Assembly (NCBI GenBank): GCA_011192015.1
Contig: DUET01000074.1
Span: forward strand, 96,875-160,874
Length of the DNA stretch: 64,000 nt
Source of the DNA: Anaerolineae bacterium
GTDB taxonomy: Bacteria; Chloroflexota; Anaerolineae; Anaerolineales; E44-bin32
Direction: 5' to 3'
Numbering within the stretch: position 1 is the first letter of the stretch; every line of letters begins with the position of its first letter. The notes beneath the pieces are model-generated. The model made no database searches. It saw nothing but the letters and a program-made list of their open reading frames with translations, and was not told where the DNA came from. Positions 1-64,000 of the stretch are shown one piece after another. Both the position numbers and the translations under genes were made by a program.

Positions 1-1179
1 CAACCCCAATCCGTATCTCTCGATGTGCATCAGCGCGGAGGCAACTCCCATGTTCGATTCGAGACGAAGCGGCAATCGCCCGATGAAATTGGCTTGATTA
101 TCTGCAAGCTCTTGCGCCGTGATTCCGTCCGAAAACACGTGCCTGAGTTCCTGCAGAATCAGATCGATGGCTCGTTCGAGGTTGGCGGGATTGACCCCGG
201 CCATGACCTGCCAGGGGCCCGGCCCCAATCCGCCCACCACACTACTGTAAGCGTAATAAGCCAGGCCGGCCTGCTCGCGGACCACTTCTCCAATCCGCCC
301 CATCATACCAAAGCGTCCTAAGGCACTGTTGCCCAAAGCCGCCGGCAGATAATCCTGATCCTTGCGACGTGGTCCCGGCACCCCGATGATAATGTCGGAT
401 TGTACTTTACCCGCAAGGAAAGCATCCCGTCGTACTCGTGCTTTCAGCGGTTTGGTCGGTGGAAGGTCCGCCCTTGGCTTCTGATGCGTGTTCTCCCATC
501 CGCCCAGATGTTTTGCCACCAAATCGGCTGCGTTCTGACGCTGGATGGCTCCAACGACGACGATGATCATGTTCTGGGGGCCATAAGTCCGCTCATGGAA
601 GTTTCGCAAATCACCGGATACCAGAGGAACAACGGTTTCACGAAATCCATCACTGGGAACTCGATAGGGATGGTCCTCATAGGCCAGATCATTGAACGCT
701 TGCTGTGCAACGGCACGCGTTTCCTCGTCTCTGATCGCCAGAGCGGTTAATTTCTGCCCCCTGAGCAACTCAACTTCTCCCTCCGGGAAGGTCGGTTCGA
801 AGAGAACATCCGAGATCAATTCAAGCATCGACTCTGTATCCTCGGCCAAACCCTTTGCGGTAAGAATCGTGCTGTGTGCTCCCACGCCTACACTGAGCAT
901 AGCGCCCTGCGCTTCCAGGATCTCATAGATCTCCTGGAATGTTCTGCGATGGGTGCCTCGGGTGAGGGCAGAAGCCGTCAGATCGGCCAGCCCACTCTTC
1001 TCCAGAGGGTCATCCAGCGAGCCCGTTGATAGATTGACCAACAGATTCACAGAAGAGGCTGCAAAACTCTCTCTGGCTAGAACGATTGCCTGGTTGGGAA
1101 GCTCCTGACGCAGGACGTCATCTGGTCCGGGCAGCGAACCTTGTCCGGCATCATTCGCCCTGGTGTTGCGATCATGCAT
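1..1179 (-). CDS. M16 family metallopeptidase-like protein, partial (truncated by window start); lacks HxxEH, likely non-catalytic partner
   Basis: Reverse-strand reading frame open to the window edge ([58 protein letters not shown]...); M16-like ...GLADLTASALTRGT... where active members have HxxEH; start overlaps the stop of the next M16 gene (ATGCATGA). Confidence 0.85.
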   Translation of the reverse strand, partial: MHDRNTRANDAGQGSLPGPDDVLRQELPNQAIVLARESFAASSVNLLVNLSTGSLDDPLEKSGLADLTASALTRGTHRRTFQEIYEILEAQGAMLSVGVGAHSTILTAKGLAEDTESMLELISDVLFEPTFPEGEVELLRGQKLTALAIRDEETRAVAQQAFNDLAYEDHPYRVPSDGFRETVVPLVSGDLRNFHERTYGPQNMIIVVVGAIQRQNAADLVAKHLGGWENTHQKPRADLPPTKPLKARVRRDAFLAGKVQSDIIIGVPGPRRKDQDYLPAALGNSALGRFGMMGRIGEVVREQAGLAYYAYSSVVGGLGPGPWQVMAGVNPANLERAIDLILQELRHVFSDGITAQELADNQANFIGRLPLRLESNMGVASALMHIERYGLGL

Positions 1180-2470
1180 GGATCCCCACTCCTGTGGGAA
1201 CGTAGACGCCCACAATGCGATTCTCAGGAATCAGATACTTGCATGCAGTTTCCAGCAGATCCTCGGGACGCATGGTTTGGATGCGATCCAGATACTCCTC
1301 CACCCACGTGTGTTCTGAGAACATTTCGCTGAAGCCCAACCAAAACGCCTGCCTGGTGATGGTTTCGTAGTCATAGGAAAACAAGGCGCGCGCCTGCTTG
1401 ATGGCCTTTTCGATCTCGATGCGCGTGACCGTTTTCTCGAGGATCTTGGTTATCTCAGTGTCAAAAGCCGCCAACACCTTCTCAACCTTCTGCTCGGGAG
1501 CAAGGGTGATGTGGAACCAATATAAGTAGGGATCGATTGTTGCCCACAAGCCGCCTCCCACACCGGCGGCCAATCCAGGCTCCACAAGAGCGCGGTAGAG
1601 CCGCGTGGTCTTGTTGGAGAGGGCGGATCCAAGAAGGCTCAAACTGGACGCTCCTGAGAGCATGCTGTCAAGAACCACTAGGGGAAGGAAATCCGGATCC
1701 GGGCCCGCCGGGGCGTGGTAGGCAACCTTGAGGAAACACGTTTTCCCCGGACCTTGCACTTCCACCCGCCGCTCCTCCGTCTGCTGGGGTTCCGAAGAAG
1801 GGGATTGGTCCCAATGCTCTCCGGAGGGGATCGGTTCGTATAATTCTTCAATTCTCCGAAGCATGGCTTGAGCGTCGATGTCCCCTGCCATGGCCAAGAC
1901 GGCATTGCTGGGATTGTAGCCCCGCTGATAGTGGGCATAGAGATCATCACGGCTCATGGATTGCAGATCGGCAAGATCTCCAATCACCTCATGGCGATAG
2001 GAGTGAACGTTGAACGCGGCACGCTGCATCTGTTCTTCGATCCGAAAGGTGGGTTGGTTTTCCCGCCCCTGCCGTTCGGAAATGATCACCGTACGCTCGC
2101 TCTCGACCTCCTCAGGATCGTAGAGACTGTTGACCATTCGATCGGCTTCGAGACGCAGGACCAGATCGATGTGATCCGCTGGCATGGTCGCCAGATAGGT
2201 TGTGAAATCGAGCCAAGTCATGGCGTTCCATGTCCCCCCATGCAACGACATTGCTCGATCGAGCACGCCGGCAGGAAAAGTCGGAGTGCCTTTAAACTGC
2301 ATGTGTTCGACCCAATGAGAAATGCCCGTCAACCCAGGCTGTTCATTGCGCGAGCCCACGCGATACCAGATCCAGCAGCTGGCAGCGGGCGCGGTGTGAT
2401 TTTCCAGAAGGCGGATCTTCAGTCCATTCTGCAGTTGTGCTCGAAGGATGGGTTTGGTCCCGACACTCAT
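1172..2470 (-). CDS. M16 family zinc metallopeptidase (catalytic)
   Basis: 432 aa [14 protein letters not shown] matches the inverted zinc motif HxxEH; downstream ...[20 protein letters not shown]. Confidence 0.92.
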
Positions 2471-3819
2471 GCCGGCGCCACCTGGGATTCCTGTAATTCA
2501 TCCAGGGGTTCCCCATCCGGGCCGTAACCTCGGCCCATACCTCGATAGTGGAAACCCAATTGCGCCATCTCGATGGGATCATAAATATTACGACCATCGA
2601 TGATGTTTGGATTGCGCATGGAAGCATGGATTCGTTTGAGATTCAATTGTTTGAACTCATTCCACTCCGTACAAACGATCAAGGCATCGCAACCTTCCGC
2701 AAGTGTATAGGGGTCGGGAGCCATTTCCACGTCCGGCATGAGTGTTGCGGCTCGAGGCATGCCCACAGGATCGTACGCTCGAACATGCGCTCCAGCCTTG
2801 CGTAGATTCTGCGCAACCTCCAGAGACGGTGCCTCGCGCATGTCGTCCGTGTTGGGTTTGAACGTCAGCCCCAAGAGACCGATGTTCTTGCCCTTGATGT
2901 CTCCTGCCAGTTCTCCAAGCTTCTCGATCAACTGGCGGCGCCTGTCCGTATTGATCTCCATCACTGCCAGCAGCAATTGGGGATGGCGCCCCTTTTCCTC
3001 AGCCATGTAGGTCAATGCCATAACGTCCTTGGGAAAGCAAGAGCCTCCGTATCCTAAACCTGCCTCGAGGAACTGGTTGCCGATGCGCGGGTCGTATCCC
3101 ATCCCAGCAGCGACGTCCTTGATATCCGCACCCAACGCTTCACAGATGTTGGCGATTTCGTTGATGAAGGAAATCTTGGTTGCCAGAAATGCGTTCGAGG
3201 CGTACTTGATCATCTCGGCGGTGCGCAAATCGGTGATCATGATGCGCGAGCGTAAGGGCAGATGGAGTTGAGCAACCTTCTCGGCAGCGTCCATGTCCAA
3301 CGAACCCAGCACCGTTCGTGCCGGGCTCATGAAATCATGGATCGCCATTCCCTCACGCAGGAATTCCGGGCACGAGACCACAGAGAAGGGGATGGCCTTG
3401 GGTTGATGGTCGCGGATAATATCTGCCACCCAGTCTCCTGTTCCCACTGGCACGGTGGATTTGTTGATCACAATCAGGGGTTCCTTCATGGTCTCGGCGA
3501 TGGACACGGTTGCAGCGTGCACATGTTTCATATCCGCTTCGCCGTCCACGCCCGAAGGAGTACCCACAGCGATGAAGGAAAATTCTGCGTCTGTGAGGGC
3601 ATCTTCATAGGATGTAGTGAAACGCAATCTACCAGCATCCATATTGCGCGTGATCAGTTCCTCCAATCCGGGTTCATAGATGGGCATTTTGCCTTCTTTC
3701 AAAATGGCAATCCGCTTACGATCAATGTCCAGAACAACCACATCATTGCCCAGATCCGCAAAGCATGCGCCCGTGACAAGTCCCACGTAGCCAGCACCGA
3801 CGACCGCAATTTTCTTCAC
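2467..3819 (-). CDS. UDP-glucose 6-dehydrogenase family protein
   Basis: [33 protein letters not shown] Rossmann start; catalytic [31 protein letters not shown]. Confidence 0.95.
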
Positions 3820-4027
3820 GATCCCTCCAGGATTATCAGATTAGGCTTTCGATTTCCGCACAATGATACCATTTCAATCCCCCGATCGTTGTAGGTCGTT
3901 TGTCAATGCTCATCCTTCTTCAGAAAAAGGGTGTGCTTGCTTCATGAAATCTGTTGACATACACTATGTTGCGAGAACTGGATGACTCCGACCCTGAAAG
4001 GTTAGAAAACCCCACAAGGAGACGAAC

Positions 4028-4459
4028 TTGCAGATCACCCGACAGGCCGACTATGCCGTGCGAGCGGTTTTGTATCTCTCCAAGCTCACCAATGGCGGGC
4101 AAGCTACCACAAGTCAAATCGCACGCGATCGAGAGATCCCTCCTTCGTTTCTGGCTAAAATTGTGTCTCAATTATCCATCGCCGGGGTAGTGAATACATC
4201 ACGTGGAGCCCGAGGTGGCGTATCCCTTACACGACCGCCCAACAATATCACCCTGTTGGAAGTTGTCGAAGCGATCGATGGCCCAATTTGCCTGAACGAA
4301 TGTGTCAACGATCCCTCTGTCTGTAATTTCTCCGGTACCTGCATCGTTCATGAATTTTGGACGAGTGCACAAGCCGACCTCGTCGATCGATTGGCAACCA
4401 CAGATTTCCACATGCTGTGCTCCAATGGTCGGACTCAGGAAGCAGATATCGCTCTTTAG
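4028..4459 (+). CDS. Rrf2 family transcriptional regulator, probable Fe-S cluster ligand cysteines
   Basis: TTG start; MQITRQADYAVRAVLYLSKL...IPPSFLAKIVSQLSIAGVVNTSRGARGGVSL; C-X6-C-X5-C (CVNDPSVCNFSGTC). Confidence 0.9.
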   Translation: MQITRQADYAVRAVLYLSKLTNGGQATTSQIARDREIPPSFLAKIVSQLSIAGVVNTSRGARGGVSLTRPPNNITLLEVVEAIDGPICLNECVNDPSVCNFSGTCIVHEFWTSAQADLVDRLATTDFHMLCSNGRTQEADIAL

Positions 4460-4706
4460 CCGGAATGAATTTCGAGGTTCTTCTCTCAAACCAAACCGGC
4501 GCGATCTTGAGTTAAAATCCGATACTCCATCGCCATAGAAACGAGCAGCCTTGCGCCGCAATGGAAATGCCCTGGCGTTAGGGTTGAGACTCGAAGGCGA
4601 TGGGTTTTCACTGTGTACACATGAGAGGTACGAGGTATCAGACACAGCAGGAACGCCCCTTGTGATGCCGGGAAGACACGCCAAACCCAAGATTCAGGAG
4701 CAGGGC

Positions 4707-4735
4707 TTGGATGAGGGCATTTGGGGGCCTATAAT
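4707..4735 (+). promoter_or_regulatory. Sigma-70-type promoter for the nitroreductase gene
   Basis: -35 TTGGAT (4707-4712), 17-nt spacer, perfect -10 TATAAT (4730-4735), 24 nt before the ATG at 4760. Confidence 0.7.
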
Positions 4736-4759
4736 GGCATCGATCGACAGGAGTAGAAA

Positions 4760-5272
4760 ATGGAAGTAGCTGAGGCCATTCGTTTGAAACGTGCTGTTCG
4801 AAAATATCGGGATGAATCCATCCCTGATGACGCTCTTGACCACATCCTCAATGCAGGACGCAGAGCCCAATCTTCCAAGAACACACAACCCTGGCATTTC
4901 ATCGCCATCCGCGATCGTGAAACGCTCAAGGATCTCGCTCAGCTCGGTAATTATGCCGATCATCTTGCAACGGCCGCCTTGGGTATCGCCATCCTCACAC
5001 CGGATCCCACACAGCGCTGGTCGATCATGTTCGACGCCGGACAGGCAGCCGCCTACATGCAGCTGGCGGCCTGGGAGCTGGGTATTGGATCCTGCATCGC
5101 CACGATCCACAATTTCGAACCATCACGAGTTTTGTTGGGATTTCCCAAGGATCTGCATCTACATGTTGCCCTTTCCTTTGGATATGCCCAGGATCCCACG
5201 CAGATGCATGCAAGACCACGAAAAGCAGGCCGGCGCGGTGTCGAGGATGTGGTTCATTTCGAACGCTGGTAA
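4760..5272 (+). CDS. Nitroreductase family protein
   Basis: MEVAEAIRLKRAVRKYRDESIPDDALDHILNAGRRAQSSKNTQPWHFIAIRD, typical FMN-binding nitroreductase N-terminus. Confidence 0.92.
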   Translation: MEVAEAIRLKRAVRKYRDESIPDDALDHILNAGRRAQSSKNTQPWHFIAIRDRETLKDLAQLGNYADHLATAALGIAILTPDPTQRWSIMFDAGQAAAYMQLAAWELGIGSCIATIHNFEPSRVLLGFPKDLHLHVALSFGYAQDPTQMHARPRKAGRRGVEDVVHFERW

Positions 5273-5351
5273 TCTACCTCATCGATGAGATCGTTGCGAT
5301 CCTCAGCGAGTTGATGAAGCGAAATGCCGCGCGATTGATCGCGCTCCGACA

Positions 5352-7016
5352 ATGGAGGTCTACATGCCAAGTTCAGAACCCATCCGCGCACCTCGCGGAA
5401 CGAAACTGCACTGTAAATCCTGGCTCACGGAAGCCCCCTTCAGGATGCTCCAGAACAATCTCGATCCCGAAGTCGCCGAACGTCCCGAAGACCTTGTGGT
5501 CTATGGCGGTCGTGGTCAAGCCGCGCGTGATTGGCCCAGCTTCCACGCCATCCTCGAGAGTTTGAAGCAGCTCGAAGATGACGAGACGTTGCTCATACAG
5601 TCCGGCAAGCCCGTGGGCATATTTCGAACCCATCAGGATGCGCCGCGTGTGCTGCTTGCCAATTCCAACCTCGTTCCCTATTGGGCCACCCAGGAGCATT
5701 TCGACGAATTGGCTGCCAGGGGTTTGATCATGTACGGTCAGATGACCGCCGGCTCCTGGATCTACATCGGTACCCAGGGCATCCTGCAAGGAACCTATGA
5801 AACACTGGGTTCGCTGGCCCATCAGCGCGGCTGGCCATCGTTGAAGGGGAAGCTGGTGCTCACGGCGGGATTGGGAGGCATGGGAGGCGCTCAGCCGCTC
5901 GCCATCACGATGAACGAGGGTGTAGGGTTGATCGTCGAGGTCGATCCCGCACGCGCCCAGCGCCGTTTGGATCACGGATATGTCGATACCGTCGTCGATG
6001 AGCTCGAAGAAGCCATGACCATGGCTCAGGAAGCGTTGGATGAAGAACGCCCCCTCTCCGTTGGTCTCATTGGCAACGCTGCGGATATCTTTCCAGAGTT
6101 GGCATTGCGCGGAGTGACGCCGGATGTGGTCACGGATCAAACCCCCGCGCATGAGCTGCTGTCCTACATTCCCCATGGGCTCGGCATCGAGGAGGCAAAC
6201 AACCTGCGGCAGACGAATCCTGATGAATATCGGACACGGGCTTCGCAATCCATATCCCGACACGTGGAAGCCATGCTTGCCTTCCTACAAAATGGTGCCG
6301 AGGTCTTCGATTACGGCAACAATCTACGCCAGCGCGCATTCGAAGCCGGTGTCAAGGACGCCTTCAACTACCCCGGCTTCGTTCCCGCCTACATCCGCCC
6401 GCTATTTTGTGAAGGCAAAGGTCCCTTCCGCTGGGTCGCGCTCTCTGGAGAGGAAGAAGACATCTATCGGACGGATGAGGCGGTCATGGAGCTCTTCCCA
6501 GAGGACGAGCACTTACGCCGTTGGCTCACACTTGCCCGCGAGAAGGTCCAATTCCAGGGGCTTCCGTCTCGCATCTGCTGGCTGGGGTATGGGGAGCGCG
6601 CCAAAGCCGGATTGCGCTTCAACGAACTCGTGGCCTCGGGCGAAATCAAGGCGCCGATCGTCATCGGCCGCGATCATCTGGACTCGGGCTCCGTGGCATC
6701 TCCCAATCGCGAGACCGAAAGCATGCGCGACGGTTCGGACGCCATCAGTGACTGGCCCTTGCTGAATGCCATGCTCAACGCTGTCGGAGGCGCCACGTGG
6801 GTTTCCTTCCACCACGGCGGCGGTGTGGGCATCGGCTTCAGCCAGCATGCAGGACAGGTCATCGTTGCCGACGGAACGTCAGAAGCTGCGCGCAGGTTGG
6901 AGCGTGTGCTGACAACAGATCCCGGCCTGGGAATCGCACGCCATGCCGACGCAGGCTATGAGCAGGCCATCGATGCCGCCAAGCGACACGGTATCAAGAT
7001 TCCCATGTTGAAGTGA
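5352..7016 (+). CDS. hutU: Urocanate hydratase
   Basis: 554 aa; [95 protein letters not shown]. Confidence 0.97.
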
Positions 7017-7098
7017 AGGTGCTGCGCAATTCCGAGCCTCCCCCCATCCCGAACGATCATCGAGCGCAGCATCGCGCTCGGATTCATCGCGCCGGATC

Positions 7099-8271
7099 GT
7101 GCGCCCGATGAAGGAATCTCATCCCACTGGCTTGCGCAGTCATCTGGCTGCTTTCTTCTCCCTGCGCCTGATCCTCAACACCGGATTCCGCATGCTCTAC
7201 CCCTTCCTGCCGGCCTTTGCGCGTGGAGCGGGGGTGAGTGTGAACACCATCGCGGCTGCCATCACAGCCCGTTCCAGCCTGGGGGTCGCCGCGCCCTTGC
7301 TCGGACCGGCAGTGGATCGATGGGGTCGCAAGTTCGGCATGCTGTTCGGATTGATCCTCTTCAGCGCCGCCATGGGGGTGATGGTCATCTGGCAGAGCTA
7401 TACCGCCCTGCTCGCATCCCTGCTTCTCGTCGGATTGAGCAAAGTTATCTTCGACCCTGCGATGCAATCCTTCCTCGGCGATCATGTGGACTACACCCGG
7501 CGTGGTCTTGCGATCGCTTTGACCGAATTCGGTTGGTCGGGCTCCTTCCTGCTCGGAATGCCGCTCATCGGTTGGCTGATGGCGCGATGGGGTTGGCGAG
7601 CACCCTTCCCCTTCCTGGGTGTGTTGGGACTGCTGGGCATGTTCGCGCTCTGGATCCTGCTGCCTGCAGAGAGGGTCTCTCCCTCCGACCATCTGCGCTT
7701 CTCACAGCCCTGGCGCATCGTCTTGGCCAATCCCACGGTCCTGGCAGCGCTGTCAGTGAGCTTGATCGTGAGTACCGCCTACGACAACGTGGCCATCGTC
7801 TACGGTCTTTGGATGGAACAATCCTTTGGCCTTCATTTGGTGGCATTGGGAGCCACATCAGCGCTCATCGGCGTGGGCGAATTCTCTGGTGAGGGTTTGG
7901 TCGCTGGCCTATCGGATCGTCTGGGAAAACGTAGGACTGTCGCATGGGGAATCGCCCTCGCCGCGGGCGCGTGCGTGGTTCTGCCCTTGATGGGCAGCAC
8001 GCTTCCAGGTGCTCTGATTGCTCTCTTCTTGATCTACGTCGCGTTCGAGGTTGCGGTGGTCAGCGCGATTCCCATGATGACCGAGCTTGCGCCTGCGGCG
8101 CGTGCCACGGTGATGGCAGGCAATGTAGCGGCACTCTCCCTCGGTCGTGCGTTGGGAGCTTCCCTCGGTACTGCGCTGTTTTCCAGAGGTATTTGGCTCA
8201 ATTGCATCACGTCGGCAGGATTGGCCCTGCTGGCCATGGCTATCCTGCTGCTATTCGTGCGTGTAGAATAG
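7099..8271 (+). CDS. MFS transporter
   Basis: About 12 hydrophobic segments; GPAVDRWGRKFGMLFG loop motif of the major facilitator superfamily; lies between hutU and hutI on the same strand. Confidence 0.88.
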   Translation: MRPMKESHPTGLRSHLAAFFSLRLILNTGFRMLYPFLPAFARGAGVSVNTIAAAITARSSLGVAAPLLGPAVDRWGRKFGMLFGLILFSAAMGVMVIWQSYTALLASLLLVGLSKVIFDPAMQSFLGDHVDYTRRGLAIALTEFGWSGSFLLGMPLIGWLMARWGWRAPFPFLGVLGLLGMFALWILLPAERVSPSDHLRFSQPWRIVLANPTVLAALSVSLIVSTAYDNVAIVYGLWMEQSFGLHLVALGATSALIGVGEFSGEGLVAGLSDRLGKRRTVAWGIALAAGACVVLPLMGSTLPGALIALFLIYVAFEVAVVSAIPMMTELAPAARATVMAGNVAALSLGRALGASLGTALFSRGIWLNCITSAGLALLAMAILLLFVRVE

Positions 8272-8293
8272 ATTCCTGTTTGACCTTAGGTGA

Positions 8294-9604
8294 ATGCACA
8301 TGCTTGATGCAGACTTGCTGGTCCACAACGCATCGCAGCTCCTGACACTCGCTGGTGGCCCTCAAAGGGGAAGCCAATTCGGCACACTGGGTATCATCGA
8401 GGATGGAGCTGTCGCCATCAGCGGAAGCGAGATCCTCGAGGTGGGAACCAGCCTCGATCTGACGGAGCGAGTTCGAGCCCGCCATCAGGTCGACGCATCC
8501 AATCGGGTTGTGCTTCCGGGCTTCGTCGATCCTCACACGCACTTGGTTTGGGCAGGGGATCGGGCGCGTGAGTTTGAGATGCGGCTTTCGGGTATGACCT
8601 ACATGCAGATCATGGCCGCCGGCGGGGGAATCCGTTCTACAGTGGCGAAAACGCGCCAGGCGGATCTCGAGACGCTAAAATCATCCGCCCGAACGCGCAT
8701 GCGCACTATGCTGCTCCATGGGACCACGACGGCGGAATCGAAGACGGGGTACGGATTGGAAACGGAAACCGAGCTCCGCATGCTGGAGGCGATCGTACAA
8801 CTCGATGACGAAGGACCGATCGAATTAGCGGCCACGTTTCTCGGTGCCCACGCCATTCCTCCGGAATACGACAAGCGCGCAGATGCCTATGTCGATCTTG
8901 TGTGTGATGAGATGCTGCCCGCAATCAAGCAGGCGTGGCAGTCCATTGGGGGAGGGCGAGAGCTCCCCTTCGTGGACGTATTTTGTGAGAAGGGCGCTTT
9001 TAATCTGGAACAGAGCCGCTGCATCCTCGAACGCGCGCAGAGCTTGGGTTTCCCCCTCAAAATACATGCGGATGAATTTCTCGATTTAGGCGGAACCGGA
9101 TTGGCAGTTCAAATGGGAGCCGCATCAGCCGATCATCTGGTGCACACGCCCGAGCAGGACATCATCGCCCTGGGCCAGAGCGACACCGTAGCGGTGGCCC
9201 TGCCCTGCACCCCGTTCGGTCTGGCCGAAACGGAGTACTCACCGGCTTCCGCCATCCTGGATGCCGGAGGCATCCTGGCACTGGCCACGGATCTCAATCC
9301 CGGAACGGCTTGGTGTGAGAGCATGCAATTTGCCATCGCACTCGCTTGCCGATTCATGCATCTGACCCCCTCTCAGGCCATCGCCGCTGCCACGATCAAC
9401 GCCGCAGCGGCTCTGCAACGAGCGGATCGGATTGGCAGCCTGGAAGCAGGCAAGCAGGCGGATTTGATCCTGCTCAATGTCGATGACTACCGTCACTTGG
9501 GATACCGCTTTGGCACGAATCTTGTAAGTTCTGTAATCAAGCGAGGGAAGATCCTCATCGAAGGAGGACAGGAGAGATGGACATCCCCACCACTCTCGAG
9601 CTAA
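8294..9604 (+). CDS. hutI: Imidazolonepropionase
   Basis: LPGFVDPHTHLVWAGDRAREFEMRLSGMTYMQIMAAGGGIRSTV; KIHADEFLDLGG; ALATDLNPGT. Confidence 0.96.
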   Translation: MHMLDADLLVHNASQLLTLAGGPQRGSQFGTLGIIEDGAVAISGSEILEVGTSLDLTERVRARHQVDASNRVVLPGFVDPHTHLVWAGDRAREFEMRLSGMTYMQIMAAGGGIRSTVAKTRQADLETLKSSARTRMRTMLLHGTTTAESKTGYGLETETELRMLEAIVQLDDEGPIELAATFLGAHAIPPEYDKRADAYVDLVCDEMLPAIKQAWQSIGGGRELPFVDVFCEKGAFNLEQSRCILERAQSLGFPLKIHADEFLDLGGTGLAVQMGAASADHLVHTPEQDIIALGQSDTVAVALPCTPFGLAETEYSPASAILDAGGILALATDLNPGTAWCESMQFAIALACRFMHLTPSQAIAAATINAAAALQRADRIGSLEAGKQADLILLNVDDYRHLGYRFGTNLVSSVIKRGKILIEGGQERWTSPPLSS

Positions 9605-9747
9605 TCGGAAAAGGGATCGCCGCCATCATCATGCTGATCTTGGCTTTCTACGTCCTAAAGGTCGTGCTGAAGTCCACGCTTCGCTTGTTGAGATTCGGCT
9701 GTCTGATCGCTATCGCAGGCTTTGCCCTTATCTGGTGGTTGGGGTAG
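9577..9747 (+). CDS. Small (56 aa) membrane protein overlapping the hutI 3' end; absent from the supplied ORF track
   Basis: Hand-translated MDIPTTLELIGKGIAAIIMLILAFYVLKVVLKSTLRLLRFGCLIAIAGFALIWWLG*; purine-rich AAGGAGGACAGGAGAG just upstream; two hydrophobic segments. Confidence 0.6.
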   Translation: MDIPTTLELIGKGIAAIIMLILAFYVLKVVLKSTLRLLRFGCLIAIAGFALIWWLG

Positions 9748-9795
9748 ATATCGACAGCCGCGATTCCTCTCCATCCGAACGCTCTTCGAATGCAA

Positions 9796-9827
9796 ACGGA
9801 CAGATGGAAGCATCCACATCTGTCCGT
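9796..9827. terminator. Bidirectional hairpin between convergent genes
   Basis: Perfect 11-bp stem ACGGACAGATG/CATCTGTCCGT with 10-nt loop between the 56-aa ORF (+) and the PspC-like gene (-); no strong U-tract. Confidence 0.6.
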
Positions 9828-9876
9828 AGCTATGAGGATACTTAGTTAGATCAGGTCCAAATCTACTGCTTTCGAT

Positions 9877-10095
9877 CTAGGCTCTGGGAATCACGATCCA
9901 CAGAATGATGTACGGCAGCAGGCCTGGGATTCCACCGGGGAGGAAAGCGATCAGGAACGCTAGTCTGAACCACCATGGATTGATGCCGTAGAATTCACCC
10001 AGCCCGCTGCAAACACCGGCCACGATCCCACCCCCACGTGTTCTTCTCAGGACCTTTTCAGACATTTCTCTCACCTCTTCTCTCCATGTACGCAC
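9877..10095 (-). CDS. PspC domain protein (probable start at the internal Met, MSEKVLRRT, ~10065)
   Basis: KVLRRTRGGGIVAGVCSGLGEFYGINPWWFRLAFLIAFLPGGIPGLLPYIILWIVIP is the PspC domain signature. Confidence 0.92.
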   Translation of the reverse strand: MRTWREEVREMSEKVLRRTRGGGIVAGVCSGLGEFYGINPWWFRLAFLIAFLPGGIPGLLPYIILWIVIPRA

Positions 10096-10164
10096 GTTTC
10101 ACACAACATTCAACCAGCATTGGGATTTTTAGCTTGACTTCTGACTGACAACATGCAGAGAAGA

Positions 10165-10191
10165 CGAGGCTCCTCGCAGGGAGGAGCCTCG
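10165..10191 (-). terminator. Rho-independent terminator downstream of groEL
   Basis: Perfect 11-bp stem CGAGGCTCCTC/GAGGAGCCTCG with 5-nt loop, followed on the minus strand by TCTTCTCT. Confidence 0.8.
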
Positions 10192-10249
10192 TTTGCGGCT
10201 CCGCATGTTCAGGCAGAGCATATTACTTGGTATCGCTTGTCGCTGCGGT

Positions 10250-11905
<1,656 letters not shown>

Positions 11906-11945
11906 TTATAAGGCGTATGGTCAACGAATGGTGATAGAACCGCGC

Positions 11946-12239
11946 TTATTCGATCAGCGCGAGAATGTCACTCTCTCTCAGAATCAACAGCTTGTCGCCG
12001 TTGATCTTGATCTCCGTGCCTCCGTACTTGGCGAAAAGGACTTTATCGCCTTCGGAGACGTCCATGGGAACTCGATTGCCGCTATCGTCGCGACTGCCCG
12101 GCCCAACGGCCAAGACTTCGCCCTTCTGGGGCTTTTCCTTTGCCGTTTCAGGAAGCACGATGCCTCCGGCGGTGACTTCCTCCTCTTCGAGCGGCTTCAC
12201 CAGCAGGCGATCGCCCAGCGGTTTTACCTTGAGTGACAT
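11946..12239 (-). CDS. groES: 10 kDa co-chaperonin GroES
   Basis: [45 protein letters not shown]...[31 protein letters not shown]. Confidence 0.98.
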
Positions 12240-12290
12240 GCGAACCCTCCTCCATTGATTTTGAGCTGATTGGGTGACACAGATTGCAAG

Positions 12291-12317
12291 TTAGCACTCA
12301 AGACGGGCGAGTGCCAA
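12291..12317 (-). promoter_or_regulatory. CIRCE operator (HrcA-binding site) upstream of groES-groEL
   Basis: TTAGCACTC-N9-GAGTGCCAA versus consensus TTAGCACTC-N9-GAGTGCTAA: one mismatch, exact 9-nt spacing. Confidence 0.93.
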
Positions 12318-12328
12318 CTTGCGAAAAT

Positions 12329-12357
12329 AGTTTACTCAAATCAATACGGGGTGTCAA
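12329..12357 (-). promoter_or_regulatory. Sigma-70-type promoter of groES-groEL
   Basis: Minus strand: -35 TTGACA (12352-12357), 17-nt spacer, -10 TAAACT (12329-12334), just upstream of CIRCE. Confidence 0.8.
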
Positions 12358-13796
12358 GGGGAAGGAGTGGAGGACGGTTCCGGGGACTGAGTTGTGGTGG
12401 GCGTGGGTGTTGGTTCAGGGATGCCTGCTCCACCAAAACAGCTGCGTGCCAGGATCAATCTCCCCTCCTCCACAATGCTTGCCACGATAGGATCCCCTCC
12501 GTACGGCGAGGTCATGATCTGCGTGAATACGCGTTCGGCTTCGTCGCAGGCAAAGCCGTAACCCGGGCTTCCGCTGTAATACGCTAAAGCTGACCCGTAG
12601 GTGTAGTAATACACCAAGCTTTCGCTGTTCAAGGTGAGTCCTTCGATTGGGCTGCCGTAGGCTTCGGCATCCGCATCCGATCCACAAGCGAACACGAACT
12701 CACAAAGCACGGCTCTGCTCTCCTCAGCCGTGCATCCATCGACAGCGCATTTGAGCACCGAGATCGAACTCTCGTAGTTGCGCGCCTTGTAGAAGACGAC
12801 CCCCAACAACCCGTAGATGTTGGCGTTATCCGGATTGAAAGCCAACGCTCGTTCGACATTCAGAGCGCTGATGAAGAATTCCCCCATCTGCAGGTAGGTT
12901 CGCGCGATGGCCAGATACGGAATGGGATCCTCGATCCCTAATTGCTCGTTCATCTGAGCGGCTTTGTTGAAGAATGTGAGTGCCTCGTCGGGCTTGGACA
13001 AGCGGCGATAGTTCACGCCAATCCGAATGTAGAGAAACGTCAAATTGGGGGCTACTTCAGTCGCCCGAATGTACTGTTCGATGGCCAAGTTGTAAGCCCC
13101 GAGATTCTCCAAAACCGTCCCGTAAATCCGATACACATCAACAGCGAACTCACTGCCAACTGCAACACTCTCCGCCGCCAGCTCGGCGAATTGGGAGGCC
13201 TGGGCATATTTCTGCTGATCGACTTGAACCTCGGCGTAGATGGCCAGGGCCAGGGGATCATCCGGAGCAAGATGCCTGGCGAGCTCCACAGCGCTCGTTG
13301 CCTCGGTGATATGGGCCTGCCAATTGGTTTCGTCCGCCGCCGCCAGCCAATCGTAAACCAGCCCTCGAATGGCATGCACGTAGCTATCATCTGGGTCCAG
13401 TTCAGCCGCCTGGTCGATCGCTTGGCGTGCTTCCTGCAGCATGGCCAGACGGTCCCCAAAGCTCGGCTCCGACTCGCTGCCATAGGTTTGTACACGAGCC
13501 AGATCCGCCCATAACCGGGCATTCTGCGGATCGAGCTGCGTGCCATGCTGGTAGGCCTGGATAGCGTCCCCGAGGTTTCCGGAGGAGAAATGCGCCTTGG
13601 CTTCCAGTGCATAGGAGTAGGCGGTACGCGTGGAAATGGGTGTTGGCAGGAACAGGGGTTGGACCACGTTCCCGATCTCTACCATCCAATACAAACCCAG
13701 TCCAGCCAGGATCAACACCAGGTAGACCAGGATTCTCCAGGGTCTGAATCGGCGACCCCTTCCACTAAGAGAAAGTCGTTCCCCTTTGAGCTCCAT
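12354..13796 (-). CDS. Membrane-anchored TPR repeat protein with Pro/Thr-rich C-terminal tail
   Basis: N-terminal TM (RILVYLVLILAGLGLYWMV), multiple TPRs (AIQAYQHGTQLDPQNARLWADLARV...), tail PEPTPTPTTTQSPEPSSTPSP. Confidence 0.8.
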   Translation of the reverse strand: MELKGERLSLSGRGRRFRPWRILVYLVLILAGLGLYWMVEIGNVVQPLFLPTPISTRTAYSYALEAKAHFSSGNLGDAIQAYQHGTQLDPQNARLWADLARVQTYGSESEPSFGDRLAMLQEARQAIDQAAELDPDDSYVHAIRGLVYDWLAAADETNWQAHITEATSAVELARHLAPDDPLALAIYAEVQVDQQKYAQASQFAELAAESVAVGSEFAVDVYRIYGTVLENLGAYNLAIEQYIRATEVAPNLTFLYIRIGVNYRRLSKPDEALTFFNKAAQMNEQLGIEDPIPYLAIARTYLQMGEFFISALNVERALAFNPDNANIYGLLGVVFYKARNYESSISVLKCAVDGCTAEESRAVLCEFVFACGSDADAEAYGSPIEGLTLNSESLVYYYTYGSALAYYSGSPGYGFACDEAERVFTQIMTSPYGGDPIVASIVEEGRLILARSCFGGAGIPEPTPTPTTTQSPEPSSTPSP

Positions 13797-13816
13797 CTTC
13801 GATCAAAATCTCCGAT

Positions 13817-15262
13817 TCAGGGGGTTGCGGTCGGCGTCGTTGCAGCAGAGAAGGCGCTGCACATCTCAAGAGTTAACTCGGCGTTCTCGGCCGCCACTTC
13901 ATCGTCAGGAACGCCCAACAGCAGCGCGCGGGCAATCTCTCGTGCTAATTCACATTGTCCATTTCGGGCCAAGGCCAAGGCATAGGTGTAGTAGAAGCCC
14001 ACCGCGCGGGAATCCCCAGGCTCCAGCGGGAGCCCCACGACATAGGCGCCCTCAACGATGGACACAACCGTTCCGTGGAGGTCAATCGGATTCTCGACTC
14101 CGCTGATCGGAACGGGTGGAATGCCATCGTCGATTTCGATCACCAGCGCCACCAACTCGCCATCCCCGCCAGGTATGGCAATCACATTGACGACATCGCC
14201 CACCTCAATCCCGGCGTCGACGCGTGCATCCGGATCGACCAGCAGTTCCTGATCATCGATCACCCACTGATCCGGCATCATGCCACCATGGATCGCCATC
14301 CCCAATTCCTTGATCGCCGGCAGCACCTGATTGTTGTTGTAATACATGCGTCCGAGATCGCCGTGAAGATAGGGATCCGAGGGATCCATGTGCATGGCCT
14401 CTTCAGCCCACTGACTGGCCTTGCCGAATTCTCCAATGCGCGCATGCGTCAGCGCCAACCTCCGGTAGGGAAGAACATCGGTCGGCGATAGCACACTCGC
14501 CCGGGTGTAGCTCTCGATTGCCTTGGTGGTATCGTTCAGCGCCAGGTACATGTCCCCAATCGACATGTGCAGGATGGCCAGATTGGGATTGATGCTCACG
14601 GCGGTTTGATAGGACTCGATCGCCTCGGCGTAGCTGCCGGTCATCTCCCAGACGTATCCCAATGCCCGGTGGGCTTCCAACAGGCTTGGCGCCATCTCTA
14701 CGGCAGCTCGCGCCTCATCCAATGCTTCCCTGTAATTCCCGGGACTAACATCGATCAGAATTTCGGCGTAATAGGCACGCGCCAGAGCCAGATTGGGATC
14801 CATCTCCAGCGCCAGTTCGATCTTCTCCAGAGCTTCAACATACCGACCCTGAAAATCAAGACTCCATGCGAGTACAGCGTAGGCGAGCGCAGAATTCTCA
14901 TCGATCAAGAGAGCATTGCTGGCGTTCTCCTCCGCTTGCTCGTATTTTCCCAAGAAGACTTCCAACCGCGCCAGCGCGATATAGTGCGCCGGCTCGTCGG
15001 GATCGACGCTGATCGCTTGCGCGTAGGCTTGTTCGGCTTGTGCAAGTTTCCCGCTCTGAAACAGCGTCTCCGCCTCGGTCACAAAGGCAACCGGGCTCTG
15101 CGTCTCAGTCGGTTCAGGAATGAACGGGGGCGGTACCGAAGGAACGACCACACGCTCAACATAGATCAAGATGCCGATGAGAATAAGCAGCAGAAGCACG
15201 CGCCATGGATTGGAGCGGCGTCGTTTCTTCCTCATTTTCCACTTACTGCCACTGAGATACAT
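13817..15262 (-). CDS. Membrane-anchored TPR repeat protein, divergent tandem paralogue of the previous gene
   Basis: N-terminal basic + TM (RVLLLLILIGILIYVERVV), TPRs (AEQAYAQAISVDPDEPAHYIALARLEVFLGKYEQAEENASNAL...), C-terminal ATTPTATP. Confidence 0.8.
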   Translation of the reverse strand: MYLSGSKWKMRKKRRRSNPWRVLLLLILIGILIYVERVVVPSVPPPFIPEPTETQSPVAFVTEAETLFQSGKLAQAEQAYAQAISVDPDEPAHYIALARLEVFLGKYEQAEENASNALLIDENSALAYAVLAWSLDFQGRYVEALEKIELALEMDPNLALARAYYAEILIDVSPGNYREALDEARAAVEMAPSLLEAHRALGYVWEMTGSYAEAIESYQTAVSINPNLAILHMSIGDMYLALNDTTKAIESYTRASVLSPTDVLPYRRLALTHARIGEFGKASQWAEEAMHMDPSDPYLHGDLGRMYYNNNQVLPAIKELGMAIHGGMMPDQWVIDDQELLVDPDARVDAGIEVGDVVNVIAIPGGDGELVALVIEIDDGIPPVPISGVENPIDLHGTVVSIVEGAYVVGLPLEPGDSRAVGFYYTYALALARNGQCELAREIARALLLGVPDDEVAAENAELTLEMCSAFSAATTPTATP

Positions 15263-15451
15263 GATGCTATGATCTTCCTCGGGCGGATACGAACGCCATG
15301 GGATGGGATGTGCATCTTACCACCCCGTCTGGAACACCGTCAAGAACCACCCCCTGATCCCCCCTAGAGAACCTTCATTCCTATTTCGAACAGAGCGAAT
15401 CGAAGCCAGGCACGGTTGTTGCAACCATCCACGTGCACATATGGAGGCCAG

Positions 15452-15916
15452 ATGCAAATCCAACAGCTCCTTCTCCTGCTTGGTGTCGGCGCACTCTACT
15501 TGGGATACGCGGGCGTGATGGGCGTTTTGATCCGCCGGGCGACATCTTCCTCGTCTCGTCCCCTCGACGGGCTCCTGGCGTTCGCCCACGGATTGTTGCT
15601 CGTCCTGCCGGCTTCGATCCTGGTCCTGGGTTTGGTCGAGTTGTCCTTGATCATGCGATGGATCCTGCTTGTTGCGGGATTGATCATCCTGATCCTGGGC
15701 GCTAAACAACCCCAATGGGCTCCACAGAAATTGTGGCGCCGGTCCTTCGGACAACGCTACTTTGCCATCGCCATGGCTTTGGCTGCCTTCTGGGCGCTCT
15801 GCATGGCGGCTGCCAAGTCAAGTTTGGTCCCCGCCCTCCTGGGTGTGGTTGCAGCCATCGCCTGCGGACTCTCTCTCCACCTGGCCCCGCCTGACGTCAC
15901 GTCACCTTTGAGGTAA
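15452..15916 (+). CDS. Small multi-pass membrane protein, unknown function
   Basis: ORF 15416..15916; probable start MQIQQLLLLLGVGALYLGYAGVMGVLIRRA; several hydrophobic segments. Confidence 0.6.
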   Translation: MQIQQLLLLLGVGALYLGYAGVMGVLIRRATSSSSRPLDGLLAFAHGLLLVLPASILVLGLVELSLIMRWILLVAGLIILILGAKQPQWAPQKLWRRSFGQRYFAIAMALAAFWALCMAAAKSSLVPALLGVVAAIACGLSLHLAPPDVTSPLR

Positions 15917-15963
15917 AATGAACCGCCTGCCAGGCGGCAAATGACGTTAGATCGGGGTTCTCC

Positions 15964-16884
15964 TTGTTTGAGCTTACCTTTCTCGGAACCTCTGCATCAG
16001 CCCCCTCTGTACGTCGGGGGCTATCCGCGCAGATCGTGAGTTATCGGGATCACCGCTTCCTGATCGATTGCGGCGAGGGAACACAGCGTCAAATCCTTCA
16101 ATCAGGGATCGGATTTCGCCGTTTAAACCGCATCCTGATCACTCACGGGCATCTCGATCACATCCTCGGCCTGGCGGGATTGCTGTCCACATTCATGCGC
16201 TGGGAAGCCATCGATCGTCTCGAAATCTGGGGAGGCCGGTGGGCTTTGGAACGCATCCGCGATCTTCTCTTCGGCGTCGTTCTGAGAGGCCATCGCCCCC
16301 CGATCGATATCGAGTTGATCCCCATCAAGAAGGGCCTCCTCTTCGAGGATGACGGCTTCCGGATCTCCGCCTTCCCGGTCACCCATCGCGGCCGCGACAG
16401 CTATGGCTACCGTTTCGACGAACCTCCCAGGCGGCCCTTCCTCCCCGAACGAGCTGAAGCGTTGGGCATTCCCTTTGGTCCCTTACGGCGCAGGCTCGTG
16501 GAGGGCGAAACGGTTACGCTGCCCGATGGAAAGGTCGTTACGCCGGATGATGTTCTGGGACCTGTTCGCCCCGGAACGCGCCTGGTGCATGTGGGTGATT
16601 GCGCGCGCATCGACAACATCATTCAGGAATGCCATCAGGCTGACGCCATCGTGATCGAATCCACCTACTTGGAAGATGAACGCGAGCTGGCGCGTGAATT
16701 TGGGCACATCACGGCTCATCAAGCTGCTGAATTAGCCGTTGCCGCTGAGGCGCATCAGCTTTTCCTGACCCACATCTCCCGCCGCTACCGCGACCGTCAG
16801 ATCCTCGAAGAGGCCAGCGCTGTTTTTCCCAACACCACCGTGGCGCGCGATTTCGACCGCTACGAGATCCGGCGATCTGAGTAG
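15964..16884 (+). CDS. rnz: Ribonuclease Z family (metallo-beta-lactamase fold)
   Basis: TTG start; FELTFLGTSASAPSVRRGLSAQIVSYRDHRFLIDCGEGTQRQ; ILITHGHLDHILGLAGLLST; VHVGDC; FLTHISRRY. Confidence 0.93.
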   Translation: MFELTFLGTSASAPSVRRGLSAQIVSYRDHRFLIDCGEGTQRQILQSGIGFRRLNRILITHGHLDHILGLAGLLSTFMRWEAIDRLEIWGGRWALERIRDLLFGVVLRGHRPPIDIELIPIKKGLLFEDDGFRISAFPVTHRGRDSYGYRFDEPPRRPFLPERAEALGIPFGPLRRRLVEGETVTLPDGKVVTPDDVLGPVRPGTRLVHVGDCARIDNIIQECHQADAIVIESTYLEDERELAREFGHITAHQAAELAVAAEAHQLFLTHISRRYRDRQILEEASAVFPNTTVARDFDRYEIRRSE

Positions 16885-17046
16885 AAAAGCTCCGCATCAA
16901 ACTCGCGCCTATCCCCATGGAATTTGATATGTACATACGCCCCCTGTATTCCCTGTAAGCTCCTTAAGGCTGGCAGGGTACTCGCACATTGACCCAGGGC
17001 ATCAGGGGCGATAGAATCTCTAAACAGCGGAACCACTGAGGCAAAC

Positions 17047-17271
17047 ATGCCGATCTACGAATATGAATGCCAGGATTGCCAGCAACGCTTCGAAGCCCTT
17101 CGAAGGATGACTGATGCAGACGCAGCCATCGCCTGCGAACACTGTGGAAGCGGGAATACCAAACGCGCGCTCTCCGTCTTCTTTGCCCAAAGCGGCGGCA
17201 AAGTGATCGCAGGAAGCAATGGGAATTGCTCATCATGCACCGGAGGGACTTGCTCGACGTGTGGATTCTAA
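17047..17271 (+). CDS. FmdB-type zinc ribbon protein
   Basis: MPIYEYECQDCQQRFEALRRMTDADAAIACEHCGSGNTKRALSVF, typical FmdB/CxxC_CxxC_SSSS family. Confidence 0.93.
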   Translation: MPIYEYECQDCQQRFEALRRMTDADAAIACEHCGSGNTKRALSVFFAQSGGKVIAGSNGNCSSCTGGTCSTCGF

Positions 17272-17299
17272 GTTCCCTACGATAAGGAAACCGCAATCC

Positions 17300-17336
17300 A
17301 AAAGTGCCACTTGCCGGATGTGCAAATGGCGCTTTT
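17300..17336 (+). terminator. Probable terminator after the FmdB-like gene
   Basis: Stem AAAAGTGCCA / TGGCGCTTTT (one G-U pair) followed by cttct, 29 nt after the stop. Confidence 0.65.
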
Positions 17337-17374
17337 CTTCTATCCCATGATCAGCTTGTAGTCGGAGAATTACA

Positions 17375-17734
17375 TCAGCAGGTGAGATGGATCGCAAGCG
17401 CCACGCGTGCTTGCTCAGCCTGCTGATTGTAGGCTGCGCAAGCCTGCTTGCTCCTCAAAACCACGGGTTCGATTCCCCTGGATTCGAGTTCACGCAAGAC
17501 TTCATCAGGAACCTTCATGGATCCAAAAAAACCCGCTCCGATGATGAGCACCTGGGGCGGATCTTCGAGCACAGTTTCCAAATCCGACAACGCAAGCAGA
17601 TGGCTCTCCTTTCGGTGCCAATCTCTCTGAACACTCTCAGGGAAGAGAATAACATCCCGACGGTACGTGATCCCATCCACGATGATGGATCCGAAGCGAT
17701 AAGCCTCGATCTTGGGTACAGGGTTGGTACTCAT
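17375..17734 (-). CDS. Mth938-like / NDUFAF3-type domain protein
   Basis: IEAYRFGSIIVDGITYRRDVILFP...VLIIGAGFFGSMKVPDEVLRELESRGIEPVVLRSKQACAAYNQ. Confidence 0.8.
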   Translation of the reverse strand: MSTNPVPKIEAYRFGSIIVDGITYRRDVILFPESVQRDWHRKESHLLALSDLETVLEDPPQVLIIGAGFFGSMKVPDEVLRELESRGIEPVVLRSKQACAAYNQQAEQARVALAIHLTC

Positions 17735-18024
17735 TCAGCTGCCGCAGTCCTGCGCAGTTCGAAGGTGGTGGAATCCTGAAGGGGTGTCAACCAATTCGTT
17801 TCCACATGATCCACGCGCGCCGCGGACGGACCCCTTTGGCACCACGCAATCATGCGATGAACACTCTCGGTTTCCCCCTCAAAGATGGCTTCAACCGTCC
17901 CATCGAACAGATTGCGCACCCAGCCATGAATGCCCATGGAAACTGCACGTTCCTTGACATAGGATCGGAAATAGACGCCCTGCACACGACCGGAAATGAC
18001 GACGTGCGCTCTCACAATCCCCAT
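17731..18024 (-). CDS. acyP: Acylphosphatase
   Basis: VRAHVVISGRVQGVYFRSYVKERAVSMGIHGWVRNLFDGTVEAIFEGE; overlaps the next gene start by 4 nt (ATGA). Confidence 0.95.
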   Translation of the reverse strand: MGIVRAHVVISGRVQGVYFRSYVKERAVSMGIHGWVRNLFDGTVEAIFEGETESVHRMIAWCQRGPSAARVDHVETNWLTPLQDSTTFELRRTAAAE

Positions 18025-18175
18025 CTACGACACTCTCCAGAAGCCTGCTTCCTTAACCAGAATATACAATGAAACTGCCTCTTACCCGAAATCAAACCCG
18101 ATTCATGGATAAGCGAGAGATCATCCCTACGCTTCGCAGCACTCGGTTGCAACCGTAAGATTTCCAGTCTGGATC

Positions 18176-18790
18176 CTAATGCAAGTAAAGCTCGTGCAAC
18201 CTTTCCAACGACATCCACATGCGCGCCCTCACCAGGTCCGTAAGGCTTCTGGTTCGCGTAAAACCTGGATTGAAGGTCCACATCAAGGCCATGGAGAAGA
18301 GATTGTCCCAGAAGGCTCGCCGCCATAAACGGACACCTGGCCGCTCCTTGAGAGTCGTATCGAAGCCTAGTTTCTCCAGTATCGGTTCCACCTTATGAAT
18401 GTCGGTTACCATGCCGAACTCGGCGCGCAACGCGATGAAAGACCCTCGATTCGAATCAGATCCGCACCAGTCGCTCAGCAGTCTCAATGAAATATGGAAG
18501 TGACGCAACAAGGCTCTTCCTCGAGCCAAGCCTTGCTTGGTGAGCAGATGATTAGCCAGCCGCTCATTCCACAAGTGAAGATCCAGCACCGGATCGCCCG
18601 TGCGCACTTGTTTTCCGTCGGAAAGCATGATGTTCATGTCGCTGATGCCCGGCGAGATTCGGAGCAGGCAATCGGGATGGTCGCTGTAGCAGACAACGCC
18701 ATAGTGGCGTCGTAACATGCCATCGATTGCTTGTATGGTCCACCGAATCAAACCGCCAGGCGGGAGGTACTTGTTCACACCCTCCCCCAT
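18176..18790 (-). CDS. YkoP-like family protein, unknown function (ORF extends to 18835)
   Basis: DGKQVRTGDPVLDLHLWNERL resembles the conserved YkoP core; probable start MGEGVNKYLPPGG overlaps the 3' end of the EamA-like gene. Confidence 0.6.
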   Translation of the reverse strand: MGEGVNKYLPPGGLIRWTIQAIDGMLRRHYGVVCYSDHPDCLLRISPGISDMNIMLSDGKQVRTGDPVLDLHLWNERLANHLLTKQGLARGRALLRHFHISLRLLSDWCGSDSNRGSFIALRAEFGMVTDIHKVEPILEKLGFDTTLKERPGVRLWRRAFWDNLFSMALMWTFNPGFTRTRSLTDLVRARMWMSLERLHELYLH

Positions 18791-19185
18791 GCGATGAGCA
18801 TCAAACCAAGAAAGACGAACGCCACACCCAACCACTGCACGCCCGAGAAGCCTTCACGAAAGATCAGATACGCGCTGAAGACCTCCGCCGATACGAATGC
18901 CAAGCCGATACCGATGGCGCTCGCTAACTGAACAGAGGCAAATCGAACCAAGCCGGCAAAGGTAAGCTGGGTGCCAAGACCAAAGGCGCTGCCTATGATC
19001 TGCCAGATGAGAAAATCCTTGAAGGACTCACTTCGCCCGGAGATGGCGAAGCTTGTCGTGGCGCCTATATTCACGATCTGGTTGAGGACTGCAATGCCTA
19101 GGATGAGGATGCCTCCACGAGTCGAGGGAGCCATGCCGAATGGGCCCGAAGGATCTGGAAGGGGAATCGAGCGAAGCCACTTCAT
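18775..19185 (-). CDS. Small EamA/DMT-like membrane transporter
   Basis: 136 aa with four hydrophobic segments; SAIGIGLAFVSAEVFSAYLIFREGFSGVQWLGVAFVFLGLMLIAWGRV typical of EamA/SMR half-transporters. Confidence 0.75.
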   Translation of the reverse strand: MKWLRSIPLPDPSGPFGMAPSTRGGILILGIAVLNQIVNIGATTSFAISGRSESFKDFLIWQIIGSAFGLGTQLTFAGLVRFASVQLASAIGIGLAFVSAEVFSAYLIFREGFSGVQWLGVAFVFLGLMLIAWGRV

Positions 19186-19329
19186 CGACCTTTCCCTCCT
19201 CTGAAGCTGCTGATGGCCTGTTTGTCTAGCATAGCCGATGCGGGATGAAAAGGGAATGTGTTACGCCACTCCACCTTTCCTCTGATGGTTGCTCATTCGA
19301 TACCTCAAGCCATCACGAAATCCGTATAG

Positions 19330-19363
19330 AAAAGAACATTCCCACCCCGTTGGGGTGGGAATG
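19330..19363 (-). terminator. Rho-independent terminator ending the nuo operon
   Basis: Perfect 12-bp stem CATTCCCACCCC-gtt-GGGGTGGGAATG (19337-19363) followed on the minus strand by TTCTTTTCT. Confidence 0.88.
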
Positions 19364-19418
19364 ATGCAAATTGAAAGCTGATTCCTGCCGGAGTCTACGA
19401 TTCTTTGACTGGCTATCT

Positions 19419-20867
19419 TTAGGGCAACAATACCATGTGTGCATTCCCGGCGATCTCGAACAACGGTCCTGGAAGCAACCCGAGAACGAGCGTTGCCAGC
19501 GCTGCCAATCCAACCGAGAAGTTCAGCCAGAATTCCGACCGGGTTTCCGGTTCTCCCGGACGCATGTACATCATCACGACCACCCGCAAGTAGTAGAAGG
19601 CGGAGATCAGCGAGGTGATCACGCCGACCAAGGCCAAACCGATCAGATCGGAAGCGATGACCGCGCGGAAGACGTAGAACTTGCCCACGAAACCGACCGT
19701 GGGGGGTATGCCGGTCAGGGAAAGCATGAAGATCGTCATCATGATGGCCAGCAGCGGGCGCCGCGCGCCCAATCCTGCATAGTCCTCGATCTCCAATCCC
19801 TTTCCTTCCTTCTTCTCCAAGGCCAGCACCACCGCCCAGGCTCCGAGATTGGTGATGGTGTAGGCCATCAAGTAGAACAAGGCTCCGCTGACGGCCTCGG
19901 GCGCCAACTCCGTCTTCCCTGCAGCCGGCAAGGCCATCAGGATGTAGCCGGCATGCGCGATGCTCGAGTATGCCAGCATGCGTTTGATGTTGGTTTGCGC
20001 GATGGCGGCTATGTTGCCCCAGGTCATCGTGAGAGCAGCGATCCACACCACCACCGGCATCCAATCCGCAGCCAGCTCGGGGAATGCCGCCAGGAATACC
20101 CGCAGCAAGCCTGCAAATCCACCCGCCTTGGCACCGACGGCCATGAAAGCCGTCACCGCCGATGGAGCCCCCTGGTAGACGTCCGGGGTCCACATATGGA
20201 AGGGGACTGCAGCGACCTTGAAGCCCAATCCCACAAGGATCAGCCCCGCGCCGATCAGGAGCAGCGTGCCCTCTGCCTGTCCGGCCTGGAGGGTCGTCAG
20301 GATGGCATCCAGATTCGTGGTTTGCGTGGCTCCGTAAACCAGGGCGATACCATACACCACAAAGCTCGATGCGAACGCCCCAAGCAGGAAGTACTTCATC
20401 GCGGATTCTTCGGATTCGGGTTTCGGGCGTGCGAAACCAGCCAGCACATAGAGCGGGATCGACAGAAGCTCTAGCGCCAGGAAGATCACGATCAAGTCGC
20501 CCGCCTGCGCCATGAGCATCATGCCGGTAACAGAAAACGGGAGGATGGTGTAGTACTCCCCACGTTCGATCCCTTGGCGGCGGATGTAATCATACGCAAG
20601 GGCGATGCCGATCAATCCGCTGATGATGAACACCAATTGCAGGAAGGATGCGTATCCATCGGCGATGATCATGCCGCCGAAGGCGACACGCTCCTCGCCA
20701 AACTGCAGAATGACCACAACCAACGCAGCCAGAAGCCCGATGGCGGATAGCAGGGCTGTGATGCCCTTCCGCTCTCGTGGTATGAACAGATCCACGAGGA
20801 GGATCACCATCGTCCAACCGGCGATGATCAACATGGGGAGAATGGCCAGGAAATCGCTGCTGCTCAT
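19419..20867 (-). CDS. nuoN: NADH-quinone oxidoreductase subunit N
   Basis: Antiporter-like subunit, last of the nuo operon; FKVAAVPFHMWTPDVYQGAPSAVTAFMAVGAKAGGFAGLLR. Confidence 0.95.
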   Translation of the reverse strand: MSSSDFLAILPMLIIAGWTMVILLVDLFIPRERKGITALLSAIGLLAALVVVILQFGEERVAFGGMIIADGYASFLQLVFIISGLIGIALAYDYIRRQGIERGEYYTILPFSVTGMMLMAQAGDLIVIFLALELLSIPLYVLAGFARPKPESEESAMKYFLLGAFASSFVVYGIALVYGATQTTNLDAILTTLQAGQAEGTLLLIGAGLILVGLGFKVAAVPFHMWTPDVYQGAPSAVTAFMAVGAKAGGFAGLLRVFLAAFPELAADWMPVVVWIAALTMTWGNIAAIAQTNIKRMLAYSSIAHAGYILMALPAAGKTELAPEAVSGALFYLMAYTITNLGAWAVVLALEKKEGKGLEIEDYAGLGARRPLLAIMMTIFMLSLTGIPPTVGFVGKFYVFRAVIASDLIGLALVGVITSLISAFYYLRVVVMMYMRPGEPETRSEFWLNFSVGLAALATLVLGLLPGPLFEIAGNAHMVLLP

Positions 20868-20870
20868 GGT

Positions 20871-22379
20871 TTAGTGCACCGCCAGTGCAGCCGTCTGCAA
20901 GATGTCCACGACCTTCTGAACCGAGGGGCCCATCAACTCAAAGAAGGGTTTGGGGTACAACCCGATCCAGAAGATCAGGATCAGCAGCGGCAGCAATATC
21001 ACGATCTCGCGCCAATTCAGGTCCTTCAGTCCCTTGTTCTCATCCTTGTCGAGCGGACCCAGGAAGAGCTTCTGGAACATGTACAACATGTAGATCGCTG
21101 CCAGGATCACCCCTGCCGCAGCAAAACCGGCATACAGACGAGAGCCAATCGGCGAGGACCCAAACGCTCCCAGCAGGATGGTGAATTCTCCCACGAAGCC
21201 GTTCAACCCTGGAAGGCCCATCGATGAAAGCGTGACGATCAGGGTCAGGATGGCGTAGACCGGCATTACCTTCCACAGCCCGCCAAAGTCATCCATCTCG
21301 CGCGTGTGCCGTCGTTCGTAGATGAATCCGACGATCAAGAACAAGGCGCCCGTACTCAAGCCGTGGTTGATCATCTGCAGGATGCCGCCCTGGATGCCTT
21401 GCATGTTGAGGGCGAACAAGCCCAGCATCACGAATCCCAGGTGGCTGACGGAGGAATAAGCCACGAGTTTCTTGACATCACGCTGGGCGTAGCTCACGGC
21501 GGCACCATACAGGATGCCGATCACCGCCAGCAACGCCATCCAGGGGGCAAGTTTCAGGGATGCCTCCGGGAACATGGGGATGTTAAAGCGCAAGAAACCG
21601 TAGGTTCCCATCTTCAGGAGCACGCCGGCCAGGATCACGGATCCGGCGGTGGGTGCTTCGACATGGGCGTCCGGGAGCCAGGAATGCAGCGGCCACATAG
21701 GCACCTTGATGGCAAAGGCGGCTGCAAAGGCAAGGAAGAGCCAGATCTGCAGCTGCGGATCGATGCCTCCGGTTTGGATCAACTCCGGAATGGAGAAGGT
21801 GCCTTGATTCAACCCGAGCCACAGGATCGCCAGCAGCATCAGGATCGAACCCGCCATCGTGTAGAGGAAGAACTTGATGGCCGCGTACATACGGCGCGGA
21901 CCACCCCAGATGCCGATCAGGAAGTACATCGGCACGAGGGTGAACTCCCAGAACACGTAGAACAGGAACAGATCCTGCGCCAGGAAGACTCCCACCATGC
22001 CCAGTTCGAGCAGCAGGAAGAAGGCCATGAATTCCTTCACGCGCTCCTCGATCGCCTTCCACGTGGAAAGGATGGAGATCGGCGTAAGCAGGGTTGTCAG
22101 GAGCACGAGCAGCAGGCTCAGTCCATCGACTCCCATGTGGTATTTAATGTCCCAGCCGGCCACGGTGATCCAGGTCACTTCCTGCACCATTTGCAGGTCC
22201 GGATCATTGATGTTGAAGTCCGCCAGCATTTTGATGGAAAGCGCGAACGTGATCACCGAGGCAATCAACGCCGTCCAGCGTATGGCATTGTGGCGGTTCC
22301 GAGGCAGGAACAGGATGATCAAAACGCCCACGATGGGAAAGAAAGTCACCAGATTGAGGATCGAAAGCAAAGAAGTCAT
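20871..22379 (-). CDS. nuoM: NADH-quinone oxidoreductase subunit M
   Basis: FAIKVPMWPLHSWLPDAHVEAPTAGSVILAGVLLKMGTYGFLRF; SSVSHLGFVMLG. Confidence 0.96.
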   Translation of the reverse strand: MTSLLSILNLVTFFPIVGVLIILFLPRNRHNAIRWTALIASVITFALSIKMLADFNINDPDLQMVQEVTWITVAGWDIKYHMGVDGLSLLLVLLTTLLTPISILSTWKAIEERVKEFMAFFLLLELGMVGVFLAQDLFLFYVFWEFTLVPMYFLIGIWGGPRRMYAAIKFFLYTMAGSILMLLAILWLGLNQGTFSIPELIQTGGIDPQLQIWLFLAFAAAFAIKVPMWPLHSWLPDAHVEAPTAGSVILAGVLLKMGTYGFLRFNIPMFPEASLKLAPWMALLAVIGILYGAAVSYAQRDVKKLVAYSSVSHLGFVMLGLFALNMQGIQGGILQMINHGLSTGALFLIVGFIYERRHTREMDDFGGLWKVMPVYAILTLIVTLSSMGLPGLNGFVGEFTILLGAFGSSPIGSRLYAGFAAAGVILAAIYMLYMFQKLFLGPLDKDENKGLKDLNWREIVILLPLLILIFWIGLYPKPFFELMGPSVQKVVDILQTAALAVH

Positions 22380-22398
22380 AGCCGTTCCTCAGCGCGAT

Positions 22399-24492
22399 TT
22401 ATCGAAATAGAAAATACCCGAGAACCAAGATCACGCCCGCAAAGACAGAGAGGGCGTAATTTCGTACATAGCCCGTCTGCAGCGTACGCAGACGCGCCGC
22501 AACTCCCTTGGTGACATCCGCCAGACCGTTGGCGATGCCATCGATCACTCGCAGATCGAAGGCCTGACTCAACCACCATGCCAACCCGCGGAATCCTCGC
22601 GCCAGCACGCTGTCATGGAACCAGTCGTGCCAGAAGCGCCAATCCACGATGTCGGCGAAGAAAGCCGCCAGCGCAACGTAGGGGCGAATGATCAGCAGAT
22701 CATACAGCTCATCCACCCACCACTTGTTGTGCATCCCCACGAAGATCGGACCCAGAATCTTGCGCAGCGGGTCGGGCTCCCCCTTCTTCATCTTGGTGCG
22801 ACCATAGATCAAGTATGCCAGCGTGATTGCTAGTAGAGCCAGCAAGGTGGAGAAACCCGCCACTATGAAGTTGAATTCGCCAGCGTGGACGTGCTCCAGG
22901 GTGTGGTGCAGCCAATCGGTGAGCGAGTGCACGCCGGGCAGATTCAGGATGCCGCCCAGGACCGAGAGTGAAGCCAGGGCGATGAGCGGGACGGTCATCA
23001 CCGGTGGATTCTCCATGGCATGCGCAGCGGCTTCGGAGCGCGGTTTCCCGAAGAAGACCATCAGGATCTGCCGCCCCATGTAGAAGGCCGTGAAGAAAGC
23101 AGCGATGGCAAGCAGCCAGTACACTGCCGGATTGGCATGGCTGGCATCGGCGAGGATTTCATCCTTGGAGAAGAAACCAGCCAGCGGTGGAATGCCCGAG
23201 AGGGTCAGCGCGCCGATGAGGTACACCCAGAAGGTGATCTTCATCTTCGAGCGGAGTCCACCCATGTTGCGCATGTCCTGCGGGTCGAATGGCGGTCCCG
23301 TCGCCTCCTTCCCATGCTCGATGTGGTGATGGCCGTGTTCGATGCCCTGGATCACCGACCCCGCCGAAAGGAAGAGCAGTGCCTTGAAGAAGGCATGCGT
23401 CACCAGGTGGAACATGCCCGCCACATAGGCTCCGAGCCCGACCGCGGCCACCATGAAGCCCAGCTGGCTGATGGTGGAGTAGGCCAGAACGCGCTTGATG
23501 TCGAACTGTCCTACGGCAATCGTGGCGGCGAACAACGCCGTGGCGCCTCCTACGATGGCCACCATGGTCGACGAGAAGGGAGCCAGCTCGAAGAGCACGT
23601 GATTGCGAGCGATCATGTAGATGCCCGCCGTGACCATCGTGGCGGCGTGGATCAACGCCGAAACCGGCGTGGGGCCGGCCATAGCGTCCGGCAGCCATAC
23701 AAAGAGCGGAATCTGGGCGGATTTGCCCGTTGCGCCCAGGAGCAGGAAGAGCGTGATCGCCGTGGCCACACCACCCACCGCCGCTCCGGCGGCCTGCGCC
23801 GATGTAAAGACCTGATCGAATTCCAGGCTTCCAAACTGCCAGAAGACGAGGAACATGGCAATCAGAAACCCGAAGTCTCCGATGCGGTTGGTGATGAAAG
23901 CCTTCTTGCCGGCAACCGCATTCCCGATGCCGTCCTCCCCCTTCTCAAACCAGAACCCGATCAGCAGGTAGGAACAAAGACCGACGCCCTCCCATCCGAC
24001 GAACATCATCAGGAAATTGTTCGCCGTCACAAGGACCATCATGCTGGCCACGAAGAGGTTGAAGAACACGAAGAAGCGTGTGTAACGACCCGGATCACCC
24101 TGGAAGCGCACGTCTTCGTGCATGTAGCCCACAGCATAGATGTGAATCAGCGTGCTGACGCCTGTGACCATCAAAACCATGGCCACAGAAAGCGTATCGA
24201 TCTTCAACGACCAGGCCACATCCAGAGTGCCAATCGTGATCCAATCGGCCACCATCACATTCACGCCCTCAGGATGGCCGCGCAGGGCGATGAACTGCAG
24301 TACGGCGACAGCGAAGGACAGACCCACGGCCGTGCAAGCCACGGCACCCGTGAAACGCTCACCGAAACGGCGTCCGACGATGATGTTGATCAAAAGTCCT
24401 AAAATCGGCAAGAAGATAATCAGCGGTGCGAAGGAGAACAAGCCTCCGTTCACTCCAACTTCAATCGATGCCATCCACACACCCTCCGCCAA
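22399..24492 (-). CDS. nuoL: NADH-quinone oxidoreductase subunit L
   Basis: GKSAQIPLFVWLPDAMAGPTPVSALIHAATMVTAGIYMIAR; STISQLGFMVAAVGLGAY. Confidence 0.97.
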   Translation of the reverse strand: MAEGVWMASIEVGVNGGLFSFAPLIIFLPILGLLINIIVGRRFGERFTGAVACTAVGLSFAVAVLQFIALRGHPEGVNVMVADWITIGTLDVAWSLKIDTLSVAMVLMVTGVSTLIHIYAVGYMHEDVRFQGDPGRYTRFFVFFNLFVASMMVLVTANNFLMMFVGWEGVGLCSYLLIGFWFEKGEDGIGNAVAGKKAFITNRIGDFGFLIAMFLVFWQFGSLEFDQVFTSAQAAGAAVGGVATAITLFLLLGATGKSAQIPLFVWLPDAMAGPTPVSALIHAATMVTAGIYMIARNHVLFELAPFSSTMVAIVGGATALFAATIAVGQFDIKRVLAYSTISQLGFMVAAVGLGAYVAGMFHLVTHAFFKALLFLSAGSVIQGIEHGHHHIEHGKEATGPPFDPQDMRNMGGLRSKMKITFWVYLIGALTLSGIPPLAGFFSKDEILADASHANPAVYWLLAIAAFFTAFYMGRQILMVFFGKPRSEAAAHAMENPPVMTVPLIALASLSVLGGILNLPGVHSLTDWLHHTLEHVHAGEFNFIVAGFSTLLALLAITLAYLIYGRTKMKKGEPDPLRKILGPIFVGMHNKWWVDELYDLLIIRPYVALAAFFADIVDWRFWHDWFHDSVLARGFRGLAWWLSQAFDLRVIDGIANGLADVTKGVAARLRTLQTGYVRNYALSVFAGVILVLGYFLFR

Positions 24493-24497
24493 TATGC

Positions 24498-24803
24498 CTA
24501 GCCGCGCAGCTTATTGATTTGGTCGATATCGATGCTGTGCCGAGTCTTGAAGATGGTCACGATCAGCGCCAAACCGACGGCCACTTCGGCTGCAGCAACC
24601 GCAATCACGAAGAACACGAACACTTGTCCAGGCAACTCGGAAAATTGCCTGGCGAATGAGATGAAGGCCAGATTGGCCGAATTGAGCATCAGTTCAATCG
24701 ACATGAAGATGACGATCGTGTTGCGGCGGATCAAGACGCCCAACACACCCAGCGTGAACATCACGCCCGAAAGAGCCAGCAGGTAGGTCGTTGGGATGTT
24801 CAT
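24498..24803 (-). CDS. nuoK: NADH-quinone oxidoreductase subunit K
   Basis: [32 protein letters not shown]...[17 protein letters not shown]. Confidence 0.97.
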
Positions 24804-25324
24804 CGGCTCTCCTTACGTTCGTTGCGTGAAAGTACGATCGCACCCACCATGGCCACCAGCAGCAGCACCGAGGTGATCTCGAAGGGAATCAGATACGTAC
24901 GGAACAGCTCGGATCCGACGGACGCCGGGCTGCCGAAGCCCTCGACCACGGACTGCACACTCTCCGCCAATACATCCATGCGTGTGTAGAGCATCAACCC
25001 GAATTCACCCACGAGGATCAATCCGAAGATCAGCGCCACCGGAAGCTGCCACGGTAATTTCCTCGAGGTTTCAACATGCTCGGCTCCAAGCAGCATGATC
25101 ACAAACAGGAACAACACCATGATGGCGCCCGCGTAGACCGTCACCTGCACCAAGGCGATGAAAGCCGCATTCAGCAGCAGATACAAGACGGCAACTGTGA
25201 TGAAGTTCATAACCAGGAAGATCGCCGAATAGATTGCATTTCGGCTGATAAGCATGCTTACCGCCGATGCGATGGCTACTGCTGCCAGGCCTAAAAAGAT
25301 GATCACGTCTATGCTCATACACAT
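24800..25324 (-). CDS. nuoJ: NADH-quinone oxidoreductase subunit J
   Basis: [53 protein letters not shown]. Confidence 0.96.
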
Positions 25325-25426
25325 GCCTCTTGCTTGTACGATCGCAGCGCTTGGTCGACAACGAAGATGGCCGTGCGTGGTTCTGGCAAGCCGCCTTCAG
25401 TTTTGTTCATCGATACCCATCCCCCC

Positions 25427-25930
25427 TCAATCCGGATCTTCCATTTCAGGAATGGCTTTGCCGAAAGCTCCGGGTGGAACGGTCATCGGTGTCGCCCTGC
25501 CTTCAGGCGGAACCGGCACGAGCAGCCTGTCTTTGGTATAGATGGCGTCCCTTCGGTTCAGATAGGACAGCTCATAGTTATGCTCAAGCACGATCGCTTC
25601 TGTCGGACAGGCATCTTCGCAGAAACCGCAGAAGATGCAGCGCAGCAAGTTGATCTCGTAGATGCTGGCGTAGCGCTCACCTGGTGAGTAGCGTTGTTGG
25701 TCGTTGTTCTCAGCGGCTTCGACGAAGATCGCTCCCGCCGGACACGCCGCTGCACACAGAGCACAGCCGATGCATCGCTCCAATCCGTTCTCATAGCGTT
25801 GCAGCACATGGCGTCCGCGAAAACGGGGACGAACCGGCCGCTTGACATCGGGATATTCAATGGTAACAGGCTTCTCGAACATGCTCTTGAAAGTCGTCCA
25901 CATGCCTCGAGCGATTTCTAAGGCGAACAT
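25427..25930 (-). CDS. nuoI: NADH-quinone oxidoreductase subunit I
   Basis: Two 4Fe-4S motifs: [16 protein letters not shown] and [16 protein letters not shown]. Confidence 0.97.
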
Positions 25931-25933
25931 GCA

Positions 25934-26941
25934 TCAGCCTCCAACCAGCACAAACGCTGCCGTGCCCATCACGTTCAGCAGAGCAAGCGGTAGTAGGATC
26001 TTCCATCCAAACGCCATCAGGCGATCATAGCGGAAGCGAACCAGGGTGGCCCGCATCCAGACCATGATGAAGAGCACCACAACGGTCTTCAGAACCAAGT
26101 AGACCGGTCCCAACAATGGGAACTGATTTACAAACGGTCCCCAATAACCGCCCAGGAAGAGCGTAACGGCGATCATGCTCACGGCAATCATCTTGTCGTA
26201 CTCGGCCATGAACATCAGCGCAAACTTCATTCCCGAATATTCGGCATGGTATCCGGCCGTCAATTCCTGCTCGGCTTCGGGCATGTCGAAGGGATCACGA
26301 TTGACCTCCGCCACGGCCGCAAGCAGGAAGATGATGAAGCCCAGAGGTTGAAGCCAAATGTACCAGCGGAAACCTTGCTGCGCGTTCACGATATCATGAA
26401 GGCTCATGGAATTGGCGAGCAGGATCGGGCCGATGAACGCCAGGGCAAGGGCGAGTTCATAGCTGATCATCTGCGCCGTGGCACGAATGCCACCCAGCAA
26501 GGCGTACTTGTTGCTGGAGGCCCAACCGGCGATCGTTATGCCATACACAGCGATCGAACTCACGGCCATGATGTACAAGACACCCACATTGATGTCTCCA
26601 GCAATCCCAAGGGTAATCGGATAGCCGAACAACACCATGTCAGGTCCCAGAGGAACTACAGCTAAAACGATCAGGGCGGGGATCACCGTGATCACCGGAG
26701 CCAGGATGAAGAGCGCCTTGTCGGCGCGATCGGGGATCACCTCTTCCTTGAAGATCAATTTAATTCCATCGGCCACAGGCTGCAGCAGCCCCCAGGGCCC
26801 TGCCCGGTTGGGGCCGATGCGGACCTGGATGCGTGCTTGAACCCGGCGTTCGAATAAGGTGAGATAGGCAAAACCGCCGATGAGTCCGACGATGATTACG
26901 ATCGACTCGACCGCCCATTCCACCAAATGTGGGATGTCCAT
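25934..26941 (-). CDS. nuoH: NADH-quinone oxidoreductase subunit H
   Basis: ERRVQARIQVRIGPNRAGPWGLLQPVADGIKLIFKEE; FDMPEAEQELTAGYHAEYSGMKFALMFMAEY. Confidence 0.98.
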   Translation of the reverse strand: MDIPHLVEWAVESIVIIVGLIGGFAYLTLFERRVQARIQVRIGPNRAGPWGLLQPVADGIKLIFKEEVIPDRADKALFILAPVITVIPALIVLAVVPLGPDMVLFGYPITLGIAGDINVGVLYIMAVSSIAVYGITIAGWASSNKYALLGGIRATAQMISYELALALAFIGPILLANSMSLHDIVNAQQGFRWYIWLQPLGFIIFLLAAVAEVNRDPFDMPEAEQELTAGYHAEYSGMKFALMFMAEYDKMIAVSMIAVTLFLGGYWGPFVNQFPLLGPVYLVLKTVVVLFIMVWMRATLVRFRYDRLMAFGWKILLPLALLNVMGTAAFVLVGG

Positions 26942-26950
26942 GGCCCTCCC

Positions 26951-29461
26951 TTAACTCCCAACGGAGCGAATCTTCACAGCCACTGGAGCTGCCAATGGAA
27001 CTCCAAGGCTGCGAGGCACGAGAACCACACCGCGAGGCACTTCCTCTTCGATCACCGTTCGCAGGCGCTGCTCGCCGCCATTCCACGTGACATCGACTTC
27101 ACCCCCGTCGGAAATCTTCAGCCGTTTGGCATCCTCAGGATTGATATGCAGACACAGGGAAACCAATCTCGAAGAAAGCACCTGGGATGGTTCAATCGTC
27201 GTGCCGCGATCGTAGAGCTTCGTGATAGGAATCATCATGATGCCGCGCTTGCTGGAAACCCGGGCGGGTGTTGACCACTCGATCTCAAACGCTTCGCCGC
27301 GCTCGACGCCCGAGGGAAGTTGTACGCCCACCCCCTGCTGATTGGGATTGGCGGTGCCTCCGAAATAGAGATCCTTGCCGCCGACTGGCGGCCACTGCGA
27401 TTCGGCATGCGCCAGCGCGGCGTAATCCAACCCTGCATAATCACCATTCTCGGATGCGATCTCCAGTAGAACTGCTGCCGCCGATGGTCTTGCAGGTTCG
27501 AGCCCCATGGCCTCACCGATGGCTGCCAGGATCTGCCAATCGGGTCGTGTTTCTCCCAGAGGCGCGATTGCCGGATAGAAGCGTTGAACACGACGCATGC
27601 CGTTGGTGTAGGTACCCTCGCGTTCCGCAAAGGACTGCGCTGGCAGGACGACGTCCGCCGCCTTCGCAGTCTCGGTGAGGAATAATTCCTGAACCACGAG
27701 GAACTCGATTTCCGCCAGCATGCTGGCCAGTGCTGGATCATCACCAGCAGGGTCAGCCGCCATCACGTAAACGGCCTTCGTTCCCTTGAGGGCTTCCTCC
27801 AATCCCTGCGGGTGGGGAGCCAAGCCCATGTCCCAGGCTCCTTGGCTGTTGCAGCGCGGCCAAACGGCCACCAGCCCATTGTTGGGGCGAGCCACGTGAC
27901 CGGTCGCTGAGAGCAGGCTCGCACAAGCCTGAGCCAGGGCATGAGATCCCTCGTAGTCCATTCCTTCATGCCCGTAGAACAACAAGGCGTTGGGCGCCTT
28001 GGCGAAGGTCTCGGAGGCTTCTCTCGTCTCATCCGAGGCGAACTTGGCCAGGGCACCGTCGCCATTGACGGCATGCAGCAGCCCGAGCATCGTATGCGCC
28101 GCTTCACCGTACGTATAGCGCAGGGTGTGTGAAGCATAGGCATCCAAACGCGTGGTTCGCGCGTTGGCGACGATCAATTGCGCACCACGTTCGACAGCCT
28201 GTTTGATTCGAAGCCACCAGATCGGAGCCTCCTCATGGAGATCTGAAGCCACCACAAGGATGCAGTCACCGGCACCTAACCGGGCGAGATTGGTTTCTGC
28301 CCCAACGCCGACCTGCTGGACGAGATCACCCCCAGCCATGTCGCCATGCTGTACGGCCTGCCCGCCGAGCCCTTCCATCAGGTGTCGCATCAGGAAGAGA
28401 TCCTCGTTGCTGGTCCTTCCGCCGGCAATACCGAGGATCGATCCATCGGCAGCCTTCAATCCGTCGACAACACGCTTCAGGGCCTCCTCCCAGCTCGTCT
28501 TGACCAGCTTGCCTTTACGTTTTATCAGCGGTTGGGAAAGGCGGTCTTCGCTGGAAGCGTAGTGATGTGCGAAGCGTCCCTTATCGCAGATCCAGATCTC
28601 ATTGACGGTGTCGTTATGGCGCGGTATCACGCGCTTGATCACCTCGGCACCCTTGGATCGCGCTTCGCGTCGCGAATGGAGCGTGATGTTGCAACCCACC
28701 GCGCAATGCGAGCAGATCGAAGCTGCTTCACTCAGCTCCCAGGATCTGGCGCTGAAGCGGAAATCTGCGGTCGTGAGGGCTCCCACGGGACAGATATCAG
28801 TGGTGTTTCCTGAGAAGTAGGAATTGAAACCCGGTTCGGAGTAGGTGACGATCTCCAGTTTTCTGCCTCGCTCACTGAAGGCGATCACGGGGTCATCGAC
28901 GATCTCCGTTTGGAAGCGGATGCAGCGGGAGCACTGAATGCAGCGCTCTCGATCCAGGAAGATCAGTTCGCCCAGGGGTACATGCTTGTCCAGGCGCATC
29001 TTGTCTTCGTAAAGGAAGCGACTCTCCCCTGGACCATGCTTCATGGTCAGGTTCTGCAGCGGGCATTCGCCGCCCTTATCGCAGACCGGGCAATCCAGCG
29101 GATGCGAGGTAAGCAGGAATTCGACGACCTGCTGGCGTTCCTTGATGGCGCGCTCGCTGTTGACGAGCACCACCCAGCCTTCTCCGACGGGTGTGGTGCA
29201 GGCGGTCTCCAGCTTGGGACCGAACTCGATCACCGCATCCCCGTTCTCATCGCGCACGACCGCACGCGTCGCCCGGTCGATCTTGGGACGTCCGATCTCC
29301 ACCAGGCACATGCGGCACATGCCCACGGGTTTCAGCTTCGGGTGGTAGCAGAAGACGGGAATCTCGATCCCGATCTTCTTGGCTGCGTCTACGATCAGCG
29401 TGCCTGCGGGCACGGTGACCTCAACACCGTCGATCGTCAGGGAAACCAAGGCTTCGCTCAT
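26951..29461 (-). CDS. nuoG: NADH-quinone oxidoreductase subunit G
   Basis: 2Fe-2S/4Fe-4S N-terminus (FCYHPKLKPVGMCRMCLVEI; DCPVCDKGGECPLQNLT), CSHCAVGCNI and molybdopterin oxidoreductase-like C-terminus. Confidence 0.96.
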   Translation of the reverse strand: MSEALVSLTIDGVEVTVPAGTLIVDAAKKIGIEIPVFCYHPKLKPVGMCRMCLVEIGRPKIDRATRAVVRDENGDAVIEFGPKLETACTTPVGEGWVVLVNSERAIKERQQVVEFLLTSHPLDCPVCDKGGECPLQNLTMKHGPGESRFLYEDKMRLDKHVPLGELIFLDRERCIQCSRCIRFQTEIVDDPVIAFSERGRKLEIVTYSEPGFNSYFSGNTTDICPVGALTTADFRFSARSWELSEAASICSHCAVGCNITLHSRREARSKGAEVIKRVIPRHNDTVNEIWICDKGRFAHHYASSEDRLSQPLIKRKGKLVKTSWEEALKRVVDGLKAADGSILGIAGGRTSNEDLFLMRHLMEGLGGQAVQHGDMAGGDLVQQVGVGAETNLARLGAGDCILVVASDLHEEAPIWWLRIKQAVERGAQLIVANARTTRLDAYASHTLRYTYGEAAHTMLGLLHAVNGDGALAKFASDETREASETFAKAPNALLFYGHEGMDYEGSHALAQACASLLSATGHVARPNNGLVAVWPRCNSQGAWDMGLAPHPQGLEEALKGTKAVYVMAADPAGDDPALASMLAEIEFLVVQELFLTETAKAADVVLPAQSFAEREGTYTNGMRRVQRFYPAIAPLGETRPDWQILAAIGEAMGLEPARPSAAAVLLEIASENGDYAGLDYAALAHAESQWPPVGGKDLYFGGTANPNQQGVGVQLPSGVERGEAFEIEWSTPARVSSKRGIMMIPITKLYDRGTTIEPSQVLSSRLVSLCLHINPEDAKRLKISDGGEVDVTWNGGEQRLRTVIEEEVPRGVVLVPRSLGVPLAAPVAVKIRSVGS

Positions 29462-30714
29462 TTTCCGTCCACGGCGTGGGCTTCAAAATCGGATCGGAAG
29501 CGGGCAATGTCGGCTACGACCTGGGCGGCAGCAAAATCGCCCAGCGCACATAAGCATTTACCCACAATGCTGTTGGCCACGCTATCCAACAGATCGATGT
29601 CCTCCGATGTGGCCTTTCCATCTTGCAGGCGTTTGAGAATATTGAGCATCCAGTAGGTACCCTCGCGGCATGGCGTGCATTTACCGCAAGATTCATGCTT
29701 GAAGAAATCAATGATCTTGTATGTCAGCCAACTGATGTCCACACTATCGTCGATCACGATCACAGAAGCGGAACCCAGATCCGAACCGATGTCGCGCACC
29801 GATTCGTAGTCCATGGGTGTATCCAACACTTCATCCGTGGCCACCAAAATGGCGGCGGAGGCTCCCGCGGGCAGGATGGCCTTGATCGAACGGCCGTCAG
29901 GAATGCCCCCTCCATGCTCGAAGATCAATTCACGGAAGGTGGTGCCCAGGGGAAGTTCGTAATTTCCGGGGCGGACCACATGGCCCGAGAGGCTGAAGAT
30001 CTTATTCCCCGTGCTCTTCTCCGTGCCGATCGAACGATACCAATCCGCGCCGCGCGAGAGGATCGGAGGCAGGTTGGTCAACGTCTCGACATTGTTGACG
30101 ACGGTGGGTTTCCCGTACAGCCCCTCGGCCGCGGGGAATGGCGGTCTCAGACGTGGTTGACCGAGCTTGCCTTCCAAAGACTCGAGCAGCGCTGTTTCCT
30201 CGCCGCAGATATAGGCGCCGGCGCCGAGGTGGACGCGGATATCGAGGTGATAGTCCTTACCGAAGAGCTTCTCCCCTAGCAGCCCCTTCTTGTAGAGCTG
30301 GTCGATGTGTCCTTCCAGCGTATGGGCAAGATCCCAGAATTCACCGCGGCAGTAGACAAAGGCTTCATGTGCCTGGGCGGCATAGCAGCAGATGGCAACG
30401 CCTTCAAGGAACTGGAAGGGATTGCGCTCCATGATCTCACGATCCTTGAAGGTTCCCGGTTCGGATTCATCGGCATTGGCCACAACATAGCGAGGATAGA
30501 CATCAGGGGTGAGGAAACCCCATTTGACGCCGGCCGGGAACCCTGCTCCACCCCGGCCGCGCAATCCGGCGGTTCGGACAATGTCGATCACCTCTTGGGG
30601 TTTCTTCTTCGTGACGACTTCCTTGAACGCCTCAAAGCCACCGTTGGCCATGTAGACATCCAACTTGTCGATGTCCGGGATATCGCGATGGCGCAGCAGA
30701 ATGTGTTCAGCCAT
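29458..30714 (-). CDS. nuoF: NADH-quinone oxidoreductase subunit F
   Basis: GLRGRGGAGFPAGVKWGF; GAYICGEETALLESLEG; ESCGKCTPCREGTYWM. Confidence 0.98.
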   Translation of the reverse strand: MAEHILLRHRDIPDIDKLDVYMANGGFEAFKEVVTKKKPQEVIDIVRTAGLRGRGGAGFPAGVKWGFLTPDVYPRYVVANADESEPGTFKDREIMERNPFQFLEGVAICCYAAQAHEAFVYCRGEFWDLAHTLEGHIDQLYKKGLLGEKLFGKDYHLDIRVHLGAGAYICGEETALLESLEGKLGQPRLRPPFPAAEGLYGKPTVVNNVETLTNLPPILSRGADWYRSIGTEKSTGNKIFSLSGHVVRPGNYELPLGTTFRELIFEHGGGIPDGRSIKAILPAGASAAILVATDEVLDTPMDYESVRDIGSDLGSASVIVIDDSVDISWLTYKIIDFFKHESCGKCTPCREGTYWMLNILKRLQDGKATSEDIDLLDSVANSIVGKCLCALGDFAAAQVVADIARFRSDFEAHAVDGK

Positions 30715-31207
30715 CTTTGTGCCTCTTGCGGATTTCCTGGATCAATGCCATGGCGCTTTCTACCGTTTGGTCCTCATGATAGTGGATGCCTTCCGCGTCT
30801 TGAACTTGAAACACGGGGGCCCTGTCGCAAGCGGCCAGGCACTTCACTTCTTCGACCGTGAAGAGGCCATCCTCTGTTGTCTCCCCGAAGCGGATGCCAA
30901 GTTGTGCGCAAAGCTGTTCCGCAAATTCCTCCGCACCGCGCAGCGCGCACGGAGTATCCGTGCAGATCTGGATGCGGTACTTCCCGCCCTGTTCATCGTA
31001 GTAGAGCGTATAGAAGCCGATCAGTGAGCCGACCTCCGTGGGTTCCAGCTCGAGCAGCTCGGCGATTTCCACCAGGGCGGCGGGAGTGATGTGACCATAC
31101 TCCTGCAAAGCCAGGTGGAGCAACGGCATGACTGCGGAACGCTTCTGCTCAGAAGGATACTTCTCAAGAATGGCCTTGATCTCTGAGCGGTGATTGTCTG
31201 CGAGCAA
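30707..31207 (-). CDS. nuoE: NADH-quinone oxidoreductase subunit E
   Basis: ICTDTPCALRGAEEF...VEEVKCLAACDRAPVFQV 2Fe-2S ligands. Confidence 0.96.
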   Translation of the reverse strand: MLADNHRSEIKAILEKYPSEQKRSAVMPLLHLALQEYGHITPAALVEIAELLELEPTEVGSLIGFYTLYYDEQGGKYRIQICTDTPCALRGAEEFAEQLCAQLGIRFGETTEDGLFTVEEVKCLAACDRAPVFQVQDAEGIHYHEDQTVESAMALIQEIRKRHKDG

Positions 31208-31261
31208 GGTTTCGGCTCCTCGATATCTTTGCCCGGATCGGGCAGCTTCTCCCGATCGAGC

Positions 31262-32521
31262 TTATCGATCTACGTCTCCCAGGATGGGATCAAGACTGCT
31301 GATGATGGCCACCAGATCGGCCACCAGGCACCCCTCGGCAAGAACGGGCAAAACCTGAAGGTTGCTCAAGCTTGGGGTTTGGAAGTGGACTCGGTAGGGT
31401 TTGGGGCCACCATCACCAACCAGGTAGCATCCGATTTCACCCCGTGCTGACTCCACAGGCACGTACACGGCGCCTTTCGGTGCAGAAAAACCCTCGGTCC
31501 AGAGCTTGAAGTGATGGATAAGAGCTTCCATGCTGTGACCGAGCTCGGATCGCGGGGGGGGCACGAATTTCCGGTTGTTGCTGCGCCAGGGCCCTGCGGG
31601 GATACTGTCCACCGCCTGCTGAATGATGCGCAGAGATTGGCGCATCTCCTCGATGCGTACGATATAGCGATCGTAGGTATCACCCTTGGATCCGAGGGGA
31701 ATGTCGAAATCGTAGCGCTCGTAACCCGTATAGGGTACAGCTCTTCGAAGGTCGAAGGGTTCGCCGGCGGCGCGGAGTGCAGGCCCTGTCAAACCCCACC
31801 GAATGGCATCCTCGCGTGAAATTTCACCGATGCCTCGAGTGCGATCGATGTAGAGCGGATTGTTGCTCAGTAGATCCTCGTATTGCTGGATGCGCTTAGG
31901 GAAGATCTTCACGAAATTCCGAACCGCGTCCTCAAATTCATCCGGCACATCCCGCCAAAGCCCTCCCGGTCGGATGTAAGACGTCATCATCCGCGCGCCG
32001 GAGCACATCTCGAAGATGTCCAGGATGATCTCCCGCTCCCGGAAGCAATAGAGGAATACGGATGCCGCAGCCAGATCCAGCGCATGCGACGCCAGGAAGA
32101 TGAGATGGGAGGCGATGCGCTGCAATTCGACCAGGATCACTCGAATCACCTGCGCGCGTTCGGGAACATCGATGTCGATCAGCTTCTCGACCGCCAGCGT
32201 AAAGCACAGGTTGTTGCCGACGGTGTTCAAATAGTCCATGCGGTCGGTCATTACAAGCGCTTGATCATACCGCTTGGACTCCATGTTCTTCTCGATGCCC
32301 GTGTGCAGAAAGCCGATGTCCGGGTTGCAGCGAACGATCCTCTCACCATCGAGTTCGAGCAGCAGGCGCAGCACTCCATGCGTGCTGGGGTGTTGGGGTC
32401 CCATGTTCAAGACCATGGTTTCGCCCGAGATGGCACGCTCGCTTACCAGGTGTTTGAGCTCCTCGAACGTGACTTCCAGATGAGGTTCCAGCATATTCTC
32501 AATCCTTGACATCATGGGCAT
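31262..32521 (-). CDS. nuoD: NADH-quinone oxidoreductase subunit D
   Basis: LNMGPQHPSTHGVLRLLLELDGERIVRCNPDIGFLHTGIEKNMESKRYDQALVMTDRMDYL. Confidence 0.98.
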   Translation of the reverse strand: MPMMSRIENMLEPHLEVTFEELKHLVSERAISGETMVLNMGPQHPSTHGVLRLLLELDGERIVRCNPDIGFLHTGIEKNMESKRYDQALVMTDRMDYLNTVGNNLCFTLAVEKLIDIDVPERAQVIRVILVELQRIASHLIFLASHALDLAAASVFLYCFREREIILDIFEMCSGARMMTSYIRPGGLWRDVPDEFEDAVRNFVKIFPKRIQQYEDLLSNNPLYIDRTRGIGEISREDAIRWGLTGPALRAAGEPFDLRRAVPYTGYERYDFDIPLGSKGDTYDRYIVRIEEMRQSLRIIQQAVDSIPAGPWRSNNRKFVPPPRSELGHSMEALIHHFKLWTEGFSAPKGAVYVPVESARGEIGCYLVGDGGPKPYRVHFQTPSLSNLQVLPVLAEGCLVADLVAIISSLDPILGDVDR

Positions 32522-32524
32522 CAG

Positions 32525-33091
32525 CTACTCTTTGGCATACCGTTTTCGACGATCGATCTCGTCGAAATTGAAGCTGAATTGGATTTCCTCATAACCCAGA
32601 GGATAGTCCTTGCGCAGAGGATGTCCTTCCCAATCCTTGGGCATGATCAGACGTCGCAGATCTGAATGGCCTTCGAAGAGGATGCCAAACATGTCGTAGA
32701 CCTCGCGCTCGAACCAATTCGCGTTCAGGTACACGCTCTCAATCGTCGGCAATTCCGCATCTGCGCCTTGCAGCGGAATGCGCAGCCCCAGGTATTGACC
32801 ATGGGGAATGCTGAAAACCTGATAGATCACGGAAAAGCGCGGTTCATCCGGCCAGTAATCAACAGCCGTCAAGGACGCCAACCTGTTGAAACCCAATTCC
32901 GGCGTATCCCGCAGAATCTCGCAGGCTCGAACGATGGCTTCGCGATCGAGCACAACCGTGGTTTCACCCCGGAAGCTCTCCACCTCGAGCACCCCGGAAC
33001 CCAGTTCCTTCTTGAGCGCCGCGACCGCTCTATCACTCAACGTCATCGATCCGTATCCTTCTGACAGCTTGGCCGACCGGAGCTTGATCAT
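32525..33091 (-). CDS. nuoC: NADH-quinone oxidoreductase subunit C
   Basis: [40 protein letters not shown]. Confidence 0.97.
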
Positions 33092-33118
33092 CTCCGGTCG
33101 GCAGTTGGCTTCATTCTT

Positions 33119-33601
33119 CTAAGACCAATCCTGGATCTTCTCGGCCATGACTTTGTCACGCAACGTCAGAATGCCATGGATCAAAGCCTCAGGTCGAGGG
33201 GGGCAACCGGAAACGAAAACATCCACCGGCACGATTTCATCCACGCCCTGCACGATGGCGTAGTTGTTAAAGATGCCGCCACATGAAGCGCAGTCCCCCA
33301 TGGCGACGACCCATTTGGGTTCCGGCATCTGATCATACAAACGCCGAAGCACAGGGGCCATCTTGCGGGTTACACGTCCTGCGACGATCATCAGGTCGGA
33401 TTGACGAGGCGTTGCTCGCATGAGTTCCATGCCGAAGCGGCTCATGTCGTAATCCGAAGCCTGGGCAGCCATCATCTCAATCGCACAGCAGGCGAGGCCG
33501 AAGAGCATAGGCCACATCGCACGTGTGCGCGACCAATTCACGACCTTCTCGAGCGTGGTGGTTACAATGCCCAGCCGACCAAGCTTCTGTTCTACTCCCA
33601 T
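33119..33601 (-). CDS. nuoB: NADH-quinone oxidoreductase subunit B
   Basis: [40 protein letters not shown] (N2 cluster ligands). Confidence 0.98.
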
Positions 33602-33948
33602 TCCAAAGCCCCTTTCCGCCAGGCATAGATGTAACCAACGAACAAGATGCCGATGAACACCAGCATCTCAATCAGTCCAAAGAGCTTGAGCTCTCTGAGA
33701 ACCACTGCCCAGGGCAGGAGAAATACGATTTCCACATCGAAGAGAATGAAAAGCACTGCCACGAGGTAAAAGTGAACTGGCATGCGTCTCTGTCCTGCAC
33801 CATAGGGCTTCATGCCAGATTCGTAAGGTGCCCCTTTGGTTATTGTAGGGCGCCGCGGCCCGAAGAGATGTCCGAGGATAACGACGATAAAGGCTATGGC
33901 CGTGGCAAAGAAGACAAGAACGGCAATCGGCAGGTAGTCACTCGGCAT
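33592..33948 (-). CDS. nuoA: NADH-quinone oxidoreductase subunit A (ORF extends to 33978 from a GTG)
   Basis: [36 protein letters not shown]...[23 protein letters not shown]; probable ATG start [10 protein letters not shown]. Confidence 0.95.
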
Positions 33949-34013
33949 TGGAGCCTCTGAAGTGAGTTGGGAACTCACGTTTTTTGTCTTACCGATCCTG
34001 AAAAAGTCTGTTC

Positions 34014-34042
34014 ATTTTATCACAAGCGCGTAGAGGGGTCAA
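34014..34042 (-). promoter_or_regulatory. Sigma-70-type promoter of the nuo operon
   Basis: Minus strand: -35 TTGACC (34037-34042), 17-nt spacer, -10 TAAAAT (34014-34019). Confidence 0.72.
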
Positions 34043-34183
34043 ACCACCAGTCAGAATCCACCCCTTTTCGCTGATGAATGATGTCTTTCATCATTCCCAT
34101 GGGATGACTATTTCCATGGATTCGGACCTCGTTTCAAAGTCGATAGGTCGATAGGATGATTGGGAAACAGAATTCATACCCAC

Positions 34184-34212
34184 AACCGGCGCCCGACAAT
34201 CGGACGCCGGTT
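34184..34212 (-). terminator. Probable terminator-like hairpin downstream of rpoD
   Basis: AACCGGCGyCCGA-TTG-TCGGrCGCCGGTT, 13-bp stem with one wobble pair, 39 nt after the rpoD stop; no clear U-tract. Confidence 0.5.
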
Positions 34213-34250
34213 CATGGATCCCGCTCAAATTCCAGAAGGTAATTCTTAGG

Positions 34251-35813
34251 TCAAGAGAGATAATCACGCAGATGCCGGCTGCGTGTAGGATGCCGCAATT
34301 TTCGCAGCGCTTTGGCTTCGATCTGGCGGATCCTTTCTCGAGTAACGTTGAAATGCTTTCCGACCTCCTCGAGAGTGTAGTCCTTTCCATCCAGAAGACC
34401 AAACCGCATCTCCAGCACCTGCCGTTCGCGCTCCGTCAACACCGAAAGGGCGTTCTGTACCTGCTCCTTGAGCAGCTCCCGGGCAGCGGTCTCAACCGGC
34501 TCGGGCATGGTTTCGTCCTCGATGAAATCACCCAGTTGGCTCGAATCTTCCGAGCCGACCGGTGTCTCCAAGGACATGGGTTCCTGGGCGATCCGGATGA
34601 TGCGCCGTACCTTTGCCGCCGCTCTCCGCCATTTCCGCTCCAGCGATGGTTCCACAACGCTGTCACTCTCCAAGGACGCTTTGATCGCTGCGACCTCTTC
34701 CGGCTCGAGCAGCTCCATCTCCAGCGCCAATTCTTCGGAAGTCGGTTCTCGGCCCAATTGCTGCAGCAGACGTCGTTGGATCCTCATCAAGCGGTTGATG
34801 GTTTCGAACATGTGCACCGGGATGCGAATGGTGCGCGCCTGATCGGCGATCGCCCTGCTTATGGCCTGGCGAATCCACCAAGTGGCGTACGTGCTGAATT
34901 TGTAGCCCTTGGCGGGATCAAATTTCTCCACCGCTCGCAGCAGTCCGATGCTCCCCTCCTGGATCAGATCCAGGAAGGCAATCCCCCGACCCATGTACCG
35001 CTTGGCAACGCTCACCACGAGTCGCAAATTGGCTCGGATCAAGGCAGAACGGGCTTCATCCGCAAGCCGGTCCACCATCCGCTTGTCCTTGTTCAGATCC
35101 CGGACGCTCGGCAGCCAGCGCAGGTAGGTCCGCCGGCTCGCCAATCCCTTACCCTTGTTCAAATGATCCGCAAGGCGTTGCTGGACATCCGGAGGCATCA
35201 AGTAGAAACCAATCAGCACGTCCAGGAAATTACGCGCCACTTGCTCCCAGGCAGGATCGTTGCCCCACAAACCATTGTCGAGCCATGTGCGGGTGTAGGA
35301 CGCGTGGTCACCCCACCACTCATCCCGCAGCACAATGGCTTCATCCAAAACTTGCACCATGTCCGGCTCGGGATGCTTCAACCGTTTGGCATCTTCCAGA
35401 ACACGCTTCCAGGCCGTTTGCATGTCATCGAACATGATGCGATGCGCGGTTACGATATCCGCTTTCTTCTTCGAAGATCTGGATTGAAGGCGAACGATAT
35501 GACGGGCGGCTTCCATACGCGTTGCGAGCCATAGTTCCTGATTGGAGGAAAGTAACTCGACCCGACCGATCTCTTTAAGATAGAGCCGGACGGGATCATT
35601 GGTCAGCTCGAAGGCGATGATGAGTTCCTCGGGTTCGCTGGAATCCGATTCCACCTCCACCTTAGTTTCCGCAATCTCTTGCGGATCTGGTTCCAGATCC
35701 ATGGTTTCCTTATCCACCAATTCTATCGGATCGATGTCAAACAAGTCATCGAAATCGAATGATGCTCGTTCTTCCGGCTCCACTCCGGCATCTTTTTCGT
35801 TTTCTTCCACCAT
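34251..35813 (-). CDS. rpoD: RNA polymerase primary sigma factor (sigma-70)
   Basis: Region 2: [58 protein letters not shown]; region 4: [29 protein letters not shown]. Confidence 0.96.
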
Positions 35814-35818
35814 CTTCC

Positions 35819-37768
35819 TTACCGCCCTTGCTGCAACAGGGGGCTTGGTTGCATACCCTGTCGTTGCATGATCGCCTGATCCAGGCGCGCGATGTGCATT
35901 GTCAATACGTGTACCTCTCGGATCAGGTTCTCGATCCCGGGTCGCTGCATCATGGAGGTTTCCCCCTCCATCTCCTGTGCTGATTGAAGCTGAAAACGCA
36001 ATTGAGAAAGTCGCAATTCCTGATCATGTTTCCGCAGACGCAGGAAATTCGTCAACACCTCATCCAACACCCTCGGTCGGTCGAGATCAATGTTCTGAGT
36101 CTTCTGCACTAATTCACCCGCAATATCCAACAAGGGTTGCAGGAGGGCCTTTCGCCAATGAGCCGAAGGTTCTTCGGTTTGTTGCTCCAAAGCCTCCCGT
36201 ACCGCCTGGAAGATTGCCTGGCGCTCGCTGCCGCGAAAATCAGTCGGAGCTAATATTTCCAGATCGATGGATTGCAGCGCCCGATCGATCCGGTAGGTCA
36301 ATTCCGGATCTCTCAGGAGAAGCCCCAAGCAGAAACCATCCAACACGCTGGCACTCGATTGCGGCGAAACAGCCGCATCGTCATCCACACCATCATCAAC
36401 TTGTGCAGGCTTCATTCTTCGGTGTTGAACGCGCTTTGGTTTCCAGGCAAGCAGGGCTCGTTCATCGACCTTCAACCTACGCGCCAGATTCTGACGATAA
36501 ACCTCACGTTCCCAAGGATCGATCACATCCTCGATGAGGGGGAGAACCTGCTGGGCAATTGTAGCCTTGGCCTTGGCATCCTCGAGATCCTGACCCCCGA
36601 TAAGGACCTCCAAGACGTAATCCACCACGGACTTCGCCCCCTCCAGCATTCCTGTCCAGGCGGATACATCCTCGGCCACAATCTCATCCGGGTCCTGCCC
36701 AGGAGGCAGCGTGACGACGCGGATATCGGCGTCCAGCCGTCCTTCCTGTCGTACAAGGGTGCGGGCATTGAAGACATGTTCCGGCTGGCGCTCCAGCGAT
36801 TCGCGCGCCAGTGTCAGGCCGCGCAACGTACCTTGATCACCCGCAGCATCGGCATCGAGCGCCAGGACGATGCGCCGAGAAAACCTCTTCAGCAAGCGCA
36901 GTTGAGCCTCCGTGAGTGCTGTTCCCATGGGCGAGACGACGTTTGCATACCCTGCCTGATGGAGCGCGATAACGTCCATATAACCTTCAACGATCACGAC
37001 CTGATCCACGCTGCGTATGGCTTTACGCGCCTTATCCAATCCATAGAGCAGTCGTCCTTTGTCAAACAGGACCGTCTGCGGTGAATTCATGAACTTGGGC
37101 ACATCGTTCGGATCCACAACCCGAGCGCCAAAACCAGCCATCCTGCCTCTCGCGTCGCGGATCGGGATCATGATGCGGTGTCGAAATCGATCGAAGTACC
37201 CCCCACTTTCCCGTTCACTGGACATTCCTGCCTGGGCGATCTCCTCGTCATCATAGCCCTTCTCATGCAGAAAATGCTGAGTCGCCTCCCAGGCTTGGGG
37301 CGCATAGCCGATCTCGAAGCTCTCCAAGGCATCATCGCTCAGGTTGCGCTTATGCAGATACTCAAGCACCGGCGCTCCCGCCGGTGTTTGCAGGAGGTGA
37401 TGGCGATAGAAGGGGATCGTTGCCTCCAGCAGGTCCCGCAGACGCTGCCCAGCTTCTTCGGCTTCTTCCTGTTCCGGCGTTCTGGGCTTCAGGGTGACGC
37501 CTGTCCGTTCTGCCAGATAGCGAAGCGTCTCTGGAAAATCCCAACCCTCCTTCTTCATGAGGAAACTGAAGACGTCCCCACCTTCGTTGCATGCTCCGAA
37601 GCAACGCCATGTTCCACTCTCCGGAAACACCACGAACGCAGGTGTGCGAGTGTTGGGATGGAACGGGCAGAAGCCGGTGTAATTCTTGCCCGACTTGCGG
37701 AGTTTGACCGTTTCGCCAATCACTTCTACTGGGTCGATACGATCCTTGATCTCATCGACTACGCTCAT
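35819..37768 (-). CDS. dnaG: DNA primase
   Basis: [31 protein letters not shown]...; Toprim [43 protein letters not shown]. Confidence 0.97.
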
Positions 37769-38019
37769 CGATCCGCAAAGGCTCCTCGTGCTGCATCACA
37801 TGTCGGCGATGCAGCATCCTTCAACGTCGCCATGAAGTTCATTGGCTGGTGTCGATTCGCAACCATGATCTCGGCTGTGTAGGTGCTTTCAACGCTGATG
37901 CCCGTGATTCGCCGAAATCTACCGGCATACGTCCTGCTTCTTGCCGCTTCATCGCCGTCCGCCGGGCATCAGGGGCAGATCGTCTTGCGAGTTCACACCA
38001 AGTTTCGGCAAGCAGATGG

Positions 38020-38049
38020 ATTATAGCGTTCCCTGCTTTGTATGAGCAA
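38020..38049 (-). promoter_or_regulatory. Candidate sigma-70-type promoter upstream of dnaG-rpoD
   Basis: Minus strand: -35 TTGCTC (38044-38049), 18-nt spacer, perfect -10 TATAAT (38020-38025). Confidence 0.55.
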
Positions 38050-38085
38050 ACCACCCGCTCCCAACCGGCGAATGCCGGGCAGCAA

Positions 38086-41000
38086 TCAGAATCCCTCCAG
38101 GTAAGAAAGATCCACCACACCGTCAGCTAAATCGACGATGCGTTGCAGCACTGCCAGACGATTGGTCTTCAGCTCCTGATCCTCGCTCATCACAAGCACC
38201 TCATCAAAGAATGCCGTAATCGCCGGGATCATGGGTTCGAATGCCTTGAGGAAATCTTCCACGGAACCAGGAGCACGTTCCTTGGCTTCGGCCTTCTTAA
38301 AAACCGCATGCAGGGCACGCTCCTCGTCTTCGACAAACCGAGCCTCGTCCACTGCGAAGCGTCCCTCCAGACCACGGAGGATACGGGCACATCGAGCATA
38401 GGCCTGCAGGATCGCAGGCCAATCCTCACGCTCCAACCATTGAGACAGAACCTGAACAGCCTTGGCCGATCTTACGGGATCATGCCCCTGGACTGTCAGG
38501 ACCGCATCCACGACATCGTAGTGAAAATCCCGCGCCAGCAACAACGCCTTCAAGCGCGCGATGATGAATTCCAGACATTGTGCTTGTGCAGTTTCACCTC
38601 CCCGCAGAGGCAATCCCTTTTCCGCCAACTGAAGCCCCTGCCGAAGGTCGAAATGCAAGTCATGCTCCAACAGGTTCTGCACCAAACCTATTGCCGCTCT
38701 TCGCAAAGCGAAGGGGTCCTTTGCCCCTGTTGGCGACAATCCAACGGCGAACAATCCCATCAGCGTATCCAGGCGATCTGCAATGCCTATCGCTAATCCC
38801 GCTGCGCTGGCAGGCAGCTTATCCCCCGAGAAACGCGGCAGGTAGTGTTCCAAGATCGCTTCCGCCACTTCCTCGCTTTCACCCGCCCTCAGGGCATACT
38901 CGCGTCCCATCTCGCCCTGCAGTGCGGTCATCTCGACCACCATGTGGGTGGCGAGATCGGCTTTGCACAATGACGCCGCCCTCAGAGCGATCTTGCGCTC
39001 AGCGGCCTTCATGTTCAAGTCATCGGCGAGTTCGGAAACCAAGCGTTGTATGCGATTCGTCTTGTCGAGCATGGAACCGAGCTTGGTCTGAAAGGTGAGT
39101 GTCGCCAACTCGGGAACGTAGGCTTCGAGTGGATTCTCGAGGTCGCGCCGAAGGAAGTAATCCGCATCCGAGAAGCGAGCACGGGTCACGTGCTCATTGC
39201 CCTTGATCACCGCAGGCATGTCCAGGAGTTTCCCGTTGTTGACCGCCACGAAAAAGGGAAGCAATTTCCCCTCCATCTCGATGGGGAAATAGCGCTGGTG
39301 CTTCTTCATCACGGAGACCAACACCTGCTTCGGAAGCGAAAGGAAGGTGTCTTCGAATTCTCCTCGGAAGGCGAAGGGAACCTCTACCAGATGCGATACC
39401 TCTTCCATCAATGCCGCATCTTCGTTGACTTCGCCGTCGACTGCTTGCGCCAATTCTGTAACCTGATTCCAAATCAGCTGACGGCGCTCGGCGATATCCA
39501 GCACAATCCCTGAATCTGAAAGCGCCTTGAAATAAGCTTGTGGATTCTTCACATGGATCGGGATGGGTTCCGTGTACCTCGGGGGGAATGTCTCCTGCCT
39601 GGCTTTTATATTCGCGAATTCGAGCTCCACCAGATGCGCACCATGCAGCGCCAGGAGCCATCGAATCGGGCGCGAGAAAGTCACACCGCTTGCATTCCAG
39701 CGCATCGATTTCTCGAAGCGCAAGCCATCCAAGAGCCTCGGAACCTGCTCGCTCAGAACATCGTCCGCGGTCCGCCCGGGCTGCTTCGTCTCCGCGATAA
39801 CGTAGCGGCCCCCATCCATTTCTCGCGCTTCGAGCGCCTCGACTTCAATCCCCTGGCTACGGGCAAAGCCCTGCGCAGCCTTCGTGGGTTTGCCTTTATC
39901 GTCGAACGCCCGGTCTGCCGGCGGCCCCTTAGCCACGACTACCCTCTCATCCTGTCGAGGCGCGAGCGCTTCCACGAAGACCACCAGCCGCCGCGGCGTG
40001 CCTTCGACCTTGATGCCACCATGCTGTAGATTCTGCTCCCCAAGCATTGCATCCACAGAATCGCGCAACTGAGCAACAGCGGCATCCACATCCGCCGGCG
40101 GCAACTCTTCCGTGCCTACCTCCAGCAGGAAAGGAGCTGGTTTATTCGGCGCGGGCGCCACATCCGAAGCAGGTTCAGTTGCAGGTTTGACGCTCGGCGC
40201 AAGTTTAGACCAGGGATGGCCGAGCTCCTCGCGTTGAGCTAAATAAGCATCTGCCACGCCGCGCGCGAGCTCGCGCATGCGTCCGAAGAGGGCTGCGCGC
40301 TCGGCTACGCCGATGGCCCCACGCGCATCGAGGATATTAAAAATGTGTGATGATTTGAGCACGTAATCGTGGGCGGGGACCACCAAACCCGCCGCAAGCG
40401 CCGCCCGCGCTTCTTCCTCGTAATTCTCGTAGATCACGCGCAGACGCTCGATATCAGCATGGCCGAAGTTGTAACCACAATGCTCGATCTCGGCTTGAAG
40501 ACTCAGATCGCCGTAGGTGAGATATGGATTCCAGGCGATGTCGAGGAACGTCTCCACTCCCTGCAAGGCCAGCGCAATGCGCTCCAAACCGTACGTGATC
40601 TCCACGGACACCACATCCACCGGCCTGCCGCCAGCCTGCTGGAAGTAGGTGAATTGTGTGATCTCCTGGCCATCGAGCCAGACTTCCCAACCCAAACCCC
40701 ATGCGCCCAGCGCTGGCGCTTCCCAATTATCTTCCACGAAGCGAATATCACGGACCTGGGGATCGATCCCCAGTGCTTTCAGCGATTCGAGGTATTGCTG
40801 CTGCGGATCACCAGGGTCCGGCTTGAGGATGACCTGCAACTGGTAGAAATGCTGCCAGCGATTGGGATTGTCCCCGAAGCGTCCATCGGCAGGTCGGATG
40901 GAGGGCTCTACGTAGACCACATTCCAGGGTTCCGGACCGAGAACCCGCAGGAAAGTGGCAGGATTCATCGTGCCCGCGCCGACTTCGGTGTGGTAGGGCT

Positions 41001-41091
41001 GCCAGATCACACAGCCCCGATCTGCCCAGAACTGCAGAAGGGTCTGGGTGATGGATTGGAATGTGGGAGGCGTTTTCTCACTCAAGGTCAA
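38086..41091 (-). CDS. glyS: Glycyl-tRNA synthetase, fused alpha-beta chains
   Basis: 1001 aa; alpha-like [68 protein letters not shown], then beta-like [22 protein letters not shown]. Confidence 0.96.
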
Positions 41092-41106
41092 TTCCTCACT
41101 GGGGCA

Positions 41107-41901
41107 TCAGGTCGTGGTTTCGGCTTTGTAGGCCTTGGTGGCCAATTCGTTCACGCGCCGCAGGAAATCCGGTGTATGGAGACGTTTCTCCAACAAATAG
41201 GTCAGGTAGCTCTCCAGCAGTCTGTCGAGTTCGGCATGCACCTTGGAACGAATCTTCGCTGTGGCTGCAACTGCATAGGCGTTGCGCTGATAATAGCGCA
41301 GGACCTTGAGCGCCGCCAGTGAGATCGGGTGCGCATGCTTCCTTCCCGCCCCGCAGTTTGGGCAGAGTATTCCCCCCATGTCTACAGAGAAGAATTGATC
41401 CTGTGGCTTAAGCTCCTTCCCACACCCCAGGCATCGGAAGAGTTCGGGGCGATATCCGACCAGTTCGAGCAAGCGCAGTTCGAAAAAGCGAACCACGACG
41501 CTCCCTTCATCCTCCGCCGCCAAACGTCCCAACGTCTTCAGCAACAGGTCGTAGAGGCGCTGTGTCTCCCCCTCCTCCACCGTAAAACGATCGAGCAGTT
41601 CCACAACGTAGAAGGCCTGGCCTAATCTCTCCAGATCACCTCGCAGCGATGTGAAAAGTTCCACCGCCTCGGCTTGGGTGATGACATCGAGATTTCGCCC
41701 GCGCGCCAGCATCAATCTGGCGCGCGTGAGGGGTTCGAGATGGCCCGCCTTGCGTGATCGCAACCTTCGAACACCCTTGGCAACCACCCGCAATTTGCCA
41801 TGGTCTGGAGTGAAAATTGTCAGCAGGCGGTCCGCCTCGCCGAGGTCCTGACGGCGCAGAATCACTGCCTCGCTTCGATAGATCCGTTCTCTGGAGGGCA
41901 C
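41107..41901 (-). CDS. recO: DNA repair protein RecO
   Basis: RIYRSEAVILRRQDLGEADRLLTIFTPDHGKLRVVAKGVRRLRSRKAGHLEP; zinc finger CLGCG...CPNC. Confidence 0.95.
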   Translation of the reverse strand: MPSRERIYRSEAVILRRQDLGEADRLLTIFTPDHGKLRVVAKGVRRLRSRKAGHLEPLTRARLMLARGRNLDVITQAEAVELFTSLRGDLERLGQAFYVVELLDRFTVEEGETQRLYDLLLKTLGRLAAEDEGSVVVRFFELRLLELVGYRPELFRCLGCGKELKPQDQFFSVDMGGILCPNCGAGRKHAHPISLAALKVLRYYQRNAYAVAATAKIRSKVHAELDRLLESYLTYLLEKRLHTPDFLRRVNELATKAYKAETTT

Positions 41902-41943
41902 AGGGGGATTATACCAGCGGCAATCGGTGTCGAAGGAAACGCC

Positions 41944-42354
41944 CTATGAGGCGTTTAGGTCTCCAGGACCAAAGGATTCGGGTAACAGCGCTCCAACGGA
42001 GGACTCTCTGCAAACCTTGCCATCCTCGTCCACCATCAACACCAGCATGTCCAACCCGAACTCGGACATGACCTGGCGGCAGGAGCCGCATGGCGACCCG
42101 CCATTCTCTGTGGCCACGACGATGGCTTTGAACTTGCGCTCCCCTTCGGAGACCGCCTGGAAGATCGCCGAACGCTCAGCGCACATGCTCACAGGATATG
42201 CAGAATTCTCGACTTTCGATCCAGTGTAGATTTCACCCGAATCGGCGAGCAGTGCCGCGCCTACCGCGTATTTGGAATATGGCGCATACGCGTTGCGCCG
42301 TACTTTCAAGGCTCGCTCGATGAGCTCATTTCGTAGTTGATCGGACAGTTTCAT
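41944..42354 (-). CDS. cdd: Cytidine deaminase
   Basis: RNAYAPYSKYAVGAALLADSGEIYTGSKVENSAYPVSMCAERSAIFQAVSEG; GGSPCGSCRQVMSEF; probable start at MKLSDQLRNEL. Confidence 0.96.
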   Translation of the reverse strand: MKLSDQLRNELIERALKVRRNAYAPYSKYAVGAALLADSGEIYTGSKVENSAYPVSMCAERSAIFQAVSEGERKFKAIVVATENGGSPCGSCRQVMSEFGLDMLVLMVDEDGKVCRESSVGALLPESFGPGDLNAS

Positions 42355-43639
42355 CAGAATCCTCTTCGGAGGTCGCATCCGGTGCTGTCAACCACTTGGC
42401 TCGTACTTTGCGAATTCGCTTCCCCACAACCTGCTCCACGATCATCCGCATGCCACCCACCTCCACGACCTCACCCGGTGTTGGGATCCTTCCCAGGTGG
42501 CTGTAGATGAAGCCCCCCAGCGTTTCACTCGTATCTTTTGGTAATCCAACACCGGTGATGGCATTGAAATCGTCGAGATCGATCCTGCCCCGAAAGATGA
42601 ATTCCGCATCGCTGACCTGGCGAAAGGGTAATTCCTCCATGGTGTCGTATTCGTCGTGGACCTCGCCCACGATCTCCTCGACGATGTCCTCGAAGGTCAC
42701 CAGACCTGCTGTTCCCCCATATTCATCGACCACGATTGCCATTTGTATGCGGCGGGCCTGCATCTCTGTGAGCAGGTCATCCACCTTCTTGGCTTCTGGC
42801 ACAAAATAGGCTTCTCGCGCCAGATCGGAAACCTTGCCATCATGCTCGCCGCGTTGCCAGGCAGCCAGCAGATCCTTACCATACACGATCCCGATCACGC
42901 GGTCGATGGAACCGGAGAAGACGGGGGCGCGTGAATATCCCGTTCGAAGCAGCAGATCAGTGGCCTCAGTCAAAGGAGTGTCATCCTCGAAGGCCAGGAT
43001 GTCGATGCGTGGAACCATCACTTCTCTCGCCAGCGTGTCTCCAAGCTGGAAGATCGAGTAGATCATCTCACGCTCATCCTGTTCGATGGCTCCACCTTCC
43101 TCCCCTGCGTCCACCAGAGTCTTGATCTGCTCTTCGGTGACCACGGGGAAGGCCCGCCCTCTCGGCGAGTCGGATAAGCGCTGCGCCAAACGGCCCAACG
43201 GCCAAACGATGGGTTGGAACAAACTGATCAGGATGGACGTGGGCAGCGCCAAACGAACCGCCCAACGATCCGGATCACGTAAAACGAGATTCTCCACCAG
43301 GAAGAGGATCACTCCCACACCGATCCAGATCCCAATCAGCGCCAAGACGAACCCCAGGGCATTGCTCCCCTCCGGCCCCACCAGGATCATGTACGCCACC
43401 ATGCCCAGGGCCACCGTCGCCAATCTCAACAGACTCTGTCCGGAGCGCATGGTCAGGATCAAGCGCGTGGCCTCTTCCACCAAGCGACCGGCAAGTCTGG
43501 CTCCTGGAACCTCATCTTTCTCCATGCGTTTGAGATGGGCGCGATTGCTGTTCTTCAGTGCGGTTCCCCCCGCCATCATCAGCATGTTCAACATGAGAAG
43601 AAATATCGAAATCAGGATTGCCGTCAATTCACTCATCAT
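42326..43639 (-). CDS. CNNM/HlyC-CorC family protein (DUF21, CBS pair, CorC_HlyC domains)
   Basis: N-terminal TM domain; REVMVPRIDILAFEDDTPLTEATDLLLRTGYSRAPVF...GVVYGKDLL-like CBS; YGGTAGLVTFEDIVEEIVGEVHDEYD. Confidence 0.94.
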   Translation of the reverse strand: MMSELTAILISIFLLMLNMLMMAGGTALKNSNRAHLKRMEKDEVPGARLAGRLVEEATRLILTMRSGQSLLRLATVALGMVAYMILVGPEGSNALGFVLALIGIWIGVGVILFLVENLVLRDPDRWAVRLALPTSILISLFQPIVWPLGRLAQRLSDSPRGRAFPVVTEEQIKTLVDAGEEGGAIEQDEREMIYSIFQLGDTLAREVMVPRIDILAFEDDTPLTEATDLLLRTGYSRAPVFSGSIDRVIGIVYGKDLLAAWQRGEHDGKVSDLAREAYFVPEAKKVDDLLTEMQARRIQMAIVVDEYGGTAGLVTFEDIVEEIVGEVHDEYDTMEELPFRQVSDAEFIFRGRIDLDDFNAITGVGLPKDTSETLGGFIYSHLGRIPTPGEVVEVGGMRMIVEQVVGKRIRKVRAKWLTAPDATSEEDSDETVRSTTK

Positions 43640-45005
43640 CTGCTTTCAACTTACGAACCACTCGGGCAGGAACGCCCACAGCTATACAGTAATCAGGAAC
43701 ATCCTTATTCACGACCGCTCCGGCCCCCGTGCGCGCCCCCTTGCCCACCCGCACAGGCGCAACGAGCATCGTGTCACTGCCGATAAACGCCCGTTCTCCA
43801 ATATCGGTTTGGTGTTTCTTCTCTCCATCGTAATTGCACGTGATCGTACCCGCACCGATATTGGCCTCCGCGCCCACGGTGGCATCTCCAATGTACGAGA
43901 AGTGTCCCATCTTTGCGCCAGGACCCAATCGGCTGTTCTTCACCTCGCCGAAGTTTCCCACATGCACACCGTTGCATAAGTGGGCCCCTCGTCGCAAGTG
44001 GGAAAACGGCCCCACACGGACATCATTCTCGAGTACGGCTTCCTCCACGACGGATGCTTCGATGTGGCATCGATCGCCGATGGTCGATGCTCGGATGATG
44101 CTGTTGGGTCCAAGACGACATTCCTCACCGATCACCGTTGCCCCTTCCAAATGCGTGTTGGGCAATAATACCGTGTCCACACCTATGCGAACTTCATGGC
44201 CGATGTAGGTCGTGGCGGCATCCACAAAGCTGACGCCCTGAGCCATCCAATGCCGGTTGATGCGCTTTCTCAAGGCCATCTCCGCTTCGGCGAGGTGCTC
44301 ACGAGTGTTGATCCCAATCACTTCGTCCTCGTCGGTCACATGCATACATCCGATTGACGAGGATTCTTTCACAGCCAGTTCCACCAGATCAGTGAGGTAG
44401 TACTCGCCCTTGGGGGATTGCTTCAATTTCGGCAGGTTCTCCCAAAGCCATTCAGCGCGGTAGCAATAGGCTCCCATGTTCAATTCGCGGATGGCTAGTT
44501 GAGCAGGGGATGCGTGGGCTTCTTCCATAATACCGGTGATCTTTCCCTGGTCGTCGCGCAGGATGCGTCCAAAACCACGCGGCGATTCGCCGTGCATTGC
44601 CAACAACGAGAGGACACCCTCGTGCTTGGACTGCGTTTCGATCAATTCCCGCAGCGTTTCGCTGCGCAGGAGCGGCATGTCCGCATGCACGACAAGCACC
44701 AGATCGGATTTCCCCCTTAGCCTCTCTGCAGCCTGCGCCACGGCATGTCCCGTACCCAAGCGCTCCTCCTGCACGATGAGCGCAACCTCGTCCCCGACAG
44801 CTTGGCGATAGATTTCCGTTTCTGGCCCAACAACGACATATGGCGGACGCCCACAGGCATCTTTGCAAGCCTCAATCGACCATGCGACCATGGGCCTTCC
44901 GCCAAGTAGGTGAAGCGTCTTGGGTAGATCGGACTTCATACGCGTACCAAGACCAGCAGCCAGGACCAAGGACTCAGATAGCACAACGGCCTCCCTGTGG
45001 GACAT
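43629..45005 (-). CDS. glmU: Bifunctional UDP-GlcNAc pyrophosphorylase / glucosamine-1-phosphate acetyltransferase
   Basis: LVLAAGLGTRMKSDLPKTLHLLGGRPM; left-handed beta-helix repeats; FSYIGDATVGAEANIGAGTITCNYDGEKKHQTDIGERAFIGSDTMLVAPV. Confidence 0.95.
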   Translation of the reverse strand: MSHREAVVLSESLVLAAGLGTRMKSDLPKTLHLLGGRPMVAWSIEACKDACGRPPYVVVGPETEIYRQAVGDEVALIVQEERLGTGHAVAQAAERLRGKSDLVLVVHADMPLLRSETLRELIETQSKHEGVLSLLAMHGESPRGFGRILRDDQGKITGIMEEAHASPAQLAIRELNMGAYCYRAEWLWENLPKLKQSPKGEYYLTDLVELAVKESSSIGCMHVTDEDEVIGINTREHLAEAEMALRKRINRHWMAQGVSFVDAATTYIGHEVRIGVDTVLLPNTHLEGATVIGEECRLGPNSIIRASTIGDRCHIEASVVEEAVLENDVRVGPFSHLRRGAHLCNGVHVGNFGEVKNSRLGPGAKMGHFSYIGDATVGAEANIGAGTITCNYDGEKKHQTDIGERAFIGSDTMLVAPVRVGKGARTGAGAVVNKDVPDYCIAVGVPARVVRKLKADDE

Positions 45006-45126
45006 AATAGCAGGTTGAGCGCTTCCGTGCTGCTAGATCACTGGCGCTAATGCACAGTTCAGGGGGGAAACGTTTCTGAGGGTCTTCGTCAGACACAGAG
45101 GTTGACATGCAATCGAATGCGCGAGG

Positions 45127-45197
45127 TTGGGGCGCCAGGATTCGAACCTAGATCCACGGATTCAAAGTCCGGTGTGCTGCCGTTGCACCACGCCCCA
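45127..45197 (-). tRNA. tRNA-Gln (anticodon UUG), no encoded CCA
   Basis: Minus strand TGGGGCGTGGTGCAACGGCAGCACACCGGACTTTGAATCCGTGGATCTAGGTTCGAATCCTGGCGCCCCAA: 7-bp acceptor (TGGGGCG/CGCCCCA), anticodon loop CTTTGAA, T-loop GGTTCGAATCC. Confidence 0.93.
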
Positions 45198-45316
45198 ACG
45201 ATAATCTCCTATGCGAGCGCTCAACATTGTATCACACGAGTCCGCCATCCTAGAGAACACGATGCATGGGTTCCTGGTTCTATTGGAAGGAAATGAACTC
45301 CCCAACGCAAACCAAT

Positions 45317-46327
45317 TCATCCTGAATGGGATCCGTCAACGAGCCAACAGGAAACCCGATGATCCCCGTTCACAGAGATCAAACTTGGCTCCTCGATCGA
45401 ACAATGATGGACAGCAATGGGACAGCGTGTATGGAAACGGCAGCCCTGTGGGGGATCAAGGGCACTGGGCGTTTCCCCTGAAAGCAGAATGCGTTGATTC
45501 TTACTCCCTTGCGGCAACGCCGGTACTGCCGACAGCAGAGCTCGAGTGTAGGGATGCAGCGGATGGGAGAAGATGGTCTGCCGACGGGCTATTTCGACGA
45601 TCTTGCCAAGATACAGGACGGCCACCCGATCTGCCACATGCTCGATGACGCGCAGATCGTGCGCAATGAAAAGTAACGACAAACCCAACTCGGACTGCAG
45701 GTCACCGAGAAGATTGAGTATGGAAGCCTGGATCGAGGCATCCAGTGCCGATACGGGTTCATCTGCCACCACAAATCTTGGCTGCAATGCAAGCGCTCTT
45801 GCAATGCAAATACGTTGCTGCTGTCCGCTTGAGAATGCTCCCGGGTACCGATCGGCAAGATGTCGGTCGATGCCCACCTTGCGCAGCATTTCCAACGCCG
45901 TTTCCCGGTAGGCTCCGGGACTGTCCGGGCGATGGATGAACAAGCCTTCGGAAACGATGTCGACGACCCTCATGCGCGGATTGAGGGAAGCGTGGGGATT
46001 CTCGAAGATGATCTGCATCTCACGACGAATGTCCTTCGAAGCTTCTCGCCCGAGTGAAGCCATGTCGCGCCCATCGAATTGGATCGATCCCGATGTCGGT
46101 TTGATCAAATCGAGGATGCACAGGCCAATCGTTGTCTTACCGCTGCCGGATTCCCCGGCCAAACCAAGCGTCTCTCCCTCTCTGATGTCGAAACTCACGC
46201 CGTCCACGGCATGTTTCCAGCCCCGAACACGCCCCAACGGGCCCCCACGATAGGGGTAATGCTTCACGAGGTTTCTGACGACGACGAGGGATTTGAGATT
46301 CGGGATCTCATGCCATTCTTTGTTCAT
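45317..46327 (-). CDS. Oligopeptide ABC transporter ATP-binding protein (OppF/DppF type)
   Basis: Walker A GESGSGKT; FSSGQQQRICIARALALQPRFVVADEPVSALD; C-terminal CRFHTRCPIA oligopeptide signature. Confidence 0.94.
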   Translation of the reverse strand: MNKEWHEIPNLKSLVVVRNLVKHYPYRGGPLGRVRGWKHAVDGVSFDIREGETLGLAGESGSGKTTIGLCILDLIKPTSGSIQFDGRDMASLGREASKDIRREMQIIFENPHASLNPRMRVVDIVSEGLFIHRPDSPGAYRETALEMLRKVGIDRHLADRYPGAFSSGQQQRICIARALALQPRFVVADEPVSALDASIQASILNLLGDLQSELGLSLLFIAHDLRVIEHVADRVAVLYLGKIVEIARRQTIFSHPLHPYTRALLSAVPALPQGSKNQRILLSGETPSALDPPQGCRFHTRCPIAVHHCSIEEPSLISVNGDHRVSCWLVDGSHSG

Positions 46328-47439
46328 GCTTGGGAAACCGCGCCCTGTACGCCTGCTCCAATGGAACCCGATTGGGGTTCGCTCAGGGGAGGTCTATGGC
46401 GGCCATGTCCGTGATACAACCAGCATCGCACCAGGCGATCATCAACGACTGGTCTCAACGCAGGCGCATGCAGCTGACAGATTTCCAATCCGTAATCGAG
46501 GCGCGCCTGACAGCGCGGCGCGAATCGGCAGGCTGGGGGTAGATCGGCTGGGTTGGGAGCCGTTCCAGGAATCGTCTCGAGGTGTTCTCCCTTCCGGGGC
46601 ATGGAGGTTATCGCTGCCATCAATCCCACCGTGTAGGGATGAAGGGGCGTGGAAAACAGCGTATCGACATCGGTCTGCTCGACGATCTGCCCTGCATAGA
46701 TAACGGCTGCACGATCAGCCAATTCCGCCATCACACCCGGATCATGCGTGATCAGGAGAATCGCAGTACCCGTCCTCTGCTGAATCTCTCGAAGCAGATC
46801 GAGAATCTGCGCCTGGATGGTGACGTCCAAAGCGCCTGTAGGCTCATCTGCGATCAGAAGCCCCGGAGAGCCGGTAATGGCAAGCGCAATCCCAACCCTC
46901 TGAGCCTGGCCTCCGGACAATTCATGCGGAAAAGCCTGCGCCAGTTCCTCCGGATCGGGCAATCCCATCCTGTCGAGCAGAGCGACAGCTTCCTGCAATG
47001 CTGCATCCCTATCGTTGCGACGTTTCAATTGGATCGCTTCCACCATCTGGTTGCCCACGGTAAACACCGGATTGAGGCTCGTCTTGGCCTGCTGGAAGAT
47101 CATGGCTATTTTCTCAGTTCGCACGGCTTGCATCTGGGTTTCATCGAGGTCGAGCAGATTCACACCATCATAGAGCATGCGATCCGCATCCGTTCTTCCC
47201 GGGGGTGTGATAAGCCGCAGGAGGGAAAGTGCGGTCACAGTCTTTCCCGATCCCGATTCTCCGATCAGAGCGAAGATCTCCCCCCGCAGAATGCACAAAT
47301 CCAATCCATCCACCGCCTTCACGATTTGCCCATCGAGATGGAACCAGGTTCTCAAGCCCTGCACCTCGAGAATAGGCGATTGTTTACGGTTCTTTCTCGC
47401 GCTTGGGCGCTCGGATGGATTCTCCCTCTTTTTCATCAA
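46324..47439 (-). CDS. Oligopeptide ABC transporter ATP-binding protein (OppD/DppD type)
   Basis: GESGSGKT; MIFQQAKTSLNPVFTVG; LSGGQAQRVGIALAITGSPGLLIADEPTGALD; CRFAPRCQ. Confidence 0.94.
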   Translation of the reverse strand: MMKKRENPSERPSARKNRKQSPILEVQGLRTWFHLDGQIVKAVDGLDLCILRGEIFALIGESGSGKTVTALSLLRLITPPGRTDADRMLYDGVNLLDLDETQMQAVRTEKIAMIFQQAKTSLNPVFTVGNQMVEAIQLKRRNDRDAALQEAVALLDRMGLPDPEELAQAFPHELSGGQAQRVGIALAITGSPGLLIADEPTGALDVTIQAQILDLLREIQQRTGTAILLITHDPGVMAELADRAAVIYAGQIVEQTDVDTLFSTPLHPYTVGLMAAITSMPRKGEHLETIPGTAPNPADLPPACRFAPRCQARLDYGLEICQLHAPALRPVVDDRLVRCWLYHGHGRHRPPLSEPQSGSIGAGVQGAVSQA

Positions 47440-47735
47440 ACCTCAGCATAACTCGCAGCGGAATCTGTCGGATTTGCCAGCTGGTCCTGTATCGCCGCCA
47501 AACGTGCAGCCTCCAGGATTATATCCCTTCGGAAGGAAACGGATCGCGCGGCAGGATGGTTCCCATGCAAGGGAAGAACCGGCTGGGTGATCCCATCAGC
47601 GGCTGGTAGAGGATGAGAATGAGCAGGGGAAGCCGACACCATCTAAGATGCGCTAGTGGTTGGTTTTGAAACTCAATCCGTTCTGGCGGCACGGGATACC
47701 CCCCAGACCACCCTCACACGTCCACTCCTACATGT

Positions 47736-48689
47736 TTACGGTTCGGAAGCGGCTCCTGCGGGCACCGTGACCCTCGAGAGAACTTCTTCAAGCACTCGCT
47801 TCTCATCCAGATCGCGCAAATGGGCGCCAGGCGCGAGAATCAAACGATGGCCCAATACGGGAACAGCCAACTCTCTTGCGTCATCGGGAACGGAATAGTC
47901 TCTGCCCTCCAACGCAGCCCGTGCCTGGATGCTCCGATACAATCCCAGGCTGCCGCGGGGGCTGGCTCCCAGATACACATCCGGGTGATCACGCGTCTGT
48001 CGAACCAGATCCACAATGTATTCCTTCAGCGGGGTTGAGATATGGACCTTCTTGATCTCATTCTGCATCCGCAGGACTTCCTCCACGGAAGAGACGGATT
48101 CTAACTTATCGATGGGATGATTGTATTGCTGGCGATCCATGACATCGATTTCATTTTCCCGATCCGGGTATCCGAGCTTGATCCGCATTAGAAAGCGATC
48201 GAGCTGCGCTTCGGGAAGGGCGTAGGTGCCCTGGTATTCAATGGGATTCTCCGTGGCGATGACCATGAATACCGGAGAGAGAGGATAGGTGATGCCATCC
48301 ACCGTGACCTGCCGTTCCTGCATCGCCTCCAGCAACGCCGACTGAGTTTTCGGCGTGGCTCGATTGATTTCGTCGGCCAGAACGACTCCCGACATCACAG
48401 GCCCCGGGCGGAAGATGAATTCCTGCTTGGCTTGGTTGTAGATGGTAACTCCGGTGACATCGCTGGGGAGCATGTCCGGGGTGAATTGAATGCGTCCGAA
48501 AGAGCATCCCATCGATGTGGCGATGCTGCGTGCGAGCATCGTCTTTCCTAATCCTGGAACATCATCGATCAAGATGTGCCCCTGACAGAGCAAGCCAATC
48601 ACGGCCAATTCGACCGCTTCTCGCTTTCCGACGATCACGCTTTCGATGTTATGAATGATCTTTTCCGCAAATTCTTTGACAATGTCCAT
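47736..48689 (-). CDS. MoxR-family AAA+ ATPase (ORF extends to 48794)
   Basis: HILIDDVPGLGKTMLARSIATSMGCSFGRIQFTPDMLPSDVTG; LADEINRATPKTQSALLEAMQERQVTVDG. Confidence 0.95.
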   Translation of the reverse strand: MDIVKEFAEKIIHNIESVIVGKREAVELAVIGLLCQGHILIDDVPGLGKTMLARSIATSMGCSFGRIQFTPDMLPSDVTGVTIYNQAKQEFIFRPGPVMSGVVLADEINRATPKTQSALLEAMQERQVTVDGITYPLSPVFMVIATENPIEYQGTYALPEAQLDRFLMRIKLGYPDRENEIDVMDRQQYNHPIDKLESVSSVEEVLRMQNEIKKVHISTPLKEYIVDLVRQTRDHPDVYLGASPRGSLGLYRSIQARAALEGRDYSVPDDARELAVPVLGHRLILAPGAHLRDLDEKRVLEEVLSRVTVPAGAASEP

Positions 48690-48694
48690 ATTCT

Positions 48695-51600
48695 TTATCC
48701 ATCGATTTTGATGGTCGCTGGTGGCGGAACTTGCCAGATCAGCGACCAAAGGATCGGGGTCATTCTTGCACGCTTGAGCAACCACAGCAACCAAAGCCTG
48801 GAACGCAATCGCTTGTAAGCGCGCACAACTTCCTTGGTATCTACTTCAGCCCCTCCTCTAGGGCTGAAGACAAGCAGCACAATTGCCCTCACCAATACTT
48901 TCACGTCATTATTGGCCACCATAAGCCAATCGTTCCACCGGCTCGTTCGCCCCATGATCCGGCTGTATTGCGCATAGATAGAGGCAACATCAAATGGCGT
49001 ATGGAAAAGCTTCAATAGTATGCCTGCTTTTTTCGAAAGGCGGAGGAAGCGACCGTACGCTTTGGGTATGAGTTCTTCAGCAGAAAGGCGACTCAAGAAA
49101 TAGTCCGATAGATAGATGGCTGCAGCGAAACCACCAACCACGAGCACCAACCCAACGGTTATACCCACAGGCCAAACCCAATTTGAGATCTCAGGCTTCT
49201 CCTCGATCGGCTCCATATCGAGCGGCGTGCTGGCTGGGATCGTTGGTAGGGGTTCTGCCGGTCTTTCCAGTTCGGCACGCCCCGGCGTTGGCTCGAATGG
49301 TATCCATCCATAACCGGGGAAGTAGATTTCCGCCCACGCATGCGCCTGATCCTCGGTGACAAGATAGGCTCCGAGGGATTCGTCGTATTGTTCGGCAACA
49401 TGGCCTGTGATCAAACGGGCTGGAATCCCTGCCGCTCGGGAAAGAACGACCATGGCCGTGGCGAAGTAATCGCAATAGCCTTCTTCCAGCGTGAACAGGA
49501 AATATTGGGTGACATCCCGTCCTGCCGGCGCGAGTGACACGTCCAGCGAGTAATCCAATTCCCTGAGGTAACTCTCCAAGGCGATGGCACGATCGTAGGG
49601 TGTGGCTTCGATAGCCGTAAGATCACGCGCCAATGCCAGCACGTCATCAGGTACGGTCGGTGGAAGCGCCAAATATCGATCTATGATCCAATCGGGATAG
49701 GATCGCCTGGCGGATCGCAGCTCTGTCTCACTGTACAACGGCATGATCGAGTCGACGCGATAGGCCGTCGCTGAAATCATGGCGCCAAACAGGTCGAAAG
49801 CATCCATCCCCTCATCAACCGTTCTCCAGGCGGCTGTGGTGACTTGATCTGTGCGTATGGGTACCCCGACGGCATGCAGTAATCCCTCGTATCCCTCCAC
49901 GATGTCCAGGCTCTGACGAACGACATGGTAATTCTCCGGCCAAGTAAGCAGCAGCATCTGCCCGGCGCGATATTCGGAGAATCCCGCATACTCCGAAGCC
50001 CAACCCTGCCCCGTGTAGCGATCGTAGCTCAGACTGCGTATATAAATCCGTTCCGGTGGAATTGCACCCTCAACAGTCAAATCCAGACCCGGCCAGACCC
50101 CAAGTTTGATCGTCATAACAAGTTGTTCGGAAAGCTCCGGTCCGGACCCGAGCAGATGTTTGTTCGGGAGCGTCTCCGTATTGAGGGCATCCAGGGAACT
50201 TCGATGCTCCATGCGCGAACCAAATCCCAGGGAATCGCTAATCTCGGTACTATCCTGCTCGATATTCAGAGCGTTTTGAATGGCCTCTCGAATGCTGCTG
50301 AGGGAAATCGAGGGACTTACAATGGAAACCACCATCAATCCAGCTGCCAAGGCGCATCCGGCTATCGCCACGCGCGGACTGATCGAATCTTCAAAGAGCA
50401 GAAGGCCTTGTTCCCATTCGTGCTCATGCTCTTCATAGCGCACGAATACCCTTTGGAGGATCATCGCTCCCAGCATAAATGCAAGAATAAAACCGGGCTG
50501 ATCGGTGATCCCAGAGCTGATCGCCACGAGTAAAAAGGCTGGCGCTCCCGCTAAAACCGGATTCCTCTGCTTCACCACACCATACAGCGCCCAACCCGTA
50601 GCGAACCAAGCCGTGATACCCCACAGGATGACCACAACCACCGGATCAAAATACGCCTCGCCCTGGACCACCCCCGCCAGCCATTCCCACAGACGGGCTC
50701 CAAGCAAGCCCATTTTTTCCCCCAGCAACGCGAAGGAAGCTTGCAATGCTTCGGTTTCCGGGCCCGCGCTATCACTCACCAACGCACGCAAACCAACTTG
50801 GATATAGGTTACGATTTGAGACCCGATATCGCTCAACAGAACTTCCAGCCGACCAACCCGGATCATCGAGAGAATGATCCCGAAAATCCCGCTCAACACG
50901 CCCATGATCCATGGAGGCATGGTGAAGAGCAACAGTAGTCCGTTGATCAGCACTCCACCGCCGGTCATGAACCAAAGGAAACTATCATCCACTCCTTGAA
51001 TTGCATCTCCGAGCGTGCTTGCCATTCCCCACAGCAGCAGGGAGACCAATCCAATCGTGCGCAGATACCGGAGCCCCTTCTTCCACACGCTTCCGCGTCG
51101 CTCGCGGGTGGTTTTCTCCTGAACTTTCGGAAACAATAACCAATCCCACGGTTTTTCCTCAGGTTCTTCAGGCTGATCGAGGATGTCAGCGGTGATGATG
51201 TAATGGGTGATGCCCAAACGGATGAGCTGGTCCCGAATGGAACCTGTGCTCTCTGAGCTTCCGAATGTCGATGGATCCAGAAGGACGATTGTGGGGATGA
51301 CGCCGGATTGTCGTAGGATTTCAAGCGTCTCAAGCCACTCGGAGGACATGTTCGCGGTGATGATCACCAAGCTCACTTGCCGCTCCACAGACTCGCGAAT
51401 GCTCTCCAGTAGTTCCTTCAAACGAACCTGTCCGGGTCGCGCGGTTGCTAAAGATCGTAGGATCTTCCATAGGTGGGCATCGCCCACTGCGGGAGTATGC
51501 CAGAGAAACTCTTCCCCGTGGCCGATGAACCCGATGGCCTTACCCATCTGGTTGTAATGATTCACCAGGGATGCGGCCAGGATGATCCCATACTCCTCCG

Positions 51601-52369
51601 TGTTCCGCTGACCCTCACCGATTTGAACTTCCGCATCCAAATCCAAGACCAACCAAGCATCGCTGGATGGTTCGCTATCGAAGATCTGGACATAGGGTTC
51701 GTTTCTTCGAGCAGTGGTCGGCCAATGAATCCAACGCAAACTATCGCCATGCGTATAACTACGGACTCCTCCAGCAGCTACGGTCTGCTCCAAACCCTGC
51801 GCACGCGTTCTCCCTTCTCCAGCGCGACCGCCAGCAGCAATCTCGATTTGGGGCAGATCGATCACCTGAGGGGCCACCATCATGGTCGTGGTTTCGGGAT
51901 ATTCGACACGCACGCGATACATGCCCAGGGGATCCGAGGCTTCAAGGATGGTGGGGCCCATCGTGTACAAACCCCGGCGCGTGCACTTCCCACGGCTGAA
52001 CCAATGGCGATATCGACCCTTGCTGAAATCTCGAACACTGCTGATGCCATAGTCGTGCATGTCCGATTGGTCGATGATCCGGACCCACAATCCCGGTACC
52101 CAGCCGTCGTTGGCGATGATGACTCGTTCCTGTAATTGATCACCAACGCTCATCCAGCCAAAGCGCATTTCGCGTTCCAACCGCAAGCCGTCTTTCAAGG
52201 AGCGCGCCCAGAGATAGCTGACCAACCACGCGCCACCCAGGCCTGTGAATAAAATCATCCATCCTTTGTGAGGAAAGAAGAGTTGCACGAGCAGGACGAT
52301 CAACGCCATCACCGCTATGCCGCGGGACTCGAGCTGGAGGGTCCGGATGGGCTTTTCAAAACCCGACAT
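48695..52369 (-). CDS. Fused DUF58 / multi-TM / transglutaminase-like / DUF4129-type protein (ORF extends to 52519)
   Basis: DUF58 region YTHGDSLRWIHWPTTARRNEPYVQIFDSEPSSDAWLVLDLD; TM block; transglutaminase core EEGYCDYFATAMVVLSRAAGIPARLITGHV...DQAHAWAEIYFPGYGWIPFEPTPGRAE; C-terminal TM + DUF4129-like segment. Confidence 0.9.
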   Translation of the reverse strand: MSGFEKPIRTLQLESRGIAVMALIVLLVQLFFPHKGWMILFTGLGGAWLVSYLWARSLKDGLRLEREMRFGWMSVGDQLQERVIIANDGWVPGLWVRIIDQSDMHDYGISSVRDFSKGRYRHWFSRGKCTRRGLYTMGPTILEASDPLGMYRVRVEYPETTTMMVAPQVIDLPQIEIAAGGRAGEGRTRAQGLEQTVAAGGVRSYTHGDSLRWIHWPTTARRNEPYVQIFDSEPSSDAWLVLDLDAEVQIGEGQRNTEEYGIILAASLVNHYNQMGKAIGFIGHGEEFLWHTPAVGDAHLWKILRSLATARPGQVRLKELLESIRESVERQVSLVIITANMSSEWLETLEILRQSGVIPTIVLLDPSTFGSSESTGSIRDQLIRLGITHYIITADILDQPEEPEEKPWDWLLFPKVQEKTTRERRGSVWKKGLRYLRTIGLVSLLLWGMASTLGDAIQGVDDSFLWFMTGGGVLINGLLLLFTMPPWIMGVLSGIFGIILSMIRVGRLEVLLSDIGSQIVTYIQVGLRALVSDSAGPETEALQASFALLGEKMGLLGARLWEWLAGVVQGEAYFDPVVVVILWGITAWFATGWALYGVVKQRNPVLAGAPAFLLVAISSGITDQPGFILAFMLGAMILQRVFVRYEEHEHEWEQGLLLFEDSISPRVAIAGCALAAGLMVVSIVSPSISLSSIREAIQNALNIEQDSTEISDSLGFGSRMEHRSSLDALNTETLPNKHLLGSGPELSEQLVMTIKLGVWPGLDLTVEGAIPPERIYIRSLSYDRYTGQGWASEYAGFSEYRAGQMLLLTWPENYHVVRQSLDIVEGYEGLLHAVGVPIRTDQVTTAAWRTVDEGMDAFDLFGAMISATAYRVDSIMPLYSETELRSARRSYPDWIIDRYLALPPTVPDDVLALARDLTAIEATPYDRAIALESYLRELDYSLDVSLAPAGRDVTQYFLFTLEEGYCDYFATAMVVLSRAAGIPARLITGHVAEQYDESLGAYLVTEDQAHAWAEIYFPGYGWIPFEPTPGRAELERPAEPLPTIPASTPLDMEPIEEKPEISNWVWPVGITVGLVLVVGGFAAAIYLSDYFLSRLSAEELIPKAYGRFLRLSKKAGILLKLFHTPFDVASIYAQYSRIMGRTSRWNDWLMVANNDVKVLVRAIVLLVFSPRGGAEVDTKEVVRAYKRLRSRLWLLWLLKRARMTPILWSLIWQVPPPATIKIDG

Positions 52370-52671
52370 GACATTACCTACGGCCAACCGCACGAGAGAT
52401 TTAGGACAGTTCTCAATGCTATCCTGGAGCGACGAATGCCCGATGGCGGTATGTGCTGCTTTGATGATGGTATCGTAGCATCGATGGCTGTTGCTAATCA
52501 GCCCCGATGATCCTTGCATGGGCCAATATCGCCGGGACTATCCAATGCGTTAATCATGCTGGATCCGCTGCCGAAGGGAATCTAACGGCAACAAATCATG
52601 GAACAAATTGATTGTCGCGCACATCGCAAGCATGATACCAAACCTGGCGGCCTGCTTCGATGATCTGAGTG

Positions 52672-55371
52672 TCATTCCTCCCGCAATCTTGGATTGAGGA
52701 CTCGATCCAAGGCGTAACCGATCAACGCAAAGGCAAATCCGGTCATCAGGAGCAGGGCGATGGGGCCCAGCACATAGTAGCGCGATCCCCAACTGGCGCC
52801 CTGATTCAGAGCTTGGTAGATCACTCGGCCCCAGGTTGGATACATGGATTTGATGTTGAACATGCCCAGGGTTGCCTCGAGAAAGACAAAGGCGGGGACC
52901 AGGGTCACCAATTGCGGAATGAGCACGGGGATGATGCGCGGCATCATGTAGCGCAGGATGATGCGCCAATTGCTGACACCATAAGCTTGCGCAGCCTCGA
53001 TATAGGGAGCTTCTTTGATCTGCAGGAAGGCTGCGCGGAAGGATTTCGTTGGACTGCCGAAAACATTCAAGATGACGATAATCCCCAGGATGGTCCAGAT
53101 ATTGACGTTGAAGACGGCATAGAACAGGACCCCCAGGGCGAGGATAGGCAGGATCATGTTGGCCTCGGTGATACGCTGGATGAGGGCATCCAACCACCCC
53201 CCGAACCATGCACCAGCCGCGGCGAGTACCATCGAGGCCACTGTCGTCAAGACAGCTCCGAAGAGCCCGATCGCCAGGGCAAACGGCATGCCCCACAGCA
53301 GCGGAACCAGCAGGTCGCGGCGCATGAAGTCGGTCCCCGCCATACCATACACCTGTCCCAGAATTACCAACTCTGCATCCAGATCCGCATCATCTTCAAA
53401 CAGCAATCCCTCGATTCGCAGCTCGTAGGTCCCCTTGAGAGGAGCCGTGGAGTCAGAATTCGGATCCAGAAACAGCTCCGATAAATCAGGGTCGCCTCTC
53501 CCGATGGGATCTTGTTCATCCCATACGTCCAACGCAAAGGGCGATACCTCGGCATGTCCTGGCGTATGCTCGGCTAGATCGATGCGCGATCCCGCTGCGA
53601 CGGACATCTGTTTCAGCTCGATCTCGCGTCCATCAGGCGTGATCCAGGTCATGAAAACAAAAGGTCTCTTGAGTTCAAACTGCGGGGTGAAATCAATCAG
53701 CAGTTCCTCAGGCATGGCTGCATAGGAATAATCGAACGAGAAGGTGATGAACACACTCGAAGTCTCATTCGAACCTGGTTCGATGGTTTTCTCAACACCG
53801 TCGTCATGTTCGGTGAGCACAACCGTTGAAAGAAGGGTATCCTTTCGAAACCAATTGATCCATTCTGGTTGTGCAAGTTTCGGAGCGTAATACTTCCCGG
53901 TCAATCCTTCTGTGTACCAGCGTTCACCCACCTCCAGATAAGGAAGTTCAACTACAGCATAGATCGAGCCCCCGACAAGCAAGGCGATGATAGCCAATCC
54001 CACGATGGCTGAGGGATAACTGAACAACTCCCCCATCGTCTTCATCGAAGCCCGCCATCTGGCTTTGAAGAACTCCCAATTGGAGCTCGTGGGAAGCGTT
54101 GCACGTTGCTTTGGCAGAGGCCTGCGTTTCATGCGAGGCGGCGCAATGCTCGTTGGCGATCGCCTCTTCATCCACCATTTCCTGAGGCTGGAAAGCCACG
54201 ATGTCCTCTGGACAATTCGCAATGCTGAATCCTGCTTCTGCATCCTGATGCGGGGATCGACGATGGCATAGATCAAATCCAGAAGAAGTACCGTAAAACC
54301 CAGGATGTAAGCAAAGACGACCACGATGGCGATGACGATCACCATCTCTCCGGGGAACATCTGCTCGCTCCAGAAGTTGGGGAGGGATAGGATGTAGAGG
54401 TTCCCGATACCCGGCCAACCGAAAACGATCTCCAGGGCTGTGGTCATTTGCCAGAAGGAAACCAAAGTCAGCGCAAAGCTTGTGATCACATAGGGCAACG
54501 CTGGTTTCAAGACGTGACTGCGATTGATCGTCTTTTGGGGCAAACCAATCGCCTGAGCAAGTTCAACATAATCCTCGCGGGCATAGATCAGGAAGAATGT
54601 ACGCCATGTATAGACGAGTTGGAAAAGCAGGCTGATGACGATGGCCGATACCGGCAGGAGCATATGCTTGATTACAGCAAGTACGTAACCGATCTTCGTT
54701 TCCGGGGGAAACGGATCGTACATGCCTCCGAAGGGAAGCAGGCGTAATTCCAGTGCGAAGATGAAGATCAGCAAGAGGCCGAGAACCCAACTGGGAATGG
54801 ATGAAAATGGTGCCAAAAGGGAAAGTAATTTGTCCTGCCATTGCCCATGCTTTCGGGAAAGAGAAAGCGCAAGAGGGATTCCGATCATGAAGATCAGGAG
54901 GTACGCCGATCCCACCAGGAGCAAAGTGTTCGGAAGATGCTGGAAGATGATGGATTTTACATCATCATAATCCTGCCGCATGGCTCGTGCACCAGGTGCA
55001 GAAGAGAGGTTGAGGAAGCGTATACTTCCCCAATTGAGCGTCAGAGCATTGAACGTCCAGCGGATATGCCGCGGCCAGAATGGAAGGGACAATCCTGTTT
55101 CATCCGCCATATTGTTATAGACGAGCATGACGACTTGTTGCAGACACTCCGAGTCAGCACCCACGAGTCCATAAGACGTCCATCGTGCTTCCTCGATGAT
55201 TCTTGCCTCGACATTCTGATCGATCTGCCCTCCTGAGTTGGCCAGCAGAACGGCGCCGAACGTCCCCAAAATAATGGTGACGAGGATCATTCCGGCCCTT
55301 AAAAGGACGAACCGAATAACGCTTCGCGCAGTGCTGGAATCTTGATCTTGAGACTGGAATGCAGATCCCAT
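52672..55371 (-). CDS. Fused DppB-DppC peptide ABC transporter permease with extracytoplasmic insertion in the DppC half
   Basis: 899 aa; DppB-like half ending LLDLIYAIVDPRIRMQKQ; ~70 aa basic linker; DppC-like half with EAPYIEAAQAYGVSNWRIILRYMMPRIIPVLIPQL. Confidence 0.93.
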   Translation of the reverse strand: MGSAFQSQDQDSSTARSVIRFVLLRAGMILVTIILGTFGAVLLANSGGQIDQNVEARIIEEARWTSYGLVGADSECLQQVVMLVYNNMADETGLSLPFWPRHIRWTFNALTLNWGSIRFLNLSSAPGARAMRQDYDDVKSIIFQHLPNTLLLVGSAYLLIFMIGIPLALSLSRKHGQWQDKLLSLLAPFSSIPSWVLGLLLIFIFALELRLLPFGGMYDPFPPETKIGYVLAVIKHMLLPVSAIVISLLFQLVYTWRTFFLIYAREDYVELAQAIGLPQKTINRSHVLKPALPYVITSFALTLVSFWQMTTALEIVFGWPGIGNLYILSLPNFWSEQMFPGEMVIVIAIVVVFAYILGFTVLLLDLIYAIVDPRIRMQKQDSALRIVQRTSWLSSLRKWWMKRRSPTSIAPPRMKRRPLPKQRATLPTSSNWEFFKARWRASMKTMGELFSYPSAIVGLAIIALLVGGSIYAVVELPYLEVGERWYTEGLTGKYYAPKLAQPEWINWFRKDTLLSTVVLTEHDDGVEKTIEPGSNETSSVFITFSFDYSYAAMPEELLIDFTPQFELKRPFVFMTWITPDGREIELKQMSVAAGSRIDLAEHTPGHAEVSPFALDVWDEQDPIGRGDPDLSELFLDPNSDSTAPLKGTYELRIEGLLFEDDADLDAELVILGQVYGMAGTDFMRRDLLVPLLWGMPFALAIGLFGAVLTTVASMVLAAAGAWFGGWLDALIQRITEANMILPILALGVLFYAVFNVNIWTILGIIVILNVFGSPTKSFRAAFLQIKEAPYIEAAQAYGVSNWRIILRYMMPRIIPVLIPQLVTLVPAFVFLEATLGMFNIKSMYPTWGRVIYQALNQGASWGSRYYVLGPIALLLMTGFAFALIGYALDRVLNPRLREE

Positions 55372-55583
55372 GGTGATTTTCCCTGGTGATTATTATGATT
55401 GGAAGTGAGGCATGCATGTTCCGTGTTTACTACCTGGAAATGAGCCTCTTGGTTCGAATCTAGTGAAGCGCTTTGAATGCTGATAATGTCCGGTTAGCCC
55501 AAGTCAACCACTCCATGCAAGCAATCATCCATCTTCCCAGCGGGAAAAATGGGATCGCATCGCGGCCTGGAGAAGAAAGAAAC

Positions 55584-55658
55584 TTGCAGAGAATCACCCT
55601 TGAATAGAAACGTTCCATATCCGGAAACGCTTAGACCTATTCGGGCGATTCTCTGCAA
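55584..55658. repeat. 75-nt imperfect palindrome (long stem-loop)
   Basis: TTGCAGAGAATC-A-CCC-TT-GAATAG ... CTATTC-GGG-C-GATTCTCTGCAA: 21 paired positions, one mismatch and one 2-nt bulge, plus inner TTCC/GGAA. Confidence 0.85.
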
Positions 55659-55733
55659 ATTACCATTCCCTCTCTGGTGATCGGCGTTGTTTAGGTGAAG
55701 AGCGAAACCAGATCAGGTGAGTCGTAGCATATA

Positions 55734-56468
55734 TTATTGGGCTTCAATCCGTATCAGGTAAACCGTAGAGATGGTCAATGCAAGCAGAAGGGTGAGCACC
55801 AGGATGATTCCCCCGAACATCCAGTTGCCCGTCATGCCAACAATGGTGCCGGCGATGATGCAAACCGCCAGGCCTGCCATATTTGCGAAGGCTCCCAATG
55901 CCCTGGCCCTCAAGGGGCGATTCAAAAGCACCCACAGAACCACACCTACAAACATGCAGACGAGTGCTATGGTGGCCAGGGAGAAGAAGATCTGATTCCC
56001 CGTGAGGAGGGTTGTTTTCACATACAGAACCCCGCAGGCTCCTTCGCTGGCAGGGAAATCATATCGAGGGAAGCGACGGATTTTTACGAGGATCAATCGT
56101 TCGAAGGCAACATCGTCTGGCGTTATGGTCCAATAGATGGCGCCGGTTTCGCCTGCTTCCAAGGGCAAGGCCGTGTTGTCCTCCGTGATCAGCGTTGCGC
56201 TTCCCTGACTGATGTAAGTTCGGAACCTGAAATCAATAGCGCGATTGGAAGTGTTTGTTAACGTTACGGATACTCTGCTGGTCTCCTTGTCGGTGATGAT
56301 GATCGGGCAAGCCAGATTCTTGAGGGGCGCATCGAAGCGATAGGTTGCGCCGAAGCGCATGGCTTCAAAATCCCCCACGATCGTGATTCCTTCCAGGGCT
56401 ATGCCGATCACTGCACCAATAATGAAGAGTAGGATTGCCAACGCTCGAGTTACATTCTTCCCCATCAT
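55734..56468 (-). CDS. Membrane protein with N-terminal TM, extracytoplasmic beta-like domain and C-terminal TMs; unknown function
   Basis: ALAILLFIIGAVIGIALEG TM; ITDKETSRVSVTLTNTSNRAIDFRFRTYIS beta-like domain; three further hydrophobic segments. Confidence 0.7.
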   Translation of the reverse strand: MMGKNVTRALAILLFIIGAVIGIALEGITIVGDFEAMRFGATYRFDAPLKNLACPIIITDKETSRVSVTLTNTSNRAIDFRFRTYISQGSATLITEDNTALPLEAGETGAIYWTITPDDVAFERLILVKIRRFPRYDFPASEGACGVLYVKTTLLTGNQIFFSLATIALVCMFVGVVLWVLLNRPLRARALGAFANMAGLAVCIIAGTIVGMTGNWMFGGIILVLTLLLALTISTVYLIRIEAQ

Positions 56469-56701
56469 GAAACTCCTGTGTGCTGTCCCTGGTCCATGCC
56501 GCCCTTCTGATCAATCGAGAGATGAAACTTGCGAAGGTCTCAAAGGCACAGGGTCAAAAGACATCCAAAAGGATGAAACGTAAGGTCGCGAGAGAACTCC
56601 TTAGCAATGGGAATACGCTTGTGGTTTGATCTCTTTGGCGGTAATTCGCTATGTAAGGACTCGGTAGTTTCGATTTGCGATTACGAAGCCTGCAAGAAGC
56701 T

Positions 56702-56932
56702 TTATTGTCTGTCGTTGTCCGCCTTCTTTCGAAGATAGATATCCAGGGCTCCATAAAGTCCAAGGAGCAGACCAACCACCGAGGCGCCGTAGGAGGCAAA
56801 ACCCAAGAGGAAGCCCGGGTTGATGAGCCTGATGACCATCAGCAATGGAACCACAAAACCGATGAGCACCAGCACGAACCCAATGAGTATGAAACGGAAG
56901 GCTCGCGTGGTTATCACTGGTACAACCAACAC
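56702..56932 (-). CDS. Small membrane protein (76 aa), unknown function
   Basis: FRFILIGFVLVLIGFVVPLLMVIRLINPGFLLGFASYGASVVGLLLGLYGALDIYLRKK; overlaps the 3' end of the upstream ABC ATPase gene by 19 nt. Confidence 0.65.
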   Translation of the reverse strand: MLVVPVITTRAFRFILIGFVLVLIGFVVPLLMVIRLINPGFLLGFASYGASVVGLLLGLYGALDIYLRKKADNDRQ

Positions 56933-57912
56933 GCGACCTGGTGGCCGGGAACGGGTTCGAAATCCGGAGGTTCCTTCACTTCACACAATCCCTCGATGAG
57001 CTTGGGACATCGCGGGTGGAAGCGGCAGCCAGGTGGAGGTTCGATCAAGCTCGGCGGCTCTCCAGGAGGAACGTCCTTCATGATAAGCGCATTTTCAGCA
57101 TCCGGATCCGAAGTCGCAGCCAGCAGGGCTTCGGTGTAGGGATGCATGAAGTTGTTCAGCAGTTCATCCACGGTTGCTTTTTCAACCAGTTTGGCCGCGT
57201 ACATGACGAAGATGCGCTCCGAGAAGTATCGCACTGTGGAGAGATCGTGGGTGACGTAGATCACCGCAAGGTGGTGAGAATCCTGCAATCCTCGTAACAG
57301 TTTGAGAATCTCAACCCGCACGGAGGCATCCAGCATGGATACTGGTTCGTCGGCGACGATGAGCTTGGGTTCGAGAATCATCGAGCGCGCAATCACGATA
57401 CGCTGCTGCTGCCCCCCGCTGAGCATGTGCGGAAACTTGGGCAGGAACTCCTCCACAGGCTCCATCTTGACCTCTTTCATCACATCGTGGATGCGCTGCT
57501 TGCGGACGTTCCTATCCCTGACGCCATTGACGATCAGCGGTTCTTCCAGCGTGCGGTTTACGTTCATGAAGGGTGCCAGTGCACCATACGGATCCTGCTG
57601 AACAAAACCTACCATGGCGCGATAATCCCTTGTTTCACGCCTGCCTTTGTCGCTCAGATCCTGACCTTGAAACCAGATAGAGCCATCCGTGGGAGTATTG
57701 AGCCCCAGGATGGTCTTCATCAAGGTGGTCTTTCCACATCCGCTCTCGCCGACGATGCCGATCGCCTCACCTGCCTCGAGAGTAAAGTTCACACCATCGA
57801 CAGCGCGTACGTATCCTGCGCGTCCGAATCCCCAGCGACGCAGTTCAAACCAAACGCGCAAATCCTCAACCTTCAGTAGTTTTCCATTCATGCTGCTTGT
57901 GTCCATGGACAT
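56914..57912 (-). CDS. Oligopeptide ABC transporter ATP-binding protein (OppF/DppF type)
   Basis: GESGCGKTTLMKTILGL; LSGGQQQRIVIARSMILEPKLIVADEPVSMLDASVR; CRFHPRCPKLIEG. Confidence 0.94.
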   Translation of the reverse strand: MSMDTSSMNGKLLKVEDLRVWFELRRWGFGRAGYVRAVDGVNFTLEAGEAIGIVGESGCGKTTLMKTILGLNTPTDGSIWFQGQDLSDKGRRETRDYRAMVGFVQQDPYGALAPFMNVNRTLEEPLIVNGVRDRNVRKQRIHDVMKEVKMEPVEEFLPKFPHMLSGGQQQRIVIARSMILEPKLIVADEPVSMLDASVRVEILKLLRGLQDSHHLAVIYVTHDLSTVRYFSERIFVMYAAKLVEKATVDELLNNFMHPYTEALLAATSDPDAENALIMKDVPPGEPPSLIEPPPGCRFHPRCPKLIEGLCEVKEPPDFEPVPGHQVACWLYQ

Positions 57913-57927
57913 GCTATGCTCCTCGCT

Positions 57928-58884
57928 TCACGCATACAGCCAGCATTTGACGCTGCGTCTACCTGTGGTCAGCATCGGGGGATCTTGATCGCACTGGTCA
58001 AAGCGCTTCGGGCACCGCGGTGCGAAACGACAACCCTCGCCAAGACCGATCAGGCTTGGCGGCTTTCCACTGATGAACTCCGGTTCCTCGTCCCCTCGCA
58101 ACCTGGGCACGCTTGCCAGCAGCTTCTGTGCATAGGGATGGCGGGGGTTGGCGAAGAAATGCGAAGCGTCGTCAACTTCCACGATCTGCCCGGCGTACAT
58201 CACAGCGACGCGATTGGCCAGTTCGCTGGAGGTGGCGATATCATGCGTGATCAGGATGTAGCTGATCTCCATCTCCTGCTTGATGCGTTTGAGCAGGTTG
58301 AAGATGTTGGCCTGTGTGAGAACATCCAGCGCGGATGTGGGCTCATCCAGAATGACCAGGCTGGGCACGGTTGTGAGCGCCATGGCAATAGCGATGCGCT
58401 GCCGCATGCCGCCACTGAGCTCGAAGGCATAGCGGTTCAAGAATCCCAGTGGGACTCCCACGCGCTGAAACATGGTGCTTGCCTGTTCCAGCGCATCCTG
58501 CTTCTTGGCAGCAAAGTGCACCATCATGGGTTCAGCCACTTGATCACCAACACGCAGTACCGGATTCAAAGCATTCATGGCCGCTTGGGGCACCATGGAC
58601 ATCTTCACCCAGCGAACCTGTCGCCGGAATTCCTCATCACTGAGCGTCATCACGTCCGTGTCCCCCAGGTGAACCTTACCTTCGTATTTCGCCACATTGC
58701 GTGGAAGAAGACGCAGAATCGCTCTTGCCAAGGAGGTTTTCCCGCATCCGGATTCACCGAGAATCACGATGGCTTCCGTGCGGTTGAGTTCCAAGTCGAC
58801 ATGATCGACTGCCTGAACATCTCCATGTGTAGTGCGGAAGTAGAGATTCAGGTCTTCAACGCGGAGTAGGCTTGCATCTGTCAT
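57928..58884 (-). CDS. Oligopeptide ABC transporter ATP-binding protein (OppD/DppD type)
   Basis: GESGCGKTSLARAILRLLP; LSGGMRQRIAIAMALTTVPSLVILDEPTSALD; CRFAPRCPKRFDQC. Confidence 0.94.
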   Translation of the reverse strand: MTDASLLRVEDLNLYFRTTHGDVQAVDHVDLELNRTEAIVILGESGCGKTSLARAILRLLPRNVAKYEGKVHLGDTDVMTLSDEEFRRQVRWVKMSMVPQAAMNALNPVLRVGDQVAEPMMVHFAAKKQDALEQASTMFQRVGVPLGFLNRYAFELSGGMRQRIAIAMALTTVPSLVILDEPTSALDVLTQANIFNLLKRIKQEMEISYILITHDIATSSELANRVAVMYAGQIVEVDDASHFFANPRHPYAQKLLASVPRLRGDEEPEFISGKPPSLIGLGEGCRFAPRCPKRFDQCDQDPPMLTTGRRSVKCWLYA

Positions 58885-58888
58885 CGGA

Positions 58889-60238
58889 TTAAAGGCCTCG
58901 CAATTTAGGGTTGAAAATTCGATCCAGAGAGAAGCCCACCAACGAGAAGCCGATTCCCGTCAGAGTCAGCAGGATCGCGGGTTCAAGCATCCAGTAATAG
59001 TAACCGTTGTAGACGGCTGCGTTACCCCATGCATCGTAGATGATCTTTCCCCATGTTGGCAGAACAGGATCACCCAAGCCCAGAACCGCAAGGGTCGCCT
59101 CCAGGAAAACGAACGTGGGAACCGAGAGGATCAGGGCGGGAATCAGGACGGGGATGAGGCGCGGGAGGAGATAGCGCATGACGATGCGCACATCACTGGC
59201 TCCGTAGGCCTGCGCGGCCTCGATGTAGGGCGCTTCCTTGACCTGCAGGAACATGGCGCGATAGGTCTTGATCGCTGCGCCGAAGATGATCAAGAGGATG
59301 GTAACGCCCAGAATGACCCACAAGCTTTTCGAGTAGAACGTTCCCACCATGATGAGGATCGACAGGAATGGAAGCGTCAAGTTGACCTCGGTGATGCGCT
59401 GGATGATCCCATCCACAACGCCTCCAAACCACACGCCGAAGGCGGCGATGATGATCGTCGATACGGAGGAGCCGACAGCTCCCACGAGACCGAACGCCAA
59501 CGCAATGGGTGCCCCCCAGAGCAGCGATACCATCAGATCGCGGCGGCGGTGATCCGTTCCCGCCAAACCGTAGACCTCCCCATGCAGGACGAATTCGGCA
59601 TCGATGGTTGAGTTCTCCTCGAAGGTCAGCACCTTGAGCTCGACCTGATACTCCCCTTTCAGCGGAACGGGGTCTTCGGGATCCGAATCCGGATCCTGGA
59701 ACAGCGCAATGCGGGCAGCATTGTTACCCAGTCTGCGGGTCAGCCTCTCATCCTGGGAGAAGCGATAGGATTCCTGCCGGCTGACGCCCATGTCTACGAT
59801 GCGGAACTCGCGTCCATCCGGTGTGGTCCAATAGACAGACACGAATGGTTCATTCTCCACATATTCGGACGTGAAGAAAAACGCCAACTCCTGTGGGAAT
59901 TCATCATAGGGGTAGTCAAAGTGGAATGTATACGTGAGATCACTGAAACCCGCAGAGGTTTCCTTGGTTTCCAGGTCCACTGATTCATCCGTGTTGAGGA
60001 TGGCGATCGATTCTGGAAGTTGATCTGACCGGAAGAGATTCACCCACTTCGGCAGGGCATTGCGAGGATTCATATACCAAACATCAGGGCCACCTCGCCA
60101 AAGCCTGAGGGCCTCATCGTAGGGGATGGAAACAATCGCGTAGACCGCCAGCGCGATCACGCCAAGCAGCACCAGAGATCCCATGACCGCCGATGGATAT
60201 CGCAGTAGGTCCTTTAGGGAAGCCTTGATGGATTGCAT
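58889..60238 (-). CDS. Peptide ABC transporter permease, DppC type, with extracytoplasmic insertion
   Basis: GTDHRRRDLMVSLLWGAPIALAFGLVG; EAPYIEAAQAYGASDVRIVMRYLLPRLIPVLIPAL; large insert between TM1 and TM2. Confidence 0.94.
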   Translation of the reverse strand: MQSIKASLKDLLRYPSAVMGSLVLLGVIALAVYAIVSIPYDEALRLWRGGPDVWYMNPRNALPKWVNLFRSDQLPESIAILNTDESVDLETKETSAGFSDLTYTFHFDYPYDEFPQELAFFFTSEYVENEPFVSVYWTTPDGREFRIVDMGVSRQESYRFSQDERLTRRLGNNAARIALFQDPDSDPEDPVPLKGEYQVELKVLTFEENSTIDAEFVLHGEVYGLAGTDHRRRDLMVSLLWGAPIALAFGLVGAVGSSVSTIIIAAFGVWFGGVVDGIIQRITEVNLTLPFLSILIMVGTFYSKSLWVILGVTILLIIFGAAIKTYRAMFLQVKEAPYIEAAQAYGASDVRIVMRYLLPRLIPVLIPALILSVPTFVFLEATLAVLGLGDPVLPTWGKIIYDAWGNAAVYNGYYYWMLEPAILLTLTGIGFSLVGFSLDRIFNPKLRGL

Positions 60239-60241
60239 AGT

Positions 60242-61375
60242 TTAACTACTCCCAGCGCCGATTTTCACTCGAGGATCAACCAGCGCGTAAACGAAATCGA
60301 GCAGAAACACGGTCAGTACGAGCATGTAGGCATAGATGATCGTCAATCCGACGATGACCGCCGTGTCGTACAAACCGATTGCGGTGTAGTAAGTACGCCC
60401 CAAACCCGGCCAAATGAAAACCGTCTCCAGGATGATCGACCCCGTCCAGAGAGCGATCAGGGTGAGGCTGAAGTTGGTGATGATCGTCGGGAGGGTCGGC
60501 CGCAGGATATAACGTCGCTCGATGGCACGATCCGAGAGGCCCTTGGCCTTTGCCATGTCGACGTAATCCTCGCTGGAATACACCAGGAAGAACGTTCGCC
60601 AGTTGTAGATTCCCAGAAAGATGTTTGCAATCACGATTGCGGAAACCGGAAGAATGGCGTGTTTGAGTACGGAAAGCGTGTACCCAAGCTTCGTTTCCGG
60701 TGGTGGCGAATCCACCATGCCATTGAAGGGAAGGATGCGCAGCACCGCCGCGAAAATGAGAATCAGGAAGATGCCATAGAACCACGATGGTGCTGAGGAT
60801 GAGGGAGATAGGGCGATAACGAGCCTGTCCAGGAAGCTTCCGTATTTCCTCGATAGGGCAAGCGCAGCGAACACGCTGCCGAAGAAGAGAATGAAATTCG
60901 CGACTCCCATGATCAGCAGAGTCGGCCCCAGGCGTTCCTGGATGATCAGCCTGACCTCCCGCGAGCCCTCGTCGCTCGTCATGAGTTGGGCGCGTCCTAA
61001 ATCGAGCACCATGGCTTTGAAGAGAAATCGGAAACTGCGGATCACGAACGGCTGATCCAAGCCCAATCGGCTTTCCTCAAGCGTAACCTGCTCCGCGATC
61101 CAAGCAGCTCTAACGGACGGATCCAAGGTTTTGAAATTGGGATCGTTCTGGATCACCAATGCGATGTTCTCACGAATCTGCCCGCGTATGATGCTGTCCA
61201 CATAGCCGCCCATGTTGGCGATCAAGATGGTCAGGTAGACACCAACGACAACGGTTAGGATGAGGATGACAAAGCGAACACCGGTATATTTCGCCACTCT
61301 CGTAAGCGTGCCTACGAGCGGGTTCTGCTCAGGAACGTCCCCACCTGCTTGAAGTGCGTGAGCTTCCGAACTCAT
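60242..61375 (-). CDS. Peptide ABC transporter permease, DppB type
   Basis: YNWRTFFLVYSSEDYVDMAKAKGLSDRAIERRYILRPTLPTIITNFSLTLIALWTGSIILETVFIWPGLG; ends LLDFVYALVDPRVKIG. Confidence 0.94.
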   Translation of the reverse strand: MSSEAHALQAGGDVPEQNPLVGTLTRVAKYTGVRFVILILTVVVGVYLTILIANMGGYVDSIIRGQIRENIALVIQNDPNFKTLDPSVRAAWIAEQVTLEESRLGLDQPFVIRSFRFLFKAMVLDLGRAQLMTSDEGSREVRLIIQERLGPTLLIMGVANFILFFGSVFAALALSRKYGSFLDRLVIALSPSSSAPSWFYGIFLILIFAAVLRILPFNGMVDSPPPETKLGYTLSVLKHAILPVSAIVIANIFLGIYNWRTFFLVYSSEDYVDMAKAKGLSDRAIERRYILRPTLPTIITNFSLTLIALWTGSIILETVFIWPGLGRTYYTAIGLYDTAVIVGLTIIYAYMLVLTVFLLDFVYALVDPRVKIGAGSS

Positions 61376-61417
61376 GACATTTACCTCGTAGTGTGAGTTA
61401 GTTCTCTCTCAGAAGAG

Positions 61418-61454
61418 GATAGGGGCAAGGTATTCTTGCCGCCCTGCCCCTATC
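61418..61454 (-). promoter_or_regulatory. Intercistronic hairpin between the substrate-binding protein gene and dppB
   Basis: GATAGGGGCA/TGCCCCTATC perfect 10-bp arms; alternative inner hairpin GGCAAG-GTATT-CTTGCC. Confidence 0.65.
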
Positions 61455-61477
61455 TCATATGCATGTTGCAACGGCCT

Positions 61478-64000
61478 CTACTCGGTCACGAACTCGAGCG
61501 AGGAGATCGTAGGAATGCTGACGGGGATCGCAACAACCGCAACTTCGATCTTGTTGGATCCTGCTGCCAGCGCACCTGTCGTTTCTGCGCTCAAGGTGAA
61601 CTCGAAGACGCCGCCACCCAGCGCTGTGGCATCCACCACTTCGACGATCGCACCCGTGGCATCGTAGAGGATGTACTTCACGGTGGCGATCTCATCGTCG
61701 GGATAGGGCTCATCAGCGTAGGTTACGTAGATGGTGTAGGTGACTGCTTCACCGATGGTCACCCGTCCGGGGCCATCCAGCTCGACAACCGCCAGCTTCG
61801 GCTCGGCGAATCCAGACCACTTGCTCGACAGATCGACGTAGTTCTCGTAGTGCTTGAGCGTGGCGGTCTTCTCAACCAAGAGTACCTGGTCGAGGTAGTA
61901 CGGACCCGTGCCGACCCAGAAGTGACCGTGGTCTGCGTACCAGGCCTGGAGGTTGGCGTAGCGCGTTGCAGCCTCGTCGGCCGTGATGTAGGCACCAAGC
62001 GTCGGTTCGTAGGGGATGTAGGTATCAGCAGCAGCCTGATCCAGATAACCGCTCAGGATCTCCAGGCTGGGGCCGCCGATCCAGCTCATCCAGTCCACTT
62101 CCAACGCATCCGACTTGTCGGACGAGTACGCCAGCGCTTCACCAGCTTCGGCGAGGTTGGCCACAGCCATCATAGCCCAGGAGCTGTTGCCGTAGCCATA
62201 CTCAGGCCAGAACTGCGTGCGGAAAGGAACCGCGCACTGTTCGGCATCCAGGTAGTACGTGTCGCTGTAGAGCTCGATGCTCAGCGGATCTTCTGACAGG
62301 ATGCGCCATCCTTTGAACGTGGACTGGAAGGATGCAAGCGTGCCAGCGTACGATTCGTCATAAATCGCGCTGTCCTCTTTACCCCAGTCGAACGTAAAGA
62401 TCATGGCCATGACGAAGTCACCGATGCTCATTGCGCTTCCATCATGCCAGAAGACGGTGTCGAACAGGTCGGCTGGGTAGTTGATGATCACGTGACGCTT
62501 GGCGGTGAGGCCTTCGGGATACAGATCACCAACCGTGATGAAGGTCTGCGCCACGGGATCCCAATCGATCCAGACATCCGCCGGCACGTCGATCTGCGGC
62601 AAGAAGCTCAGATCCACCCAGTCATAGGTCTTGCCAACAGGCAGGCCTTCCTGGATCTCCACCGAGGCGCTCTCAATGCGCTGAGGCAGAGTGAGGCCAG
62701 TGTGAGGATTGGGGATCGCGTCCCAGTCGTTGGTCGCAATCTGCCACTGGGAGTCGTAGGTCCAGTTGCTGCCTGCGGGCGGGTTCGGGGGGTCAACGAA
62801 CAGGTCGGGCGTACCCCACCTGACGATGCCGCCCTCGAACGCATCGTAGCGCAGCGTATGCGGCCAGAGTGTGTTGATGTCGACGCCTGCGGACAAGTCG
62901 TAGGCTACATCCAGGGAGGGGTGCCACGTGCTCGCACCACGACCGTCCACCACCCAAACCTTGTAGGAGTGGTTGAAGGTTTCAGCCAAGCAGATCTCGA
63001 ACAAGTCTCTGCGTTCGTCAAGAGTCGAGAAGGTGTTGTTGGCCAGCGCTTCGGAGCAATCAAAGAACTCATCTGAGAGCTCGTAGGCCTGCCACAGCGG
63101 GCTGAACCCGTAGCCACTGTTGGGTGAGTAGAAGAACTGGAAGTCGCCACCATCATCGCGCGCGACTGCGCCGGAGCCCCAGGCGCCGGTGTACAGGTGC
63201 CATAGGCCGTCATTGGGATCACCCAGGATCCACAGCGGCGATGCCTCGGATGAGGTCTTGTACTGGCGATCTACTGCGAAGCCAACCGCTTCAAGCTGAT
63301 TGGCAACGTAGTCGCCAATGGGGATGCGGGTGCCGTCGGAGTCATTGCGGATGAGGAAGATCAGCTCGATGACTTCGCCTTCGTAAGTCCACATGTCATC
63401 AGCATTCTTCACCGCACCCATGGCTTCCAGTTCCGTGGTGAACACGGCATCTGCCTTCTCGAAGTCATATGCATACTTGGCTTCGAGGGGGCGGATCAAG
63501 TCGATGTAGCGTGCGTAGTCCGGGAAGCCCGACACCAAGCTGAAGAACTTCGGAATGGCCGTTCCACCGTAGATCTCCTGATCGATGTAGTCTCGATCAA
63601 TCAGCCAGTTTAGAGCCTCGCGGATATTCGCACTGTAGAAGGGGTTGAATCCACCGGTTCCATCAAACACAGGACCCACGGGGTTAAGGGTGATGTCGTA
63701 GTAGAGACCGAACTGGTAGGATCGCTCCAGACCAGCCGCTTCAATGGCCTCGAAGTCCTGCGGTGTGGAAAGGTTGGAAGCATAGAGGTCGACAGCGCCA
63801 GCATCGATCTGCGTCACGGCGGTGTCAGACCCAACGACGGACATAGCGACCGTATCCAGCCAGCCGCCCCGGCGTGTCGACACTGGGGCCTCAGGCTCAA
63901 CTGGCACCTCAACGGTCACTACCTCTCCTGGCACCTCAACTTCCACGGTGACTGTGGGGCCTGCACAAGAGCCCAACGTCAGGGCCAGCACAGTCAATCC
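61478..64000 (-). CDS. Peptide-type ABC transporter substrate-binding lipoprotein (SBP_bac_5-like), 5' end beyond the window
   Basis: At least 839 aa; lipobox-like TLGSCAGP near the window edge; NIREALNWLIDRDYIDQEIYGG; position directly upstream of dppB/dppC/dppD/dppF. Confidence 0.88.
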   Translation of the reverse strand, partial: GLTVLALTLGSCAGPTVTVEVEVPGEVVTVEVPVEPEAPVSTRRGGWLDTVAMSVVGSDTAVTQIDAGAVDLYASNLSTPQDFEAIEAAGLERSYQFGLYYDITLNPVGPVFDGTGGFNPFYSANIREALNWLIDRDYIDQEIYGGTAIPKFFSLVSGFPDYARYIDLIRPLEAKYAYDFEKADAVFTTELEAMGAVKNADDMWTYEGEVIELIFLIRNDSDGTRIPIGDYVANQLEAVGFAVDRQYKTSSEASPLWILGDPNDGLWHLYTGAWGSGAVARDDGGDFQFFYSPNSGYGFSPLWQAYELSDEFFDCSEALANNTFSTLDERRDLFEICLAETFNHSYKVWVVDGRGASTWHPSLDVAYDLSAGVDINTLWPHTLRYDAFEGGIVRWGTPDLFVDPPNPPAGSNWTYDSQWQIATNDWDAIPNPHTGLTLPQRIESASVEIQEGLPVGKTYDWVDLSFLPQIDVPADVWIDWDPVAQTFITVGDLYPEGLTAKRHVIINYPADLFDTVFWHDGSAMSIGDFVMAMIFTFDWGKEDSAIYDESYAGTLASFQSTFKGWRILSEDPLSIELYSDTYYLDAEQCAVPFRTQFWPEYGYGNSSWAMMAVANLAEAGEALAYSSDKSDALEVDWMSWIGGPSLEILSGYLDQAAADTYIPYEPTLGAYITADEAATRYANLQAWYADHGHFWVGTGPYYLDQVLLVEKTATLKHYENYVDLSSKWSGFAEPKLAVVELDGPGRVTIGEAVTYTIYVTYADEPYPDDEIATVKYILYDATGAIVEVVDATALGGGVFEFTLSAETTGALAAGSNKIEVAVVAIPVSIPTISSLEFVTE

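Follow-up and report, generated by a model that had tools for sequence, protein, structure and literature searches.

The ABC importers of the Opp/Dpp/Nik class, such as DppBCDF and OppBCDF of E. coli and DppABCD and OppABCD of M. tuberculosis, have the transmembrane domain (TMD) fold, the BPD_transp_1 domain, oligo_HPY ATPases, a family-5 solute-binding protein (SBP) and a helical TM1-TM2 region in DppB in common with the locus described here. In E. coli Dpp, a scoop of DppB inserts into the cleft of the SBP (PMC12136057). For the pneumococcal peptide importer Ami, AlphaFold-Multimer models put the DppB-type subunit's ECD1 into the cleft and its ECD2 on Lobe 1, with the TM1-TM2 coil of the DppC-type subunit (AmiD 64-99) resting on Lobe 2 (PMC11192437). 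The P2 domain of the maltose permease MalF (residues 91-271) directly contacts its SBP (PMC3150292), and a circularly permuted, membrane-tethered SBP of an ABC importer has been described in TpMglB-2, a glucose-binding lipoprotein of cluster B (PMC4990184).

The DNA analysed here (the window) is a stretch of 64,000 nucleotides on contig DUET01000074.1 of an Anaerolineae bacterium, in which importer genes stand in the order SBP-B-C*-N-N-x-BC*-(DUF58/transglutaminase, MoxR)-N-N (Table 1; B, DppB; C*, DppC with an extracytoplasmic domain (ECD); BC*, their fusion; N, ATPase). Class assignment was clear from two BPD_transp_1 stretches in the fused protein (P0001) and one each in the separate DppC (P0002) and P0003, the oligo_HPY C-terminal region of the Dpp-type ATPases, an SBP_bac_5 match in the SBP and EAA motifs in both halves of the fusion. 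The one class feature lacking is a short TM1-TM2 loop in DppC. The locus thus differs from the described members of the class in a DppC β-sandwich of ~190 aa between TM1 and TM2, a permuted SBP and a paralogous DppBC fused into a single chain. Across the loci retrieved, ECD operons nearly always have the order SBP(~870 aa)-DppB-DppC*-ATPase-ATPase. Many carry four Dpp-type ATPase genes and not two (for example L047, L048, L053 and L059), sometimes followed by an ECD-less DppB-DppC pair (L065, L093 and L118), and relatives of the 244-aa membrane protein adjoin other ECD operons (L056 and L081).

Table 1. Features of the importer locus, in coordinates of the window.
Feature	Position	Strand	Remarks
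Second DppD/DppF-type ATPase pair	45317..47439	-	45317-46327 and 46324-47439; downstream of fused permease
MoxR ATPase and DUF58/transglutaminase membrane protein	47736-52519	-	between fused permease and second ATPase pair
Fused DppB-DppC permease	52672..55371	-	899 aa; TMD and EAA coupling motif in each half
ECD of fused DppBC, DppC half	53338..53964	-	aa 470-678, TM1 to GTDFMRRDL; BLASTP and homologues
Conserved β-hairpin MTWITPDGRE, fused DppBC	53623..53652	-	aa 574-583; each TPDGR residue kept in 92 or more of the 104 rows
Membrane protein, 244 aa, without known family	55734..56468	-	between operon and fused permease
DppF-type ATPase	56914..57912	-	ABC_tran and oligo_HPY
DppD-type ATPase	57928..58884	-	ABC_tran and oligo_HPY
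Separate DppC with ECD	58889..60238	-	449 aa
ECD of separate DppC	59561..60145	-	aa 32-226; BLASTP; ECD-only AlphaFold2 model
Same hairpin, VYWTTPDGRE, separate DppC	59807..59836	-	aa 135-144; BLASTP and conservation
DppB	60242..61375	-	377 aa; long TM1-TM2 (scoop-type) region
Circularly permuted family-5 (cluster C) solute-binding lipoprotein	61478..64000	-	5' end lost at contig end
SBP Ig-like tail	61478-61786	-	weak FlgD_ig match, under Pfam cutoff
SBP C-half	61787-62818	-	matches 7fi3_A in swapped order
SBP N-half	62819-63874	-	matches 7fi3_A in swapped order

Both DppC units of the window, the separate protein and the second half of the fusion, contain an extracytoplasmic insert of ~190-200 aa between TM1 and the GTDxxRRDL motif, the boundaries being taken as the end of TM1 and that motif. 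The original prediction, made from the letters of the DNA alone, had claimed a homologous insert in both proteins. The peptides quoted in its favour were located from aa 545 onward in the fused protein and from aa 105 onward in the separate DppC, and BLASTP aligned the two ECDs over their full length with 69/211 identities (33%, E=3e-35), bearing out the homology. The proposed interval for the fused protein, 53355-53931, indeed holds the insert, the actual span of which is slightly wider at its limits. Solved OppC/DppC chains match the separate DppC only from about the GTD motif on. By topology, the ECD is predicted to lie outside the membrane, given the K/R residues N-terminal to TM1, the cytoplasmic EAA motif and the positive-inside rule. 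In the 136 ECD-bearing DppCs of the fetched loci, the distance from TM1 to GTD is 182-216 aa (median 189), as against a median of 50 aa in the 13 ECD-less DppCs of the same loci. The expectation that ordinary DppC proteins have a short loop therefore held for ten of these 13 (22-55 aa) and failed for the other three, whose loops are long (102, 139 and 289 aa) and unrelated to the ECD. The 139-aa insert belongs to a DppC of the window's own genome (L001, G000:C89) and the 289-aa insert to locus L052; given such unrelated inserts, DppC proteins may often carry extracytoplasmic domains of independent origin.

The ECD was predicted with confidence to be a folded domain. An ECD-only AlphaFold2 model of the separate DppC, built with 104 homologues, gave a mean pLDDT of 93.4 and a pTM of 0.86, in which short basal helices are followed by a β-sandwich that comprises about nine strands and further short helices. 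Modelling of the full fused DppBC (115 rows) gave a pLDDT of 89.1 and a pTM of 0.87, with the ECD mostly well predicted (pLDDT mostly >90). Nine positions are invariant in the 104 ECD rows (P2, P26, P78, P103, G158, Y160, F169, G183 and G187), and both the TPDGR hairpin (Table 1) and the membrane-side base of the domain beside TM1 and TM2 are strongly conserved (IPYxEAIRLWRGGE, PPxWxNxF and GxVYGxAGTD). The insert is thus neither predicted to be disordered nor unconserved, and the suggestion that it is a functional domain stands to the extent that it is well folded and kept across homologues. An enzymatic role was rejected, as the invariant residues are Pro, Gly and aromatic residues of structural character and no catalytic set is present.

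No known family or described DppC loop domain accounts for the ECD. Neither window protein gave a Pfam match to the ECD at E<=1, no credible sequence match was found in the PDB, and profiles from 18 and 104 homologues searched against the PDB, Pfam and NCBIfam returned no credible match to it; a lone marginal glycanase match had a best E of 0.016 and involved 4 of the 104 rows. A Foldseek search of the ECD against the PDB returned 17 matches at E<=0.001, mostly jelly-roll or β-sandwich proteins, with low TM-scores of about 0.24-0.45 (0.24-0.41, query-normalised, for the matches at E<=0.001). These included the prodomains of BMP9 and BMP10 (TGF-β), carbohydrate-binding modules (CBMs), the Eph ligand-binding domain and phage tail spikes. 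The full fused model matched OppB, OppC, DppB and DppC chains best (8z21, 8z1v, 8j5q and 8wd9) and also returned the same weak β-sandwich matches. On these models, the fold class of the ECD appears to be a common one with no close relative among solved structures. Membership of a CBM family was rejected on the TM-scores of 0.25-0.45 and on the lack of any CBM family match of the 104-row profile in Pfam. The P2 domain of MalF inserts between TM3 and TM4; membership of the ECD in that family was likewise rejected, the insertion site being different and MalF being absent among the 50 Foldseek matches listed. We found no literature on an extracellular domain of DppC, and the ECD is apparently a real, conserved domain that has so far gone undescribed.

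The SBP of the window also departs from the known pattern. Residues 47-290 match positions 148-361 of the SBP_bac_5 profile, too early for the normal order, and the match is just as early in family members whose N-termini are intact. The closest solved relative of both halves is 7fi3, an archaeal oligopeptide-type SBP that we take to be a T. kodakarensis protein (E 3e-31 and 4e-19). When the family alignment was split, the N-half aligned with residues 324-585 of 7fi3_A and with residues 213-467 of AppA, and the C-half with residues 63-307 of 7fi3_A. Since the halves thus match in swapped order, whereas 7fi3 itself has the canonical one, the Chloroflexota SBP is circularly permuted. The N-half corresponds for the most part to domain III/lobe 2 of cluster C SBPs. 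A literature search for a permuted family-5 SBP found none; the permuted TpMglB-2 likewise is membrane-tethered and serves an ABC importer, but it belongs to cluster B, unlike the cluster C, family-5 protein of the window (PMC4990184).

Permuted SBP and ECD go together with few exceptions. In 80 of 93 ECD operons an SBP gene was in range, the other 13 lying mostly at contig edges. Both SBP halves were readable in 77 operons, and all 77 were permuted with none canonical (0/77); the remaining three of the 80 had a single half, in short open frames. Among 400 genomes sampled across Chloroflexota, the ECD was detected in 38, the SBP C-half in 37 and both in 36, counts that are not independent because operon-mates are partly co-inherited; a search with a fragment of 7fi3 recovered nearly the same set of genomes. 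Of the genomes in which the scan detected one partner alone, the SBP-only one (G519) has a weak ECD-bearing DppC beside two permuted SBPs, and an ECD-only one (G483) has an SBP present at the locus, leaving a single exception (G346) with an ECD and no detectable SBP nearby. The ECD-less DppCs found in ECD loci have another DppB partner and no permuted SBP directly ahead. This pairing is the most interesting part of the analysis and, like the family-wide permutation, was absent from the original prediction.

A distance-matrix (mirror-tree) analysis covering 59-66 operons shows that the ECD evolves at the rate of the SBP and not at that of its own permease core (mean distances of 0.87 for the ECD, 0.83 for the SBP N-half and 0.30 for the core). 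Partial correlations of the ECD were 0.27-0.32 with the SBP N-half (5-95% of subsamples, 0.19-0.36), as against 0.08-0.12 for the C-half and 0.10-0.21 for the permease core of the same protein; computed on ranks, the values for N-half and core were equal at 0.25 each. ECD distances therefore follow the SBP N-half at least as closely as the ECD's own core, although the correlations are modest and could stem from shared fast rates alone.

The ECD is kept in hundreds of loci. It was present in 12 of 61 relatives and in 104 of 251 genomes sampled from the host's order. When each GTDB species was represented by a single genome, the scan gave 216 matching stretches, and 171 of them were confirmed. 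The 80 best loci come mainly from Anaerolineae, with a few from Bacillota, Trueperaceae and other MAG contigs. Those outliers beyond Chloroflexota that could be placed are nested within the Chloroflexota tree, which suggests transfer or mis-binning, and further Chloroflexota families hold a remote ECD branch (E 1e-7 to 1e-14). The permease cores of ECD-bearing DppCs form one clade to the exclusion of the seven ECD-less cores included (SH-aLRT 100). This clade divides into one group of separate DppCs (support 88) and a remainder that consists of the fused proteins. As the separate and the fused lineages both fall in this clade, the ECD is older than their split and was kept in both. The window genome (G000) encodes one separate ECD-bearing DppC and two fused DppBCs, with ECD copies on two contigs of ordinary GC content (0.56-0.58). 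None of the 26 other genomes examined from its family has the ECD (0/26); horizontal gain or mis-binned contigs are possible in the window genome.

Fused homologues form a family of about two dozen. Both halves of the window protein retain EAA coupling motifs, read in the sequence as EDYVELAQAIGLP and EAPYIEAAQAYGV, and the second fused paralogue of the genome (L184, G000:C70:16031-18232) is 65% identical to it in the ECD. Fused genes mostly stand alone, distant from SBP and ATPase genes; one locus (L189) has the order SBP-B-C*-N-N-BC*-N-N, the layout of the window without its spacer. On the simplest reading, the fused DppBC would be a second permease that shares the SBP and is served by the second ATPase pair. 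With its ECD retained, it is probably supplied with substrate by that SBP or one like it.

We consider it likely, with a probability of about 0.65, that the ECD serves as the platform on which the permuted SBP of this lineage docks and is clamped, a reading that rests on the pairing of ECD and permuted SBP, on ECD distances that track the SBP N-half, and on the precedents of MalF P2 and Ami. The contact itself, and the lobe concerned, we infer from the same observations: one SBP lobe would dock on the ECD of DppC, and the usual scoop in the SBP cleft would be provided by the helical TM1-TM2 region of DppB. Ami is likewise a peptide importer with enlarged extracellular domains that are proposed to clamp the SBP, its ECD2 forming a platform for one lobe (PMC11192437). 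However, the big domain of Ami lies in the DppB-type subunit (AmiC 31-278), and that of the present family in the TM1-TM2 connection of the DppC-type subunit, the subunit turned towards Lobe 2 in the model of Ami. The P2 domain of MalF is a periplasmic domain of similar size within the TMD of a type I importer and contacts the SBP (PMC3150292), but it occupies another loop of a CUT1 permease and has no sequence match to the ECD, which follows TM1 of DppC. Of the two roles named in the original prediction, docking platform or gate, the former thus gains indirect support, from the SBP-type pairing, the distance tracking and the MalF-P2 and Ami precedents, and the latter gains no specific support. 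More tentatively, and with somewhat less than even odds, the permutation of the SBP and the ECD may belong together as mutually dependent changes in a distinct subclass of type I peptide importers, in which the swap moved the lipid anchor and the docking face of the SBP and the ECD provides the surface to match.

A purely structural role, in which the ECD would be a stabilising scaffold for the outward face or for the pairing of DppB with DppC and would not specifically dock the SBP, would agree with the many highly conserved residues at the base of the ECD beside TM1 and TM2 and with its retention in the single-chain DppBC. Yet a pairing device would be expected to relax in a fusion that enforces pairing, and the ECD is kept there; it is also linked to one SBP type, changes at the rate of the SBP and follows that protein's N-half no less closely than its own core, and we regard this explanation as unlikely. 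Binding of a ligand other than the SBP, for example the substrate, a cell-wall glycan or another envelope component, is brought to mind by the loose CBM matches from Foldseek (2xom, 1gmm, 6r31 and 7zvo), but at TM-scores of 0.25-0.45, with unrelated jelly-rolls listed alongside, only the fold class is in common; with structural conserved residues and no convincing CBM family match in Pfam or NCBIfam, such binding appears less probable still. Finally, a single old gain would be enough to explain the one clade of ECD-bearing cores, and unrelated long loops do occur in other DppCs, as would be expected of a lineage-specific insertion that was simply inherited and does little or nothing. Every sampled member of two old paralogous lineages has retained the ECD, however, and it reaches, with invariant positions, into remote Chloroflexota families at E 1e-7 to 1e-14, which makes this reading very improbable.

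The importer is of the known Opp/Dpp class, within which the ECD and the permuted SBP set apart a distinct lineage, a variant apparently undescribed so far. Existing profile libraries miss the ECD and recognise the SBP only by half. In the single-chain DppBC, structural studies have a ready-made heterodimer, and the family as a whole is a test case for the joint evolution of SBP topology, anchoring and docking. With a new docking domain and a naturally permuted SBP, these peptide importers would make up a subclass of their own, recognisable as such and common in Anaerolineae.
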